A DNA stretch of 64,000 nt from contig JAKVCV010000013.1 in assembly GCA_022448945.1 (NCBI GenBank), forward strand, positions 42,716 through 106,715, in the 5' to 3' direction. Of the stretch, positions 1 to 64,000 are shown piece by piece. This DNA is from Saprospiraceae bacterium (GTDB taxonomy: Bacteria > Bacteroidota > Bacteroidia > Chitinophagales > Saprospiraceae). How positions within the stretch are numbered: position 1 is the stretch's first letter; each line of letters begins with the position of its first letter. A program made the translations under genes and the position numbers. The notes beneath the pieces are model-generated. The model was not told the DNA's origin. It searched no databases and worked only from the letters and a program-made list of their open reading frames with translations.

Positions 1-3000
1 CCTAATTCCGTAAAACTTTCATCACCATCAATTTCATTTACTGGAATTCCTGAAGCATTAGATACTAACTCTAGTAATTTTTGCTCTATTTTGTTAGCAT
101 CAAAGTGCTTTGATCTGTTTTCTGAGGGACGATGCAAAACAACAAGTTTTGCATGGGGACTAGCAACAGCACGTTCTAATACTTTCATAGCCAAATCAGG
201 ACAAATACCCTTAATGCCCCTATCTTCAAAAAAGTTTATAGCTTCTTTGCTCATCCCTTCACCCTTCCATGGTCCCCAGGCAATAGAACGAACTGAATTG
301 CCGTTAGAGGTTTCTTCTTCTGCAAATTCATTTAACCATTGATTTGCTGCTGCATAATGTTCTAATCCTTTAGACAAGGAGGGGAGTATTGAAGATATTG
401 AAGAAAATAAGACCTGATGTTTGGGTTTTATCGACTGAAGTAACAACAAAGCATCTTTTTTAATTTTTTTTGCATTAATATCAGTTACTCCGGCAAGATG
501 AAATAGTATATCAACTTTTTTGTTATAAGATTTTGTGAACTTTTCTATAGCTTTTTTATCTAAAAGGTCTATTTGGACCCAATGACCTTTACCGCCAAAC
601 GCTTGAATTTTGGAAATTAAGGTGTTGTTTTTTAGTTCTGAACGATGTATTAATGTTAGATCTGCCTGATAGTTTTTTGCGAGATAAAGTGCTAATTTTT
701 TGCCAATTCCTCCTGAAGCACCCGTAATAATACAATGTATTTCTTTTTTTAATATTGTTTTACTTTGATGGGGTCTTTTCCATATTAAACCACCAGCTCT
801 GTCATGTTCTACTAGGTGTAACCAGTCCTGAATTTTATCTTCTATATCGATATTATCATCTATATTTTTTGTAATTATTGAATTTCCAGGATTAATGGGG
901 TTTGTATTATAAATCCAATAACTTTTTTTGTTATAACTACTTACTGGTAAATTGTAGCTGTATTTTGGTTTAGATAACCTAACAGGTGCACCAGCCAAAA
1001 ATAATTTAGCTGCACTATAGCGTATTTGTCCTTTAACTTTTGGGTTACAGGAGGGTATTGTTTCAAAGGAAAACCCACGATTGGTTAGTGCTGTTAGTGT
1101 TCGATCAGGACCAATCTCTATAAGATGCGTTACGTTACATATATTATTTATTGCTTTGCTAAAGTTGACTGGTTTTATTGCGTGTTGTAACCAATAGTTT
1201 GAATCAACTTTATCAATTATTTCACCACTAGTATCTGAAATCCATGGTATTTCAGGCTTATTAAATTTTGTGTTCTTAAGTGTTTTTATCCAATCCAGAC
1301 TTGCTGATTTAATAGAAGTAGAATGAAATGCTTTGTTAACATTTAATTGTAAAGTAGGAATATTTAAATTCTTACATTTTATTTTTAAGTTTTTTATGTC
1401 TTCAGGATTACCACTTAATACATATTGTTTTTTACCGTTTATTACAGATAATTCTATAGTGTTTTTTAGAAGTTCTTCTAATTGTTCCTTTGAACATTTT
1501 ATTGAAAGCATACTCCCTTTAGGAGAGTCAGCCATTTTTTCCCCTCTTATCACAAGTGTTTTTAGTGCTGTTTTGAGTGATATTGTTCCAGATAGAACAG
1601 AAGCCGTAAAAGATCCTACTGAATGTCCTAGTAAACATGTAGGTTCTATTCCCCAGGATTTCCATAGTTCACATAAAGCATATTGAAATGAAAGGATTGC
1701 AGCTTGTGTATATTCAGTTTCGAGGAGACCAGGTTTAGTGCCTTCGAGCCGAGCCAATAAATCAAACTTATTACCTAAAATAGAATGGCACAAAAGTAGT
1801 TTTTGTTTAAACACTTTATAATATAAGAATTCTTTGTGCATGCCATGGTATGCAGAACCCTGACCAGAAAAAATAAATCCTATTGAAGGTTGTATAGCAT
1901 TTATTGCTTGTGTTTTTTCAATATTTGCAGAAATGTCTCCCTTTTTAGGTTCTACAATTGCAATGCGATATTTATGTAGTGACCTTGAACAACTAAGTTG
2001 TTGACTAACTTCAGGAGCTTTAACATTTGGATTGGAGAATAACCAGTTATCTAATTGTGCAGTATTTTTTTTCAAAGCTTTTATAGAAGGTGCGGATATT
2101 AAAAAAAGATCAGGGCCGTTATTTTTTTGGAAAAGATCGTCACCTTTTTCTATAATCGTGTGTACATTAGTTCCAGTAAATCCAAAGCTGCTTAATGCGG
2201 CAAAATTAGTGGATATTGGAGTAGATTCTATGGGTAGTGAAATTCTACTAGTGTCTATATGTTCCGAAATTTCTTTAAGGTTTAAGTTTGCAGGTACGAT
2301 CTGTTGTTGAAGAGAAAGCACTACTTTTAGTAAACCAGTTAATCCAGCTGCTGCTTCCAGATGTCCAATATTGGTTTTTACAGCTCCTACAAGTATAGGT
2401 TCTTTTTCGCCATAGATACTAGCTATACTTTCTGCCTCAATAGCATCTCCTAATCTTGTTCCTGTTCCATGTGATTCGATATAGCCTATTTCTTCTGGTT
2501 GGACTTCTGCACGTTTTAAAGTATCTAGAATTACTGCCTTTTGAGCACCTCCCGAAGGTGCTGTAAAACCATTACTTTTCCCATCATGATTTATCGAAGT
2601 GCTCCTTATCCATGCAACTACTTGATTGCCCTCTCTTTTAACGATGTCAGATCTTTGAATAATAAATGCTACTGCACCTTCACCACGAACATAACCATCT
2701 GCATCTTTGCTGAATGTTCTGCATCTTCCTGAAGGTGAGAGAGCACCAATACTAGAAAAGTATATTGATCCTTCGGGTCTAAGAATAAGGTTTACTCCAC
2801 CTACAATTGCTGTTTCACATTCTCCTCTTTCTAGTGCTGAACATGCTAAATGTAATGCAACAAGAGAAGATGAACATGCTGTATCAACAGTTACGGATGG
2901 TCCACGTGTACCTAAAAGATAAGAAATTCTTCCAGATATTGCTGAAGGGTGCACACCTGATCCAGACCATACATTTAGTGCTTCAGGGTTTGAATATAGT

Positions 3001-5339
3001 CCTTGTAGACTGTATTCAGATGGTGCAGCAGCAAAATATACGCCTATCTTTTTACCTTCTAGGCTATCTGGAGCCATCTGTGCTGATTCAAGAGCATGCC
3101 AGCAAACTTCTAATGCAAGTCGATGTTGAGGGTCCATACTTTGTGCTTCTTTAGGAAGAATACCAAAGTGTTCAGCATCAAACAGGTCTATATTTTCAAG
3201 AAATGCTCCAGATTTGCTTACTATTTTATTTTTATTAAATAGATGATTTTCAGGCCATCTTTTAAAAGGGATTTCATTAACAAGATCTGTTTTGTTTATA
3301 AGTGCTTCCCAAAATGCTGATGGGGATTCAATGTTATTAGGGAATCGACAGCCCATCCCAATTATTGCAATTGGGGTATTGTTTTTCTTTAAGAACTCAG
3401 TTTTAATATCTTTTTTGCCGTTGTTGATAAAATCTGATAAATCATTAGGTGTAGAGTATTCAAAGATTAATGCTGGATTAATTTCTTTCTGCAAATGAAA
3501 AGATAGTTCAGCACAAAGTTCTATAACTTGAATAGAGTCTAATCCTATTTCAAAAAAGTTTTTATTTTGATTTTCTTTAGAAATGTTTTGCTTAAGAATC
3601 TGTTGGCAAAGATTGTTTATCATATTGCCATTAATATTTCCTTCAGAAATGCTTCTTTCTTCAATGGTGTTTATTTTACCTTTTTCATATGCTATTAGTG
3701 TAGCACTTCTTCGAATTTTACCAGAAGTTGTTTTTTTGAGTTTTCTTGCTTTTGTAAAGATTAATTTATTAGGGCGGATTCTATGATTCCTTGATATAGA
3801 GAACAATATTGATTCAACTAATGAATTCGTTATTTCTTCCTTTGTTTCAATAAAGACTAACAATTCTCCCTTTATATTATTTACTGCACAAACACAGCCC
3901 GTACGAACAGCATTATGGGCCTCCTCAACACTTTTTTCAATATCTTGAGGCCAATGGTTCTGACCACGTACAATAATTATATCTTTTAATCGACCACAAA
4001 TGTAAAGTTCATTTTCGATGTATATTCCAATATCACCAGTACGTAGCCATCCTTTATATTTTCCAGTGCTAATAAAACTGTCAGAACTTTGGATGTTCCA
4101 ATAACCTTTTGCAACAGAACTACTTTTTAACCATATTTCCCCAATTTGATTTTTGGCTACTTTAATTTTTGTCTGAGGATCAATAATCATTATTTCCTGA
4201 TCCAACCATATTGTGCCTACAGAAATTAGCAGTTTGCTATGTTTGTCGTTGTTTGTTTTATGGATAATCTTACCTTCTTTAAAAGCAGTATTATCAACAT
4301 ATATTGAGTTAAAAGACTTTGAAAAATGAGGTTTACACGTTACTGCTACAGTAGATTCTGCTAAACCATACATGGGGTTAAATGCTTCCCATTTAAAACC
4401 ATTTATATGAAATTTTTTATTAAATAATGTAAGTGTATCTAGTTGAATAGGTTCAGCACCTGAACCTGCAACAGTCCAGGATGATAGATCTATAGTTTGA
4501 TCTAATTGTATCTTTTGAGCACATAGATTATAGGCAAAATTTGGTGCACAACTCATATTGGCTTTAAAATGAGCTATCCCTTCGAGCCATCTCTGGGGTT
4601 TTTCAAGAAAAGCAATTGGAGTCATTAAAATTGCTTCGGCTCCTTGACGTATATTTGATAAAACTACTGCTATTAAGCCATAATCATGAAATAATGGCAA
4701 CCAAGAAAAGAAAATAGTATTGGGATTCAGACCTAGACCAATTTCCATCCCATACGTATTATGTGCTAAATTACCATTAGTTAAAATAACACCTTTTGGA
4801 TGCGATATTGATCCTGAGGTATATTGTAACATTGCAATGCTATCTAAATTAAAAGCATTTTCATCCCATTTTATTGGTGAATTTGGGTTTTTAAAGTTGT
4901 TTGTGGGGATCCATTTAAGGGAGGTAATATCGGGAGCAAATGCTTCAAGCATAGGCAGTTGATCAAGAAATGTTTGAGAACTTAGTATAGCTCTAGGTTT
5001 ACAATCTGCTAATACTCCACGTAATCTACCCAAGCTGGCAGCAGGTTGAGATGGGTCTGGGGGAGCAACAGGAACAGCTATAATTCCAGACCCTATACAA
5101 GCTAAATAGGTAGCAATACAATCTAATGGGTTTAGGTAAAGTAAAAGTGCTCGTTCACCTGGCTGAATTTGTTTTTGTAGTTCTAGGGCAATGGCTGTAA
5201 CTTCGTCCAATAGATCTTTCCATGTCCATTCTGTTATTTTTCCAGAAGCTTCTCCTTCGTCAAGAAAACGGAATGCAATTTTATTGCTTTTTTTTTCAGT
5301 ATGGTTAAGGAATAATGAAAATAAAGTTTCAGCCAACAT
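1..5339 (-). CDS. FAAL-ACP-KS-AT-KR-ACP polyketide synthase, C-terminus beyond window
   Basis: Large multidomain enzyme read on the minus strand from an ATG at 5339, open to the window edge (about 1779 codons visible). Domains in order: fatty-acyl-AMP ligase (about 1-560; P-loop YTSGSISHPKGV near residue 170), a carrier domain (LDSIQVIEL near 600), ketosynthase (PIAIIGMGCRFP near 651, active Cys in DTACSSS near 816, HGTGT near 955, NIGHLEAAAG near 990), acyltransferase (GQG near 1153, GHSVG near 1236), ketoreductase (TGASGGIGKK near 1535, catalytic Ser near 1646 and YAAAN near 1661) and the start of a second carrier domain. The AT motif AFHS near 1334 is of the malonyl-CoA type. Family knowledge suggests that the ligase adenylates a fatty acid and loads it on the first carrier, after which one extension and a ketoreduction follow. 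No dehydratase or enoylreductase is visible between AT and KR. Product unknown; the rest of the cluster lies to the left. Confidence 0.93.
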   Translation of the reverse strand, partial: MLAETLFSLFLNHTEKKSNKIAFRFLDEGEASGKITEWTWKDLLDEVTAIALELQKQIQPGERALLLYLNPLDCIATYLACIGSGIIAVPVAPPDPSQPAASLGRLRGVLADCKPRAILSSQTFLDQLPMLEAFAPDITSLKWIPTNNFKNPNSPIKWDENAFNLDSIAMLQYTSGSISHPKGVILTNGNLAHNTYGMEIGLGLNPNTIFFSWLPLFHDYGLIAVVLSNIRQGAEAILMTPIAFLEKPQRWLEGIAHFKANMSCAPNFAYNLCAQKIQLDQTIDLSSWTVAGSGAEPIQLDTLTLFNKKFHINGFKWEAFNPMYGLAESTVAVTCKPHFSKSFNSIYVDNTAFKEGKIIHKTNNDKHSKLLISVGTIWLDQEIMIIDPQTKIKVAKNQIGEIWLKSSSVAKGYWNIQSSDSFISTGKYKGWLRTGDIGIYIENELYICGRLKDIIIVRGQNHWPQDIEKSVEEAHNAVRTGCVCAVNNIKGELLVFIETKEEITNSLVESILFSISRNHRIRPNKLIFTKARKLKKTTSGKIRRSATLIAYEKGKINTIEERSISEGNINGNMINNLCQQILKQNISKENQNKNFFEIGLDSIQVIELCAELSFHLQKEINPALIFEYSTPNDLSDFINNGKKDIKTEFLKKNNTPIAIIGMGCRFPNNIESPSAFWEALINKTDLVNEIPFKRWPENHLFNKNKIVSKSGAFLENIDLFDAEHFGILPKEAQSMDPQHRLALEVCWHALESAQMAPDSLEGKKIGVYFAAAPSEYSLQGLYSNPEALNVWSGSGVHPSAISGRISYLLGTRGPSVTVDTACSSSLVALHLACSALERGECETAIVGGVNLILRPEGSIYFSSIGALSPSGRCRTFSKDADGYVRGEGAVAFIIQRSDIVKREGNQVVAWIRSTSINHDGKSNGFTAPSGGAQKAVILDTLKRAEVQPEEIGYIESHGTGTRLGDAIEAESIASIYGEKEPILVGAVKTNIGHLEAAAGLTGLLKVVLSLQQQIVPANLNLKEISEHIDTSRISLPIESTPISTNFAALSSFGFTGTNVHTIIEKGDDLFQKNNGPDLFLISAPSIKALKKNTAQLDNWLFSNPNVKAPEVSQQLSCSRSLHKYRIAIVEPKKGDISANIEKTQAINAIQPSIGFIFSGQGSAYHGMHKEFLYYKVFKQKLLLCHSILGNKFDLLARLEGTKPGLLETEYTQAAILSFQYALCELWKSWGIEPTCLLGHSVGSFTASVLSGTISLKTALKTLVIRGEKMADSPKGSMLSIKCSKEQLEELLKNTIELSVINGKKQYVLSGNPEDIKNLKIKCKNLNIPTLQLNVNKAFHSTSIKSASLDWIKTLKNTKFNKPEIPWISDTSGEIIDKVDSNYWLQHAIKPVNFSKAINNICNVTHLIEIGPDRTLTALTNRGFSFETIPSCNPKVKGQIRYSAAKLFLAGAPVRLSKPKYSYNLPVSSYNKKSYWIYNTNPINPGNSIITKNIDDNIDIEDKIQDWLHLVEHDRAGGLIWKRPHQSKTILKKEIHCIITGASGGIGKKLALYLAKNYQADLTLIHRSELKNNTLISKIQAFGGKGHWVQIDLLDKKAIEKFTKSYNKKVDILFHLAGVTDINAKKIKKDALLLLQSIKPKHQVLFSSISSILPSLSKGLEHYAAANQWLNEFAEEETSNGNSVRSIAWGPWKGEGMSKEAINFFEDRGIKGICPDLAMKVLERAVASPHAKLVVLHRPSENRSKHFDANKIEQKLLELVSNASGIPVNEIDGDESFTEL

Positions 5340-5682
5340 AAAATGCACTTAGAGTTTTATTGATTAAATAATTTCAATGATAGTATTTAATAGAGTGGGA
5401 TCTGATTTATTCTAAAAATATAAATGGTAAAAAAAGCAGTATTTTTTTAATTAAGATATAATTAATTGCTTCTGCAATACCCTTATAAAATCAACTTTTA
5501 TTTGTTTTACTTCAATTAACTTGCTGATTTAGAGTGCAAAGTTACTAATATTTTTTTTTATGCCAAGCGTTTTTTCTAGTTATATCAAATAACCAAAATC
5601 TTGTATATTAATTCCAATAAATCAAATTTATAGTAGGAGTTATATTGTAGGGAACATTTAGATCATCATAAAAAAAGGACAT
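5340..5682. other. Intergenic region upstream of the PKS
   Basis: AT-rich stretch between the PKS start and the stop of the TonB receptor gene, both on the minus strand. Apart from the promoter at 5537-5567 nothing coding or strongly structured is seen. The PKS transcript would have an untranslated leader of roughly 190 nt. Confidence 0.5.
5537..5567 (-). promoter_or_regulatory. Bacteroidota-type promoter for the PKS
   Basis: Read on the minus strand there is CTTGG at 5563-5567, about 19 nt of spacer, then TAACTTTG at 5537-5544. This matches the Bacteroidota -33 (TTG) and -7 (TAnnTTTG) elements. It faces the PKS start at 5339. The assignment rests on consensus only. Confidence 0.55.
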
Positions 5683-8169
5683 TTAAAAATGACCTCTAAG
5701 GGTTACTATTATATTCATCCCTGGAGCTGAAACACCCGAACCATATGGACGATAATGCCAGTCCAGTATATTTTCAACTCCTAAATTAATAGAGAAAAAC
5801 TTATGTAATTTTAAGCTTGCATATATGTTTATTGTAAACCATGCAGGAGTGCCTTCAGGAAGTGCCTTGTCAAGGTTTTCAGAACTGTCATCTGAGTAAT
5901 CCTCAAGCTTTTTGGTCCCATTAAATTTGACATTAAATCTAGTTTGGAATATTTTACGTTTATATCCCAAATCAAATTGACCATATAAAGGAGGAATATG
6001 GGCTAGAGGTTTGTCATCCATATGAGTTTCTAATTCTCTGCCTTCAATGTAATTAATACCCATTCTCATAAAGATATTTTCATTAAATTCAACATTCATA
6101 TTTGCACTAACACCCCAAATTGTTGCTTCTCCGGAATTTGTATTGGCATAAATTTTTCTGTATGAGCCATCATAATACATGCTATCAACCCCGTTTAAGG
6201 TAAAGGGGTCTTGCAGGATTGCGTCAAAAAGGTGTGTGTAAAATGTAGATACAGAGACTCTTACCTGTTTTTTAAATTGTTTCGCTATAGTAGCTTCAAA
6301 GTTAAAGGCTTGTTCTGGTTTGATGTCAGGATTAGGTATAGTGATGTTGTCTCCTTTAGCACGTATTTTGCCAAAATCATCAATATTAGGGGTTCTAAAT
6401 GAAGAGGATACTGTTGTGTTAAATTGAAATTGGTGTCCCAAATCCCAGGCCAAGGCTAAACTGCCTGTTACAGCATGGTTGCTAGAAGTGATATTATTAT
6501 AAGGTAAATTGTATAAAAGGCTGTCCAAAAAATTTGCTGACAAATAAGAATAGGCATATCTGACACCTCCAATTAAATTTGCTTTTTTACCAATCTGTTG
6601 TTTATAACTAACATATACTCCTGCAGTAGTCATATAACTTCCACCATCAGGATATCTAGTTCCAAGACCACGATTAGACCATTCTCCAGTTTCAATATTT
6701 TGAGATTCGAATTTTGAATTGACAATATTATGAGTGAATTCAAATCCATAGAGTAAATTAGATTTAGGTTGATTTTTTTTATTTATTATTTTAATAAAAT
6801 CAGCATTAATAGTAGTTACATAGACATTTTCTTGTTGAATTCTACGTAAAGGGTCATTGAATTTTCGAATAATTCTATCTTCATCTATTTTTTGGAAGGC
6901 AGCTACTATGTTAGCATTACTAAAGATTCCTTTTTTATTGCTGATTTTAGTTGTAAATGCAGTAAATAGCCGTTGTTGTGGCCCGTAAAACCACTCGGCA
7001 TATTTGAAAGTTTGTTTAGTAATTTGGTTATTTGATATTGTTACATCACCATCAGTGAGTTGGTCATATCGTGGAATATTACTACTGGTTGAATATTGGA
7101 TATTTAATAAAAATTCAAGTCCTCTTTTGGGCTTGTATCGAATTTTTTGGATTGCATCTAATTGAGAATAGCGCGTGCCAATCTGAACATTTGGATTTTC
7201 ATTTATTGAAACCTGATCGGCTGTATCATTTCTACTTGCATAGAAATAACGGTTCCAGGCTAATGCCATATTAGGACTGGTTTTAAGACGACCTGCTCGA
7301 ACATCTTGAAATGCTGAATAGGTAATACTTGTAAATGAAGCAATTTTTTCATCACCTATATTTATATCTGCATGCACCGTTCCTTCCAGATTTGCAGTTG
7401 AAAAACGAGTATAAATATTTGCATCTACAGGCTTGATTTCTTTTGTTCGGAGACGCGGCGTTTTTGTATAATAATGTACTACACCACCTAGTGCATCACT
7501 ACCATACATTACAGAACCTGGCCCATGGTGTATCTCTACTCTTTCAATTGCTGCATTGTCTATTGTTATAGCATTTTGTAAGTGACCAGATCGGTATATA
7601 GCATTGTTCATTCGAACACCATCAACAACTAATAATACTTTATTGCCTTCAAAGCCACGTATAATGGGGCTTCCACCTCCCATTTGACTTTTCTGGATAT
7701 ATACTTCACCACTTTGAGAAAGAACATCTGCTGAAGTTTGAGGATTGTAAATAGTAACTTCTTTTTTACTGATTACAGTTACTTTGTTTGGAACCTCTGA
7801 TAAAGGAATTTTTTCATTTGTTGTCCCTTTACCAATTACTTCAATCGTTTGCAAAAACCCAGGTTGCATAATTACCTTTCCTTTGTTTGCTCTTATAGTG
7901 TGAATATTTAATGTCTGTTCCCGAAATTGAATACTTGAAATATGGATAGATTGATTATATCCAATATTATTAAATATAGCTTTGCCATCTATATCAGTTA
8001 TTTTATAGCTAGAGTAATCTATTTTCCCACCCTCATTAACTATATATAAAGTAGCACCAATAACTTGCAAACCTTCCTCATCTACAATAAGCAATGTATC
8101 TGAATATTGAGCACAAAGATCAAATTGAATTATTATAATACTTAACAAACATGTAAATAGTCGTAACAT
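5683..8169 (-). CDS. TonB-dependent outer-membrane receptor, heme/siderophore type
   Basis: 828-residue outer-membrane receptor with a signal peptide (about 1-20, ending LCA). A carboxypeptidase-regulatory-like beta-sandwich follows (about 25-110), then a plug domain (about 120-240, with PIIRGFEGNKVLLVVDGVRMN and GPGSVMYGSDALGGVV) and a 22-strand-type barrel ending in a terminal Phe (LRGHF). The plug pattern resembles the hemoglobin/transferrin/lactoferrin receptor subfamily, so heme or another iron source is a plausible ligand, but the ligand cannot be read from sequence. Energised uptake would need TonB-ExbBD, which is not in this window. No SusD-like partner is adjacent, which argues against glycan import. 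Confidence 0.85.
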   Translation of the reverse strand: MLRLFTCLLSIIIIQFDLCAQYSDTLLIVDEEGLQVIGATLYIVNEGGKIDYSSYKITDIDGKAIFNNIGYNQSIHISSIQFREQTLNIHTIRANKGKVIMQPGFLQTIEVIGKGTTNEKIPLSEVPNKVTVISKKEVTIYNPQTSADVLSQSGEVYIQKSQMGGGSPIIRGFEGNKVLLVVDGVRMNNAIYRSGHLQNAITIDNAAIERVEIHHGPGSVMYGSDALGGVVHYYTKTPRLRTKEIKPVDANIYTRFSTANLEGTVHADINIGDEKIASFTSITYSAFQDVRAGRLKTSPNMALAWNRYFYASRNDTADQVSINENPNVQIGTRYSQLDAIQKIRYKPKRGLEFLLNIQYSTSSNIPRYDQLTDGDVTISNNQITKQTFKYAEWFYGPQQRLFTAFTTKISNKKGIFSNANIVAAFQKIDEDRIIRKFNDPLRRIQQENVYVTTINADFIKIINKKNQPKSNLLYGFEFTHNIVNSKFESQNIETGEWSNRGLGTRYPDGGSYMTTAGVYVSYKQQIGKKANLIGGVRYAYSYLSANFLDSLLYNLPYNNITSSNHAVTGSLALAWDLGHQFQFNTTVSSSFRTPNIDDFGKIRAKGDNITIPNPDIKPEQAFNFEATIAKQFKKQVRVSVSTFYTHLFDAILQDPFTLNGVDSMYYDGSYRKIYANTNSGEATIWGVSANMNVEFNENIFMRMGINYIEGRELETHMDDKPLAHIPPLYGQFDLGYKRKIFQTRFNVKFNGTKKLEDYSDDSSENLDKALPEGTPAWFTINIYASLKLHKFFSINLGVENILDWHYRPYGSGVSAPGMNIIVTLRGHF

Positions 8170-8366
8170 AGTATGTTGTTATGGGGTCTGAACTTAGTTT
8201 TACTAATTTTTTTCGGGGGTTTTTTCGCATTATTTTTAAATCTGGAAAGACAATTTAAAGTCCCAATTTGCTTAAAATTTGAGATTATATATACATATCA
8301 ATTGTAAGATCTAATTAACATATTGGTCTTAAATTCTTTCTAAATTTTTAGTTCATTGAAAAAAAA

Positions 8367-9551
8367 TTATATATGAGGAAGCTGGATTCTAAAAGTAGTT
8401 CCTTTTTCCTCACTTGAATTCAGCACAAAAATTTTACCATTGTGATACTTTTCAATAATTCTTTTGCATAAAGATAATCCGAGACCCCATCCACGTTTTT
8501 TTGTAGAATAGCCTGGTAGGAATACTGATTTAAATTTATTTCTAGGAATTCCTTTACCTGTGTCACTAATATCAATGAATACAAATTGTTGATCTTCTTT
8601 TATTTGTGCAGTAATTTCTCCAGTTCCTTCTAATGCGTCCAAAGCATTTTTTAATAGATTTTCTATTACCCAATCAAAAAGTAGAGGATTAATATTTACT
8701 ATTATTGGATTTAATTTTTTTTCATCAGGAAAATCAAAAGTTATCCTTCTTGAGGCTCTTTGACTGATATAGTTACAGTGTTTTTGTAAATTATTGTATA
8801 TGTTAATGGGTTCTAATTTAGGAGATGTTCCTATTTTTGAGAATCTATCAGCGACTAGTTTTAGTAACTCAACATCAACATTCATTTCTTCAGCAATCAT
8901 CTTTAAATCTTCGTTATCTGAATAGGATAGTTTTAGATTTTCTATCCAGCCCATTAAAGATGAAATTGGTGTTCCTAATTGATGTGCGGTTTCTTTAGCC
9001 ATACCAACCCATACACGTTCTTGTTCGGATTGCCGGTTGAAGCTAAAAGTAAAGTAGGAGATCATCAATAAAATCCCTAGTATTGCAAATTGGAAATATG
9101 GGAACCATTCTAAGTTTGTTATTATTGTTGATTGGCGGTAATAGATATAGTTTTTGTAGGTTTCATCACCAATAATAATAGGTGTTTGGTTTTCGCTTAA
9201 ATCATTTAACTCTGCTTTAAAAAAAATGGTATCTATTTGAAAATCTTTATCGCCATAATTTCTTGTTTCTATGATATTCATATTCTCATCTGCTACAATA
9301 ACAGGAATATCTGTATTGTTTTCTAAGATCATTGAATGTAAGGTGAAATCACAATATTCATATTCCTTATCAGTAGCCATGAACATTTTTTTCTGTGCAT
9401 CAGCCCATAATTCTACATTCTTTTGTTCGTCCAATTTTAGACGATACGCTACCGAATTAGTGTAATAAATTGAAGTTGCAACTACTAAAAGAGCAATAAT
9501 TATTAATGTAAAACGCCATCTGGTGCGTTCGTATAATTTAATTCTTTTCAT
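8367..9551 (-). CDS. Membrane sensor histidine kinase (orphan)
   Basis: 394 residues. Two membrane segments (about 14-35 and 150-170) flank a small extracytoplasmic sensor region. The dimerisation/phosphoacceptor helix carries the H-box ETAHQLGTPISSLMGW with His190. The C-terminal HATPase has the N-box (ENLLKNALDALEG) and the G-boxes (DTGKGIP, GWGLGLSLCKRIIEKYH). It should autophosphorylate His190 and pass the phosphate to a response regulator, but no regulator gene is adjacent, so it is an orphan here. The H-box with QLGTP after the His is a variant often seen in Bacteroidota kinases. The signal is unknown. It is divergent from yidC across a 376-bp gap. Confidence 0.88.
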   Translation of the reverse strand: MKRIKLYERTRWRFTLIIIALLVVATSIYYTNSVAYRLKLDEQKNVELWADAQKKMFMATDKEYEYCDFTLHSMILENNTDIPVIVADENMNIIETRNYGDKDFQIDTIFFKAELNDLSENQTPIIIGDETYKNYIYYRQSTIITNLEWFPYFQFAILGILLMISYFTFSFNRQSEQERVWVGMAKETAHQLGTPISSLMGWIENLKLSYSDNEDLKMIAEEMNVDVELLKLVADRFSKIGTSPKLEPINIYNNLQKHCNYISQRASRRITFDFPDEKKLNPIIVNINPLLFDWVIENLLKNALDALEGTGEITAQIKEDQQFVFIDISDTGKGIPRNKFKSVFLPGYSTKKRGWGLGLSLCKRIIEKYHNGKIFVLNSSEEKGTTFRIQLPHI

Positions 9552-9777
9552 CTACATAAATTCTGGAGTTCCCAGATTAAATTATTCTATAGTTTTTAGA
9601 ATTATACACTTTATGTAACTAATATGCTATCTATAAAGGTATGTTTGCAAAAGACAAACACTTATATAAATTAAACTTAAGTCATATCAACCTTAAAGTC
9701 AAGGGTTTTGTTAATTGAAAAACAGTTTATTTTATACAAAGTTAATATTATTATCGATTAGTGAAAAAAAACATGGA

Positions 9778-9812
9778 ACTATGACCCTTGCCCAAAGGGT
9801 GTTTTTCATAGT
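9778..9812. other. Nested inverted repeat upstream of yidC
   Basis: Outer arms ACTATG (9778-9783) and CATAGT (9807-9812) enclose an inner hairpin ACCCTT (9784-9789)/AAGGGT (9795-9800) with loop GCCCA, followed by GTTTTT. It could be a weak terminator, an operator or a small structured RNA; the position 40 nt upstream of the yidC -7 element does not decide between these. Confidence 0.4.
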
Positions 9813-9851
9813 ACAAATATCCTAAACATTAGAATAACATTGATTTTTGTT

Positions 9852-9859
9852 TATCTTTG
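9852..9859 (+). promoter_or_regulatory. Promoter -7 element of yidC (TATCTTTG)
   Basis: Exact match to the Bacteroidota -7 consensus TAnnTTTG followed by CA, 68 nt before the yidC ATG. The expected TTG at -33 is not clear. Confidence 0.55.
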
Positions 9860-9927
9860 CAGTCTTGTAGTAGGAGAACAAAGTTTTAGTCGTATTTAAT
9901 TCTATATAACTTATTGTAAGTACAAAA

Positions 9928-11874
9928 ATGAAGTCAAATAATTCAAATTTCACAGGTATAATGTTGTTGGTATTGTTGTTTTTAACTTACAATATATTGA
10001 CCGCACCTACAAAGGAGGAACTTGAGGCTAAAAAGAGAGCTGAAGATGCAAAAATTGCTGAACAACTTCTTAGAGATAGCCTTGATAATATTCCTAATAA
10101 AATCGAAAAGCTTCGTCTCGATAGTCTAAAAAGCAATTCATCTTTAACTGCTGAACAGAAAGATAGTATTGAACAAAGTTGGAAAACGGAAAAGTTGAAT
10201 AGTAGTTTTGGAATTTTTACACCTTCTGCTTCTGGGAAAGATGGTGAGGTTATTCTTGAAAATGAAAAATTGCGAATAACTTTTAATAAAAAAGGTGGTC
10301 GTATAGCCAAAGTTGAAGTTAAAGGGTTTATGCAATATAATCAAGCTACTGTAGATCCTTATGATAAAGAGCCTTTGGTGTTGATGGATGACAGTAGAAA
10401 TAAGTTTGAATATTATATACCATTAAATAATTCCTCAAAAGGTGATATTTCTACCGCTGATTTATATTTTGAACCAATAATTGATGGTCAAACTCTAAGT
10501 ATGCGGGCATATACCACTGATAAAAATAAGTATGTTGAGCAAAAATATACCATAAAAGATGGTTATCAATTGGATTATCAATTCATATTAGAGGGTATTA
10601 ATGACAATATGCCAAGAGATAAGAAACTGAAATTGAAATGGGATACTTATCTAAAGAAAATTGAAAAAAATCCCTACTATGAGAAATCAATGTCAACGGT
10701 TTATTTCAAAAGTAAGGAGGAGGATTTCAGTTACTGTAATTGTCAGACTTCTGCTACTGAAAAACTAGAGAATCCAGTAGATTGGGTTTCTCAGTCTCAA
10801 CAGTTTTTTAATACCTCTATTTTTTCTAAAGATGGTACAACTTTTACTAATGCGATATTAAGTACTAAAGTTTTAGATGAAAAAGAAGCCCATCTTAAAG
10901 AATTGTATTCACTTATTGAATTTGAGACTAAAGATCAAAATTCTGCAGTATATGATATGCAATTATATATTGGACCAAATGATTATACTGAATTAGTTGC
11001 TATAGGAAATGATTTTGAACGAATTATTCCTTTTGGTTGGAGTATTTTTGGTTTTATAAGTCGTTCTATTATCCGCCCTTTGTTTAATTTCTTTGCCTTG
11101 TTTATTTCAAGTTATGGCTTGATTATTATTTTATTAACCTTTTTAATTCGTTTGGTCTTATTCCCATTACAATATAAGATGCTTGTAAATGGAGTTAAAA
11201 TGAGTGTAATTAAGCCTGAAATGGAGGCTATGCGCAAAAAACATAAAGATGATCAGGCAGGAATGCAAGCAGCCCAAATGAAAATGTACCAGGAGTATGG
11301 TCTTAATCCATTAGGTGGTTGTTTGCCGATGCTTTTAACAATGCCAATATGGATAGCATTATATAGATTTTTCCCTGCTTCTATAGATTTTCGGCAAAAG
11401 TCATTTTTATGGGCAGATGATTTAGTGAGTTACGATTCTATTTTAGACTTTGGGCAATATCCTATTTTATATAATATCTATGGTGATCATGTTAGTTTGT
11501 TTACATTATTGTGGATGATTTCTATGTTCGCTTTTTTATGGTATAATGGGAAAAATATGGATATGTCTGCAGGAGGAGGTGCTAATATGAAGATGATGAA
11601 ATATATGCAATATTCTTTTCCAATTTTGTTCTTTTTTGCCTTGAATAGCTGGGCTGCTGGTCTTACAGCTTATATGTTGTTTAGTAACCTGCTTAATATT
11701 TTACAAACATATGTTACGAAAAATATTCTAATTGATAAAGATAAACTCAGGTTTGAGATGATGGAAAATAAGAAGAATTATAAAGAGAAACCTAAGACGG
11801 GCTTTATGGCTAAATATCAAGAATTACTTAAGGAACAACAAGAGATGGAGCGAAGGAAAAAAGGGAAGAAGTAA
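9928..11874 (+). CDS. yidC: Membrane protein insertase YidC
   Basis: 648 residues, normal length for Bacteroidota YidC. It inserts and folds inner-membrane proteins, alone or with SecYEG. An N-terminal membrane anchor (about 8-26) is followed by a Lys/Glu-rich linker, a large periplasmic beta-sandwich (about 95-355) and the conserved five-helix insertase core from about residue 375. The core shows LFPLQYKMLVNGVKMSVIKP, the cytoplasmic coiled hairpin, NPLGGCLPMLLTMPIWIALY and the last helices (SWAAGLTAYMLFSNLLNILQ). The C-terminus is strongly basic (ending RRKKGKK), as expected for ribosome contact. Single gene with its own promoter, ending in a shared terminator with the convergent polyamine gene. 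Confidence 0.97.
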   Translation: MKSNNSNFTGIMLLVLLFLTYNILTAPTKEELEAKKRAEDAKIAEQLLRDSLDNIPNKIEKLRLDSLKSNSSLTAEQKDSIEQSWKTEKLNSSFGIFTPSASGKDGEVILENEKLRITFNKKGGRIAKVEVKGFMQYNQATVDPYDKEPLVLMDDSRNKFEYYIPLNNSSKGDISTADLYFEPIIDGQTLSMRAYTTDKNKYVEQKYTIKDGYQLDYQFILEGINDNMPRDKKLKLKWDTYLKKIEKNPYYEKSMSTVYFKSKEEDFSYCNCQTSATEKLENPVDWVSQSQQFFNTSIFSKDGTTFTNAILSTKVLDEKEAHLKELYSLIEFETKDQNSAVYDMQLYIGPNDYTELVAIGNDFERIIPFGWSIFGFISRSIIRPLFNFFALFISSYGLIIILLTFLIRLVLFPLQYKMLVNGVKMSVIKPEMEAMRKKHKDDQAGMQAAQMKMYQEYGLNPLGGCLPMLLTMPIWIALYRFFPASIDFRQKSFLWADDLVSYDSILDFGQYPILYNIYGDHVSLFTLLWMISMFAFLWYNGKNMDMSAGGGANMKMMKYMQYSFPILFFFALNSWAAGLTAYMLFSNLLNILQTYVTKNILIDKDKLRFEMMENKKNYKEKPKTGFMAKYQELLKEQQEMERRKKGKK

Positions 11875-11889
11875 TTATTCCTTTAATTA

Positions 11890-11930
11890 AAAATGGCTAT
11901 ATCGAATTTCGATATAGCCATTTTCTTTTA
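11890..11930. terminator. Bidirectional intrinsic terminator, yidC/speDE
   Basis: A long near-perfect palindrome (ATGGCTATATCGAA paired with TTCGATATAGCCAT, 11893-11921) is flanked by A-run and T-run. It lies between the convergent yidC and polyamine genes and can serve both. Confidence 0.85.
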
Positions 11931-11942
11931 TTGTTATAGTCA

Positions 11943-13241
11943 TTAATTTTCTAGATGTTCTTTGATTAATTGACGAACAAATGGTGGTAATGCATAGGCT
12001 GCAAAATGCATTTCAGGAGTATAATATTGTAAATTGTTTTTTTGTGAAAAGATTGCTGCTGCAGGTAAATCAAAATCAGTGTATTTCAAATCTTTATTTT
12101 TTTGAGCAGTTATAAAACTCCACATTCCTGTTGGGTACGTCGATATATATGTTAGATAACAGGCTATTGAATTTTTTCCAAAAATATCATGCATACATTT
12201 GTTTAAGCCCAGGAAGGCATTTGTATTGAATAGGGGCCCTTCGCTTTGAAGGTTCAATATCCCTCCAGGTTTTAATACTCGGTAAGCATCTTTGTAGAAA
12301 CTATAACTAAATAGTCCCTCTGCTGGTCCTTCTGGATCGCTTCCATCAATAACAATAAGATCAAACTCTTCATCATCACAGTCTTTCATATATTGCACTC
12401 CATCCATAATATGTAATTCGAGATTTGGATTGTCAAATTCACAGGATAGTTGCGGAAGGTGTAATTTTGAAGCTTCTACTACATATTCATCAATTTCTAC
12501 CATTACTACTTTTTCAATACTTGAATGACGGAATAATTCACGTATAGTGCCACCATCACCACCACCTATTACTAATACCCGTTTAGGGTTCCCATGTATA
12601 AAAACAGGGATATGGACAATCATCTCATGATATATGAATTCGTCCTTTTCAGTTACCATGACCATGTCATCTATTGCAAGCGTTTTTCCAAATGCATAAC
12701 TTTCAAATACTCGAACTTTCTGGTAATCAGATTGTTTGTTATATAAGATTTTTCCAGTATGACGTAAAGAAAGCGCAATGTTTTCATCTTTGTCTGTGAA
12801 CCATACATCCCGTTTGAATTGAGGATTTACCGTTTTTGCGGTCGTAGTACGCGATTCTTTTAAATATTCTACACTTATACGTTTAAGTAATTCTATTTGG
12901 CCTCGATTGATTTCCATTGAGGAACCATGGCATGCTTCTAATGCTTCTTTAAGAAAGTCATAGGCAACCCACGGTTGAACTTCATTTCCACAAGTAAAAA
13001 TATCAACAGCAGCATATTGATACTCTGGCCATGCATGTATTGCAAGATGACTTTCTTGAATAACTACTACACCTGAAACTCCATAGGGAGAAAAGTGATG
13101 GAAAGTTGAATTTATGACCGTAGCATTTGCTTTTTTTGCAGCGCTGACCATTGCTTTTTCTATGCAAATAACATCATTGAGAATAGTAGCAGAACAGCCA
13201 AAGAATTCTACTAAGATATGTCTTCCTAAAGCATTAGGCAT
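11943..13241 (-). CDS. Fused S-adenosylmethionine decarboxylase-spermidine synthase
   Basis: 432-residue fusion. Residues 1 to about 120 are a bacterial-type AdoMet decarboxylase (SpeD): [13 protein letters not shown] holds the self-cleavage site Glu63-Ser64, where Ser64 would become the pyruvoyl cofactor, plus His69 and the FTCG Cys84. From about 145 on it is spermidine synthase (SpeE): [14 protein letters not shown] (223-236) binds decarboxylated AdoMet, MVEID follows at 247-251, and [16 protein letters not shown] (294-309) carries the catalytic Asp region. Together these steps make the aminopropyl donor and transfer it to putrescine. SpeD-SpeE fusions are known in environmental bacteria. 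Here both halves keep their key residues. The aminopropyl acceptor, putrescine or another diamine, is not certain. Confidence 0.94.
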
Positions 13242-13288
13242 CTGTATGCGTTTGTGTTTTGGTTGTTCAAGTATGATTTAGAAATTAC

Positions 13289-14722
13289 TTATTTTCCACT
13301 GCCCCTGAGTATAACCAATACGGTATGAATTAAAATTTTAAAATCAAGACCTAAGGTAAGGTTTTCAATATATATTAAATCCAGTTTTAGTCGGTCTATC
13401 ATTTCATCAACATTGGACGCATATCCATATTGAACCTGTCCCCATGATGTAATTCCAGGTCTTACCTTATGCAATTTGTGCACATTAGGAGCACGTTTAG
13501 CAATTTGGTCAATATAAAATTGACGTTCAGGTCTTGGCCCTACCAATGCCATTTCGCCTTTTAGAACATTCCAAAATTGTGGAATTTCATCAATTCTGTA
13601 TTTACGCATACTTTTCCCAAAGGGTGTACACCGATCATCTCCGGTAATAGATAGTTGAGGTCCACCTTTTTCAGCATCAAGATACATCGACCTGAATTTA
13701 TATATTATAAAAGGTTTTCCATATTTGCCAATACGTTCTTGCTGGTAAAATATAGGTCCTTTTGAGGATAAGCGAACTCTGATAGCTATATACAAATATA
13801 AAGGACTAAGAATGATAAGTATAATCAAAGAGAGAGATATATCCATAAATCTTTTTATAGTTCTTAGCCATATAGGAATAAAATGAGTTTTCATTTCAAC
13901 CAAGCCCGCACCACGAACATTAGGCATATTTACTTTTCCAAGTAATATCCCACGCATACTGGGTATAGCACGTACCAGGATCTTGTGACTATGTCGATCC
14001 AGTGATGCGATCAATTTGTTTAGTTTTGTATGTTCGGATTTATCTAACGCAAGAATCACCTCCTCAACCTCCTGATCTATAAGGATTTCATGTAAATCCT
14101 CCATATTTCCTAGATAGGAAAGAAGCTCACCTAAAGGGTTGACGTTTTTAGAATCTGTATCTACAAAACCTAAGATATTATATCCTAATTGCCTTTTTCT
14201 ACTAATGATATCTTCATAAATATTTATAATATTTGGATTACGCCCTATAATTATAGTGTTAAAACTAAATTTTCCAGAACGAATTCTTTGGCTGGATATA
14301 CTAAGCAATAACATTCTAGTACTTACAGTACAACAAAAATGAATAAACCATAAACTTCCAAATGAGAGATAATATGCCCTATATCCTCCCATATAATTTA
14401 TAAGATCATCTAGTAAAATTGTAAAAAATAATAGTAATGCACCAGAAAAGCTAGAGAAGAATGTGCGTGTAAATTCTGTTAATCTTGACATTCTGTATAC
14501 GTTCCTGTAACTGTCAAAGATTATGTAAACCATTATCCATATAATTGGGACGACTACTATACTATATTGAAAATTCGAGTCTTCGAGTTGATGAATAGAA
14601 AACGGGCGAGCTTCCAGTACTACTCTTCGGAACACTACAAATAAGAACCAGGATAGCAATGCTGTCAGGTAATCAGTAAGGGCATATAATAAAACTCCTT
14701 TAGGTAGCTTCCAAGCCTTCAT
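13289..14722 (-). CDS. Polyprenyl-phosphate sugar-1-phosphate transferase (WcaJ/WbaP type)
   Basis: 477 residues. The N-terminal half has four to five membrane helices and a nucleotide-binding-like soluble domain (about 150-260). A membrane re-entrant helix (about 290-313) precedes the bacterial sugar transferase domain with PIFYQQERIGKYGKPF, KFRSM, YRIDEIPQFWNVLKGEMALVGPRPER. Family members transfer a sugar-1-phosphate from a nucleotide sugar to undecaprenyl phosphate, the first step of exopolysaccharide or O-antigen assembly. The sugar cannot be told from sequence. No other polysaccharide genes lie next to it, so it is an isolated initiating enzyme. The start at 14722 is supported by the promoter about 34 nt upstream. 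Confidence 0.93.
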   Translation of the reverse strand: MKAWKLPKGVLLYALTDYLTALLSWFLFVVFRRVVLEARPFSIHQLEDSNFQYSIVVVPIIWIMVYIIFDSYRNVYRMSRLTEFTRTFFSSFSGALLLFFTILLDDLINYMGGYRAYYLSFGSLWFIHFCCTVSTRMLLLSISSQRIRSGKFSFNTIIIGRNPNIINIYEDIISRKRQLGYNILGFVDTDSKNVNPLGELLSYLGNMEDLHEILIDQEVEEVILALDKSEHTKLNKLIASLDRHSHKILVRAIPSMRGILLGKVNMPNVRGAGLVEMKTHFIPIWLRTIKRFMDISLSLIILIILSPLYLYIAIRVRLSSKGPIFYQQERIGKYGKPFIIYKFRSMYLDAEKGGPQLSITGDDRCTPFGKSMRKYRIDEIPQFWNVLKGEMALVGPRPERQFYIDQIAKRAPNVHKLHKVRPGITSWGQVQYGYASNVDEMIDRLKLDLIYIENLTLGLDFKILIHTVLVILRGSGK

Positions 14723-14755
14723 GCACTAAAATTTGTGTGTGTGTTTGTTTTTTTT

Positions 14756-14763
14756 CAAAGGTA
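14756..14763 (-). promoter_or_regulatory. Promoter -7 element of the sugar transferase gene (TACCTTTG)
   Basis: On the minus strand TACCTTTG matches TAnnTTTG, 34 nt upstream of the ATG at 14722. No clear -33 element was found. Confidence 0.5.
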
Positions 14764-14838
14764 AGAAATTTATTACTAATCCGTACGTTCTTAATTTAGT
14801 CCTGAATAATCTGTGCATAATCATTATAATATAGACGA

Positions 14839-15726
14839 TTAATAATGGACTAGTTTAATATTATCCAAGTAAACTAATGGTTGAGCGGTATCAGCATATT
14901 TTAGGGCCCTGAAAATTACGGAATATTCTGTTGCATCTGCTCCAAAAACTTCCATGGTCATATTGAAATAGATTTTTTTCCATTCAGTCGTTACATTACC
15001 ACCACCTTTATACATAATAGATGTATTTCCATTACTGTAATGTGCTATCAAGCCAACTTGAAATGGAGTGTTCGTCTTGTAGTTGAGTTCTAAATATACA
15101 GGGAAAGAAGTATTTGCAGGTTGAATGGAATAAAATCGAGAGGAACTAGAAACCGTACAATCAAGATTTGCACTATCTAATACCATTAATCCGGAATAAG
15201 ACCCTTCAAAAACTTCTGTAGACTGATGAATCATTTCTGTATTTGTATTACCATCGAGATCTTCGGTAAAAATTGGTTGGTTTGGAGATTCGAAATCATC
15301 GACAATAATAACTGTTGCTGAGGGGTCATAGCCTAAAGTAGGGTGGAATGTATCTATTTTTCCAGGTTCCAGTTGCATTGTAGTCGTATAGGGTTCATAG
15401 AAAGGATAGATTGCTCTTGTATTGGTAATGCCATTGTCTTTAATTCCTGCAGAAATTTTTATGCTATTGGTAGGGAAATTCTCATCAAGAATAACTGGAA
15501 AAATAGCGGGTAAAGTATTTGCGCCTAGTTGTTGACCATCTACACTAGGCCATGCATCAACTATAGCAGAGGAAGAACTCCCTTGTCCAAGACTTGTATC
15601 TGCTTCAAAAAATATGTTATCGATATAAATATACGCAGGGGTAGAAGGAGAATTATCCTTGATACAGCCATTTAAAATAAAGGCTATTGCAGATAAAAAA
15701 ATTAATAACTTGTAGTAATTAGTCAT
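14839..15726 (-). CDS. Predicted lipoprotein with carbohydrate-binding-like fold
   Basis: I choose the ATG at 15726 (the frame is open to 15771) because it gives a clean lipoprotein signal: MTNYYKLLIFLSAIAFILNGC with lipobox LNGC. The mature part is about 270 residues. Its second half, with VIIVDDFESPNQ, EGSYSGLMVLDSANLDC, LELNYKTNTPFQVGLI and VYLDNIKLV, looks like a jelly-roll domain seen in surface glycan-binding or adhesin proteins; this is inference from pattern only. It belongs to a family of Bacteroidota lipoproteins without known function. Probably surface or periplasmic and outer-membrane anchored. Confidence 0.72.
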   Translation of the reverse strand: MTNYYKLLIFLSAIAFILNGCIKDNSPSTPAYIYIDNIFFEADTSLGQGSSSSAIVDAWPSVDGQQLGANTLPAIFPVILDENFPTNSIKISAGIKDNGITNTRAIYPFYEPYTTTMQLEPGKIDTFHPTLGYDPSATVIIVDDFESPNQPIFTEDLDGNTNTEMIHQSTEVFEGSYSGLMVLDSANLDCTVSSSSRFYSIQPANTSFPVYLELNYKTNTPFQVGLIAHYSNGNTSIMYKGGGNVTTEWKKIYFNMTMEVFGADATEYSVIFRALKYADTAQPLVYLDNIKLVHY

Positions 15727-15893
15727 AACACTATGCTCTTTCTTGCAAAAATATCTTTTTATCACTAACATTCAAAAGATTGTATAGCATTTCCGAAGTA
15801 TAATTACAAGTACTTATTTACTTTATAAGATGGAGTGAAACACAAAAAGGTTGGGCATGCTATTGTTAAAATGATCATGAACTCAAAAAAAGA

Positions 15894-17606
15894 CTAAAAT
15901 TTTACTTCCAGACCCAACATGCCATTAAATCCTATTTGTCTGTATAAATACCAACGTTGATTTTGATTGTGTATTATGTTATTAAGATCAACAAAAAGAG
16001 CAAAGTTTTTAGATGCTTGATATCGTATACTAAAACTGAAATCGTATAAACCCTGGAGTACCTTTACGGTTTGTGTTTCATCCAGATAAGGCACGCCTGC
16101 ATTGATATAAAGTTCAGCCTTTAAGGAAAGGAAGTTCCTTTCTTTTCGACCTGCTTTTTTATTACTAACCTTCTTCTTGCCAGTGAGAAAAATATCATAG
16201 GTGACAAAGAAATTGCTCTCAAATGTTGGCAAGTGAAATGCTTTTTCAAAATGTTTAGGTTGGTAAATGTTATAGCCAATTGTTCCACCAACTACTAAGT
16301 TTTTTAATAATCTAAAATCAAGGGTTCCTCTTATGAAGATAATTCCTGTTGTGTCATATACAGGTTTGAATCTTGAGAACTGTCTCAATGAATCCATATC
16401 ATTCATAAAATAGGGCAGGTTTTGAGTAAAAGCATAACCAGCTTTAACATCATAAGCGATTTTTTTAACAGAACCACGTAAGCCACCAAATAATTCAAGA
16501 TAATTGGTGTGATGTATTTCAGGGTTAGACACTAAAAATGGGTTGTAATAAGTTAAAGACCGAAAGCTGTTCTGACGCACTTGTCCGACACCCCCTAAAT
16601 ATATTGAAAGCGCACCTCGTGCAAGGGTATAAGAAAGTTCAACATCAGGATGTATAAAAAAATTGGTTTCATTTATACCAAGATTAACGCCTAAGCGCGC
16701 TTTGAAATCACCCGCATTGACGGTGAATGTTGGATGGAAATAGAAAAGAACTATACTTTTTGTGGCATTAGTATTAATACTGTCAATAGTTACAGGTAAT
16801 GCTTTTAACCCTAAAAAGTTCATTCCTACATCTATTCTAAGTGGATGCTTTTGATTGTTTGTTCCAAACCACTTTTCAAATGTAAAATTTGGAGTGATAC
16901 TAAACTCAGAGGTGCCAAAACGATCGCTATAGCTATAAAAATCAATATCTCCACGATAATTTATAAGAGCTTTATTGGTTTTTCCATTAAAGATATTGAC
17001 ATTTCCTTTGACGTCTATGAAGCGTTGGCGCAGGCTATCATCACCAAGGGTTATAGTTTCAAGAGAATCTGTAAATCCATAATATCGGTTGGTATTATAA
17101 TTAAACTCAAAATCGGTGCCGATTGCAATGTTTTTTCTTGAGAAATAGGTGGCATCAATGTCTAGATGGGTTTTTGTAAAAGTTTGATTTGGTAAATAAC
17201 CCTGAAGTATTGAGTGATGTTTTGCATTTACACCAAATTTCACCATGTTGAAAATGTTATTATATGAGACTTCCACTAAAGGAGACAATGGATATCCAAA
17301 TCCTGCTTTTGCATAGAAGTTATACATTTGTTCTTCAAGTGATTTTGGCATTGCTAAAGGACGAATCACTGGCGCGGGGTAAAGTAAACCCATTAAATGA
17401 GTAGGGACGGTATAGTTAAGATTTTTATTTGAATTGGTATCCAGTTCTGGCAAATGAGGTCTGCTTTCAAATTTTTTACTTTTTGCCAGTTTTGCTTTAA
17501 AAGGTTTTAGGAGTTCTGTTTGATTGTTATCTATTATCTGGGCAGAGGTTAAAGTTGTTGAACTCAGAAAAAAACTAAGCAGTATGATATGTTTTAAGTT
17601 AGTCAT
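15894..17606 (-). CDS. Outer-membrane beta-barrel protein paired with TPR protein
   Basis: 570 residues with signal peptide (about 1-22, ending TSAQ), a short charged linker, then continuous amphipathic beta-strand pattern to a C-terminal Phe (LGLEVKF), as in TonB-receptor-like barrels. No plug domain is present, so it is not a standard TonB receptor. It starts 40 bp after the stop of the large TPR gene on the same strand and is probably co-transcribed with it. Such TPR/barrel pairs are common in Bacteroidota and may form an outer-membrane complex, but a function is not established here. Confidence 0.75.
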   Translation of the reverse strand: MTNLKHIILLSFFLSSTTLTSAQIIDNNQTELLKPFKAKLAKSKKFESRPHLPELDTNSNKNLNYTVPTHLMGLLYPAPVIRPLAMPKSLEEQMYNFYAKAGFGYPLSPLVEVSYNNIFNMVKFGVNAKHHSILQGYLPNQTFTKTHLDIDATYFSRKNIAIGTDFEFNYNTNRYYGFTDSLETITLGDDSLRQRFIDVKGNVNIFNGKTNKALINYRGDIDFYSYSDRFGTSEFSITPNFTFEKWFGTNNQKHPLRIDVGMNFLGLKALPVTIDSINTNATKSIVLFYFHPTFTVNAGDFKARLGVNLGINETNFFIHPDVELSYTLARGALSIYLGGVGQVRQNSFRSLTYYNPFLVSNPEIHHTNYLELFGGLRGSVKKIAYDVKAGYAFTQNLPYFMNDMDSLRQFSRFKPVYDTTGIIFIRGTLDFRLLKNLVVGGTIGYNIYQPKHFEKAFHLPTFESNFFVTYDIFLTGKKKVSNKKAGRKERNFLSLKAELYINAGVPYLDETQTVKVLQGLYDFSFSIRYQASKNFALFVDLNNIIHNQNQRWYLYRQIGFNGMLGLEVKF

Positions 17607-17646
17607 TGTTTTTGGTTTTCAATTTCTAAGGATGATTTTCACTAAA

Positions 17647-20600
17647 TTACTGGTTGTTTTTCGCGGATTTCCTTGGTTTTTTCTTCTTCCTTTTAGGTTT
17701 ACGGGTTTCTATAATTTCTTCCTCTACAATTGGTTCATCAGTATTTTCCTCGATCATTTCTAAATCATCATCCGGATTTATTCTCTTAATTTTGCTCTTG
17801 TTCTCTTCTGCATCTATAACAAGTTGTAATTTACTCTTTGCTTCATCAATTAGATCCTGGTCACCATCATAATTGTCAACTATAGATTGAAGCGTAGCTT
17901 TTGCCTGAAAGAGGTTGCCTTTTTCTGCATATATATCTGCAAGTAGAATAAAGCTTTTGACTAACCAGTAGGGGTGCCCGGGTATTTCTTTATTGTTTTT
18001 AAAACAAATATCAAGCGCATTGTCTAATTCTCTTTTTTGATAAAAAATATACGCACGCCAGTATCTTGATTCTGCTGAGAGAACATCGTCACCAGAAAGT
18101 TCTATGTTTCTGTCAAAAGCTTTTAAAGCATCATCATATTTCTTTTGCGATAAGTAGGATTTACCTAAGTAGTAGTTTGCTTCGGCATGATCCTGAGGTG
18201 TAGTTCTAGGGTTATTGATAAAGCGTTCAGTCGTATTAATTAAAGTGTCAAATTTAGTTGCATAATAGGCAGCACGCATACCATATTGCTGTGCTTCAAA
18301 TAACCTTTCTTCAGTTGATGCAAGGTTTTCAAGTCTGCCAAAGTATTTGCTGGCTTCACTAAAATCCTGAATGCTGTAATAAGTGATGTTCGCTGCTCTG
18401 TAATTTGCAGTCTCAGCATAGGCGGGATTGCCATTGTCAGAGATATAAGCATAGTCTAATATAGCTTCTTCGTAACGCTTAAGGTCGAACAAAGATTCTC
18501 CACGGTTGAATCGTGCTTGAATATTATTCATTCCGTTTGGGTATCTTTCAAGGTACTTTGTATAACGGGAAACGGCATCTTCCCAATTGTTATTTTCAAA
18601 TTGAATTTGTGCAGATACAAACATTAGAGAATCGCGTTCCAATTCATCAATAGAATATCCTTGTATCGATTTAACAAAATCAAAATAACCATCAGTATTC
18701 CCAGATTCTATATAAATCTCTTTAATCGCTGATAGGGCATCCTTTGCTTCTTCACTCTGGGGATTAGTATTAAATACACTTTTATAGTAGTTTAATGCTT
18801 CCTCGTTCTTGTCCATGGAATAAGCAATTAATCCCAATTTTAGCATCGCCTGATTTGCTGTTTCACTATTTGGATATTTTTCTACTAGCTCTTTATAAGC
18901 TTCAATAGCCAAGTCTTTTTGATCAAGATGTAAATAGGTGTTACCTTTAGAATAAAGTGCATTATCAGCATAAAGTGATGTAGGATAATTATTGATCAAT
19001 CTGTCCAGAATTGCAATTTGTAAACTAGTTTTATCTTGAAGGTTATGTATTAAACTAACCTGGTACATTGCATAATCTTTATTGGGATAGTTTTTGTTGA
19101 TCGTAGTATTATAATATTCCTTTGCTTTTGAGAAATCACGAAGATAAAGCAAACAATCTGCTGACCTCAGCAATGCATCAGGATAAACAAAATTTGTTAC
19201 ATACCTGTCGTTTATGCTATTTAAATGAGGTTTTATTTCCGAAACAGCTTTTATAAACGATCGCGACGCATTCCCATAGTCTTCTTTTTTTAGGTAATTA
19301 TATCCCAAACCGTAGTTTGCAACACCTATTGTAGAATTTGCAGGCAATTGATTCGCAGTTTTTGCCAACAAGTTGAATTGAAAATATTCATCGATACTTT
19401 TATCATATAGTTGTCTTTTGTAAAGTGATTCAGCCTTCCAAAAGTGTGCCAGTGCTAATGTTTCTTGATTAATACCGATTTTGATGGATTCATCAAATAA
19501 GGTGATCGCTTTTGGGTATTTAAAGTCATTAAAAAGTTGTAATGCCCTGAAATATGCAATCTTCTGATGTGTTTCTTTAATCTTTTGCGTTTTTTCAGGC
19601 ATTTGGCGCAAATACTCAAGCGCTGTGTCATAATCCCGAGTGTTCAGAAAGATCTTACTTAATAAGTTTTGAGCTTCATTGTAATATTCAGACTTGTTTT
19701 TTGTCACCTTTTGTAGCGCAGAAATAGCATCATTGTCGAAACCAAGTTCGTAGGAAAGTTTAGCATAATTAATTAGAGCATCTTCCTGAAGGATAGGGTC
19801 AAATGTCATTTGACTGGCTTTTTGAAATGCTTGACGCGCAGGAGATTTTTTTCCGGTTTTTAGCAGACAATCGGCCATATTGTATAAAGCACTTTGCCCC
19901 ATCTTATCTTTTAATGCATTTAATTGTCTGAAGTTTTCAATAGCTTCCTCATGTTTTCCAATTTTGTATTGCGTATACCCAAGTTGGTAAAGTGTCTCTT
20001 TTGTTACTTTTCGACTGTATTCTACATAAGATTCTAAAAAAGGTAATGCTTTTTCGTAGGCTCCTTGCTCAAAATATGCTTGACCTATTAATTGTGAAAT
20101 CTGTTCTCTTTCAATTATGTTTTTGTCATTGGCTAAAGGCTCACCATATTTAATTAATTCGGAATGTTGTTTTAGCGCAAAATAAATCTGACAAATATAA
20201 GAAGGGACAATAGAGCTATATTTTTTTGAATTTTGAACCCTTTTAAAGCTTTGTAATGCTTCATCATATTCTTTTTCGAAGAAATTGGTGATGCCGTAAT
20301 AATAATTGCTAGGGTAGTAATACTGTGTTTTTACTTCTTTTATCTCATAAAACAACGTTTTTGCTTGTTCAAATTTCTTTTTTACAAAATAGCAATAACC
20401 CAGTTTAAACTTTTTTTCAATAATCTCAGCATTGTTTAAATCAAGATTTGGTACTTTGCTAAGATATTTGATAGCCATAGTATATTGACGTTTATCATAG
20501 TAATGGTTGCCTATGGCAAGGCGTGCTTTTGTCGCAACAGGACTTGGATCATAATTATCTATAAAAGTTAATAATCTTTTTTCAGCATCTGCCTGTTTAG

Positions 20601-20856
20601 TAAAAAGTGCAGCAAGTCCTGCGTGTAATTCAGATTGTAATATATACATAGGAACATCAGTATCTTGAAAAAGATTGGCTGCAGAAGTTACAATATTAAA
20701 CGCTTCAAGTGCCTGGCCATATAATTTCTTATCGAAGAAATTCATGCCACGTTTATAGTTTTCCTGATAGTCACGGTATATAGCAGATTCCTGAGCATTT
20801 AATTGTAAAAAAAAGAGGCTCAAGATTAGGGAGGTAAAAATTAGTTTGTAATTCAT
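17647..20856 (-). CDS. Large periplasmic tetratricopeptide-repeat protein
   Basis: 1069 residues. Signal peptide about 1-21 (LFFLQLNAQ), followed by an almost unbroken array of TPR units to about residue 1010 (for example YDKRQYTMAIKYLSKVPN, YAEKGNLFQAKATLQSIVDN). The C-terminus is acidic, then very Lys/Arg-rich (KPKRKKKKPRK). The repeats resemble those of BamD/YbgF-like periplasmic scaffolds, so a protein-interaction role at the envelope is likely. The beta-barrel gene follows after 40 bp and is the natural partner. There is no catalytic domain. Confidence 0.85.
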   Translation of the reverse strand: MNYKLIFTSLILSLFFLQLNAQESAIYRDYQENYKRGMNFFDKKLYGQALEAFNIVTSAANLFQDTDVPMYILQSELHAGLAALFTKQADAEKRLLTFIDNYDPSPVATKARLAIGNHYYDKRQYTMAIKYLSKVPNLDLNNAEIIEKKFKLGYCYFVKKKFEQAKTLFYEIKEVKTQYYYPSNYYYGITNFFEKEYDEALQSFKRVQNSKKYSSIVPSYICQIYFALKQHSELIKYGEPLANDKNIIEREQISQLIGQAYFEQGAYEKALPFLESYVEYSRKVTKETLYQLGYTQYKIGKHEEAIENFRQLNALKDKMGQSALYNMADCLLKTGKKSPARQAFQKASQMTFDPILQEDALINYAKLSYELGFDNDAISALQKVTKNKSEYYNEAQNLLSKIFLNTRDYDTALEYLRQMPEKTQKIKETHQKIAYFRALQLFNDFKYPKAITLFDESIKIGINQETLALAHFWKAESLYKRQLYDKSIDEYFQFNLLAKTANQLPANSTIGVANYGLGYNYLKKEDYGNASRSFIKAVSEIKPHLNSINDRYVTNFVYPDALLRSADCLLYLRDFSKAKEYYNTTINKNYPNKDYAMYQVSLIHNLQDKTSLQIAILDRLINNYPTSLYADNALYSKGNTYLHLDQKDLAIEAYKELVEKYPNSETANQAMLKLGLIAYSMDKNEEALNYYKSVFNTNPQSEEAKDALSAIKEIYIESGNTDGYFDFVKSIQGYSIDELERDSLMFVSAQIQFENNNWEDAVSRYTKYLERYPNGMNNIQARFNRGESLFDLKRYEEAILDYAYISDNGNPAYAETANYRAANITYYSIQDFSEASKYFGRLENLASTEERLFEAQQYGMRAAYYATKFDTLINTTERFINNPRTTPQDHAEANYYLGKSYLSQKKYDDALKAFDRNIELSGDDVLSAESRYWRAYIFYQKRELDNALDICFKNNKEIPGHPYWLVKSFILLADIYAEKGNLFQAKATLQSIVDNYDGDQDLIDEAKSKLQLVIDAEENKSKIKRINPDDDLEMIEENTDEPIVEEEIIETRKPKRKKKKPRKSAKNNQ

Positions 20857-20950
20857 TCCTGTGTGTTTTTAGTAAAGGTTAGGGGGCTGAAAATATATGC
20901 CATTTGCAGTCTGCCTTAAACTGCTTTTCAGATCCTGTTATCTTACACAA

Positions 20951-20958
20951 CAAATATA
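20951..20958 (-). promoter_or_regulatory. Promoter -7 element of the TPR/barrel operon (TATATTTG)
   Basis: On the minus strand TATATTTG followed by TTG, 95 nt upstream of the TPR gene start. Consensus match only; the -33 element is unclear. Confidence 0.42.
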
Positions 20959-21181
20959 ATAATATCTGTATTTTATGCGATGTTTTTCACATAAGAATAC
21001 ATAAAACGGCTTAAAAATTCAATTAGTACCTAGATGTACAAGTTTTTTAGCAAGCAATTATGTAGGATTCTTACATTATATACATTCAATTCTACAACTT
21101 AGCTCTTAAATGATTTATATTATACTTTAGAGATTTAATTTTTATTGTAAATTGGTTTTTCAGTTTTTAAAAATTCTATAC

Positions 21182-22012
21182 ATGTTTCATCGATTCCTGT
21201 TTTTCCTTTGTTGGTCTTTCTTTTATAGCATTAGCTATAGTCAGCTGGCAGTACCCTTACTCAACGGGCATGCACATAACGATTATGAAAAATGCAGACC
21301 TGCCCTGACTAAAGCGCTTCAAGAAGGATTTGTAAGCATAGAGATTGATGTTTTCCCTTACAGAAATAAGTTGAAGGTTGCTCATATTGGTTTTTTGCTC
21401 GGAACAGCTCCACACTTCGAAAACATGTATTTTTTGCCGCTTCAAAAATGGTTGAAAGATTACGGTAAGTTGTTTTCTGAACCTGAACAAAGGCTGATTT
21501 TTATGATCGATATCAAAAGGGATGGGGCAGAGGCTTATGTATTGCTTAGGCAGTTATGTCAAAAATATAAGCATCTTATAACGCATTATTTTCCGAATAA
21601 AGATTCAGTCAGCTATGGCAAAGTCGATATTTTACTATCGGGAAATAAGCCTTATGCACAGGTATTGGCAGATTCGGTTCGCTATATGCTTATAGATGGT
21701 GGCTTATCCGATATAGGTCATCCTCAGCATAGTTCGGTAATTGCTCCAAGGCTAAGCGCTGCATATCACAGCCTTTTTAATTGGAGAGGTATAGGGCATA
21801 TGCCGGAACTTGAAAATAAAAAACTCAAAAATATTGTCGAAAAAGCACATAAAGATGGCAGAAAAGTACGATTTTGGGCAATGCCTAACAACGCTGCTGT
21901 CTGGCGTAAGATGCATGATGCAGGAGTTGACTGGATGAATGTGGATGACCTTAAACGATACCGGAAGTTTTATGAAGGCTATCGGTCAGCCAAAAAGAAC
22001 TATAATTATTAG
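21182..22012 (+). CDS. Secreted PLC-like phosphodiesterase (AIM6/GDPD-like)
   Basis: The ATG at 21182 is preferred over the upstream 21152 because it begins a typical signal peptide (MFHRFLFFLCWSFFYSISYS). The mature protein, about 257 residues, opens with NGHAHNDYE and continues with FVSIEIDVFPYRNKLKVAHI, the paired His/Glu-Asp/His pattern of the PLC-like TIM-barrel superfamily (glycerophosphodiesterase, PI-PLC, AIM6). VRFWAMPNNAAVWRKMHDAGVDWMNVDDL is the usual last-strand motif. Likely a periplasmic or secreted phosphodiester hydrolase; the substrate is unknown. G+C is near 40 percent, above most neighbours, and the next gene follows after 23 bp, so the two probably form one transcript. Confidence 0.82.
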   Translation: MFHRFLFFLCWSFFYSISYSQLAVPLLNGHAHNDYEKCRPALTKALQEGFVSIEIDVFPYRNKLKVAHIGFLLGTAPHFENMYFLPLQKWLKDYGKLFSEPEQRLIFMIDIKRDGAEAYVLLRQLCQKYKHLITHYFPNKDSVSYGKVDILLSGNKPYAQVLADSVRYMLIDGGLSDIGHPQHSSVIAPRLSAAYHSLFNWRGIGHMPELENKKLKNIVEKAHKDGRKVRFWAMPNNAAVWRKMHDAGVDWMNVDDLKRYRKFYEGYRSAKKNYNY

Positions 22013-22035
22013 ATGTTTAATATCATTATGAAAAT

Positions 22036-22944
22036 ATGAAGTACTTATTTTTTGCCATTGTATTGTTGATTTATGCGATGCCTTTGCAGGCTCAGGAAGA
22101 TAAAGAGATCATAACAGTAGTAGACGCTTTTTTTGTGGCTATGGAAGCCAAAGATACCGTAGCCCTGGATAGCCTGATGCATCCCTTGTCGATGATCTTT
22201 TCAACATTGACCAAGGATGGTAAGCCACGGGTAGAACCTTTAAGAAAAGCTTCTTTTCTGGGCTTTATGCGCAGGGCCATTGACAAAAAGTATATTTACG
22301 ATGAACGTCTTTGGACCTATGAGATCAGTAAAGAGGATAATCTGGCTACTGTATGGACGGAGTATACCATGTTTACCGGCAAAGAGATGAAGCTTACCCA
22401 CTGTGGTGTTAATATTTTTACATTGGTTCGTATGCCTGAAGGCAAGTGGGTGATCAGCAATATTTCGGATACCCGCCGTAAGGATAATTGCATAGATGAA
22501 CAGAGCATCGAAAAAAATGAAACGCTGATCCATAAGCTGATGAATGACTGGCACCATGCCGCTGAAGTAGCCGACGAAGATGTATTTTTTGGCTCTATGA
22601 CTAAGGAAGCCATATACCTGGGAACCGATGCCAGCGAACGCTGGCTGCGCGACGAACTACGCGAATGGTCCAAAACTTATTTTGACAGGGATACAGCCTG
22701 GGCCTTTACGCCTACAAAACGACAGGTATATTTCAGCAATAACCAGCGTACTGCCTGGTTCGAAGAATCACTCGACACCTGGATGGGTACCTGCCGCGGC
22801 TCGGGTGTGTTGATCAAAACTGCTGAGGGCTGGAAAATAAGTCACTATGACCTGTCGATCATGATCCCTAATGAGCTGGTCAGCGATTTTCTTACCCTTG
22901 TGGAAATGGGCGGTTTGCCCAAACGTTTTAAAAAGAAAGGGTAA
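22036..22944 (+). CDS. Exported protein with two NTF2-like (SnoaL) domains
   Basis: 302 residues; signal peptide about 1-19 (ending PLQAQ). Two NTF2-like cone-fold domains follow in tandem: about 25-150 (VVDAFFVAMEAKDTVALDSL to GKWVISNISDTRRKD) and about 160-290 (LMNDWHHAAEVADEDVFFGSM to GWKISHYDLSIMIP). Such domains bind small hydrophobic molecules or act as hydrolases/isomerases; no catalytic residues can be assigned. Base composition is very different from the surroundings: the line starting at 22741 is 60 percent G+C and that at 22621 is 57 percent, while 23401-23460 is 32 percent. The long antisense ORFs seen here are a by-product of this composition. Probably transferred recently. Confidence 0.8.
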   Translation: MKYLFFAIVLLIYAMPLQAQEDKEIITVVDAFFVAMEAKDTVALDSLMHPLSMIFSTLTKDGKPRVEPLRKASFLGFMRRAIDKKYIYDERLWTYEISKEDNLATVWTEYTMFTGKEMKLTHCGVNIFTLVRMPEGKWVISNISDTRRKDNCIDEQSIEKNETLIHKLMNDWHHAAEVADEDVFFGSMTKEAIYLGTDASERWLRDELREWSKTYFDRDTAWAFTPTKRQVYFSNNQRTAWFEESLDTWMGTCRGSGVLIKTAEGWKISHYDLSIMIPNELVSDFLTLVEMGGLPKRFKKKG

Positions 22945-23150
22945 TAGTAATAGAGAAAATAGAAGCTTAGTAGCTCTAGAAAAAAAATAATTGTATTTTG
23001 TTGTAGCTAAGGTCTGTTTTGTCGAAAAAAGTGGTCATTTTGCCAGCAATATTATTTTTGGTATTGCTTTTGATATATCTTAGCTTATGGAAATTACAAA
23101 TCTCCAATTAAAAAGATACATTTTTTATTAACTCAATAATTTAAACAAAT

Positions 23151-23870
23151 ATGAGATCAATGTTTCAAGTGAATAAATCGCTTATTAATATTTTTACTTT
23201 TAGTCTAACACTATTGCTTTTTTCAAATCTGTCATTTGCACAAAAGAATAAAAAAACAAAAGCAATAGATGAAGCGCATATCGAATATACAATGACTGCT
23301 GAGGGTGGTATGGCTGCTGCAATGAGTGGAACGACAATGGAGCTGTTTTTTACACCTTCACATGCAAAGGTTCTTGCCAATATGATGAATGGACTTATGA
23401 AGATGGATGTTCGAGTAGATAATTCTAATCGTAAAGGAATTATGCTATTGGATTTAATGGGCCAGAAAAAAGTAATAGAAATGGGAGAGGTGGATCTTCA
23501 AAAATCAAAGGCTAAAAATCAAAAACCTACAGAAGTTGTATATACAAAAAAATATAAGAAAATCGCTGGTTATAAATGCCAGGAAGCAAGGGTGACCTTA
23601 GATGGAATGGATGAACCAGCAATTGTATATCTTACAGATAAAATTACGCCTTCGAATGTAGGAGATGTTAGTATGATGCAATTTACAGGACTTAAAGGGT
23701 TTCCATTGTCCTGGAAAATTGAACAACAGGGGATGGTTATCAATATGGAAGCAGTAGCAGTATATTTGGATAAATTAGATGAATCTGTTTTTGATATGAA
23801 CATACCTGAGGGGTATGAAAAAATGAAAATAGAAGATCTCCAGGGTATGGGTGGATCTTTTGGAATGTAA
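23151..23870 (+). CDS. Exported DUF4412-like protein, paralogue 1 of 3
   Basis: 239 residues. Signal peptide about 1-29 (ending SFAQ). The mature domain shows HIEYTMTAEGG, KYKKIAGYKCQEARVTLDGMDEPAIVYLTDKITP, LKGFPLSWKIEQQGMVINMEAVAV and IPEGYEKMKIEDLQ. The lines Y-KKIAGYKC, VYLTDKI and GFPL-xxI recur in the next two genes. The pattern fits the DUF4412 family of Bacteroidota periplasmic proteins (assignment from memory). Function unknown. The single Cys in the AGYKC motif is conserved among the three copies (YSC, YLC). Confidence 0.78.
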   Translation: MRSMFQVNKSLINIFTFSLTLLLFSNLSFAQKNKKTKAIDEAHIEYTMTAEGGMAAAMSGTTMELFFTPSHAKVLANMMNGLMKMDVRVDNSNRKGIMLLDLMGQKKVIEMGEVDLQKSKAKNQKPTEVVYTKKYKKIAGYKCQEARVTLDGMDEPAIVYLTDKITPSNVGDVSMMQFTGLKGFPLSWKIEQQGMVINMEAVAVYLDKLDESVFDMNIPEGYEKMKIEDLQGMGGSFGM

Positions 23871-23979
23871 ATTTGTGCATTCACTAATATTACAAATCAA
23901 CCTTAAGATATTTCTAAAAACCTTTCTGAATGATTTTCTCATTTCATTCGGAGAGGTTTTTCTTAAAATAGCCAAGAAT

Positions 23980-24669
23980 ATGCATTACATAATTTCTATT
24001 TTTTTTATTTTTTTTATTCTTAATTCTAGTACTGCTCAGGTGCTTTCAGATGTTTATATTAGTTATTCAATAGATATTGACAGTGACAAACCAGCAGCTT
24101 CTATGTTAACACTTGGTTCCACTCTAGAACTTGCTTTTCGAGATTCTAGAACAAAGGCGCGTTTAAAACTTGCAGGAGGTACGAATTCTATTGCAGTAGT
24201 AGTTGATCACAAAACTAAAACTGGTACAAATTTAATGGATGTGCTCGATGGGAAAAAAGCAGTTAAGATAAAAACTGAAAAATATGATAATGCACTTCTT
24301 AATATAAAAAAGATCAGTGATAACCCAATGCGTCATACTGATGATTATAAGATTATTGCAGGTTATTCTTGCCAGAAAGTATTTATGAAACACCTTGAAT
24401 CCGGTGCCAATGTAATTGTGTATGTCACAGATAAAATTTTTCCAGGAAATGACCCCCTTGCAAAATCCATTATAGGACAAATCAAGGGATATCCACTTGG
24501 CCTTGTTATACGTAAAGATGACTCTACAGTACGTATTATGGCCGATAAAGTCAGTAGTAGAACCCCTTCTGCCTCAGTTTTTTCTTTGTCAGTTCCAGAA
24601 GATTATAAACTTACAACTTTTGAGGAATTGAAAGAGAATTTTGATCAAAAACGGAATGAAAATCGTTAA
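23980..24669 (+). CDS. Exported DUF4412-like protein, paralogue 2 of 3
   Basis: The frame is open from 23851, but the ATG at 23980 starts a proper signal peptide (MHYIISIFFIFFILNSSTAQ) and avoids overlap with the preceding gene. Mature domain of about 210 residues with VYISYSIDIDS, YKIIAGYSCQKVFMKH, VIVYVTDKIFPGN, IKGYPLGLVIRKDDSTVRIMADKV and VPEDYKLTTFEEL, all lining up with paralogues 1 and 3. Function unknown. Lies 109 bp after paralogue 1. Confidence 0.78.
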   Translation: MHYIISIFFIFFILNSSTAQVLSDVYISYSIDIDSDKPAASMLTLGSTLELAFRDSRTKARLKLAGGTNSIAVVVDHKTKTGTNLMDVLDGKKAVKIKTEKYDNALLNIKKISDNPMRHTDDYKIIAGYSCQKVFMKHLESGANVIVYVTDKIFPGNDPLAKSIIGQIKGYPLGLVIRKDDSTVRIMADKVSSRTPSASVFSLSVPEDYKLTTFEELKENFDQKRNENR

Positions 24670-24706
24670 TTTTTCAATAAAAAACTGTCAAATCAATAAC
24701 TTTTTC

Positions 24707-24740
24707 TACCCTAAAGCAGTATAATATAGGGTAACCTATA
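24707..24740. other. Two mutually exclusive hairpins upstream of paralogue 3
   Basis: TACCCTA (24707-24713) can pair with TAGGGTA (24727-24733). Alternatively TATAGG (24725-24730) can pair with CCTATA (24735-24740) around loop GTAA. The two pairings share bases and exclude each other. The element lies about 190 nt before the next start. Role unknown. Confidence 0.35.
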
Positions 24741-24923
24741 CTTGAATCATGTGTTTTTGCACAGACTTATTCAGGTATTATTTGAATGTCACCATACAGG
24801 AAATTAAACCATTTTCCGTATAGAAATCAGGTAAGAAAAAGAAATTACTACCTTCTGCTATACCAGGGGAATATATATCTGACTGCAAGATTATTATTAC
24901 CTGTTTATAAAATATACATATTT

Positions 24924-25673
24924 ATGCAATTTACAGTAAAGGTATTATTGCTACTAACCATAGGTTTTAGTAGCGTGGGTCTATTTGCTCAAAAAAAGCA
25001 GGCTTCAAATTTCAATGAAGGTATTATTAAGTATGTTATTGAGGTTGAAGGAACTGCAGAATTTGCTCAATTTGTTGATAACTCTGCTATTTATTTATAT
25101 CTGAAAGGGGAAAATAGTAAGATGGATTTTAACATAATGGGAGGTCTTGCAAATTTTCAACTGATCAATAATATGAATGATGATTTATTTACATTGATGA
25201 TGGATGTTCCAGCTTTTTATGAGAAGACGGCTATTTCTTTTGATGAAAATAGTAATCTTTTTGATGAAATTGAAGTGACGAAAAATCGTAATAAGGCGCC
25301 CCAAAAAGAAATGGTCGTAGAATATTTTAAAAACAAGAAGAAAAAAATAGCGAAATACCTTTGCTATAAAGCTGTTCTCTCTGCAGGTCCCAATGAAAAT
25401 GATAAACTCACTATGTATCTTACAGATAAATTGAGGCCTCAGTTGCTTAGTAAGATAGAAGAAAGTATAGGATATTTAGATGGGTTCCCTTTGGGTTTTG
25501 AAATTATGATTGATGACATTACTGTTAAGATTGTTGCTGAAGAGGTATTAAAACAAGATGTTGAAACCAATTCATTCGTTGTACCAAATTCTTACACATT
25601 AAAATCTTTAGAGCAGTTTAAAGAGGAACTTCAGAAAAAATTTGGGACAGGTTCTGATGTTATCAGGTTATAG
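24924..25673 (+). CDS. Exported DUF4412-like protein, paralogue 3 of 3
   Basis: The frame is open from 24786, but the ATG at 24924 gives a clean signal peptide (MQFTVKVLLLLTIGFSSVGLFAQ). Mature domain about 225 residues with GIIKYVIEVEG, KKIAKYLCYKAVLSA, LTMYLTDKLRPQ, LDGFPLGFEIMIDDITVKIVAEEV and VPNSYTLKSLEQF. The order of motifs is the same as in paralogues 1 and 2, but sequence identity looks low, so the triplication is old. Function unknown; all three are probably periplasmic. Confidence 0.78.
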   Translation: MQFTVKVLLLLTIGFSSVGLFAQKKQASNFNEGIIKYVIEVEGTAEFAQFVDNSAIYLYLKGENSKMDFNIMGGLANFQLINNMNDDLFTLMMDVPAFYEKTAISFDENSNLFDEIEVTKNRNKAPQKEMVVEYFKNKKKKIAKYLCYKAVLSAGPNENDKLTMYLTDKLRPQLLSKIEESIGYLDGFPLGFEIMIDDITVKIVAEEVLKQDVETNSFVVPNSYTLKSLEQFKEELQKKFGTGSDVIRL

Positions 25674-25691
25674 TGCAAACATAGTATTTGT

Positions 25692-26747
25692 TTATTTAAT
25701 ACTAAATGTATTTTTACCCACTAAACGACCTTTATTATATATCTCAACGTGATACGTTCCAGCGGCAAAAGGAGTATTAGGGAATGCATACCATTCCATA
25801 CAAAGACTTTTTACTGACCTGTTGTAATCAAAAATTTTGCTAATTGTATATTCAATTTCTTCTGTGTTTTCAAAGAGCCGTAAAACACCTGATCCTCTTT
25901 TTTTGTCATAAACAACTACTCCTGTAGGATCTAAAATCCTTAGAAAAAAACGGTTAGGCCCCCTTTCGCATATTTCATTACGAATTATAGAAAAACAGAC
26001 TTGAACAAGTTCTGTTCTTTTTGCAATACTTACAATTTTTCTATCGCCATTATTTTTTAGTCGCATGCTTTTTGCAAGTATATTTGCAGTCATGAGGACG
26101 GAGGCGGTTTGAATTTTTTTTGTAAGTTCGGCATTAGCATTTTCCAAATTTTTACCTTCAATTGTCAATCTTTCTTTTTCTGCTAGCTCTTCAAGATATT
26201 TTTTGTCCAAAATTTCTTTTTCTCTTTTCAAGCGCCGATTTTCTGATCTTAGTTCATCAAGATCGAGGGTTTGACTCTCGACATATTCGCGTAAGTTGTC
26301 AATCTCTATACTAAGGTTGTTGAGTTTAGGTTGAATTTCTTTTTGCACAGATTTGTCTCTGTCTGCTTGAGCTATAAGGCGTTTAATTTTAGAATACTGA
26401 TTTTCAAGTTCATATTCTTTAAGTGATATTTGAGCATATAATTCTTCGTTCTCCTGTTTGTAGATCGCTAATTCTTTTTTGAGTTGATTGTATAAACTAT
26501 CTGCCTGGATTTTTGCCTGTTCTAAACTAAAAACAGTTTTTATTGTAGTATTTACTGAAGGATTGTAAAGGAATTTGTAAGCAAAACCCGGTATCAAAAG
26601 CAACAGGAGCAAACCGATATAAAAACTTCTTTTGTTCGATCTTTTCTCTTCAGCAATAACATCTGCAAGATATTGATCTGTATTTTCAATAGAATTATCT
26701 TCAGGAGTACTATCTTCAATCGGTTCTTGATTCTCGTTTTCTTGCAT
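25692..26747 (-). CDS. Membrane-anchored coiled-coil envelope protein
   Basis: 351 residues. Acidic N-terminal cytoplasmic tail (about 1-40), one membrane helix (about 42-62, FYIGLLLLLLIPGFAYKFLY), a long heptad-rich coiled coil (about 75-215) and a C-terminal globular domain (about 220-351) with ILDPTGVVVYDKKRGSG and PFAAGTYHVEIYNKGRLVGKNTFSIK, which looks like an immunoglobulin-like beta-sandwich. Similar proteins occur across Bacteroidota without known role. It follows the next gene upstream by only 14 bp, so the two form an operon. Confidence 0.72.
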   Translation of the reverse strand: MQENENQEPIEDSTPEDNSIENTDQYLADVIAEEKRSNKRSFYIGLLLLLLIPGFAYKFLYNPSVNTTIKTVFSLEQAKIQADSLYNQLKKELAIYKQENEELYAQISLKEYELENQYSKIKRLIAQADRDKSVQKEIQPKLNNLSIEIDNLREYVESQTLDLDELRSENRRLKREKEILDKKYLEELAEKERLTIEGKNLENANAELTKKIQTASVLMTANILAKSMRLKNNGDRKIVSIAKRTELVQVCFSIIRNEICERGPNRFFLRILDPTGVVVYDKKRGSGVLRLFENTEEIEYTISKIFDYNRSVKSLCMEWYAFPNTPFAAGTYHVEIYNKGRLVGKNTFSIK

Positions 26748-26761
26748 TTTGAATGATAATG

Positions 26762-27580
26762 TTAAAGTATTTGTATAAAATCGAAACGCTGACCGTGATA
26801 AAGGACATCATTCCCCTGAATATAGTATGCAATTGATTCCAGGTTTGGTCTTTCCCATTTATTATTTTTTGTTTTTATATAACGGCTTTTATCACCTCTG
26901 CCTATTGTATATACCTGTATGGTCTGTTCTCCTATGTTGTATCTCCGTACAGATTGTGGGCTCCATAGTTTAAAAAAATCAATCTGGTATTCTTTGTCGA
27001 TATTTTTAAAATCTGTAAATTTTATTTTTGTAGTGTTTTCTACTTTTTGAAGTGTTTCCATTGAGAAAGGAACTGAACATTTTTTGTTTTCATATCCTTT
27101 CTCGTTTGAACTAGTATAAAACGCTGCATTTTCTTCATCAATTGTTAGTGTTATAAAATCGCAGGTTCTGTCATAATGGCAAATTCCAGAATTCTCTAGG
27201 ATAGCCTCTTCATACATTGGCATTTTAGATGCAATATTGTATGCTTTTTTAAAAAAGGGCAACATCGCCTCATAATAATCATCATCGAGTAGATCTATTG
27301 AGCCTAAATCAGTATATAAAACTAATTTATTCATTTCCATTTGATATAATTTAATACTTCCTTTCCAACGTACTTCAATATTATTGTTAAATGTTCCTGC
27401 CCCCATTTCCATAATTTGGTTTTCAGGTGTAGAAATATACCTGTTGAGTTCTAATTCCAGTATAATCAATTGCCCCATACTTTTACCTAATGGAAACAAG
27501 CTGTATTGGTAGGCGGCACTACAAGCAAAAATTTTTGCATAGAGCAGACAAAAAAGGAAAATAAAGATCAGGTTTTTCAT
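26762..27580 (-). CDS. Exported protein of unknown function
   Basis: 272 residues with a signal peptide (about 1-19, FLFCLLYAKIFACS). I do not recognise the mature domain. It has Cys pairs (CSAAYQ near the cleavage site, SGICHYDRTCDF near 130-140) suitable for disulfides, and an aromatic-rich C-terminus. First gene of a two-gene operon with the coiled-coil protein, so it may act with it at the envelope. Confidence 0.62.
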   Translation of the reverse strand: MKNLIFIFLFCLLYAKIFACSAAYQYSLFPLGKSMGQLIILELELNRYISTPENQIMEMGAGTFNNNIEVRWKGSIKLYQMEMNKLVLYTDLGSIDLLDDDYYEAMLPFFKKAYNIASKMPMYEEAILENSGICHYDRTCDFITLTIDEENAAFYTSSNEKGYENKKCSVPFSMETLQKVENTTKIKFTDFKNIDKEYQIDFFKLWSPQSVRRYNIGEQTIQVYTIGRGDKSRYIKTKNNKWERPNLESIAYYIQGNDVLYHGQRFDFIQIL

Positions 27581-27772
27581 GATTAATTAATTAGTAAAGT
27601 AAAAATAAGATTAGTTAATCATATTATTTTAAAATATCGGTACTTCTTTTTAGAGTTGACAATCTTTTTAATTCAATTATGACTATAATTAGTTAAAAAA
27701 AGCAGATATTTGAACTACCAAAAATTAAGAGCCAATAAAACTTTGCCTAAAAACATTAAACTATAATATGTA

Positions 27773-28756
27773 ATGCGTGCAGATAAAATTTTGGTAATCG
27801 GTTCAGAGGGCCAACTCGGTACAGTCTTAAGTGATGCGCTAAGAAATGTTTATGGTGCGTCTAATGTAATCACATCAGACATTAATGTTCCAAAAAGCAA
27901 CTATGCTGGTTGTTTTGAGCAATTAAACATTCTTGATGCTAACCGTTTGTTTGAAATTTTTAAAAAACATAAAATCACCCAAATTTATCATCTTGCTGCG
28001 CTCTTATCAGCAAAAGGAGAACAAAATCCACGCCAAACCTGGAATGTGAATATGAATGGACTTTTTAATGTCCTAGAACTAGCCAGGGAGCAAAATCTTG
28101 ATAAAGTTTATTTTCCAAGTTCCATAGCTGTATTTGGTGGTAAAACTCCCAGAAAAGCTACACCTCAATTTACGGTTTTACAACCTGAGACAATGTATGG
28201 GATTACGAAAGAAGTAGGTGAGCAGCTTGCACAATATTATTATACAAGATTTGGGGTAGATGTGCGCTCTTTGCGTTATCCAGGATTAATTAGTTATCAA
28301 TCTCCTCCAGGTGGCGGTACTACTGATTATGCTGTAGATATTTTTCATAAAGCTATTGCAGGTGAACAATTTGAGTGTTTTCTTGATAGAGATACAAGAT
28401 TGCCAATGATGTATATGCCTGATGCAGTCCGTGCTACCATAGAACTTATGAATGCACCAGTTGATAAATTGTCTATGCATTATGGCTATAATATCCGTGC
28501 GATCAGTTTTTCTCCAGAAGAACTTGCTGCAGAAATAAAAAAATATATTCCTGATTTTCATATTTACTATAAACCTGATTTTAGACAAAAAATAGCAGAA
28601 TCCTGGGTTGAGAGTATGGACGATAGTTTTGCACGGAATGATTGGGGATGGAAGGAAGAATATGATCTATCAGCAATGACTGAAGATATGATTAAGAATC
28701 TACAGTTGTTAAGATCCAAGGATACTTCAGAATATGATAAAAAAATGATATTATAA
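27773..28756 (+). CDS. L-threonine 3-dehydrogenase, SDR type
   Basis: 327 residues. Oxidises L-threonine to 2-amino-3-ketobutyrate with NAD+. Rossmann motif [12 protein letters not shown] near the N-terminus (about 8-19), [12 protein letters not shown], and the catalytic [10 protein letters not shown] (Tyr/Lys) near 142-151. [32 protein letters not shown] is characteristic of the short-chain (GalE-like) threonine dehydrogenases found in Bacteroidota, not the zinc-type Tdh of E. coli. The kbl gene follows after 16 bp, which confirms the pathway assignment. Confidence 0.92.
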
Positions 28757-28772
28757 TTTTCAATTTAAATTT

Positions 28773-29975
28773 ATGTTTAATAACGTCAAACTTTCATTAG
28801 CAAAGGAGCTGCACGATATAAAGGAAGCAGGTCTATATAAAGAAGAACGTATTATTACATCACCTCAATCTGCTGATATTAAAACCAATGAGGCGGGTAG
28901 TGTAATTAATTTTTGTGCCAATAACTATCTTGGTTTGTCTGCTCATCCAGCAGTAATTGAAGCAGCAAAGGCTGCTATAGATTCACATGGTTATGGTATG
29001 TCCTCTGTTCGTTTTATTTGTGGTACTCAGGATATTCACAAAGAGTTGGAACTAAAGATTTCTGAATTTTTGGGTATGGAAGATACCATTCTATATGCAG
29101 CCGCTTTTGATGCCAACGGGGGAGTATTTGAGCCAATTCTTCATAAAGAAGATGCTATTATTTCCGATGAGCTTAATCACGCTTCCATAATTGATGGAAT
29201 TCGTTTATGTAAGGCGGCACGTTATCGTTATAAACATAACAATATGGCTGACTTGGAAGAACAGCTTATAGCTGCTAAATCGGCACGTCGTAGATTGATT
29301 GTCACAGATGGGTCCTTTTCTATGGATGGCACCATTGCACAATTGGATAAGATCTGTGATTTGGCAGATAAATATGATGCTATGGTCATGATAGATGAAT
29401 GTCATTCGACTGGATTCTTAGGAAAAACAGGACGTGGGGTTCATGAGTACAGAGATGTAATGGGACGTATTGATATAATAACCGGGACACTTGGTAAAGC
29501 ACTTGGTGGTGCATCTGGAGGTTTTACTGCTGCACGTAAGGAAATAGTTGATATGTTGCGTCAAAGATCTCGTCCTTATTTATTTTCAAATACTGTTGCT
29601 CCTTCTATAGTAGGGGCTTCTATAAAGGTATTGGAATTACTTTCTTCGAGTACTGAACTACGTGATAAACTTGAAGAGAATACAAAATTCTTCAGAAATG
29701 AAATGACCAAAGCAGGTTTTGATATTGTTCCTGGCGATCATCCAATTGTCCCAATTATGTTGTATGATGCAGTTTTGTCACAGCAAATGGCATCTAAATT
29801 ATTAAATGAGGGAATCTATGTAATTGGTTTTTATTATCCAGTAGTTCCTAAAGGTAAGGCACGTATTCGTGTTCAAATGTCTGCAGCTCATGACCGTCAT
29901 CATCTTGAGAAAGCTGTTGCAGCATTTACCAAAGTTGGTAAAGAACTGGGTGTTCTTAAGGACCTTGTTCAATAA
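28773..29975 (+). CDS. kbl: Glycine C-acetyltransferase (2-amino-3-ketobutyrate CoA ligase)
   Basis: 400 residues, normal for the family. PLP enzyme that cleaves 2-amino-3-ketobutyrate with CoA to glycine and acetyl-CoA. Visible are [65 protein letters not shown] (PLP Asp and His) and the Schiff-base lysine in [13 protein letters not shown]. Second gene of a tight operon with threonine dehydrogenase, ended by a strong terminator. Confidence 0.97.
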
Positions 29976-29990
29976 TAATATCAGAAATAA

Positions 29991-30030
29991 AAAAGCCACT
30001 TATATTTTAGAAATTAAGTGGCTTTTTTTT
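29991..30030. terminator. Intrinsic terminator after kbl
   Basis: Perfect 12-bp stem AAAAGCCACTTA (29991-30002)/TAAGTGGCTTTT (30015-30026) with T-run to 30030. Sits between convergent kbl and the SulP gene and probably serves both. Confidence 0.9.
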
Positions 30031-30031
30031 A

Positions 30032-31876
30032 TTATTCATTAACAAAGTTTTTTTCTAACCATTCAGAACATTCTTTAAAGTCATTAAAACAGTATTCACT
30101 TAAAATTAAGTCAGGAATAATGTCGAATGTTTTAAACATTTCAAGTGGTTGACCATGTAAGTTGGTAAATACTACCTTGATATCTTCATCGTGGAGATCT
30201 AAAATAGCATTTTCCATAGCATATAAACCTGATTGATCTACATAAGGTACTTTGTCCATTCTAATTACCACTACTTTAACATCTGGCAGTGAACTTGTAA
30301 GGTTTTGAAAACGAGAAGCAAATCCAAAGAATAATGGACCATCCAAGTGTTTGATGTATACTTTTGAACCTAATTTTTTCATTGTATCAACTTCATCGGA
30401 CCAAGACAACTCAGGTATAAATTCAGATAATGGAATAACTTTAGTTCTTTTTTCTATAACATCAGATATGTTTTTCATAAACAAAACGCAAGAAAGCATT
30501 AAACCAACAAAAACAGCTTCGATCAATCCAACAAAAACTGTTAATATCAGTACAATTAACATTACAAAAACTTCAGTTTTTGGTAGTTGTCTAATATGCT
30601 TTAGCCCTTTGTAATCCATTACGCCAATACCAACTGTTACTAAAATTCCAGCTAATACAGCTGCAGGTATTTTAGAAGCTATAGGTCCTAAAGCCAATAA
30701 AATTACTAGTAATAAAACTCCAGCAATCATACCAGATATTTTAGTTTTACCCCCCGATTTTATATTTATTACAGTACGAATAGTAGCACCTGCTCCTGGG
30801 ATTCCACCAAATAGTGCAGCTATAGAGTTGCCAATGCCCTGACCAACTAACTCCTGGTCTGGTTTATGTCTAGTATTAGTCATATTGTCAGCAACAATTG
30901 ATGTTAGCAGAGAGTCAATGGTTCCTAAAAGTGCTAATGATACTGCGGTAAAAAGATAAGGGGCAATATCAGCAAAATTAAAACCATAAAAAACATCGAG
31001 ATGTAGCAATGGAAATTCGCTAGGAATATTACCAATATCTCTATATTCTGGTAGAAGACAATAAGCACCAATAGAAACAAGTAATAAGGCAACCAGTGTA
31101 CTTGGAACAGCATCAGTAATTTTTTTAAATCCAAAAATGATAACAATAGTTAATAATCCCATTAAAAGATCTATATAGTTAATGTTGTTTTTTGTTCTAC
31201 CTAATTGTTTAATAGTACCGTTCACACCAGAAGCATTACTAGCAGCAATTCCTTTAGCACTTTTTATAATGTCCTCATATTTTATAGCTTCAGTCAGATT
31301 GGTAGTGCTATTCATATCTTTGAGAGCTAGTGTTCCATCTTTAGATTGTTCCTGTATAATTTTTTCTAAAATTACCAGTTCTGCTTGAGGAATATATTGT
31401 TTTACATATTCTTCGTCTTCATTAGCATAATATCCAACCATTGGGTTTATTTGTGTAATAATAATAATAACACCAATCCCAGTCATAAAACCAGATATAA
31501 CGGGATAGGGTATATAGCGGATATATTTACCTATTTTTAGAACTCCGAATAGAATTTGGAAAACTCCAGCCAGGAAAAAAACCATAAGGATAGCTGGAAG
31601 CGCTTTGTTTAAGTCGCCATCGTTTGTAGCTAATAATCCAGCAATAATAACCATACTTACAGCTGTCATGGGGGCGGTTGGACCAGAAATCTGTGTGGAC
31701 GTACCACCAAACAAAGCTGCAAAAAAACTAATAAATATTGCCCCATATAAACCTGCAGTTGCACCCATTCCAGATTGAACTCCAAATGCAAGTGCTAAAG
31801 GAAGTGCAACAATTCCAGCGGTGATTCCACCAAAAATATCACCTTTAAGATGCGAAAAATCAAAACCGAACTTCAT
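30032..31876 (-). CDS. SulP-family anion transporter with STAS domain
   Basis: 614 residues. N-terminal membrane domain of about 12-14 helices starting GDIFGGITAGIVALPLALAFGVQSGMGATAGLYGA, with the SLC26/SulP signature region TSTQISGPTAPMTAVS. A C-terminal cytoplasmic STAS domain (about 505-605) has VVVIRMDKVPYVDQSGLYAMENAI. Family members carry sulfate, bicarbonate or other anions with Na+ or H+; the substrate is not decidable here. An insert with charged residues (about 150-240) separates early helices. No carbonic anhydrase or sulfur-assimilation gene is adjacent. Confidence 0.92.
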   Translation of the reverse strand: MKFGFDFSHLKGDIFGGITAGIVALPLALAFGVQSGMGATAGLYGAIFISFFAALFGGTSTQISGPTAPMTAVSMVIIAGLLATNDGDLNKALPAILMVFFLAGVFQILFGVLKIGKYIRYIPYPVISGFMTGIGVIIIITQINPMVGYYANEDEEYVKQYIPQAELVILEKIIQEQSKDGTLALKDMNSTTNLTEAIKYEDIIKSAKGIAASNASGVNGTIKQLGRTKNNINYIDLLMGLLTIVIIFGFKKITDAVPSTLVALLLVSIGAYCLLPEYRDIGNIPSEFPLLHLDVFYGFNFADIAPYLFTAVSLALLGTIDSLLTSIVADNMTNTRHKPDQELVGQGIGNSIAALFGGIPGAGATIRTVINIKSGGKTKISGMIAGVLLLVILLALGPIASKIPAAVLAGILVTVGIGVMDYKGLKHIRQLPKTEVFVMLIVLILTVFVGLIEAVFVGLMLSCVLFMKNISDVIEKRTKVIPLSEFIPELSWSDEVDTMKKLGSKVYIKHLDGPLFFGFASRFQNLTSSLPDVKVVVIRMDKVPYVDQSGLYAMENAILDLHDEDIKVVFTNLHGQPLEMFKTFDIIPDLILSEYCFNDFKECSEWLEKNFVNE

Positions 31877-32249
31877 ATTTATATTTTAGTTTAGTGTGAA
31901 GATTAAATAAGTATTAAAATTTATACAGAATGGTATTCTATATTTCTATTAATGATAATAAGGGTATATCTAAAAGTATAAATTTGGTAGATAAAAATAA
32001 AGAATTTAGTTGATTTTTATAATGTATAAATTAAATATTGATTTTTTATTTATTTATCCTAAGCCTTTAATTAATAATTGTATATATTAATAACTTTTAC
32101 TATTCTTATGAAATTGTATTCACAATTAGTTATTTAATTTCTTTGGTGGTTTTATGAAATTAATCATTTAATTAAGTAACTATTTTAGTGGAAAACCCAT
32201 ATAAGCATTAAAGCATTGTTTTTAATCTATTTCTATTTTATTGACTTCT
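31877..32249. other. Divergent AT-rich intergenic region
   Basis: 373 bp between the SulP gene and the metalloprotease gene. Extremely AT-rich. No exact TAnnTTTG element, hairpin or small ORF stands out on either strand. Confidence 0.4.
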
Positions 32250-34214
32250 ATGAAACCTTTTACCAACTTTCCCGATATTCAATTTTACAATTTTTTATTT
32301 TTTATTTTTTTTGTTATTGGAACTTCTTCTAGTGCTCAAGAAAATTCTATTCGACAATGTGGGACAGAAATTGACGAAGAGAATATTCAACAACTGATTG
32401 AGTTAAATCGTAATTTGAATAGCCATATAAATAACGATTTTTCACGTCTCTACACAGGCACTACTTTTTTTGTTCCTGTACAGATTCATATTATCAGAAC
32501 TAATAGTGGAAATGGTGGTATTTCAGCCACTGATGCATTGGCTGCATTTGATCGGCTAAATGAGTATTATATTGATGCAAGTATACATTTTTATCAATGT
32601 TCTTCTATAAATTATATTGATGATTCTATATATTATGACTATAACAAATCTCAGAAGTCAGCGTTAGATGCTGCTTATGGTGTTTCTAATGTGGTTAATA
32701 TTTATGTAGCTAATACAGTTTCAAGTAGCAGTGGTTCAATTTGTGGGCATGCTGAATTCCCTGGTGGTCTTGACTTAGTCATGCAGAGTGCAAGTTGTAT
32801 GAAAAATGGCTCTACCTTAATACATGAGATGGGCCATTATCTTAGTTTGTATCATACACATGAAACTGTATTTGGGTCTGAATCTGTAAATGGATTGGAT
32901 TGTCTGTTTCAAGGGGATCAGATTTGTGATACACCTGCAGATCCTCGACTTAGAACTTCCAACTTTAACAGTGCTGGGTGTTATTACTATGGTACTAATA
33001 GTGATGAAAATGGAGAGCAATATAATCCTATGGTTAATAATATAATGTCATACGCTTCCAAGGAATGTCGTACAGTTTTTACACTAGGTCAGACTATCAG
33101 AATTTTATCTGCTCTGCAGTTGTCGCGTTCTTATCTTAGCTGTACTACTCCACCTTTAGAAGCTTTTTTTTATTCTAATCCAGAATTATCATGTACTTCA
33201 AATAAACAATATGATTTCTATAATGCGTCTTTAGGAAATCCTACATCTTATTCCTGGGATTTTGGTGATGGAATAGGCAGTTCTTCTTCTGAATCTCCAA
33301 GTTATACTTATTCTTCTAAGGGGATCTATACGGTATCTTTAACTGTAGATAATGGAACTACAACGGATACCTATACCAGGAAAGTAGTAGTGGGAGCAAT
33401 TGTTCCTCCCTATAATGTTGATTTTGAAAATGGAAGTGATGCACTAGATCAATTTGAAATATCTCAAAGTATGAAAAATAAAGTTTCAGTTGATAGTATT
33501 ACAGCCTCTGGAGGTAGTTATTCATTATTATTTGATGGTACTGAATCAAATGCTTCTAGTCCATATTTTAAAACGCCTACGGATTCTACAGCATTTATGA
33601 CATTATGGAATCCTTTTTTTAAATCAGCTGTTACGCTATGTGTAGATGCAACGGATTTTTCTACTTTACAGTTAACATTTGATAAAAGACAATTTTTTGC
33701 TTACAATGTTAATTATACTAATTTAAGAATCACAGTAAATGGTAATATCCTAGATTCTGTTTTTCAAGTAGTTACTGCTGGTATAGATGATACTGCTTTT
33801 GTATCTGTTAGTTTAGATCTCGATGCTTATGCCGGACAAGTTTTTACCCTGGGGTTTGAAGGGTCTCATAAATATGATAAAAATAATGGTGGAAATAATA
33901 CTGGCAATGCTACCTATATAGATAATATAAATATTGCTGGTACTCCTATTGCTATTGGAACTGAGAAAATAGAATTTAGACATGACTTGGCGCATTTATT
34001 CCCGAATCCTACAAATAATATGTTTTCTATCGAAGGTGTACCTATGGACAAAGATCAAATACAACTATTTAATACATTGGGTCAGGAGGTTACCGCCTTT
34101 GCTTCTGTAGTACAAATTAGCGAAAGTCATTTAGTTGTTGATTTGAAGAATTTAAATAGCGGTACTTATATTATCAAGGGTAAAAGTTTTACTAGAAAAG
34201 TAGTTAAGATATAA
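32250..34214 (+). CDS. Secreted M43 (pappalysin-like) metalloprotease with PKD and T9SS domains
   Basis: The ATG at 32250 is preferred to the TTG three codons earlier. A signal peptide (ending SSAQ) is followed by a zinc-protease domain with HEMGHYLSLYHTHE near residue 195 (HExxHxxxxxH) and Met-turn NIMSYASKEC near 265, as in family M43. A PKD domain (SYSWDFGDGIGSSSSE to GIYTVSLTV, about 335-380) is next, then a MAM/jelly-roll-like domain (VDFENGSDALDQFEIS, about 390-560). The C-terminal T9SS type A sorting domain (LFPNPTNNMFSIEG to GTYIIKGKSFTRKVVKI) directs export and surface attachment. Likely an extracellular protein degrader. Confidence 0.92.
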   Translation: MKPFTNFPDIQFYNFLFFIFFVIGTSSSAQENSIRQCGTEIDEENIQQLIELNRNLNSHINNDFSRLYTGTTFFVPVQIHIIRTNSGNGGISATDALAAFDRLNEYYIDASIHFYQCSSINYIDDSIYYDYNKSQKSALDAAYGVSNVVNIYVANTVSSSSGSICGHAEFPGGLDLVMQSASCMKNGSTLIHEMGHYLSLYHTHETVFGSESVNGLDCLFQGDQICDTPADPRLRTSNFNSAGCYYYGTNSDENGEQYNPMVNNIMSYASKECRTVFTLGQTIRILSALQLSRSYLSCTTPPLEAFFYSNPELSCTSNKQYDFYNASLGNPTSYSWDFGDGIGSSSSESPSYTYSSKGIYTVSLTVDNGTTTDTYTRKVVVGAIVPPYNVDFENGSDALDQFEISQSMKNKVSVDSITASGGSYSLLFDGTESNASSPYFKTPTDSTAFMTLWNPFFKSAVTLCVDATDFSTLQLTFDKRQFFAYNVNYTNLRITVNGNILDSVFQVVTAGIDDTAFVSVSLDLDAYAGQVFTLGFEGSHKYDKNNGGNNTGNATYIDNINIAGTPIAIGTEKIEFRHDLAHLFPNPTNNMFSIEGVPMDKDQIQLFNTLGQEVTAFASVVQISESHLVVDLKNLNSGTYIIKGKSFTRKVVKI

Positions 34215-34345
34215 TGGCTTCCGTTATTTAATTTTTTCCAATTTGTTAATTGTACTATTAAAAAAATAGAATTGATAATAACAGCCTATTATTAGAAAAA
34301 TTTAAAATACACCCAGTTCATATTGACATTTATATTCCCTTTTTT

Positions 34346-34528
34346 ATAGCAGCCCAAGATAAACTGCGTGATTACACTTATGCTCAATTGGATATTTGTA
34401 TGTATTTAGAATACTATAAGAGTAATTTTACTGGAGCATTACCCATCTTTGAAGTCACTAGGGCATAAGCAAAAGCCGAATTTGGAACTTATGATTCATT
34501 GTATGCAGCTATGGCTTATTACTACTAG
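34346..34528 (+). pseudogene. Relic of a TPR (probably TPR-CHAT) gene
   Basis: One frame reads AAQDKLRDYTYAQLDICMYL, then EYYKSNFTGALPIFEVTRA, a TAA at 34466-34468, then AKAEFGTYDSLYAAMAYYY and a stop at 34526. The spacing of Tyr/Ala/Leu and the run A-L-P-x-x-x-x-x-R-A fit the 42-residue TPR units of the CHAT proteins downstream (A-L-P-L-M-N-Q-A-K-N-I). There is no start codon with signal peptide and no CHAT part, so this looks like a decayed fragment of a third family member. It lies in a 759-bp gap otherwise without genes. Confidence 0.5.
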
Positions 34529-34660
34529 TGTTTTTTTTGTTATTATAATTTTAATAACATGCTATAAAAAACAAAAATCACCTGTTTGATTCATCCGTTG
34601 TTATAGTGTTTTCTTTTCTTTTAGTCTCTTTTTTTCTGATAAATCGTATTATTTGTATTT

Positions 34661-34683
34661 TGAATATTTGGCACAAATATTCA
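34661..34683. repeat. Perfect 10-bp inverted repeat
   Basis: TGAATATTTG (34661-34670), spacer GCA, CAAATATTCA (34674-34683), followed by a short T-run. Could be an operator site for a dimeric regulator or a weak hairpin; it lies about 290 bp upstream of the next gene. Confidence 0.45.
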
Positions 34684-34855
34684 TTTTTGTTTATGGGTGT
34701 TGATGTCAATTATAATTTAATATTAATTGAGTAGAAATAGGTGTTGAGATTTTTTCAATATTAAATCATATATTTTCTCATGCTCAATAAGAACTTATGT
34801 TATAAAGAATTCAAGAAAAAAAAGTTTCAATTACCTATTATTTTTATATTTTTTG

Positions 34856-34863
34856 TAGATTTG
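34856..34863 (+). promoter_or_regulatory. Promoter -7 element of the T9SS cargo gene (TAGATTTG)
   Basis: Match to TAnnTTTG, 111 nt before the ATG at 34974. No clear -33 box. Confidence 0.4.
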
Positions 34864-34973
34864 GGATTCGTTAAGGCTATGTTAAGGTAGAAATCATCTT
34901 TTCGTATCGTTTTTGGGAACTTTTTAACAAATTTAATATCCCTATTAATAATATATTTTTAAAAATTACAACT

Positions 34974-36734
34974 ATGAAAAAAATTACAAATTTAATTTCA
35001 AAAATTACACTTTTATTGCTTGCTATTGCTGGCTTAGACTATTCTGCTAATGCACAATGTGCAGCTGGAGAAGTAGAGGTCTATATAGACGTAACTACTG
35101 ATACATGGGGTTATGAACTATATTGGGAACTAGTTCCTACAGGTCAGGTATGTGGTGGTACTACTGTTTTTACAGGAGGAAATCCTACAGTTGGTTGTTC
35201 AGGAGGAGGTCTTCAAGTTGCTACAGGTTCTGATCCTGGTGCATATGGAAACAGTATGACGACTACTGAAGGGCCTTTTTGTTTAACGGTAGGACAAGAT
35301 TATGACATCATTGCTATTGATGATTGGGGAGATGGAGGATCATCTTTTGTTTCAACTTCTCAAGCTTTGAATTTCTCTATGCCAAGTTCTAGTGATACAG
35401 CAAGACATACGTTCACTGCAATTGCTCCTGTAAACCACAACTTAGCAATAGGGAACACAATTACAGGACCAAATGGTTGGTCTTTAAATCACGTAAGACC
35501 TTTACATGATAAGTATTATCCTTTAGATCAATTGACAGCTGCTGAATGTGGAATGGGTCTTGTCGTATCTAATTATGGGCTACAAGATGCAACTAATGTA
35601 TATACAAGATTAAACATTGATTTGATGACTGGACCAGGTGCCTATACCAATGTCTTCACTGATACTTTGCAATTTGGTACAATTTTACCTGACTCTAATG
35701 CAATTGGTATTAAGGCAATTGATTCCTCATGGCACGCAATAGGTGATTATAGATATCAGTATATTATATACCAAGATAGTGTGGATGCAAAACCTTCTTC
35801 GGATACTATTACTGATTATTTTTCTATTACCAGTAACCTTTGGTCACGTGTACCAATGTTGGCAGGAAATCCTCAAGGATCTGGTTCATACTTCCCAGGA
35901 ACAAGTTCTTTTGTTGATGCCTATGAATGGGGATCATTTTACTATATGCCAAATGGAGGAGGAATGCAATTAGATTCTTTTAAGGCTTTCTTTTACCATT
36001 CTACATCTGCAACAGCTGCATCAGCTACGTATCAATTAAGAGTCTATTCAATTCAATTACAAGGGGCTCAATTAGATATGTCTACAGATAAGACCTTAGT
36101 TGCTATTGGTCTTGACACATTGGCTGTTAGTGCTGGGTCTGCTCAATATAGTACTATTACTAATTTATTCGATGGAGGTACAGGAGGTGCATTTAACTTT
36201 TCTGATAATACGTTATATTTCTTTGGTATCCACCAAGAAAATACAACGGCTCCATACTTAAGTGATGGAACGACTTTAAATGGATTGATTCCTATTGGTG
36301 AGCCTATAAATAATGATTTTTCTGTTTATGGTAACACAAATGGTTATCCATTTTTTAACAATATTATGATTTCTGAGAATATGACACCTGCTTATTATAC
36401 TGGCTGGACAAGTGGTGGTATTCCTTCAATGTCTTTTACTCTAAAATCAATAGGAACTTCTACGAATGATGTTGAAAGAAAAGAAATAGAAGATGTTAGG
36501 GTAATGCCAAATCCTACATCTGATCAGTTTACTGTAAGTTATACGCTTGAGAATGCTAGCGATGTTCAGTATATAATAACTGATGTTTCAGGTCGTTTGG
36601 TTCATATAGAAAAAAGCTTTAATGTAACTAATGAAGCAAAAACTTTTGATATTTCTAAACTCCCTTCAGGAGTATATCTTTTGAATATTGTTTCTAACAA
36701 TGCTTCAACTACAAAAAGAATTATCAAAAAATAA
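34974..36734 (+). CDS. Secreted protein with T9SS sorting domain, function unknown
   Basis: 586 residues. Signal peptide about 1-27 (ending SANAQ). An N-terminal beta-rich domain (about 30-150) contains YIDVTTDTWGYELYWELVP and DDWGDGG, a pattern repeated in many T9SS cargo proteins. A long unrecognised middle region (about 160-490) follows, then a T9SS type A sorting domain (VRVMPNPTSDQFTVSYTLEN to GVYLLNIVSNNASTTKRIIKK, about 505-586). It should be exported to the surface or medium. The cell partner or substrate is unknown. Single gene, with its own terminator. Confidence 0.82.
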   Translation: MKKITNLISKITLLLLAIAGLDYSANAQCAAGEVEVYIDVTTDTWGYELYWELVPTGQVCGGTTVFTGGNPTVGCSGGGLQVATGSDPGAYGNSMTTTEGPFCLTVGQDYDIIAIDDWGDGGSSFVSTSQALNFSMPSSSDTARHTFTAIAPVNHNLAIGNTITGPNGWSLNHVRPLHDKYYPLDQLTAAECGMGLVVSNYGLQDATNVYTRLNIDLMTGPGAYTNVFTDTLQFGTILPDSNAIGIKAIDSSWHAIGDYRYQYIIYQDSVDAKPSSDTITDYFSITSNLWSRVPMLAGNPQGSGSYFPGTSSFVDAYEWGSFYYMPNGGGMQLDSFKAFFYHSTSATAASATYQLRVYSIQLQGAQLDMSTDKTLVAIGLDTLAVSAGSAQYSTITNLFDGGTGGAFNFSDNTLYFFGIHQENTTAPYLSDGTTLNGLIPIGEPINNDFSVYGNTNGYPFFNNIMISENMTPAYYTGWTSGGIPSMSFTLKSIGTSTNDVERKEIEDVRVMPNPTSDQFTVSYTLENASDVQYIITDVSGRLVHIEKSFNVTNEAKTFDISKLPSGVYLLNIVSNNASTTKRIIKK

Positions 36735-36756
36735 GACATGTTTTATGTCTATAAAA

Positions 36757-36791
36757 AGAGGCTACCCAGAAGAGGGTAGCCTCTTTTTTTT
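36757..36791 (+). terminator. Intrinsic terminator after the T9SS cargo gene
   Basis: Perfect 11-bp stem AGAGGCTACCC (36757-36767)/GGGTAGCCTCT (36774-36784), loop AGAAGA, followed by a T-run. Confidence 0.92.
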
Positions 36792-36937
36792 GTCTCTTTA
36801 ACAGTTTAATTATTATAAAATAGGTTTAAATTAAATTTTTTACTTTATTATTTGATTAAAACTAAATATTCTACTTATATATTTATTGCTAAAAAAAAGG
36901 TTATAATGTTCCTTAGAAAACCAAAATTACTGGTCTG

Positions 36938-39900
36938 ATGTATAATATAAATCATGTTTTCCAATTTCTCTTTTTGTGTATTTTTACTTTTAATTCTTAT
37001 GCTCAGCAGGATTTTAAGAAATATCTTTTTCTAAGTTATTCTGAGATTGATAGTATTGTGCTTTATGAGGCTAATAAAGGAACTTATGAAAGAGCTATTC
37101 CATATTTAAAGGCAGCCAGAGAAAAAGTTATCAATGAAGTTAATGCAAAAGATTCTGCTTATGCTTTATATACTTCTGATTTAGCATATTGTTATTCAAA
37201 GATTGGAAAATATACTAAAGCTCTTACATTGAATCTTCAAGCAAAATCCATACGTGAAAAAGTATTAGGTAAGGAACATCCGGATTACGCTGAATCACTA
37301 AGTTTATTATCTGAATTGTATTATGATATGGGTGATTTTGATCAAGCAATTTCTTTAGCTACCCAAGTATATAAAATCAGAGAGAAAGTGTTGGGTCATG
37401 AACACCCTGATTTTACTGAGTCTATTAATAATCTAGCCACATTTTATTACCATATAGAAAATTATGAAAAGGCAATTAAATTGTTTGTTCAAGCAAAAAA
37501 TATTAGACAGAAAGTGCATGGTAATGACCATCTTGAATTCGCCAACTCACTCAACAACCTTAGTTTTGTGTATATTGCAATGGCTAACTTTGACAAGGCC
37601 TATCAATGTGTTGTTCAAGCAAAAAATATCAGAGAAAAAGTATTAGGTAAAGAACACACAAGTTTTGCAGCTTCACTAATGACACTAGCTTCTTTACAAT
37701 CAAAAATAGGTAATTATAATCAGGCTCTCTCGCTTTTACTCGAAGCAAAAAATATAAATGAAAAAGTGCTAGGGAAAGAAAATTACAAATATGCTATTGT
37801 GCTATACAATTTAGCTAGTATACATTATCAATTGCACAATTTTGATAAAGCGCTTCCATTTTCTATTGAAGCACAAAAGATCTATGCAAAAGTTTTAGGA
37901 AAGGAACATTCTAATTATGCTACAGTTATTGAGCTAACAGCACTTGTGCATAGTGCTTTGGGCAATTATGACGAGGCATTACCATTGATGAATCAGGCGA
38001 AAAACATTAGAGAAAAGATATTTGGGAAGCAAAGTCTTATTTTTGCAACATCTCTTAATAGTATTGCTGTTTTATATAATTATAGGGGTCAATATGGTAA
38101 GGCCATACCATTGATGAATCAGGCGAAAAATATAAGAGAAAAATTGTTGGGGAAGAAGCACCCTAAATCTGTAAGTTCACTACTTCATTTAACCTCCTTG
38201 TACAAACAAATGGGCAAATATGATGAGGCATGGGATGTTTTATTTGAGGCTGTAAATAGATTGTCATCTAAGGATTTAGAAAAAAAAATAGGTCGTGAAT
38301 GGTCTGATAGTCTTCTTTGTGCAAACTATCCAACCTTAGTGCATTTTAAGTCTATGATAACTGCTTTGGATTGGGCATATTTGTTGTTAGAAAAGGATAG
38401 TAGTATTTCGAACATAAATGAAAAAAAAATTATTGTAATTGATTTAGCAACTGCTTTATTAAATAAAACAAGAAAACAAAGATCAAGTGAAAAAGATAAG
38501 CTAAGGGTACTTTCGTTGAGTAATCTTTGGTTGCAGACTAGTCTTGAGGTATTGAATCCAATAGAACATAGCATTAAAGCTTTTAATGTGAGTGACCAAA
38601 ATAAATCTGTATTGCTTTTGCAAGCTACAAAATCAGAAGCTGCTTATCACTTGGGTGAATTACCAGATTCTTTGGTTTTGAGGGATAAACGATTGATTAA
38701 GAAGTATGATGAAACCCAGGCACAACTATTGGAAAAAAGAGCTGATAGGGAAAAAGATAGCCTTAGGAATACATTAAATCATATTAGTCAGGAAATGGAT
38801 GATTTTAACCAGCTTTTAAAAAATCAATATCCGAAATATTATAAACTAAAATATCAGGATAATGCAGTAAAGGCAGAAGATCTACAAATGAAATTATCTG
38901 AAAAAGCTGCTATTTTAGAATATGTTGTAGCTGATACAATGCTTCATGTTTTTTATCTTGACAAAAAGGAAGTTCAGTGGTATCGAACGGCTATTGATAA
39001 AAAAGTATTAAGTGCTCGTATTAAAACATACCACCATACTTTAAGTAATTATAAGTTTCTTATGGAAGATAAAGAAAAAGCCTACAACAATTTTATAGCC
39101 CATGCACATTGGTTTTACCAGGTTTTGCTCGAGCCTGTATTGAAGGATAAAGAGAACATCCATGATCTTATCATAATACCTGATGGTAAATTAGGACACC
39201 TGCCATTTGAAACATTTTTGACTAAAGAGGCTCCACAGAAAAGTACTGATTATCATCAATTGCATTATTTGATAAAAGATTATAACATCTCCTATAATTA
39301 TGCTGCTTCTCTTTGGTTGGAGAACACAGTGGCTAGTGCTGTGCAAAATAATGGTCAGTTGTTGGCGATGGCTGCCAATTATGAACTTGCATTAGATTCT
39401 ACATTACGGGATAAGCGATTGACAGAAGACCTAAGGGTGCGGGCAGCACTAAAACCATTGCCTGCAGCTAGAAAAGAAGTGGAAGCACTGCAAGAAGAGT
39501 TTCAGGGCTTTTTTGTTTATGATACATTGGCATCTGAATCGTTGGTGAAGAAAATAGCACCAGATTTCGCCATAATACATTTGGCCATGCATGGCATACT
39601 CGATGCTAAAAGACCAATGTTGTCTTCGCTTGTTTTTTCTGAAAACAACGATAGTATTGAATCTAATTTCTGGCAGGCACATGAGATTTCAAAAATGAAA
39701 TTAAATGCCGATCTGGTCGTTTTGTCAGCCTGTGAAACAGGATTTGGTAAATTTGAAACTGGAAACGGTATTGCTTCACTTGCTCGTTCTTTTATGTATG
39801 CTGGTGCCTCATCTCTTATAGTGTCTTTATGGCAGGTGAATGACTTTGCAACCTCAGAGATCATGAAACGGCTTTATAATAATTTAGCAAATGGCATGAA

Positions 39901-40117
39901 AAAGCATGAAGCGCTACGTCATGCCAAATTAGACCATATGCAATCGGTCAAAGGTGTTGCTGCACATCCAGCTTTTTGGTCTCCATTTGTTCATATGGGT
40001 AATCAGGCACCTGTACGTGTTCAGAGAAAAGGAGCATTGACTTTATGGTTAATTCTGTTAGGGTTTATACTTCTTGTTTTAGGTGGATTGTTAGTAATGA
40101 AGAAGGACAATAAATAA
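36938..40117 (+). CDS. Exported TPR-CHAT protease-like protein 1
   Basis: 1059 residues. Signal peptide about 1-22 (LFLCIFTFNSYAQ), then about ten 42-residue kinesin-light-chain-like TPRs (about 45-450; repeated KIREKVLGxEHPxFxESxNNL). A linker with coiled-coil character comes next (about 480-640) and a CHAT caspase-like domain (about 700-1030) with the dyad His885 (HLAMHG) and Cys932 (LSACETG). A membrane helix at about 1033-1053 (LTLWLILLGFILLVLGGLLVM) and a basic tail follow. CHAT is a clan CD cysteine-protease fold; intact catalytic residues suggest activity. The signal peptide plus basic C-terminal tail place TPR and CHAT in the periplasm with the tail inside. Tandem with a paralogue downstream. 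Confidence 0.9.
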   Translation: MYNINHVFQFLFLCIFTFNSYAQQDFKKYLFLSYSEIDSIVLYEANKGTYERAIPYLKAAREKVINEVNAKDSAYALYTSDLAYCYSKIGKYTKALTLNLQAKSIREKVLGKEHPDYAESLSLLSELYYDMGDFDQAISLATQVYKIREKVLGHEHPDFTESINNLATFYYHIENYEKAIKLFVQAKNIRQKVHGNDHLEFANSLNNLSFVYIAMANFDKAYQCVVQAKNIREKVLGKEHTSFAASLMTLASLQSKIGNYNQALSLLLEAKNINEKVLGKENYKYAIVLYNLASIHYQLHNFDKALPFSIEAQKIYAKVLGKEHSNYATVIELTALVHSALGNYDEALPLMNQAKNIREKIFGKQSLIFATSLNSIAVLYNYRGQYGKAIPLMNQAKNIREKLLGKKHPKSVSSLLHLTSLYKQMGKYDEAWDVLFEAVNRLSSKDLEKKIGREWSDSLLCANYPTLVHFKSMITALDWAYLLLEKDSSISNINEKKIIVIDLATALLNKTRKQRSSEKDKLRVLSLSNLWLQTSLEVLNPIEHSIKAFNVSDQNKSVLLLQATKSEAAYHLGELPDSLVLRDKRLIKKYDETQAQLLEKRADREKDSLRNTLNHISQEMDDFNQLLKNQYPKYYKLKYQDNAVKAEDLQMKLSEKAAILEYVVADTMLHVFYLDKKEVQWYRTAIDKKVLSARIKTYHHTLSNYKFLMEDKEKAYNNFIAHAHWFYQVLLEPVLKDKENIHDLIIIPDGKLGHLPFETFLTKEAPQKSTDYHQLHYLIKDYNISYNYAASLWLENTVASAVQNNGQLLAMAANYELALDSTLRDKRLTEDLRVRAALKPLPAARKEVEALQEEFQGFFVYDTLASESLVKKIAPDFAIIHLAMHGILDAKRPMLSSLVFSENNDSIESNFWQAHEISKMKLNADLVVLSACETGFGKFETGNGIASLARSFMYAGASSLIVSLWQVNDFATSEIMKRLYNNLANGMKKHEALRHAKLDHMQSVKGVAAHPAFWSPFVHMGNQAPVRVQRKGALTLWLILLGFILLVLGGLLVMKKDNK

Positions 40118-40173
40118 ATTAATGCTCCTTTGCTTTGCTTTTGAGTATGTACCGTAAATCCCATCTTTTGTAT

Positions 40174-40181
40174 TATCTTTG
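40174..40181 (+). promoter_or_regulatory. Promoter -7 element before TPR-CHAT 2 (TATCTTTG)
   Basis: TATCTTTG matches the Bacteroidota -7 consensus exactly and is followed by AAG, 49 nt before the ATG at 40223. It suggests that the second CHAT gene and the Asp-box gene after it can be transcribed independently of the first CHAT gene. Confidence 0.5.
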
Positions 40182-40222
40182 AAGTCCTTAAACTACTACT
40201 AAGTACTTTGAATTTGCCTAAT

Positions 40223-43200
40223 ATGAAATGTATATTTTTTATTACAGCTTTTTGTTTCTTTTTAGAGCTATCTTATGCTCAGGATTATAAGAAATATCTT
40301 TCCCATAGTTTCGAAGAATTTGATAGCCTTATGTTTTTGTCATATTCAGAGGGCAGATATAATGATGCAATTATATATATGCAGGCTGCAAAAGAGAAGT
40401 CCAAAGGTCAATATGGAAGATTAGATACTTTGTATGCTTTATATACTGGTAATCTTGGTTTCTTTTATGTCAAAACTGGACAATATGAATTAGGGGAAGC
40501 TTTATATATAGAATCAAAAGATATAATTGCTGAGATTTCAGGTAAAGAACATGCATCATATGCATCAAGTCTTAATAATTTAGCTATGCTGTACAGAACA
40601 ATGGGTAAATATTCTAAGGCAGAGCCATTATTAAGAGAAGCCAACAAATTGAATGCTAAGATTTATGATAAAAAGCATCCGCTATATGCTTCCAGCCTTA
40701 ATAATCTTGCGATATTATATCAGGATATGGGCAAATATGCAGAGGCAGAGCCGTTGTTATTAGATGCAAAAAGAATAAATGCTATTTCTGGAAAATTAAA
40801 TTCTAACTACGCTTTAAGTCTTAATAATTTAGCGCTTTTATATCAGTTAATGAATAGATATACTCAAGCAGAAATGTTGTATATAGAAGCAAGGGAGATA
40901 TATGCACAAGTTGTAGGGAAAACGCACCCCGATTATGCATCTTCTATTAATAATTTAGCAGTTTTATATCAGGATATGGGAGCTGATAAAAAAGCAGAGC
41001 CATTGTTGTTAGAAGCAAAGTTTATTAATTCAGAAGTTTTTGGTGAGATGCATCCTAACTATGCTACTATTTTGAATAATATAGCTATGTTATATCAGAA
41101 TATGAATTCTTTTGAAAAGGCTGAACCACTGTTATTGGAAGTCAATGAAATGAATTTAAAATTGGTAGGGAAAGAACATCCCGATTATGCTCTTGGGATT
41201 AATAATCTTGCTATTTTATATAGGGATATGGGGGCGTATATTAAGTCAGAATTATTGTTGAAAGAAGCCAAAAATATATATTCAAGACTCTTTGGTAAAG
41301 AACATTCAGGATATGTCATGACCATAAACAATCTTGCTAGTCTTTATTTAGAGATGGACTTGTTAGATAGTGCCTTTTTGTTTTGTATGAATAGCTTAAA
41401 AGCTAATATATCAGTAGGGGATGTTGCTGGTTTTTCAATTGATAGTCTTGAAAAATATACGTTTTATTCAAATCATCAAGTGATTAAATCCGTAAATAAT
41501 TTACTAAAAATTGTTAAAAAACAATACCATAAAGATTCATCTCAATTAAAACTAAATGAGCATTATGCTATTGCCAGAGCAGCAATACATTTTAATGAAC
41601 ACATTCGAAATGATTTTAGTACGGAAGGTGATAAATTGAGGGTATTAGAAACTAGCCATGATCTAATATGTCAAGGCTTAGAAACTGTTGTTTTACAAAA
41701 TCAGTTAATTTATTTGGGAGAGGCTTTTAGTTTTGCTGAATTCAATAAATCTGTTTTATTGGCTGATGCCATGAAGGGAAATCGGGCAAAAGCTTTTGGG
41801 GAGTTACCTGAAAGTCTTTTAAATATTGAAACAAAGTTTCAAAAAGAAATGACTTCCCTAAGGAAAAAAGCATATGATGCTAATACCCAAGAAGAAAAAA
41901 GGAGTATACGCCAATCAATTGGTGAATTAAATATTGAAATTAGTAAATTGTTAAAAACCATAAAGGATAAATATCCTAAATATCATGCTTTTAAATATGA
42001 GAATTTTTCGATAAGTGCAGAAGAGATTCAAGAATTATTGGATCCTAAAACAGCTTTAATAGAGTATTTATTATCTGATTCTATATGTTACATGTTTGTA
42101 GTTTCTAAGCAGGAAATTCAGTTGTTTCCAATTCCGCTAAATCTTGATGAGTTGAAAAAGAAAGTTAAAACCTTAAGATTTGCTTTAAGTAATTATCATA
42201 TGATTATTGCAGAACAGGAAAAGGCATATGAGATGTATACTAAAACTGCATTTTGGTTTTATGAGAATTTATTAAAAAAAGCGCTTTCGGGAAGAAAATA
42301 TGAAAATCTAATTATAATAACTGATGGTGAATTGGGACATTTACCTTTTGAATCATTTTTAGTTGAGGCTGTTTCTGGCCCCATAAGAGACTATAGTGAT
42401 TTACCCTATTTGGTTTTAGATTATAATATAAGTTATAACTACTCCGCTACCTTATGGAAAAATAATCTGAATATTGAAGCGAATGATAATAATGGAGAAG
42501 TATTAGCTTTTGCTTCAGACTACTATAAACCTGATTCTAATTTGTTGGATATAAGATTACCTTATTATGTTAATCTTAGAAAAAATTTACATCCTTTACC
42601 AGCAGCCAATAAAGAAATTGAAGAGTTGGCTGGAAGATTTCAAGGAAAATTTTTGTCTGGCAAATCAGCCAATGAGCGCATGTTTAAACAGCATGCGCAA
42701 GATTATGGTATTATACATCTGGCAATGCATGGTATCTTAGAATCCTCTAGACCCTTATTATCAAGTCTGGTTTTTACTGAAAATTTGGATAGTACAGAAG
42801 ATAATTTTTTGCAGGCATATGAGATTTCTCATATGAAATTAAATGCAGATATGGTTGTTCTTTCAGCTTGTGAAACAGGCTATGGTAGATTTAAACAAGG
42901 AGAAGGAATTGTATCTTTGGCTCGTTCTTTTATGTATGCTGGGGTTCCAAGTTTATTGGTAAGTTTATGGCAAGTCAATGATGTCACTACTGCTAGTATT
43001 ATGGAATATTTTTACGATAATCTAGCAAAGGATATAGATAAGTCTGCTGCTCTAAGAATGGCTAAGTTAACTTATTTGGAAAATATATCTGGTATTGCCG
43101 CACATCCAGCATATTGGTCTCCTTTTATACAGCTTGGCAATTCAAATCCTATTCAATTAAAAACAAGTAAAGTCTCCTTTTATTGGATAATAATGACCAG

Positions 43201-43264
43201 TTTTATTTTTATTTTTTTAATCGGAATAGCTAATTATTTTTACAAAAGATTATATAATAGGTAA
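40223..43264 (+). CDS. Exported TPR-CHAT protease-like protein 2
   Basis: The ATG at 40223 is chosen over the in-frame TTG at 40208 because it starts the signal peptide (MKCIFFITAFCFFLELSYAQ). Same plan as the preceding protein: TPR array (about 40-400; repeated KEHPDYAxxxNNLAxLYxDMG), helical linker, CHAT domain with His836 (HLAMHG) and Cys883 (LSACETG), then a C-terminal membrane helix (FYWIIMTSFIFIFLIGIANYFY) and a basic tail. The two proteins share motifs throughout CHAT (SLARSFMYAG, SLWQVND, AHPAxWSPF) but differ in the TPRs, as expected if they bind different partners. The Asp-box gene follows after 30 bp. Confidence 0.9.
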   Translation: MKCIFFITAFCFFLELSYAQDYKKYLSHSFEEFDSLMFLSYSEGRYNDAIIYMQAAKEKSKGQYGRLDTLYALYTGNLGFFYVKTGQYELGEALYIESKDIIAEISGKEHASYASSLNNLAMLYRTMGKYSKAEPLLREANKLNAKIYDKKHPLYASSLNNLAILYQDMGKYAEAEPLLLDAKRINAISGKLNSNYALSLNNLALLYQLMNRYTQAEMLYIEAREIYAQVVGKTHPDYASSINNLAVLYQDMGADKKAEPLLLEAKFINSEVFGEMHPNYATILNNIAMLYQNMNSFEKAEPLLLEVNEMNLKLVGKEHPDYALGINNLAILYRDMGAYIKSELLLKEAKNIYSRLFGKEHSGYVMTINNLASLYLEMDLLDSAFLFCMNSLKANISVGDVAGFSIDSLEKYTFYSNHQVIKSVNNLLKIVKKQYHKDSSQLKLNEHYAIARAAIHFNEHIRNDFSTEGDKLRVLETSHDLICQGLETVVLQNQLIYLGEAFSFAEFNKSVLLADAMKGNRAKAFGELPESLLNIETKFQKEMTSLRKKAYDANTQEEKRSIRQSIGELNIEISKLLKTIKDKYPKYHAFKYENFSISAEEIQELLDPKTALIEYLLSDSICYMFVVSKQEIQLFPIPLNLDELKKKVKTLRFALSNYHMIIAEQEKAYEMYTKTAFWFYENLLKKALSGRKYENLIIITDGELGHLPFESFLVEAVSGPIRDYSDLPYLVLDYNISYNYSATLWKNNLNIEANDNNGEVLAFASDYYKPDSNLLDIRLPYYVNLRKNLHPLPAANKEIEELAGRFQGKFLSGKSANERMFKQHAQDYGIIHLAMHGILESSRPLLSSLVFTENLDSTEDNFLQAYEISHMKLNADMVVLSACETGYGRFKQGEGIVSLARSFMYAGVPSLLVSLWQVNDVTTASIMEYFYDNLAKDIDKSAALRMAKLTYLENISGIAAHPAYWSPFIQLGNSNPIQLKTSKVSFYWIIMTSFIFIFLIGIANYFYKRLYNR

Positions 43265-43294
43265 TAAATTATATAAATAATACTTTAACAATTT

Positions 43295-44935
43295 ATGAAA
43301 ACACTAATTTTAATATTATTAATCTTTTGTTCATATAAGTTTGATGCTCAGAAAAACCCACATAAGAATGTTCTGATTAGCACATCAAATAAACCAAATG
43401 AACCTACTATTGCAATTCACCCCAAAAATTCAAATATTCTCCTGGCAGGATCCAATATCTTTAATCTATATGTATCAACTGATTCAGGAAAAAGTTGGAA
43501 AGAAAAAAAACTTAAATCTTCTTATGGTGTTTGGGGAGATCCAGTTATTATACCTGATACTGCAGGAAATTTTTATTTTTTTCACCTTTCTAATCCAGAA
43601 GATGGAAATTGGATTGATCGTATTGTATGTCAAAAATCAGAAGACGCTGGAAAGAGCTGGACTAATGGTTCCTATATGGGACTTAACGGAGCTAAGGCAC
43701 AGGACAAGCATTGGGCAATAGTCGACAAGAAAACCAATTATATTTATGTTACCTGGACTCAATTTGATAAATATGGTAGTAAATCTTCAAAAGATAAAAG
43801 TTCTATTATGTTTTCAATGTCTAAGGATGAGGGTAAAACTTGGACTAAAGCAATTAAAATTAATGAAGTTGATGGGGATTGTATTGATAGTGATAATACT
43901 ACAGAAGGCGCAGTTCCTGCTGTAGGGCCAGAGGGAGAACTTTATGTGTCCTGGGCAGGTCCAGCAGGGCTGGTATTTGATCGTTCTTTTGATGGAGGAA
44001 AGACATGGATGGATAAAGATATTTTTATTGATTCTTTTCCGGGGGGCTGGGATTATAAAATACCTGGTATATATCGTTGTAACGGTATGCCAGTACTTGG
44101 ATGTGATATTAGTGGAGGTGAAAATAATGGTACGCTTTATGTTAATTGGTCTGACCAGAGAAATGGTGAGGATGATACAGATGTATGGTTAGCTAAGTCA
44201 ATGGATAAAGGCAATACCTGGTCTAAACCTATTCGTGTAAATAATGATGCTTCAGGTAATCATCAATTTCTTACTTGGATGGCTATAGATCAAAGTAATG
44301 GTTATTTATATTTTGTCTTTTATGACAGGAGAGGGCTTGAGGGTACACTTACCAATGTGTTTATGGCTCGTTCTACTGATGGGGGTAAAACTTTTGTTAA
44401 TTTTAAAATTAATGATAGACCATTTTATCCTAATCCACTTATATTTTTTGGAGATTATAATAATATTATTGCTCAAGATAATGTAGTAAGGCCCATATGG
44501 ACTCGTCTTGATGAATCACAATTAAGCATTAAAACTGCTATTATTGATCTGATGTCAATACCAAAAGAAAACAATACAAGTATAATAAAATCACATGATT
44601 CTGCAAGTGGTCTTGGTGTGAATAATCATTCTTCTAATAATAATAATACTTCGACTGAAAAATCTGAAAATGATACGTTTATAGATGCTATTCCTCCTGA
44701 CCCTAATATACTTTATGTTGCATTTAAAATGCACAGGAAAGGTAGCTTAGATCTTTGTGTTATTGATACTGACGGTAAAAAAGTAAAGACAGTTTTTAAA
44801 TCTAAAAATTTTGATTTAGGAAAACATATTGAACGTGTAAGCATACCTGATCTAAAGTTAAAAAAGGGATATTATAAATATCAATTAACACACAAGGGTA
44901 AAATTATAAGAGAAAGGGATTTTGAAGTGCTTTAG
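43295..44935 (+). CDS. Secreted sialidase-fold (Asp-box/BNR) protein
   Basis: 546 residues. Signal peptide about 1-18 (LILLIFCSYKFDAQ). A six-bladed beta-propeller (about 25-430) carries repeated Asp-box motifs: STDSGKSWKEK, SEDAGKSWTNG, SKDEGKTWTKA, SFDGGKTWMDK, SMDKGNTWSKP and STDGGKTFVNF. A Ser/Asn-rich low-complexity linker follows (about 440-465), then a C-terminal FlgD-like or sorting-domain-like beta-sandwich (LYVAFKMHRKGSLDLCVIDTDGKKV to IIRERDFEVL). Asp boxes stabilise the sialidase fold but do not prove activity; the arginine triad cannot be assigned confidently. It starts 30 bp after the CHAT gene, so it is probably translated from the same mRNA and may be its substrate or partner (inference). 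Confidence 0.82.
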   Translation: MKTLILILLIFCSYKFDAQKNPHKNVLISTSNKPNEPTIAIHPKNSNILLAGSNIFNLYVSTDSGKSWKEKKLKSSYGVWGDPVIIPDTAGNFYFFHLSNPEDGNWIDRIVCQKSEDAGKSWTNGSYMGLNGAKAQDKHWAIVDKKTNYIYVTWTQFDKYGSKSSKDKSSIMFSMSKDEGKTWTKAIKINEVDGDCIDSDNTTEGAVPAVGPEGELYVSWAGPAGLVFDRSFDGGKTWMDKDIFIDSFPGGWDYKIPGIYRCNGMPVLGCDISGGENNGTLYVNWSDQRNGEDDTDVWLAKSMDKGNTWSKPIRVNNDASGNHQFLTWMAIDQSNGYLYFVFYDRRGLEGTLTNVFMARSTDGGKTFVNFKINDRPFYPNPLIFFGDYNNIIAQDNVVRPIWTRLDESQLSIKTAIIDLMSIPKENNTSIIKSHDSASGLGVNNHSSNNNNTSTEKSENDTFIDAIPPDPNILYVAFKMHRKGSLDLCVIDTDGKKVKTVFKSKNFDLGKHIERVSIPDLKLKKGYYKYQLTHKGKIIRERDFEVL

Positions 44936-44976
44936 GGGTAATTTTTTGAGTTTTGGCAACAAATTTTTTAATAAAT

Positions 44977-46884
44977 TTAGTGCTTTATTTTGTCTTTTAG
45001 CGCTTTTATATCCCAGCTAAAGTAAATGTGTTCTTTAGTTTGAAATAGTGTATCCATCTTGTATTTTCCAGGTAAATGTTGCCCTTTAAATACTACAGTT
45101 CGAGCAGGTTCTTCTTTAGGTACACCCCAAACAAAGAATTTCTCAAGGTTCCAATGTGCTTTTTTATGATATACTACTAAGATCGGTTTATCTGATAGTT
45201 TATTTAGAAAAGATTTAGAGGGCAAATCATCCGTAAATATGCTGAATGCCTCCTTGGTATGCTTTAATGGATATCTACCACTTTGAACTCCAATAGTAGG
45301 AATCTTATACTTGTTGGTAAGTGAAAAAATTTGTTTGTGATAGTAGGTTGGACCATTTAGAATATATCCTTTAACTTCACAACTCTCATTGAAATATGGT
45401 ATTGGTAATGTAGCTTGATATTTACTTAAATCTATTTTTTTATTTTCAAGTGCAATATGGGGGTCATGTAATTCAGTATTTAAGTAATTTTTAAGATGAA
45501 TATTATTATAAAATTTTACAAAATCACGCATGTCTACAATTGCAAATATTAATAAAACACAAATGCCGTAGCGAATGAATTTTTCCGACGAATTCCTCCA
45601 ATAGTGTTCAATAATAAAAACCATCGCGATATTCCATGCCCAAAATCCTATCCAGAAAAACCTAGAAACACATCTGAAATGGGTTACGGTGTCAGAAATA
45701 TGATGCAACCAATACATAGGATTCGTGTAATTGTAGAATCTGTAGTGATCTTTGTCTATACTATATACCTCGCCTAAAGAAATTGAAAAACTTATAATTC
45801 CTACAATGAACAGAATTCTTAAGAACTGTCCTTTTCTGGAACTAAATATTTCTTTTAAAGGGATGAAATATTTTTGTTTTGCGAATCTAAGGAATAATAA
45901 ACCAAGAAAAGCATACAAAGTGAAGTTGCCTAAATAACCTTTAGATTCATAATGTAATTCTTTACTCCACTTAAGTGGAAAACTTATTGAATGAAAATGT
46001 TCGTGAGAAAAAAGGGATTGGAATCTTAGTTTCCATGTTTTGTTGTCATAGCCTGTTGCTTCAGCAGATCTTAATGAATAATAACCATCGATCCAGTGTA
46101 CACTTAGCAGAACAATACTTAAAACAATCAGACAAATTCCTGCAAAGATTATCAAAGTACGTATGCTCTCTTTCCATTCATCTTTATTATCATAGTATAT
46201 CTGTATACTCCAAATTAATGCAAAAAAACTGATTAAAATGCCTATTATTAGTAAATAGTAAAGATGCATCATAGCAGCGAACCAAAATGTACAGACTAAT
46301 ATTATCAAGTGTTTTTTTGAAAGTATTTTATTGTTTTTGTAATAGCCACTATACACAGATAAAAGACAGTATATAGACAGTAAGATCGTCCATGTAGAAG
46401 CCAGGTTGAAATGACCGTTTCCTAGTCGTAGTATTTGAGGATGGATCCATGCAAAGGTTAATGAGATAATAATTATAAATAGTTTTGATTCTAATAATCG
46501 GTTAAGGATTTTAAATAGAATCAGGGCGGATATAAACTGAAAGAAAATGGAAGTATAATTTGTAATAGCTACCCCATAAGGTGATATATCATAGATGTAC
46601 ATACAAAACCATCTAAGAGGTATAGCGATAGCTGGGGTATTATCAACATAAAAAACATTTGTTCCATAAGGATAGCCCATTAAGGAAAAATATTTCCAGC
46701 CATCTTCTATTGGTTGCCCAAGGTATGTTTGAAAAGAGAAATAATTTCTGGCACCATCCCATAAATTCTGGAACATAGTACTATTGGGATAAAGAATAAC
46801 CTTGTTAAAGGCAATCAGAGTAATCACCAATTGGGCCAGGAATAAAAACCAAAATAACGATTTGGTTGATAATTCTTTTTTCAT
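44977..46884 (-). CDS. Polytopic membrane protein, GT-C glycosyltransferase-like
   Basis: 635 residues with about 11-12 membrane helices over the first 430 residues and a soluble extracytoplasmic C-terminal part (about 440-635). After helix 1 comes a loop with an acidic motif (NLWDGARNYFSF), the place where GT-C enzymes keep their catalytic Asp. This suggests a lipid-linked-sugar-using glycosyltransferase, but the family is not certain. The gene is alone on the minus strand, its stop 41 bp from the convergent Asp-box gene stop. No regulatory feature seen. Confidence 0.6.
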   Translation of the reverse strand: MKKELSTKSLFWFLFLAQLVITLIAFNKVILYPNSTMFQNLWDGARNYFSFQTYLGQPIEDGWKYFSLMGYPYGTNVFYVDNTPAIAIPLRWFCMYIYDISPYGVAITNYTSIFFQFISALILFKILNRLLESKLFIIIISLTFAWIHPQILRLGNGHFNLASTWTILLSIYCLLSVYSGYYKNNKILSKKHLIILVCTFWFAAMMHLYYLLIIGILISFFALIWSIQIYYDNKDEWKESIRTLIIFAGICLIVLSIVLLSVHWIDGYYSLRSAEATGYDNKTWKLRFQSLFSHEHFHSISFPLKWSKELHYESKGYLGNFTLYAFLGLLFLRFAKQKYFIPLKEIFSSRKGQFLRILFIVGIISFSISLGEVYSIDKDHYRFYNYTNPMYWLHHISDTVTHFRCVSRFFWIGFWAWNIAMVFIIEHYWRNSSEKFIRYGICVLLIFAIVDMRDFVKFYNNIHLKNYLNTELHDPHIALENKKIDLSKYQATLPIPYFNESCEVKGYILNGPTYYHKQIFSLTNKYKIPTIGVQSGRYPLKHTKEAFSIFTDDLPSKSFLNKLSDKPILVVYHKKAHWNLEKFFVWGVPKEEPARTVVFKGQHLPGKYKMDTLFQTKEHIYFSWDIKALKDKIKH

Positions 46885-47164
46885 ATTCTTATTTATACTT
46901 TCAGAATTTGCTGCTTTCGGTATGTTTAATTGTCCCGAATTGTTGAACGAAGCTAAAAAAAATAGTGGGAAAAAGTGAATGATCTATTAAAAACTAATTA
47001 TATCATTAAATGTTTTATTTTTAGGTACATACAAGATTTGTTTTATCGATATGTTTTTAAGTTTTTAAAGTATTATATATATATTTTTAAAATTAATTGT
47101 GCTAACAATTGCATTTATGGAATTGTTTGCATAACATTGTATTAACAGTAAAAACAAAATAATA
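46885..47164. other. Region between GT-C gene and asnA leader
   Basis: AT-rich, no coding potential seen. It must contain the promoter for the asnA leader transcript, since the first small ORF starts at 47165, but no exact TAnnTTTG match is obvious. Confidence 0.35.
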
Positions 47165-47233
47165 ATGAATATATCAAGCAACAATAATAATATTAATTAT
47201 AATGAATACTTCTTTAAAAGAAGTGTGGGCTAG
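47165..47233 (+). CDS. Asparagine-rich leader peptide 1 of asnA
   Basis: Small ORF of 22 codons plus TAG. Asn codons are at positions 2, 6-9, 11 and 13 (7 of 22), and the last codons encode FFKRSVG. It lies directly before an intrinsic terminator and upstream of asnA, the enzyme that makes asparagine. A ribosome short of Asn-tRNA would stall in the run at 47180-47203. The ACTTCTTT/AAAGAAGT hairpin (47208-47224) overlaps codons just after the Asn run, so a stalled ribosome would block its 5' arm and free the region behind it. The role is inferred from this layout. Confidence 0.8.
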   Translation: MNISSNNNNINYNEYFFKRSVG

Positions 47234-47269
47234 CTAATGTATTCTAAAGAAATATATTTAAAGAGTCCA
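47226..47269 (+). promoter_or_regulatory. Candidate antiterminator of attenuator 1
   Basis: TGGGCT at 47226-47231 (end of leader ORF 1) can pair with AGTCCA at 47264-47269 (six pairs, one G-U), which is the 5' arm of terminator 1. The same TGGGCT recurs in the terminator 3' arm at 47278-47283, so the two pairings compete. Confidence 0.65.
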
Positions 47270-47292
47270 AATTTATTTGGGCTCTTTTTTTT
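47261..47292 (+). terminator. Attenuator terminator 1
   Basis: Stem of 11 pairs, AAGAGTCCAAA (47261-47271)/TTTGGGCTCTT (47276-47286), loop TTTA, followed by eight T. It lies between leader ORF 1 and leader ORF 2, so read-through is needed for asnA expression. Confidence 0.93.
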
Positions 47293-47328
47293 GCAATAAA
47301 TTTAAGGACAATGATACATAAGAAACAG

Positions 47329-47406
47329 ATGAATACTAATTTCAAAAACAGATTTAATAATAATAACAATAATAATTTATACAGCAGATTTCCATCGGGC
47401 TATTAG
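47329..47406 (+). CDS. Asparagine-rich leader peptide 2 of asnA
   Basis: Small ORF of 25 codons plus TAG; an in-frame ATG at 47311 could add six residues. Asn codons at positions 2, 4, 7 and 10-16 (10 of 25, seven in a row at 47356-47376). It ends SRFPSGY and stops 25 nt before the second terminator. The arrangement repeats that of leader ORF 1, with no clear sequence copy except the Asn run and the GGGCT segment at the end. Selection for Asn codons is a better explanation than chance AT-richness, since both AAT and AAC are used and the other two frames do not give such runs with start and stop in place. Confidence 0.82.
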   Translation: MNTNFKNRFNNNNNNNLYSRFPSGY

Positions 47407-47441
47407 TATTCTAATTTCATATATAAAGATTAAAAAGCCCG
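47396..47441 (+). promoter_or_regulatory. Candidate antiterminator of attenuator 2
   Basis: CGGGCT at 47396-47401 (last Ser-Gly-Tyr codons of leader ORF 2) is complementary to AGCCCG at 47436-47441, the 5' arm of terminator 2 (six Watson-Crick pairs). TCGGGCT occurs identically at 47395-47401 and in the terminator 3' arm at 47451-47457. Confidence 0.68.
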
Positions 47442-47465
47442 TATTTAAATTCGGGCTTTTTTTTT
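47432..47465 (+). terminator. Attenuator terminator 2
   Basis: Perfect 10-bp stem AAAAAGCCCG (47432-47441)/CGGGCTTTTT (47452-47461), loop TATTTAAATT, and T-run to 47465. It lies 146 nt before the asnA ATG. Confidence 0.93.
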
Positions 47466-47610
47466 GGCCATTTTTTCAATTATGGTTTTAAGCTACATAA
47501 GTTATTATCATAAAAGATCAGATTGCCTCACTCTAAATAATTACTATAAATGGTAAACAAAAGGTTTGCTGAATCCATATTTATTTTTTAATTCATTAAA
47601 ATCAATCAAA

Positions 47611-48645
47611 ATGAAAAATTTAACAGAAGCAAAAAACATTAAAACATTAGACAAAGCAACTACTGAAGATGCGATAGCATTGGTAAAAACGACATTTTTA
47701 AGTGAACTATGTAACCAATTGAATTTAAAAACAGTTTCGGCACCTATCGTAGTTTTAAAAGGCACTGGAGTTAATGATGATTTGAATGGGGTTGAACGTC
47801 CTGTTGGTTTTCCTATAAAAGATATGAATGAACAGAAAGCAGAGGTGGTTCATTCGTTGGCAAAATGGAAAAGAATGAGATTAAGAGAATATGAAATTGA
47901 AGAGGAGAAGGGTATTGTTACTGATATGCGTGCATTGCGCCCCGATGAAGAAATGTCTCTAGTTCATTCAATTTCTGTAGATCAGTTTGATTGGGAAAAA
48001 CATATTTCGAAAGAGCAGCGTAGTATTGAAAAATTAAAATCTACAGTAAAGAAAATATATTCCGTACTTAAATATACAGAACAGACTGTTTATAAGGCAT
48101 ATCCGGATCTCTTACCTTTTTTGCCAGAAGATATTGTTTTTATTCATAGCGAAGAATTGCTTGAAAAGTATCCCGAACTTACACCTAAGGAAAGAGAATT
48201 TCAGGTTACTAAACAATATGGTGCAGTTTTTATTATTGGTATTGGGGGTGCTTTGGCAGATGGTAAAAAACATGATGGAAGGGCACCGGACTATGATGAT
48301 TGGTCAACAGAGACAGGAGAAGGACATAAGGGTTTAAATGGAGATATTCTAGTTTGGAACCCCGTTTTAAAAACTGCTTTTGAGCTATCATCAATGGGTA
48401 TACGTGTTGATGAGTCTTCATTGTTGAAACAACTTGAATTGGAACAATGTATGGAAAGAAAATCTTTATATTTCCACGATCAATTATTGAAAGGTCAACT
48501 ACCTCAAAGTATAGGTGGTGGGATAGGGCAATCAAGATTAGCAATGTTACTTCTCAAAAAGCGTCATATAGGAGAAGTTCAGGTTAGTATTTGGTCAGAC
48601 AAAGTTATCGAAGAAGCTCAAAAAGAAGGGTACCAATTATTATAG
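47611..48645 (+). CDS. asnA: Aspartate-ammonia ligase (asparagine synthetase A)
   Basis: The ATG at 47611 (MKNLTEAKNI) is preferred over the in-frame 47566; it gives 344 residues, close to the roughly 330 of E. coli AsnA. The enzyme makes asparagine from aspartate, ammonia and ATP and has a class II aminoacyl-tRNA-synthetase-like fold. Conserved segments include VLKGTGVNDDLNGVERPVGF, HSLAKWKRMRLREYEI, DMRALRPDEEMSLVHSISVDQFDWEK, YGAVFIIGIGGALADGKKHDGRAPDYDDW and GGGIGQSRLAMLLL. It is probably controlled by the tandem Asn-rich attenuators upstream. This differs from the AsnC control of enterobacterial asnA and from T-box control in Firmicutes. Confidence 0.97.
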   Translation: MKNLTEAKNIKTLDKATTEDAIALVKTTFLSELCNQLNLKTVSAPIVVLKGTGVNDDLNGVERPVGFPIKDMNEQKAEVVHSLAKWKRMRLREYEIEEEKGIVTDMRALRPDEEMSLVHSISVDQFDWEKHISKEQRSIEKLKSTVKKIYSVLKYTEQTVYKAYPDLLPFLPEDIVFIHSEELLEKYPELTPKEREFQVTKQYGAVFIIGIGGALADGKKHDGRAPDYDDWSTETGEGHKGLNGDILVWNPVLKTAFELSSMGIRVDESSLLKQLELEQCMERKSLYFHDQLLKGQLPQSIGGGIGQSRLAMLLLKKRHIGEVQVSIWSDKVIEEAQKEGYQLL

Positions 48646-48669
48646 AAATTCGATAAAATTAAGATTCTT

Positions 48670-48703
48670 AAAGTAGCACTTTATTTGAAGTGCTACTTTT
48701 TTA
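48670..48703. terminator. Intrinsic terminator after asnA
   Basis: Perfect 12-bp stem AAAGTAGCACTT (48670-48681)/AAGTGCTACTTT (48688-48699) with T-run. Lies between the convergent asnA and DUF983 genes. Confidence 0.92.
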
Positions 48704-49117
48704 TTTGTGATTTATCTTCACCGCTTTCCTTTCAGCAACCTTATCTGCAATCTTTTTATTATAACGAATAGCAATATGTATCCATAGTACACGGGATTTG
48801 CGAGCAACATAGGGAATCATCAATAATCCGCCCATAAGAGTTATGCCAAAACTCTGATTTAGAGATAAATCTGTAAAAAAAAATATTAATGCGATTGTTC
48901 CAAGCATGTAAAAGGAAAAAAGTGCATAACCTATATACATTGCACCCCAGTAAAACCCTGGTTCCATTTCAAAATCCTGATCACATTCTTTACATTTTAT
49001 ATACATATTATAAATACCATTACCAGATAGTAAAGACGATTTAAATAAGTTCCCCTGATGACATTTAGGGCATTTTGATTTTCTAATTGCATAAAGTTTT
49101 GATCCTTTTTTGAACAT
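48701..49117 (-). CDS. DUF983 family membrane protein
   Basis: 138 residues. An N-terminal zinc-ribbon-like part with CPKCHQG and CKECDQDFEMEPGFYWGAMYIGYALF, followed by two membrane helices (about 62-85 and 92-110) and a basic tail. This matches DUF983, a small membrane protein of unknown role common in Bacteroidota and alphaproteobacteria. Confidence 0.85.
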   Translation of the reverse strand: MFKKGSKLYAIRKSKCPKCHQGNLFKSSLLSGNGIYNMYIKCKECDQDFEMEPGFYWGAMYIGYALFSFYMLGTIALIFFFTDLSLNQSFGITLMGGLLMIPYVARKSRVLWIHIAIRYNKKIADKVAERKAVKINHK

Positions 49118-49431
49118 ATAAAAGTGTAGATTTAGTTTATTGCTATATGTTTTTTAATATGCTGGTGTTGCGTTGGTTACAACTTTAACTTGATCGCTCT
49201 AAATTGTTTTTTTACCCACATTAATCACTAAAGAAACTAAGCAAGTTATAAATTATTCAGTTTATATCAAAATGTTTTTTTAAAAAACTAATTTCACAAT
49301 GTATTTACTAAAAAAGTCTTGTTTTAATAGTTTTAAAGTTGTATATTGCCCAGCAATAAATATGGGTATTAAAGTTGTATATAGTTTAATTATTTATTTA
49401 TAAGGAACATAAGTGAAAAACAAAAAAAACT
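49118..49431. other. Divergent intergenic region before the orphan helical gene
   Basis: 314 bp, AT-rich. TTGTATATTGCCC near 49340 is a weak promoter candidate for the plus-strand gene; nothing stronger is seen. Confidence 0.3.
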
Positions 49432-51930
49432 ATGGTTGATTTATCTTCAGAAGTAAAAAAAAGACTTTTAGATCTTCAAAAACAGTTAAGGTTGTATTTG
49501 AAAAATTTTGCCGGATTAGATAAAACTAGTGCTGAATACCAAAAACATGTTTTAAATAGTCAAAGTATACAAGCCTTATATCTGAAGTTGAGTCTAATGG
49601 ATTTGACAACTGAAACACCCGTTGAGGTAGAAAATAATACAGATAGTTCCAAATTTAAAACAAGCAAAGAAGATCGTAAAGCGCGTCGTGAAAAAAGGAA
49701 AGAAGAACGTAAAGATGAAAGAAAGATACGTAGAGAGAAACGTAATAAGAAAAAAATTAAACGTATAGAACAAACAAATGATTTAACTGGAGCAAAAGAA
49801 GAATGTAAGTATAGATATGATAAATTAAAGGCTGATTGGGATGTTTTTGGATTTGATAAAATTACAGATCAATTCAGAGATTACCTTTCTGATGCAGAGT
49901 CTTTTGTTAAAGATTCTACTTTGTTTATTGAATATGCAGAAACTTATTCTGAAGGTAATTTTGAAAAAGAAATCGAGGAAATAAAAGAATTAATAGAGAA
50001 AACGAATAAATTCTTAGTCATTTCACGCAATATTGACTGTCAGGTTGAAGTTTATTCAAGAATTGTTCAGGATTTAGTAAATATAACGCTTTCAATTCCT
50101 AGAAGATTAAAAGATCTTAAAACTGATGTTGTTACAGAAGCTCATAAGATTTTTGCTGCTGCTAAACAATATATTGCTACAGCGGACATTACCAATGATA
50201 CTGTTTGTGAGAATGTAGAGAAACTAAAACAATATTTAGCTCATGGCCAATTTAAATTGGCTAAGCTGGAATCTCTTGTTGGTTTAGCAACTGAAGATGA
50301 AGATGGAAATAATTTACCTGATTGGTATGATAAATTGAGTGCTAAATATCAGGAAATACTTGGCGATAAAACCAGCCTCATACCGGGCACATCATTTGAT
50401 GATAAAGCGTTACTTCAAATAAATGCACTTAAAAGTTCTTTGGATAAATTTATTGAAGCTGCTTCAGATAAAGTTGAAGAATTAGAACTCGGCGAAAAAC
50501 TTAAGAATGCTCAACAATGGCTTGGCCAATTAAATAGTTTTATTTCTGCTATCACTGGATTTGCCGAGGGAATATCCAAAGAGGATCTTTTGAATATATA
50601 TTTAGATTTAAAAGAATTTAAAAATTTTATAGACAATGATAAGGATATTCTCCATGGAACTAATATTGATGATAAAATAAAAGATACCCTAAAAGAACAT
50701 AGCAAAAAAGCGGAAACATGGTTGATGAACTTCCTTACAGGGGGTGATCCTGAAAAAGAAACTGAAGTCAGAAGTATATTATCATCCATTGATAGAATAA
50801 TCCTAAGTACTGGTGGAGTTGTTGATCATTCAGGTAAATACCAGCAGGATGAAGATAAAATCAACCTTCCGGATGTTACTCAGGTTTCTGAAACAGAAAC
50901 CAAAGAAATAATGGAAAAACATGGCATTATTAAAATGGATTCTTCTTTTGAAGGTATTTTATCTGATATGAAAGATGAAGCAGATAATGTGTTGGGGAAA
51001 GTTGAAACTAAGTATAAAGATGCTGTTACGCGTGGAGCCATGGCTTCAAGTGCTTTTAAAGATGCTAAGGACGAGTATGATCAGGCACTTGAAAAACATG
51101 AAGATTACTTTAAGGCTACTAATGATATTTCAGCAAAAATCATAAAAGGTTTATTAGGCTTAGCTGCAAGTGCTTTTTCACCTGCTGTTGGAGCAGTAGT
51201 TACTGCTGCAGGAAATATATTTTTACACGATTTTGATGCGTTAAATGATCAGATAATTGAACATTTTCCTGAAAACACTCATTTTATTGGTGACCTTTCT
51301 ATTGATATTTTACCAATGGTGCTTCCAAAATGGACTAGCGAGGAAGGTTTAATTAAAATTGAAGGTGAAGAGCTTTTATCTGGATTATATGACCTATATA
51401 ATAATGGTATAACTGCACGTTATAAAGAAGTTTATAATCTTTTAAATAGTACTAAAGGAAAAGCTTCATCGTTAGGTAAGAATTTACGTCGCATCGAGCA
51501 GGTATCTGAGACTCAAGATGCTCCACTTGTTAAGATTAAAAAAGATGTCATTGTCTTAGCTAAAAAGTGGCAGATGTTGTCAAAAGATGTTGAAAAAAAA
51601 TATGTTAACTTACCATATCCACCAATAAATAAAAAAAGAGCATATAAAAATGCCAGTCGCTATTTATATGCTGTTTGGCTTATTAAATTTCCCCAAAAAG
51701 AAATACGTATTGCAAACTCTATGATTAAGCAATTTATCAAATTTGGTGTCATGAAAGAATCTGGTGCAAACTGGAATACTGGTGGAGGCGCTCTTTTTCT
51801 TCGCAGTGCTTCAGGAGTTTGCGGTGCAGATCCATTTGATTATCGGTTAGAATTAAAGAAAATGAAAAAATGGGCTTCCTCTGAATATGATTCTCTTAAA
51901 TCTGCGAAAGCTTGGGAAGGTGTATTCTAA
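49432..51930 (+). CDS. Large helical orphan protein with basic tract and glycine-rich hydrophobic segment
   Basis: 832 residues, not recognised. No signal peptide. An N-terminal helix region (1-65), an extremely charged Lys/Arg/Glu tract (about 80-115), long helical or coiled-coil stretches (about 120-560), and one hydrophobic Gly/Ala-rich segment at about 570-600 (LLGLAASAFSPAVGAVVTAA). A helical region follows, and the C-terminal part (about 720-832) contains NLPYPPINKKRAYKNASRYL, the Gly-rich NTGGGALFLRSASGVCGADP and a helical end. The single hydrophobic hairpin-like segment inside a helical body recalls alpha-helical pore-forming toxins, but that is only a shape argument. Single-gene unit with its own terminator. 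Confidence 0.72.
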   Translation: MVDLSSEVKKRLLDLQKQLRLYLKNFAGLDKTSAEYQKHVLNSQSIQALYLKLSLMDLTTETPVEVENNTDSSKFKTSKEDRKARREKRKEERKDERKIRREKRNKKKIKRIEQTNDLTGAKEECKYRYDKLKADWDVFGFDKITDQFRDYLSDAESFVKDSTLFIEYAETYSEGNFEKEIEEIKELIEKTNKFLVISRNIDCQVEVYSRIVQDLVNITLSIPRRLKDLKTDVVTEAHKIFAAAKQYIATADITNDTVCENVEKLKQYLAHGQFKLAKLESLVGLATEDEDGNNLPDWYDKLSAKYQEILGDKTSLIPGTSFDDKALLQINALKSSLDKFIEAASDKVEELELGEKLKNAQQWLGQLNSFISAITGFAEGISKEDLLNIYLDLKEFKNFIDNDKDILHGTNIDDKIKDTLKEHSKKAETWLMNFLTGGDPEKETEVRSILSSIDRIILSTGGVVDHSGKYQQDEDKINLPDVTQVSETETKEIMEKHGIIKMDSSFEGILSDMKDEADNVLGKVETKYKDAVTRGAMASSAFKDAKDEYDQALEKHEDYFKATNDISAKIIKGLLGLAASAFSPAVGAVVTAAGNIFLHDFDALNDQIIEHFPENTHFIGDLSIDILPMVLPKWTSEEGLIKIEGEELLSGLYDLYNNGITARYKEVYNLLNSTKGKASSLGKNLRRIEQVSETQDAPLVKIKKDVIVLAKKWQMLSKDVEKKYVNLPYPPINKKRAYKNASRYLYAVWLIKFPQKEIRIANSMIKQFIKFGVMKESGANWNTGGGALFLRSASGVCGADPFDYRLELKKMKKWASSEYDSLKSAKAWEGVF

Positions 51931-51959
51931 TATGAACTTTTTAAAGTTTAATTATATTG

Positions 51960-51990
51960 ATGGCTGCTTATACAATAAGCAGCCATTTTT
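51960..51990 (+). terminator. Intrinsic terminator after the orphan helical gene
   Basis: Perfect 12-bp stem ATGGCTGCTTAT (51960-51971)/ATAAGCAGCCAT (51975-51986), loop ACA, then T-run. The remaining gap to 52252 has only a possible TAAATTTG -7 box at 52121-52128. Confidence 0.92.
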
Positions 51991-52252
51991 AATAATAATA
52001 GGTTAATGTATAAAAACTGATTGATGAGAAAGTTGGTAACTAAATGCAAATGAATGATTTAATTAGTTGTATAAAATTGATTTAATTTTTAATTAATATT
52101 TAAAAACAAAAGATATTACTTAAATTTGAGTGAATTTATATCTAACTCAATAATAAAATATCAAAATTTTAGTTATTTATTTAATGTAACTTGATCTCAT
52201 TATTTTTTTGTTCTGTTTATGTAAACTAACATTTACACGCTATATACTTATT

Positions 52253-53185
52253 ATGAAGATTCTTAATTTATTGATGTTTTCTCTTGTCTTATGTTGCAGT
52301 ACTTTTGCAACAAATATAGATACTTCTATTTTTGTTAAATCAGAGTTAAAAATGCAAGACTTAATAGATGATATCCTGAAAAGCAGAGAACTAAAGGAGC
52401 GCCAAGAGGCTTCTTTAGAATTAGAAAGACTTATGGAAGAAACGTTGAAAAACAACGGGTCATATGATTATAGTTTTGGTAATTTGGTAGGTGTTTCTCT
52501 CCAGGAACCAACTGATAACACTTTTCGCATTTTCACCTGGCAATTATATATTGATAAAAATCATTACCTATATAAAGGATTTATTCAAACTAAAGATGGT
52601 AAGGTATTCAGATTAGAAGATAAATCTCCTGATATGCAAACTGTACAATTTAGTATATTAAAACCTGAAAACTGGTATGGAGCGCTGTATTATAATATTT
52701 TAGATTTTAAATATGAGGGAGAACAATTTTATTTGCTCTTTGGATATGATGCTATTGATTTTTATAATAAACGCAAACTTCTTGAGGTGCTATATTTTGA
52801 TAAAACAGGTAAACCTAAGTTTGGTAAATCTGTAATAGAAATGCAGGATTCATATGCAAGAAAACTAATGGTAAAACGATTTTTATTAGAATATTCTTCT
52901 TCTGTTAATGTTACTTTGAATTATGATAAAGATCTGGATATGATTATTTATGATCATTTAATTTACGGTACTCCCTTTAAAGATTCAGGACCTTCTAATT
53001 TGCCAGATGGAAGTTATTGTGGCCTTAAATTATCCAAAGAAGGTATTTGGAAGTATATTGATAAAGTGCATAAAGATGATCCTTCTAAGATTTTAGTAGA
53101 TGCAACTTCTTATGAAACAATAATTGGGAAATCTAAAGGACTATCTAAAAAGAATCAAAAAGATATTTTTGGTAGAAGTAAGTAA
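52253..53185 (+). CDS. Exported protein of unknown function
   Basis: The ATG at 52253 is chosen over the open frame from 52208, since it begins a signal peptide (MKILNLLMFSLVLCCSTFAT). Mature part about 290 residues: a charged helix (about 30-65) and then a beta-rich domain with aromatic residues (FRIFTWQLYIDKNHYLYKGFIQTKDGKVF, NWYGALYYNILDF, YYLLFGYDAIDFYNKRKLLEVLYFD-like segments) and LPDGSYCGLKL. Similar proteins of unknown role occur in Bacteroidota. Envelope location is likely. Confidence 0.68.
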   Translation: MKILNLLMFSLVLCCSTFATNIDTSIFVKSELKMQDLIDDILKSRELKERQEASLELERLMEETLKNNGSYDYSFGNLVGVSLQEPTDNTFRIFTWQLYIDKNHYLYKGFIQTKDGKVFRLEDKSPDMQTVQFSILKPENWYGALYYNILDFKYEGEQFYLLFGYDAIDFYNKRKLLEVLYFDKTGKPKFGKSVIEMQDSYARKLMVKRFLLEYSSSVNVTLNYDKDLDMIIYDHLIYGTPFKDSGPSNLPDGSYCGLKLSKEGIWKYIDKVHKDDPSKILVDATSYETIIGKSKGLSKKNQKDIFGRSK

Positions 53186-53478
53186 TACTAATTCATTTCA
53201 TTTTTTATCTATTTCATACTGTTTTTTATTTCTTCATGGCTATTTTGTGATTTTTTATGTGAATAGGAGATAAAAAGGAACAATTTTTCCTCATAAATGG
53301 ATAAATTTCAAAAGAATAAAATAATTTTCTTAATTTAGCTCACCTATTAAGTAATAATGAGGTAAGGAATTTAATAATTAAATAATTTCCTTTTCTTTTA
53401 GTACATTTGATTACCTGTTCGGGTTTAATTTTCTATATCTGTATAGGATTTCCTTTAGTTTATAATTCTAATTTTATT

Positions 53479-53976
53479 ATGTATACCTTGTGGTTGATCC
53501 CTGATAAATCTGCGTACAAAAAATTGAGTAAACTTATTATAGATTTGAGTACTACGCATGATACGCCAAAGTTTGAGCCACATGTTACTTTACTTAGTGG
53601 TATCACAGATAGTCGTTCTGTAGCGATACAAAATACAGAGAAACTAGCCAAAAATTGTAGTCCTATTTCTGCTGCCTTAACACGTATTGAATTTTTGGAA
53701 TTCTATTATCGATGTTTGTTTTTTTGTACCAGTAAAAGTACAGAATTGATGAATGTCAGATCACAGGCTGAAAATCTTTTTGAGCACACTAGTATTTCAC
53801 CATTTATACCTCATGTTAGTTTCCTTTATGGTTCATTACCTATATTCCAAAAAGAGACTATTATTGCTGAACTTGGGGATAGCTTTTTTATGGATTTTAG
53901 GATGCCAAAATTAAGACTGGTCAAAACACAGCGAACACCTGAATATTGGGAATTTATTGAAGAATATGATCTTTGA
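53479..53976 (+). CDS. 2H phosphoesterase, cyclic phosphodiesterase-like
   Basis: 165 residues from the ATG at 53479 (earlier in-frame starts give an unlikely hydrophobic extension). Two His-x-Ser/Thr motifs, PHVTLLSG (His35) and PHVSFLYGS (His112), define the 2H superfamily (2'-5' RNA ligase, LigT/ThpR, cyclic phosphodiesterase). The opening MYTLWLIPD and the spacing resemble the cyclic nucleotide phosphodiesterase group that opens 1'',2''- or 2',3'-cyclic phosphates. Cytoplasmic; RNA end processing is likely but the substrate is inferred. Confidence 0.83.
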   Translation: MYTLWLIPDKSAYKKLSKLIIDLSTTHDTPKFEPHVTLLSGITDSRSVAIQNTEKLAKNCSPISAALTRIEFLEFYYRCLFFCTSKSTELMNVRSQAENLFEHTSISPFIPHVSFLYGSLPIFQKETIIAELGDSFFMDFRMPKLRLVKTQRTPEYWEFIEEYDL

Positions 53977-53995
53977 TTTTCTGTTTTCCTTATAA

Positions 53996-54439
53996 TTATC
54001 GAATTATTTCCCAGGTATGATCAGCTAGTAAACTGACCGTTGCCAAAAACTCATTATATGGACAACCTTTTTTCCCCCATTCATTGGGTCCAATAACTGA
54101 AAGCAATGCAGTTTCATCTGTGCGTTGATAAAGATGGTAAAGCTTTCCTATTAGAGGTTTAAAACCCATTTCGGCGTTGTAAATAATTTCAGATATTTTA
54201 ATTCTATTTTGAATTTTTTTAGCTTGTTCGGCTAATAATTCCATTTGTTCCCTGATTTGTTCTAATTGTGTATTTGTTTGTTTGTGCATCGCCTCTATTG
54301 CCAGACTTTTTGTTTTGCTCCTGTCAATAGGTTTGATTACAACTCCACCAACAGTATGTGCATAAGGAAGGATATGAGGTGATTCAGTTATTTTATCTTT
54401 GTCTATAGGGTTAATGAAATCTTCTTTTTGTTTTTTCAT
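53996..54439 (-). CDS. DUF2452 family protein
   Basis: 147 residues. NPIDKDKITESPHILPYAHT, GGVVIKPIDRSK, a helical stretch QLEQIREQMELLAEQAKKIQNRI, and LYHLYQRTDETALLSVIGPNEWG fit the DUF2452 family (from memory), small cytosolic proteins of unknown function in Bacteroidota. Converges with the 2H phosphoesterase with 19 bp between stops. Confidence 0.78.
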   Translation of the reverse strand: MKKQKEDFINPIDKDKITESPHILPYAHTVGGVVIKPIDRSKTKSLAIEAMHKQTNTQLEQIREQMELLAEQAKKIQNRIKISEIIYNAEMGFKPLIGKLYHLYQRTDETALLSVIGPNEWGKKGCPYNEFLATVSLLADHTWEIIR

Positions 54440-54514
54440 TTTTTATAATCTGAGAATCTTTAAAATTTTATTTTTTAATCATTGAATGACAGTTATTTAT
54501 ATAATATTTTCATA

Positions 54515-54522
54515 CAAAAATA
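54515..54522 (-). promoter_or_regulatory. Promoter -7 element of the DUF2452 gene (TATTTTTG)
   Basis: On the minus strand TATTTTTG fits TAnnTTTG, 76 nt upstream of the start. In AT-rich DNA such matches also occur by chance. Confidence 0.35.
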
Positions 54523-54671
54523 CATAATTTTATTAAAAGGGTAGAATGTGCAAATAAAACAATTTGATTAATTTTTGTCTTATCCGAATAGCAGTTTTGG
54601 TAGCTTCTATGAAAAAGTATATATTTATCAAATTAAAAATATTTTTTTATTCAAAAAACTACATTCAAAAC

Positions 54672-56459
54672 ATGATTCTTTCTAGAGTTGTTTACTTCTT
54701 GTTGAATTCTTTATTATTAACTTGTTTTTTTATGTTAAGTGTTTCTTGTGGTGGAGATACTAATCAAGATTCTATCAATAATAATTCAACTAATTCTGAT
54801 GATTATACTGTTCGCGTTCATTTAAAAGGAAATCCAGATGTTTTGAATAGTATTTTAGCTCAAAGTGCTATTGCGAACGATATTTTGGGTACCAACGTTC
54901 ACTGCGGTCTATTAGAGGCTGATCCAATTACTTTTGAATTAAGACCTTATCTTGCAGTTGCAAGACCTGAAACTCAGGTGCTCGAAAATGGCAATGTGAG
55001 TATGAACTTTGAAATTCGTCAAGAAGCTGTCTGGGATAATGGAACACCAATTACGGCAGAAGATGTTGCTTTTACTATAAAAACAGTAAAAAATCCTAAA
55101 GTTAATGCTGCTTCAATAAGGCCATTTTTTGAATTTGTAGAAGATGTTATCGTTGATGATAATAACCCTAAAAAATTTGCAGTGATTTGTAATAAAAGTT
55201 ATTTCCAGGCAGAACATGTAATTGGAACTTTCTTTGTTTTTCCAGCTTACTTTTATGATGCCCAAGGATTTATGAGTGGATTTTCTATTCCAGAATTAAA
55301 TGATCCTGCTAATTTAGATAAACTCAATACAAATTCGAGAATCATTGATTTTGCAGAGGAGTTTAATATTAAATATAATCATGAACCAAATATGATTGTT
55401 GGCGCTGGGCCATATCAAATTACAGAAGTTGCAACACATCAAATCATAAAATTAGAGCGTAAAAAAGAATGGTGGGGTGACAATGTAGATATTGATTATA
55501 TTGCTGCGTATCCCAACAAAATATTATATAAAATTATTGATGATGATAATGCTTCCATTTTGTCACTTAAAGAAAATGAACTTGATGTGATGACTTATGT
55601 CCCTGAAGAACATTTTCTAGAACTTAAAGAAAACAAAAGAGCATCTGAACAATTTAATTTTTATGCAAAAAATGGTTTTGCCTATAGGTATATTGGTATC
55701 AATATGAATAAATCAAAACTTAAGGATATTAGAGTTCGTAGGGCTATTGCACATTTGGTCGATAAACAACTAGTTGCAGATGAACTTTGTAATGGTTTGG
55801 CATCACTTGTAGAAGGTCCCGTAAGTCCACTTAAAAAATATTATAACCATAATATTCCTAATGTTAAATTTAGCGTATCGAAAGCTAAAGAATTACTTAC
55901 TGAAGCAGGATGGACCGATACAGATGGTGACAATATTCTCGATAAAGTTGTTGATGGTAAAAGAATTCCAATGCGGCTTAAATTTCTTTATCCGCAAGGG
56001 AAACAGTTTTATAAGGATATTGCTCAGATCTTAAAGGATGAAGCTGCGCGTGTTGGAATAGGTATAGAGATGTCATCAAGTGAATGGGCAGTAATGTTGG
56101 ATGATTTAAAAAAGCGGAATTTTGATCTGGTATGTCTTGGTTGGGGACAAACTCCATTTCTTGATGATTTTAAACAAATTTGGCATACCTCTTCAGATAC
56201 ATATGAAGGTAGTAATAGAGTTGGATTTGGTAATGAAGAAACAGATCAACTTATTGATAAAATAAGAGAGACAATTGACGAAACAAAACGCAATGAAATG
56301 TATTTAAGATTTCAGGAGATTGTCGCTGAAAACCAACCATATGTTTTTCTCGTTGCACCTAAATTATGTACAGCCATAAATAAACGTTTTAAAAATGCTC
56401 CAGCTACTGCTCTAAGGCCAGGATATTTTGTTCGTCTTTTTCAATTGGCAGAAAAATGA
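54672..56459 (+). CDS. Peptide-type ABC transporter substrate-binding lipoprotein (SBP_bac_5)
   Basis: The ATG at 54672 is preferred; the longer frame from 54564 would bury the lipoprotein signal. MILSRVVYFLLNSLLLTCFF is followed by LSVSC-GGD, a lipobox. The mature protein (about 570 residues) has the OppA/DppA fold: HLKGNPDVLNSI, FEIRQEAVWDNGTPITAEDVAFTIKTVKNP, GAGPYQI, FAYRYIGINMNKSKLKDIRVRRAIAHLVDKQLVADEL and the C-terminal LVCLGWGQTPFLDDFKQIWHTS. Binds oligopeptides or similar solutes in the periplasm. No permease or ATPase gene is adjacent, so its transporter is encoded elsewhere or it has another role. Confidence 0.9.
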   Translation: MILSRVVYFLLNSLLLTCFFMLSVSCGGDTNQDSINNNSTNSDDYTVRVHLKGNPDVLNSILAQSAIANDILGTNVHCGLLEADPITFELRPYLAVARPETQVLENGNVSMNFEIRQEAVWDNGTPITAEDVAFTIKTVKNPKVNAASIRPFFEFVEDVIVDDNNPKKFAVICNKSYFQAEHVIGTFFVFPAYFYDAQGFMSGFSIPELNDPANLDKLNTNSRIIDFAEEFNIKYNHEPNMIVGAGPYQITEVATHQIIKLERKKEWWGDNVDIDYIAAYPNKILYKIIDDDNASILSLKENELDVMTYVPEEHFLELKENKRASEQFNFYAKNGFAYRYIGINMNKSKLKDIRVRRAIAHLVDKQLVADELCNGLASLVEGPVSPLKKYYNHNIPNVKFSVSKAKELLTEAGWTDTDGDNILDKVVDGKRIPMRLKFLYPQGKQFYKDIAQILKDEAARVGIGIEMSSSEWAVMLDDLKKRNFDLVCLGWGQTPFLDDFKQIWHTSSDTYEGSNRVGFGNEETDQLIDKIRETIDETKRNEMYLRFQEIVAENQPYVFLVAPKLCTAINKRFKNAPATALRPGYFVRLFQLAEK

Positions 56460-56523
56460 TACATAATTCATAATGTTTTTTATTCTATTCAATTAAAAAA
56501 ATCTCAGTTAATACTTATTTAAT

Positions 56524-57804
56524 TTGGATCCAGAAGAATTAGATATTAATCCTGATTTTAAAGCATGTCTTCATGAAATGGAGCATACCAATAATTGTCT
56601 TTTTATTACAGGTAAAGCTGGTACTGGCAAGTCAACTCTGTTGCGTTACTGGAGGAAACATACCAAAAAAAAAGTTGTTGTTTTGGCTCCAACTGGGATT
56701 GCTGCTCTGAACATTGGTGGTCAAACGATTCATTCTTTTTTTGGTTTCCCGCCAAGACCACTTAAAAAAGAAGAAATTAAACAACGACGTAATCGAAAAA
56801 TTTATGAATCGTTAGATGCTATTATTATTGATGAAGTATCTATGGTTCGTGCTGATATGATGGAGCAAATAGATTATTTCTTACGTGTTAATATTAAAAA
56901 TTATCATCCTTTTGGAGGTGTACAAATGATTTTTTTTGGAGATCTTTTTCAACTCCCTCCAGTCATTGCTTCTCTAGAGGAAAAAATGTTATTTCATCAA
57001 CATTATGATAGTCCATATTTCTTTTCAGCTGATGTTTTTCAAAATGAATTGGATATTAATATGATTGAACTAAGTCTTGTTTATCGTCAGGAAAATAGAA
57101 GATTTATTCGTCTTCTGGATTCCATACGTTTACAACGAATTGATGAAGATGACTTTTATGAGTTGAATGAACGTTATCAGGAACATATTGAAGATGAAGA
57201 TTTTTATGTTATTCTTTCTGCTAGAAATGCTGAAGTAGATCAAATAAATAATCAAAAATTATCAGAGTTGAAAACAGAATCTTTTTCTTTTATCGCTAAA
57301 ATATCTGGTTCTGTTTCAGTATTTCCTGCTGAAACACCCCTAAATCTTAAAGTTGGTGCTCAGGTCATGTTTCTTAAAAATGACCCTAAAAGAAGATATG
57401 TTAATGGTACGGTAGGTAAAATTCATGCTCTAGATCATAATTCTATAGAAGTCGAGATCTTAAAAACCAATGGTACTATTTCAGTGATTAAGGTTGAACC
57501 TTTTGAATGGGATGTTATTAAACATACTATTAATAAAAATAATGAGATTGAGACTCAAAAAATAGGGAAATATACACAATATCCATTACGGTTGGCTTGG
57601 GCAATGACGATCCATAAAAGTCAGGGAAAAACATTCGATAGAATAATAATTGATATGGGCAAAGGTGCTTTTGAATTTGGCCAAACTTATGTTGCATTAA
57701 GCCGGTGCACAACTTTAGAAGGTATAATATTACGTAAACCCTTACGCCCTCAGGATATATTTGTTGACGAAAGGATTATAGATTTTTATCAACAGCATTT
57801 TTAA
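56524..57804 (+). CDS. PIF1/RecD-like DNA helicase, TTG start
   Basis: 426 residues, superfamily 1B helicase. Walker A GKAGTGKST (about 33-41), motif Ia LAPTGIAALNIGGQTIHSFF, Walker B IIIDEVSM, motif III GDLFQLPPV, a middle LNLKVGAQVMFLKND (SH3-like), and the C-terminal AMTIHKSQGKTFDRIIIDMG and YVALSRCTTLEGI motifs. The frame has no ATG before residue 19; an in-frame TAA at 56509 leaves TTG at 56524 as the likely start, because starting at the later ATG would remove the helix before Walker A. Probably unwinds DNA 5' to 3' in replication or repair. Confidence 0.9.
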   Translation: MDPEELDINPDFKACLHEMEHTNNCLFITGKAGTGKSTLLRYWRKHTKKKVVVLAPTGIAALNIGGQTIHSFFGFPPRPLKKEEIKQRRNRKIYESLDAIIIDEVSMVRADMMEQIDYFLRVNIKNYHPFGGVQMIFFGDLFQLPPVIASLEEKMLFHQHYDSPYFFSADVFQNELDINMIELSLVYRQENRRFIRLLDSIRLQRIDEDDFYELNERYQEHIEDEDFYVILSARNAEVDQINNQKLSELKTESFSFIAKISGSVSVFPAETPLNLKVGAQVMFLKNDPKRRYVNGTVGKIHALDHNSIEVEILKTNGTISVIKVEPFEWDVIKHTINKNNEIETQKIGKYTQYPLRLAWAMTIHKSQGKTFDRIIIDMGKGAFEFGQTYVALSRCTTLEGIILRKPLRPQDIFVDERIIDFYQQHF

Positions 57805-57937
57805 CTTATATTGTAATATGTTAATAGTTGTTTTTTTATTTTTAGTGAATATTGTTTAATCTATAATTGTTATAATTTATATGTTGCCGTAACTTTTTTC
57901 TAATTCATTTTTTAATAAAAAACTAAAAATTATATTT

Positions 57938-58570
57938 ATGGGCATTGAAAATTTAGAATTTATTATTGTCATAATTAGTATTAGTGGCTTTTTCTACCTA
58001 CTATATTTCTTTATTAAATGGCAAAAAAAGAAATTAACCAATCATTGGACTATCTTGGCCAGGGACTTAAAAATGAATGTAGATATACCAAAGAGCTTTT
58101 GGAGTGCTTTTTTGAACAAATTCCCTTCTATTAATGGTTTATTAAATGGAATGCCATTTAGTTGTTATATGTATGCAAGATCAGCAGGAAATTCACAATC
58201 TTACCATTGTACATTCTCTTTGGTATTGGAGCAAACCAACAATAAAACTTTCCGATTGTATAAGGAAGGGTTTTTCTCAAAAGTAGGAAAAGCACTTGGT
58301 GGTCAGGATGTACAAGTGGGACATGATGACTTTGATAATGCTTATTTAATAAAATCGAATGATGAAACTTTTATCAAGAGACTCCTTAATCCAAGAATAA
58401 GACAGTTGATCTTAAGAAAACTTCCTAAAATGCGAGGAGAATTTTCATTGGACAATAATGTTTTGAAGTATGATGCTATGATTACTTTAAATACTGAAAA
58501 AAACAGGTCTGAGATCTTTGAAACAATTAAGATTGCTGAAGAATTAGCAAAAGAGTTACAAAAAATGTAA
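57938..58570 (+). CDS. Membrane-anchored protein of unknown function
   Basis: 210 residues. One N-terminal membrane helix (about 8-27) followed by a basic stop-transfer (KWQKKK) and a soluble cytoplasmic domain of about 170 residues. WTILARDLKMNVDIPK and GLLNGMPFSCYMYAR begin the soluble part, which seems to be a beta-rich domain seen in unannotated Bacteroidota proteins. I cannot assign a function. Confidence 0.65.
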   Translation: MGIENLEFIIVIISISGFFYLLYFFIKWQKKKLTNHWTILARDLKMNVDIPKSFWSAFLNKFPSINGLLNGMPFSCYMYARSAGNSQSYHCTFSLVLEQTNNKTFRLYKEGFFSKVGKALGGQDVQVGHDDFDNAYLIKSNDETFIKRLLNPRIRQLILRKLPKMRGEFSLDNNVLKYDAMITLNTEKNRSEIFETIKIAEELAKELQKM

Positions 58571-58583
58571 TTTTTGTTTTCGC

Positions 58584-59171
58584 TCAGTTTTTAATCGCTT
58601 TATTATGGTCTATCAGCCTTCTGAGTTCTATAAAAGGTAAAAGTTCATTAATGTTCTTTTCGTCAAGTTTTACCCAGTTAATACAACTGATTTGTGTCCC
58701 AACGTCATACTCACCTAATAAGGCATCTAATAGAATGTATATGGCATTTATAAAATTATCATTATCCTGAAATGCTCTTGCATGAATTTCTAATGCTATT
58801 TTGTCATAGTCATTTGTCCAGGAAAAAAAAAGATCACTGTATGAAAGTTCAATCGAATTTGTAGAAATACAAATATCGTCATTAAAAATACGTTGTCTGA
58901 ATGCCTTTATTGACCAGTTGGGTAATTTAGGAGCTACTTTTATCAGGTCTATAACTACTGGAAAATTTTTCTTTATTCCATTGGCAGATATATAAAGATC
59001 TTTAATGCATGCTAGAGGTTTTGTACTTAATTCAAAGGATAGTCCTTGATGTACATCACGTAATTGTTGTGTCAATTCATCGAACAAATTGATATCATTT
59101 TCATCAAGAGTATGTAAGTTCTCCTGATTGTCAGTAAACCAATTCCAGAATTGCTCTTCTTTTGATTTCAT
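58584..59171 (-). CDS. Cytosolic protein of unknown function
   Basis: 195 residues, no signal peptide or membrane segment. Begins MKSKEEQFWNWFTDNQENL, with an aromatic N-terminal motif (FWNWF) seen in a widespread family of small uncharacterised proteins, and continues with alternating strands and helices to EYDVGTQISCINWVKL. Possible immunity- or stress-type protein; not assignable. Its stop is 13 bp from the convergent gene. Confidence 0.65.
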   Translation of the reverse strand: MKSKEEQFWNWFTDNQENLHTLDENDINLFDELTQQLRDVHQGLSFELSTKPLACIKDLYISANGIKKNFPVVIDLIKVAPKLPNWSIKAFRQRIFNDDICISTNSIELSYSDLFFSWTNDYDKIALEIHARAFQDNDNFINAIYILLDALLGEYDVGTQISCINWVKLDEKNINELLPFIELRRLIDHNKAIKN

Positions 59172-59198
59172 TCACTTTGAGTTATAGGGGGAGATTGT

Positions 59199-59206
59199 CA
59201 AAGATA
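59199..59206 (-). promoter_or_regulatory. Promoter -7 element (TATCTTTG) before the FWNWF protein gene
   Basis: On the minus strand TATCTTTG matches TAnnTTTG exactly, 28 nt upstream of the start at 59171. The -33 element is unclear. Confidence 0.5.
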
Positions 59207-59309
59207 GTAACAAATAGTAAGGATATAGAAATTTATTGCTGTTTTATCTGGGTAATATAAATTGCGATAATTTATAATGTTTTATCATCCTATAAATTGC
59301 AATCACGAC

Positions 59310-60050
59310 TTAAAAATGCACCATTTCTTCTTCTATTGGTGACATGCATTTGTATGACATTAATAACCGTGCTGTAGCTAGAACATCTTTTTTACAGTAA
59401 TTCTGTATGCGTTCAAGATCATCTTCTTTCCAATACGTTTTACCAACTTCTGAACCGTCAATATCATCTTTAGGGGTTGGAATATTGAATAAACCACAAA
59501 GTAATTTTAATGCTGTGTAGTTTTTGTAATCTCCAAATTTCCATAAAGTCATAGTATCTAATAAATGACTTAATTCCCATGGTTTTTTACCAGGAATATT
59601 TAAAGGTTCAGGCAATTCTAATCCATTGACGACCATTCTTCGACATGTATATGGTATGTCAAACTCTTTTATATTATGTCCGCAGATGTAATGTGTCTTT
59701 GTATTATTATAGTGATTTTTCAATAGATCGGAAAATTCTATTAATAGCTTTCGCTCATCATGATTGTAATAAGATTTAAGATAAAAATTAAGTTCTCCTT
59801 CTGAATTTTTACGAAATACTCCTACAGAAATACATACAATTTTTCCAAATTCAGCATATATTCCTGCAGATTCCTCATATGATTCACTGGGCGTTTTTTT
59901 TTCTTCTTCAGGTATTCGCGATTGAATTTGTTTGGATTTAATATCCCATAGTTTTTGCATTTCAGGTCTCATATCCTGATAATTTTTTTTGTTTGATACT
60001 GTTTCAATATCGAGGACTAGTACATTGATTAAATTTACTTGGTTGAGCAT
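59310..60050 (-). CDS. DEDDy 3'-5' exonuclease, PolB-like
   Basis: 246 residues. Exonuclease motifs in order: ExoI VLVLDIETVSN (DxE, about 12-20), ExoII ICGHNIKEFDIPYTCRRM (about 122-140) and ExoIII YCKKDVLATARLL (Tyr-x3-Asp, about 218-230). The region GKKPWELSHLLDTMTLWKFGDYKNYTALKLLCGLF matches the predicted PolB-like 3'-5' exonuclease family. No polymerase domain is attached. Acts on single-stranded nucleic acid; the pathway is unknown. Confidence 0.9.
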   Translation of the reverse strand: MLNQVNLINVLVLDIETVSNKKNYQDMRPEMQKLWDIKSKQIQSRIPEEEKKTPSESYEESAGIYAEFGKIVCISVGVFRKNSEGELNFYLKSYYNHDERKLLIEFSDLLKNHYNNTKTHYICGHNIKEFDIPYTCRRMVVNGLELPEPLNIPGKKPWELSHLLDTMTLWKFGDYKNYTALKLLCGLFNIPTPKDDIDGSEVGKTYWKEDDLERIQNYCKKDVLATARLLMSYKCMSPIEEEMVHF

Positions 60051-60337
60051 AAATAATTTAGTTTAATTAAATTTGTTTGGCTTGGTTTATACGGAAGTAA
60101 TAATATAATGTTCAATATTTTTTGATCCTTAATTTATATAACTATTTATAGTTATAATTTCTATTAAAATACTGATTTAATGCAATAATATATTTTTTAA
60201 GTAAAATCAGATTTATTGTTTAAAACAAGCTTATTGTAAACAATCTTTATTTGTTTATGTTTTCATGGGTTTTTCATTTCTCACTAGAAGTATTATCTTC
60301 AAGCTTTAATCAATTATTTACATTATTTATCCTTGAA

Positions 60338-61846
60338 ATGTCCATTAAGACTTTTATTATATATCAACTTGCAAAAGTCATTTCTTTAAAGGTACAAAAA
60401 GATACAGCTAATGGTCTCATGTATCAAGAAAGGATCTTTAAATCTTTATTAAAATCAGCTAGAACAACTATTTTTGGAAAAGAACATGGATTTCAAGAAA
60501 TAACAAATTACGAGGATTTTAAAACTAAAGTTCCTCTTGTAGATTACGAAGATTTAAAATCATATATCAATCAAATTAATACAGGAAAACCCAATGTATT
60601 ATGGAAAGGAGTACCACGTTTTTATGCTAAAACATCTGGTACGACTTCTGGTTCTAAATTTATTCCATTAACAAAGCAAAGTATACCAAATCATTTTGGT
60701 ACTGCCAGAAATGCTATTTTTCATTATATTGCTACAACTGGTAATGTTGATTTTATGGATGGGAAAATGATTTTCCTTTCAGGCAGCCCTTTATTAGAAG
60801 ATTTCAATGGCATACCTACAGGTCGTTTATCCGGAATATCAAATCATCTTGTTCCTAATTGGTTAAAAAAAAGCCAAATGCCTTCATATACAACAAATTG
60901 TATAGATGACTGGGAGACAAAACTTGATAAAATCGTGGAAGAAACGGCTAAGGAAGACATGAGAATGATTAGTGGTATTCCTCCTTGGGTACAAATGTAT
61001 TATGAAAGGTTATTGGATTATACTGGTAAAAAAACTATAATGGAAATTTTTCCTAATTACTCTTTGTTTGTCTACGGGGGTGTGAATTTTGAACCATATA
61101 GAGCTAAATTAGAATCCTTAGTCGGGAAACAGATTCCTAGTGTAGAAACTTATCCTGCTTCTGAAGGATTTTTGGCATTTCAGGATTCTCAATATGAAAA
61201 AGCATTGTTATTAAATGTAAATTCGGGTATTTTCTTTGAGTTTATACCTGTTGATGAAATATATAATGAAAACCCTACACGCATTTCACTTGCAGATGTT
61301 GAATTGGATATTAATTATGCTGTTATTTTAAATACAAATGCTGGTTTATGGGGGTACAAAATAGGAGATACGGTTAAATTTGTTTCACTGTCACCATATA
61401 GAATTTTAGTAACAGGCCGGGTTGATCATTTTATTTCAGCCTTTGGAGAGCATGTAATAGGAAAAGAAGTAGAAACTGCTTTACTTTCAGTTGCTAAAGA
61501 CAATAATATTAGAATTGTCGAATTTTCTGTAGCACCTCAAGTTGAATCTAAACAAGGTGAGTTGCCTTTTCATGAATGGTTTGTTGAATTTGATAATATA
61601 CCTCATAATTTAGCCGATTTTGCAAGTAAAGTAGATATAAAGATGCAACAGCAAAATAGCTATTATAAAGATTTATTGGATGGTAATGTTTTGCAAACAC
61701 TAAAAGTGAGACCTTTAAAACCCAATTCATTTCGTAACTACATGAAGTCTATAGGAAAACTTGGTGGACAAAATAAAGTTCCAAGGCTTGCAGATAATAG
61801 AGAAATAGCTATATTTTTGGAAAAATATGTGATTGACAGATCTTAA
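60338..61846 (+). CDS. GH3-family acyl-adenylating enzyme
   Basis: The ATG at 60338 (MSIKTFIIYQLAK) is preferred; earlier in-frame starts add an unlikely hydrophobic leader. 502 residues. FYAKTSGTTSGSKFIPLTKQS is the ATP-binding P-loop of the ANL/GH3 superfamily, and YPASEGFLAFQ, YVINTNAGLWGYKIGDTVKF-like segment and ITGRVDHFISAFGEHVIGKEVE-like segment are the later adenylation motifs. Plant GH3 proteins conjugate amino acids to acyl acids; bacterial homologues are common in Bacteroidota and lack a known substrate. Adenylates a carboxylate, with the acceptor unknown. Confidence 0.88.
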   Translation: MSIKTFIIYQLAKVISLKVQKDTANGLMYQERIFKSLLKSARTTIFGKEHGFQEITNYEDFKTKVPLVDYEDLKSYINQINTGKPNVLWKGVPRFYAKTSGTTSGSKFIPLTKQSIPNHFGTARNAIFHYIATTGNVDFMDGKMIFLSGSPLLEDFNGIPTGRLSGISNHLVPNWLKKSQMPSYTTNCIDDWETKLDKIVEETAKEDMRMISGIPPWVQMYYERLLDYTGKKTIMEIFPNYSLFVYGGVNFEPYRAKLESLVGKQIPSVETYPASEGFLAFQDSQYEKALLLNVNSGIFFEFIPVDEIYNENPTRISLADVELDINYAVILNTNAGLWGYKIGDTVKFVSLSPYRILVTGRVDHFISAFGEHVIGKEVETALLSVAKDNNIRIVEFSVAPQVESKQGELPFHEWFVEFDNIPHNLADFASKVDIKMQQQNSYYKDLLDGNVLQTLKVRPLKPNSFRNYMKSIGKLGGQNKVPRLADNREIAIFLEKYVIDRS

Positions 61847-61886
61847 GGAATTAAAGAATAACCATTTATAAATAAACAATAAGTCT

Positions 61887-62480
61887 ATGTTTACAGGGAT
61901 TATTAAAAATGTAGGGACGATTACTAACATTGAAAATGAAGGATCAAATGTGCATTTTACTATTAATGCAGATTTTGCTAATAAACTTGCTATTGATGAA
62001 AGTGTTGCTCATAATGGTGTTTGTCTTACTGTTGTTTATATTAAAGATAATACCTTCACAGTAACAGCTGTAAAAGAAACTTTATTGAAAACTAATTTGG
62101 GAGATTGGGAAATTGGAACTCAGGTGAATCTTGAACGTGCAATGATCTATAATGCACGTCTTGATGGTCATATTGTTCAAGGACATGTTGACAAAACAGG
62201 GAAATGTATTGGAATTAATGAGGTAGGAGGTAGTTGGTATTTTACCTTTGAATATGAATCTTCAGAAGAACATCTATTGGTAGATAAAGGTTCAATTTGT
62301 GTAAATGGAACTAGTCTTACAGTTGTAAATCCACTAGATAATCAGTTTTCTGTTGCGATTATCCCTTATACTTATGAAAATACTATTTTTAGAAATATTA
62401 AAGTGGGCGATACCGTAAATTTGGAATTTGATATAATTGGGAAATATATTGCTAAATATGCTAAATTATATACTAATTAA
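61887..62480 (+). CDS. ribE: Riboflavin synthase alpha subunit
   Basis: 197 residues, normal length. Converts two 6,7-dimethyl-8-ribityllumazines to riboflavin plus the pyrimidine precursor. Two lumazine-binding repeats: MFTGIIKNVGTI with SVAHNGVCLTVV, and MIYNARLDGHIVQGHVDKTG with VDKGSICVNGTSLTVV. The N-terminal MFTGI is needed in the active site, which fixes the start. Only 40 bp separate it from the GH3 gene, so it may be co-transcribed; there is no room for an FMN riboswitch. Confidence 0.96.
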   Translation: MFTGIIKNVGTITNIENEGSNVHFTINADFANKLAIDESVAHNGVCLTVVYIKDNTFTVTAVKETLLKTNLGDWEIGTQVNLERAMIYNARLDGHIVQGHVDKTGKCIGINEVGGSWYFTFEYESSEEHLLVDKGSICVNGTSLTVVNPLDNQFSVAIIPYTYENTIFRNIKVGDTVNLEFDIIGKYIAKYAKLYTN

Positions 62481-62529
62481 ACTTTAGTTAATAATCGGGA
62501 ATAACAATAAATATTCACCATTCTTTTAA

Positions 62530-63873
62530 TTAATTTATGATTGCTATAAATTTATCTTTTTTTCCGTTTTGTATAAATATGTATCGGTTATGTAGAAGAT
62601 CGTTCTTAGTAATTAATTGATTGTGTTCTTTTGCTTTTATAGTGTTAATTGATAAAGCATTTCCTTTAATTGCCCTTCTGACATCACTTTTTGAATTTAT
62701 TTTCTTTTGGCCGTTATCTTTTACTTTTCCTGCCACTAAGAAATCATCAAGCGGCAACCCTTTTGAGGTTAGTAATTCACCAATAGTTAACTCATCTTCA
62801 TCTTGCATTTTTTCCTTGGAATTAAATAGGAGCGTATTGGGTTCTTTACCAAGCATTTCATATGCTTCCTTTGATAAGTTATGAAGAAAATCCAGGTGTA
62901 GTTTTTTATTGTGCATGATTTCTGTGATTTTTAATACGCTTTCATACACTTCATGGGAATGAACTCTTATTGTCAATTCTTCAGCTAGCACTCTAAGAAG
63001 GTGTTGAGGGTTGTTTTCATGGTATTCCTCAAGTAATTCTTCTATTTCTGATCTAGACTTTAAAGAAAAGGTTTTAAACATTTTAGGTATATCCTCGTTG
63101 TTGACACTATTTATCCAAAATTGATAAAACTGATAGGGTGAAGTTTTTTCAGCATCTAACCATATATTGCCACCTTCCGATTTGCCAAATTTAGAGCCAT
63201 CAGATTTTGTTAATAAAGGGCAGGTTAAACCAAAGGCTTTGCCGCCGGCTTTTCCTACAAAATGAGTTCCTGTAATAATATTCCCCCATTGATCAGATCC
63301 TCCCATTTGCAAAATACAATCTTCATTTTCAAAAAGATATTGGAAATCATAGCCCTGAATGATCTGGTAAGAGAATTCAGTAAATGAAATTCCCTGATCT
63401 CTGTTTTCTATACGGTTTTTAACAGATTCTTTCGCCATCATGTAGTTGACGGTTATGTTTTTACCAATTTTTCTAAGAAAGGTAAATACATCCATATCAC
63501 TATAAAAAGATTCATTGTTTAAAATTAATGCAGCATTTTCACCTTCAAAGTCCAAAAACTTTTTGAATTGTTTTTTAAATTTTTCAATATTGCGATCAAT
63601 TATATCAAAATCCAATAATTTACGTTCAGCATCTTTACCAGATGGATCTCCAATTTTACCTGTTGCACCACCCATTAGTACAATAGGAGTGTGACCGTTA
63701 AGTTGTAAATGTTTAAGCAACATAATGGTGACTAGATTTCCTATGGTTAAAGAAGATGCTGTAGGATCATATCCTATATATGCCTTAGCATTACCTTTTT
63801 GTAACTCTTCCTCCAAACCAGGTGTCATATCTTGAATCATTCCTCTCCATTCTAATTCTTTGATGAAATTCAT
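62530..63873 (-). CDS. tyrS: Tyrosyl-tRNA synthetase
   Basis: 447 residues. Class I synthetase: AYIGYDPTASSLTIGNLVTIMLL (HIGH-type motif as TIGN), GGATGKIGDPSGK, the tyrosine-binding segment YQIIQGYDFQYLFENEDCILQMGGSDQWGN, and KFGKSEGGNIWLD (KMSKS-type). The C-terminal S4-like RNA-binding domain starts at about 365. Attaches tyrosine to tRNA-Tyr. The stop is 49 bp from the convergent ribE. Confidence 0.97.
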   Translation of the reverse strand: MNFIKELEWRGMIQDMTPGLEEELQKGNAKAYIGYDPTASSLTIGNLVTIMLLKHLQLNGHTPIVLMGGATGKIGDPSGKDAERKLLDFDIIDRNIEKFKKQFKKFLDFEGENAALILNNESFYSDMDVFTFLRKIGKNITVNYMMAKESVKNRIENRDQGISFTEFSYQIIQGYDFQYLFENEDCILQMGGSDQWGNIITGTHFVGKAGGKAFGLTCPLLTKSDGSKFGKSEGGNIWLDAEKTSPYQFYQFWINSVNNEDIPKMFKTFSLKSRSEIEELLEEYHENNPQHLLRVLAEELTIRVHSHEVYESVLKITEIMHNKKLHLDFLHNLSKEAYEMLGKEPNTLLFNSKEKMQDEDELTIGELLTSKGLPLDDFLVAGKVKDNGQKKINSKSDVRRAIKGNALSINTIKAKEHNQLITKNDLLHNRYIFIQNGKKDKFIAIIN

Positions 63874-63934
63874 GTTACATAATTTTTAAACAAATCGGTT
63901 ATATTAATTTAAATGCCTTTAAAATAAACATAAG

Positions 63935-63942
63935 CAAAAATA
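63935..63942 (-). promoter_or_regulatory. Promoter -7 element of tyrS (TATTTTTG)
   Basis: On the minus strand TATTTTTGCTT fits TAnnTTTG, 62 nt upstream of the tyrS start. No clear -33 box. The sequence beyond it to the window end shows nothing else. Confidence 0.42.
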
Positions 63943-64000
63943 CATAATCAAACCAATGAATTAAATAATTATTCACATATAAATTTAAATTTAAAGATCA

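What the first reader, a model, noticed from the sequence alone, without database searches (positions are those of the whole stretch)
47165..47610. Tandem asparagine attenuators in series upstream of asnA
Two complete attenuation units sit one after the other before asparagine synthetase: an Asn-rich small ORF, a strong terminator, a second Asn-rich small ORF, and a second terminator. Peptide-leader attenuation is well known for his, trp, leu and thr operons of Proteobacteria. I know of no described Asn-specific case, nor of a serial pair of this kind. Two units in series should give a steeper response: polymerase has to read through both terminators, and each read-through would require ribosome stalling at Asn codons.
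Basis: partly seen in the sequence, partly recalled or inferred. Interest (0 to 1): 0.92.

Follow-up and report, generated by a model that had tools for sequence, protein, structure and literature searches.

The report
Two asparagine attenuators in series
Ahead of its asparagine-making gene this marine bacterium carries two consecutive RNA switches, each apparently able to tell from a stalled ribosome that asparagine is short, and the same doubled arrangement appears in other bacterial families, which points to a real and seemingly undescribed control device.

Summary
Upstream of asnA (47611-48645) lie two Asn-rich small ORFs, each followed by an intrinsic terminator. Among 283 terminator-like sites in 864 kb of this genome the two units rank first and second for Asn density. 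The genome belongs to the genus of Aureispira.

Relatives strengthen it. Of 148 asnA loci, 9 carry two Asn units in series (5 of 6 in this genus, 3 of 5 in family f86, 1 of 1 in f75; one of the nine has an insertion sequence in place of its second terminator). Another 62 carry one unit (f9, f36, f58), 1 is weak, 75 show none, 1 cannot be judged. On the AsnA tree the doubled state needs at least four changes.

In 8 of 8 Aureispira units tested, the stretch that pairs best with the terminator's 5' arm ends at the ORF's end. Terminator arms prefer their own partners over swapped ones (0 of 200,000 permutations), though 5 of 16 units are not significant singly.

Best explanation: ribosome-mediated transcription attenuation, Asn-specific, with two units in series: a new variant of a known kind. 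Ten paper searches showed no Asn-specific peptide-leader attenuator. All evidence is computational.

The parts
47109..47139 (+). Promoter-like sequence TTG-N20-TAACATTG (Bacteroidota-type, consensus recalled); transcription start would be near 47146
   Evidence: Only match of this motif in 46886-47625; a shuffled 110-nt stretch has a 27% chance of one match; a match at -48 to -67 from ORF1 in 7 of 8 tandem genomes
47165..47233 (+). Unit 1 leader ORF, 22 aa, 7 Asn
   Evidence: counterparts in G002, G003, G006, G008
47206..47226 (+). Unit 1 hairpin between the Asn codons and the antiterminator strand (candidate 1:2 hairpin)
   Evidence: Minimum free energy fold; conservation not established
47226..47231 (+). 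Unit 1 antiterminator strand UGGGCU, overlapping the stop codon; pairs with AGUCCA 47264-47269
   Evidence: weak singly (p 0.13)
47260..47292 (+). Unit 1 intrinsic terminator T1 (12 pairs, loop 4, U-run)
47311..47406 (+). Unit 2 leader ORF, 31 aa, 10 Asn (alternative start 47329)
   Evidence: counterparts in G002, G003, G006, G008
47331..47340 (+). Unit 2 segment GAAUACUAAU that can pair with AUUAGUAUUC 47402-47411 and so enclose the antiterminator strand in a loop
   Evidence: Minimum free energy fold; conservation not established
47396..47401 (+). Unit 2 antiterminator strand CGGGCU, five bases before the end of the stop codon; pairs with AGCCCG 47436-47441; repeats the terminator's 3' arm
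   Evidence: p 0.013
47432..47465 (+). Unit 2 intrinsic terminator T2 (10 pairs, loop 10, U-run)
47611..48645 (+). asnA, aspartate-ammonia ligase, the regulated gene
   Evidence: PF03590, E 1e-101, 339.9 bits against cut-off 27

Best explanation
The asnA transcript begins upstream of 47165 and passes two complete ribosome-mediated transcription attenuators, both sensing charged tRNA-Asn. In each unit a ribosome translates an Asn-rich leader ORF behind the polymerase. With enough Asn it reaches the stop codon and covers the antiterminator strand, so the terminator's 5' arm pairs with its own 3' arm and transcription ends at T1 or T2. When Asn is short it stalls on the Asn codons, the antiterminator strand is free and captures the terminator's 5' arm, and polymerase goes on. 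Because the units lie in series with no room for a promoter between them, asnA is made only if both terminators are passed; read-through probabilities multiply (log-log sensitivities add), giving a lower basal level and a steeper response than one unit. Shown computationally: ORFs, terminators, antiterminator pairings and their position, conservation. Inferred: transcription start, translation, stalling, termination, multiplication of responses.
For: Two units top the genome sample for Asn density. Both conserved in 5 of 6 asnA-bearing genomes of the genus; serial pairs also in 3 of 5 asnA loci of f86 and 1 of 1 of f75. Single units in 58 of 58 asnA loci of f9 genera g133 and g285, 3 of 3 of f36, and one of f58. 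Best antiterminator segment ends within 4 nt of the ORF end in 8 of 8 Aureispira units (shuffles mean 1.06, maximum 5, of 2000); summed energy -89.1 against -51.0, sd 5.6. Swap tests: 0.0029 for 8 units, 0 of 200,000 for 14, 13 and 16 units. Antiterminator probability 0.00 with a ribosome at the stop in 8 of 8 Aureispira units and mostly 0.66-0.99 with the A site on Asn codons. In GC-rich f36 loci (62-65% GC) Asn alternates with other residues, so it is not an AAT repeat. In f9 GGAAGGC is kept as RNA while the reading frame through it changes.
Against: No expression data. Singly, 5 of 16 tandem units are not significant (G000_U1 0.13, G002_U1 0.13, G008_U1 0.37, G006_U2 0.10, G1376_U2 0.075), and in the 14-unit swap G000_U1 ranks 9th and G008_U1 13th with their own arm. 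A looser position test on all 16 units is weak (14 of 16; shuffles mean 7.6, maximum 14). In 3 of 8 f9 examples a ribosome at the stop does not hide the antiterminator (0.37, 0.64, 0.99), because the stop lies further on. Some Asn positions give low values (0.00, 0.32, 0.47, 0.52). Without a ribosome the antiterminator forms in 6 of 8 units, unlike trp. Close relatives are not independent. G001 has asnA without a leader.
Confidence: 0.85

Rival explanations
1. Only one unit (most likely unit 2) senses Asn; unit 1 is a decayed or back-up copy that acts mainly as a constitutive partial terminator.
For: Unit 1 antiterminators are weak in G000, G002 and G008 (p 0.13, 0.13, 0.37); own-arm rank 9 and 13 of 14 for G000_U1 and G008_U1.
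Against: Unit 1 keeps 6-9 Asn codons and its terminator in the four Aureispira genomes compared, and its antiterminator is strong in G006 (0.005) and in the four tandem genomes of f86 and f75 (0.001-0.006).
Confidence: 0.15
2. The Asn-rich nascent peptide itself arrests the ribosome (arrest peptide), and the signal is not charged tRNA-Asn.
For: Asn-rich runs are the constant part of otherwise variable peptides.
Against: Position, number and context of the Asn residues vary widely, also between families, which fits codon counting better than a peptide motif; the regulated gene makes asparagine.
Confidence: 0.05
3. An RNA that senses Asn or tRNA-Asn without translation (T-box or riboswitch).
For: T-box control of asparagine genes is known elsewhere (recalled).
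Against: No T-box or riboswitch among the 11 weak matches up to E 1 in 46800-48800; no Rfam match at gathering in ten relatives; conserved Asn codons would be unexplained.
Confidence: 0.02
4. Chance: spurious ORFs in AT-rich DNA beside ordinary terminators.
For: AAT repeats come easily in a 30% GC genome; the promoter motif is degenerate (27% per shuffled stretch).
Against: Background scan, conservation in several families including 62-65% GC loci, swap tests; the gene upstream is on the other strand, so T1 is not its terminator.
Confidence: 0.01

Closest known systems
Ribosome-mediated attenuators of trp, his, leu and thr operons (Proteobacteria; recalled, and described in PMC3641672 section 11 and PMC1183508 passages)
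   Same: Leader ORF rich in the codon of the amino acid made by the next gene; intrinsic terminator; competing antiterminator.
   Different: Asparagine; Bacteroidota; two units in one leader; the antiterminator forms in most units even without a ribosome.
Tandem attenuators of Salmonella mgtCBR (PMC3641672: abstract, outline and section 11 read)
   Same: Two short ORFs and two attenuators in one leader.
   Different: Two different signals (ATP and proline), additive; no intrinsic terminators there, whereas here both units sense the same amino acid and end in intrinsic terminators.
Leader-peptide attenuation inferred in Flavobacterium psychrophilum (PMC9723704: section 19 and passages read)
   Same: Same phylum, same inferred mechanism upstream of amino-acid operons; pheA and hisG elements named.
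   Different: Main text does not mention asparagine or asnA; no serial pair described in the part read.
rimP-leader with a second terminator in tandem; tandem riboswitches of metE (PMC2965389 passages; PMC3641672 section 11)
   Same: Two control elements in series in one leader.
   Different: No amino-acid leader peptide; other sensors.

Membership tests
Ribosome-mediated (peptide-leader) transcription attenuators | Short ORF rich in codons of the amino acid made by the next gene | tested here: met
   7 and 10 Asn codons before asnA; conserved
Ribosome-mediated (peptide-leader) transcription attenuators | Intrinsic terminator between ORF and gene | tested here: met
   T1 and T2
Ribosome-mediated (peptide-leader) transcription attenuators | Antiterminator that excludes the terminator and is placed so that ribosome position decides | tested here: met
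   as a set; 5 of 16 units not significant singly
Ribosome-mediated (peptide-leader) transcription attenuators | Upstream 1:2 hairpin competing with the antiterminator | tested here: inconclusive
   Present in the folds of both window units; in f9 80% of cells pair, with 3 of 9 pairs changed on both sides against 1.9 in shuffles
Ribosome-mediated (peptide-leader) transcription attenuators | Read-through rises on starvation; leader is translated | not testable with these tools
   No expression or ribosome profiling data
T-box leaders | T-box structure recognised by its covariance model | tested here: not met
   No T-box among matches up to E 1; none at gathering in ten relatives
mgtCBR-type tandem attenuators | Two attenuators answering two different signals | tested here: not met
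   Both ORFs are Asn-rich; by sequence only
Rfam amino-acid leader families (Thr, His, Leu, Trp leaders) | Score at or above the family's gathering threshold | tested here: not met
   Thr_leader 27.9 bits against 55, the only amino-acid leader listed; nothing at gathering in ten relatives

The most novel reading that the evidence does not exclude
Serial same-signal leader-peptide attenuators are a selected circuit element and not an accident of one genome: two Asn-sensing units in one leader arose, or were kept, in three separate lineages of Bacteroidota asnA genes and multiply the response of asnA to Asn supply, within a broader, undescribed class of Asn-specific peptide-leader attenuators.
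Probability: 0.6. Interest if true: 0.82.

Novelty: new variant of a known kind. Interest (0 to 1): 0.74.

Why it matters
It would add asparagine to the amino acids sensed by peptide-leader attenuation and give a well-populated example in Bacteroidota, where I found the mechanism only as an inference from transcript data (PMC9723704) or as a resemblance (PMC7366714). The serial pair makes a theoretical question measurable: the sensitivity of a single attenuator has been modelled (PMC1183508, passages read), and two identical-signal attenuators in series should add their log-sensitivities and multiply their leaks. Relatives with one unit and with two, before the same gene, allow the comparison directly.

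Tried and rejected
T-box or riboswitch: rejected. Leaders before asnB-like genes in the genus: 26 matches to TIGR01536 (11 over the cut-off) scanned from 1.5 kb before the match; 3 of 26 loci (L036, L037, L041) show an ORF with 4-5 scattered Asn, taken as chance, no Asn run; several weak matches begin inside a longer gene, so their true upstream was only partly seen. Other amino-acid leaders in 864 kb of this genome, 17 amino acids: Phe-rich and Leu-rich ORFs reach 6 of 8 (L161, L189), equal to unit 1; the former has no gene on its strand for about 850 bases and lies just before a gene of the other strand, the latter overlaps the opposite strand of a 149-aa ORF, so I take them as chance. Other entries were not followed. 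About four fifths of the genome was not read. Covariation within f9: arms nearly invariant, uninformative (both-side change at 1 of 8 pairs, 55 of 500 shuffles as high); the swap test was used instead. f3: one weak candidate of 18 loci (L069, antiterminator p 0.315), not counted as a unit. Literature: ten full-text searches listed no Asn-specific peptide-leader attenuator; one likely relevant paper (Lopatovskaya 2010, seen only in the reference list of PMC4833913) is not held, and most subscription journals are missing, so novelty rests on an incomplete library.

Full report
What is there. Upstream of asnA the sequence carries ORF1 (47165-47233), terminator T1 (47260-47292), ORF2 (47311-47406) and terminator T2 (47432-47465); asnA starts at 47611. 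The gene upstream (44977-46884) is on the other strand, so T1 does not terminate it. The window lies in an assembly of 4,354,527 bases in 73 contigs.

More than chance. In the window plus 40 stretches of 20 kb (864,000 bases, both strands) a mechanical scan found 283 hairpin-plus-T-run sites. Scored by the most Asn in 14 residues of a small ORF ending just before the hairpin, the two asnA units came first and second (9 and 7); then one site with 6 and five with 5. A scan over 17 amino acids in 8-residue stretches gave unit 2 the highest score (7) and unit 1 a score of 6, shared with one Phe-rich and one Leu-rich ORF; neither of those precedes a gene on its own strand in a way that suggests a leader.

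Conservation in the genus. Six of nine genomes have asnA. Both units occur in G000, G002, G006, G008 and G003. G002 and G003 have the same leader peptides, so there are about four distinct versions. In G003 an insertion sequence stands in place of the T2 stem. G001 has asnA without an Asn-rich leader. In the four genomes compared the ORFs keep 6-10 Asn codons, T1 ends 18-25 nt before ORF2, and a promoter-like TTG-N20-TAnnnTT precedes ORF1.

Beyond the genus. I classed 148 asnA loci from searches of 1814 genomes (the tool's running total, repeats included) at genus, family, class and phylum level and in the families of G318, G506, G460, G1376 and G1407 (list). The family draws were placed where leaders had been seen, so the fractions do not estimate the whole phylum. 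Nine loci have two units: five in the window's genus, three in family f86 (3 of 5 asnA loci, 46 genomes) and one in f75 (1 of 1, 36 genomes). Sixty-two have one: 58 of 58 in genera g133 and g285 of f9, against 0 of 9 in g283 and g284, 3 of 3 in f36, and one in f58. L069 (f3) is weak. Seventy-five show no unit by the rule used; I checked that each was read at the gene's own match. L024 is cut inside the gene and cannot be judged. L123, L124, L153, L215 and the G003 locus were settled by eye, since the automatic rule missed them or picked a wrong hairpin or place. Not counted: L002 (same contig as L008) and L003, L004 (named Cryptobacteroides, no Asn-rich leader).

Antiterminators. For each unit the stretch from the last clustered Asn codon to the terminator was allowed to pair freely with the terminator's 5' half. 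In 8 of 8 Aureispira units the best segment, with its flanking base, ends between -4 and 0 of the ORF's last base (shuffles: mean 1.06 units, maximum 5, in 2000), and the summed energy is -89.1 against -51.0 (sd 5.6) kcal/mol, 0 of 2000 shuffles. Exchanging arms between units worsens the sum: p 0.0029 for the eight (all 40,320 permutations), and 0 of 200,000 for 14 units with f9 and f36 added, for 13 and for the 16 units of the eight tandem genomes with both terminators intact. Against this: singly, 5 of 16 are above 0.05 (G000_U1, G002_U1, G008_U1, G006_U2, G1376_U2), two Aureispira first units do not prefer their own arm (ranks 9 and 13 of 14), and a looser position test on the 16 gives 14 of 16 where shuffles reach 14; in f86 and f75 several segments lie just after the stop codon. 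In f9, 57 of 57 units give p below 0.05, but these sequences are close relatives and their arms hardly vary.

Codons versus RNA. In f9 the segment GGAAGGC is kept while the reading frame through it changes (peptides ending ...RDWKAI.....TGRLLFI...DGRLLV). In f36 (62-65% GC) Asn alternates with other residues, as in VNANLNSNLNLNANNN. So Asn is kept as codons in the run and the downstream segment as RNA.

How it would work. With the RNA cut before the terminator's 3' arm, 30 degrees C and a 27-nt ribosome mask, the antiterminator has probability 0.00 with the ribosome at the stop in 8 of 8 Aureispira units, and mostly 0.66-0.99 with the A site on an Asn codon; four positions are lower (0.00, 0.32, 0.47, 0.52). 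The value at the stop follows largely from the overlap of strand and stop codon, which is the anatomical finding. In eight f9 examples the stop state gives 0.00 in five and 0.37, 0.64 and 0.99 in three, so there the simple rule does not hold for every sequence. Without a ribosome the antiterminator forms (0.71 or more) in 6 of 8 Aureispira units, so an untranslated leader should read through; this differs from trp as I recall it. Two units in series require two stalls, so read-through multiplies: inference.

Evolution. On an AsnA tree of 105 rows (f9 thinned) the doubled state needs at least four changes and lies in three places: the window's genus, f86 beside the single-unit f58 locus, and f75 beside the single-unit f9 genes (quick method, SH-aLRT support only, some long branches). 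Repeated gain, or older gain with losses, are both possible.

Literature. Serial attenuators are described for mgtCBR with two different signals (PMC3641672: abstract, outline and section 11 read). Leader-peptide attenuation is inferred in Flavobacterium psychrophilum (PMC9723704: section 19 and passages). A tandem terminator is noted for the rimP leader, with no mention of asparagine (PMC2965389: passages). Sensitivity theory for single attenuators: PMC1183508 (passages). PMC4833913 and PMC7366714: passages, no mention of asparagine; PMC1262725: term search only, no occurrence. None of the ten search listings showed an Asn-specific peptide-leader attenuator; the other listed papers were not opened.

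Verdict. It is a new variant of ribosome-mediated attenuation: Asn-specific, in Bacteroidota, with serial same-signal units that recur in three families.

Noticed in passing
L027 (G003:C1:5845500-5850500): An insertion sequence with a transposase ORF of about 450 aa on the opposite strand stands in place of the second terminator stem; both leader ORFs and asnA are present. A natural variant of the serial device.
   Followed up: partly
A1 (57 f9 loci, e.g. L089:1149-1310): Single Asn leaders before asnA in 58 of 58 asnA loci of two genera but 0 of 9 of two sister genera of the same family; the antiterminator RNA is conserved in different reading frames.
   Followed up: yes
L071, L123, L124 (f36): GC-rich loci (62-65%) with Asn-rich leaders in which Asn alternates with other residues.
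   Followed up: partly
L153 (G690): An f9 leader whose reading frame runs on through its terminator, possibly decaying.
   Followed up: no
L069 (G506), about 160 to 50 nt before the asnA match: ORF MSNIYNSLLNYPCNLAGS and a terminator just before asnA; antiterminator not significant (p 0.315), and the other 17 f3 loci have no such unit.
   Followed up: partly
G004, G005, G007: Genomes of the genus without an asnA match; each has asnB-like matches, in G004 only a weak one.
   Followed up: no
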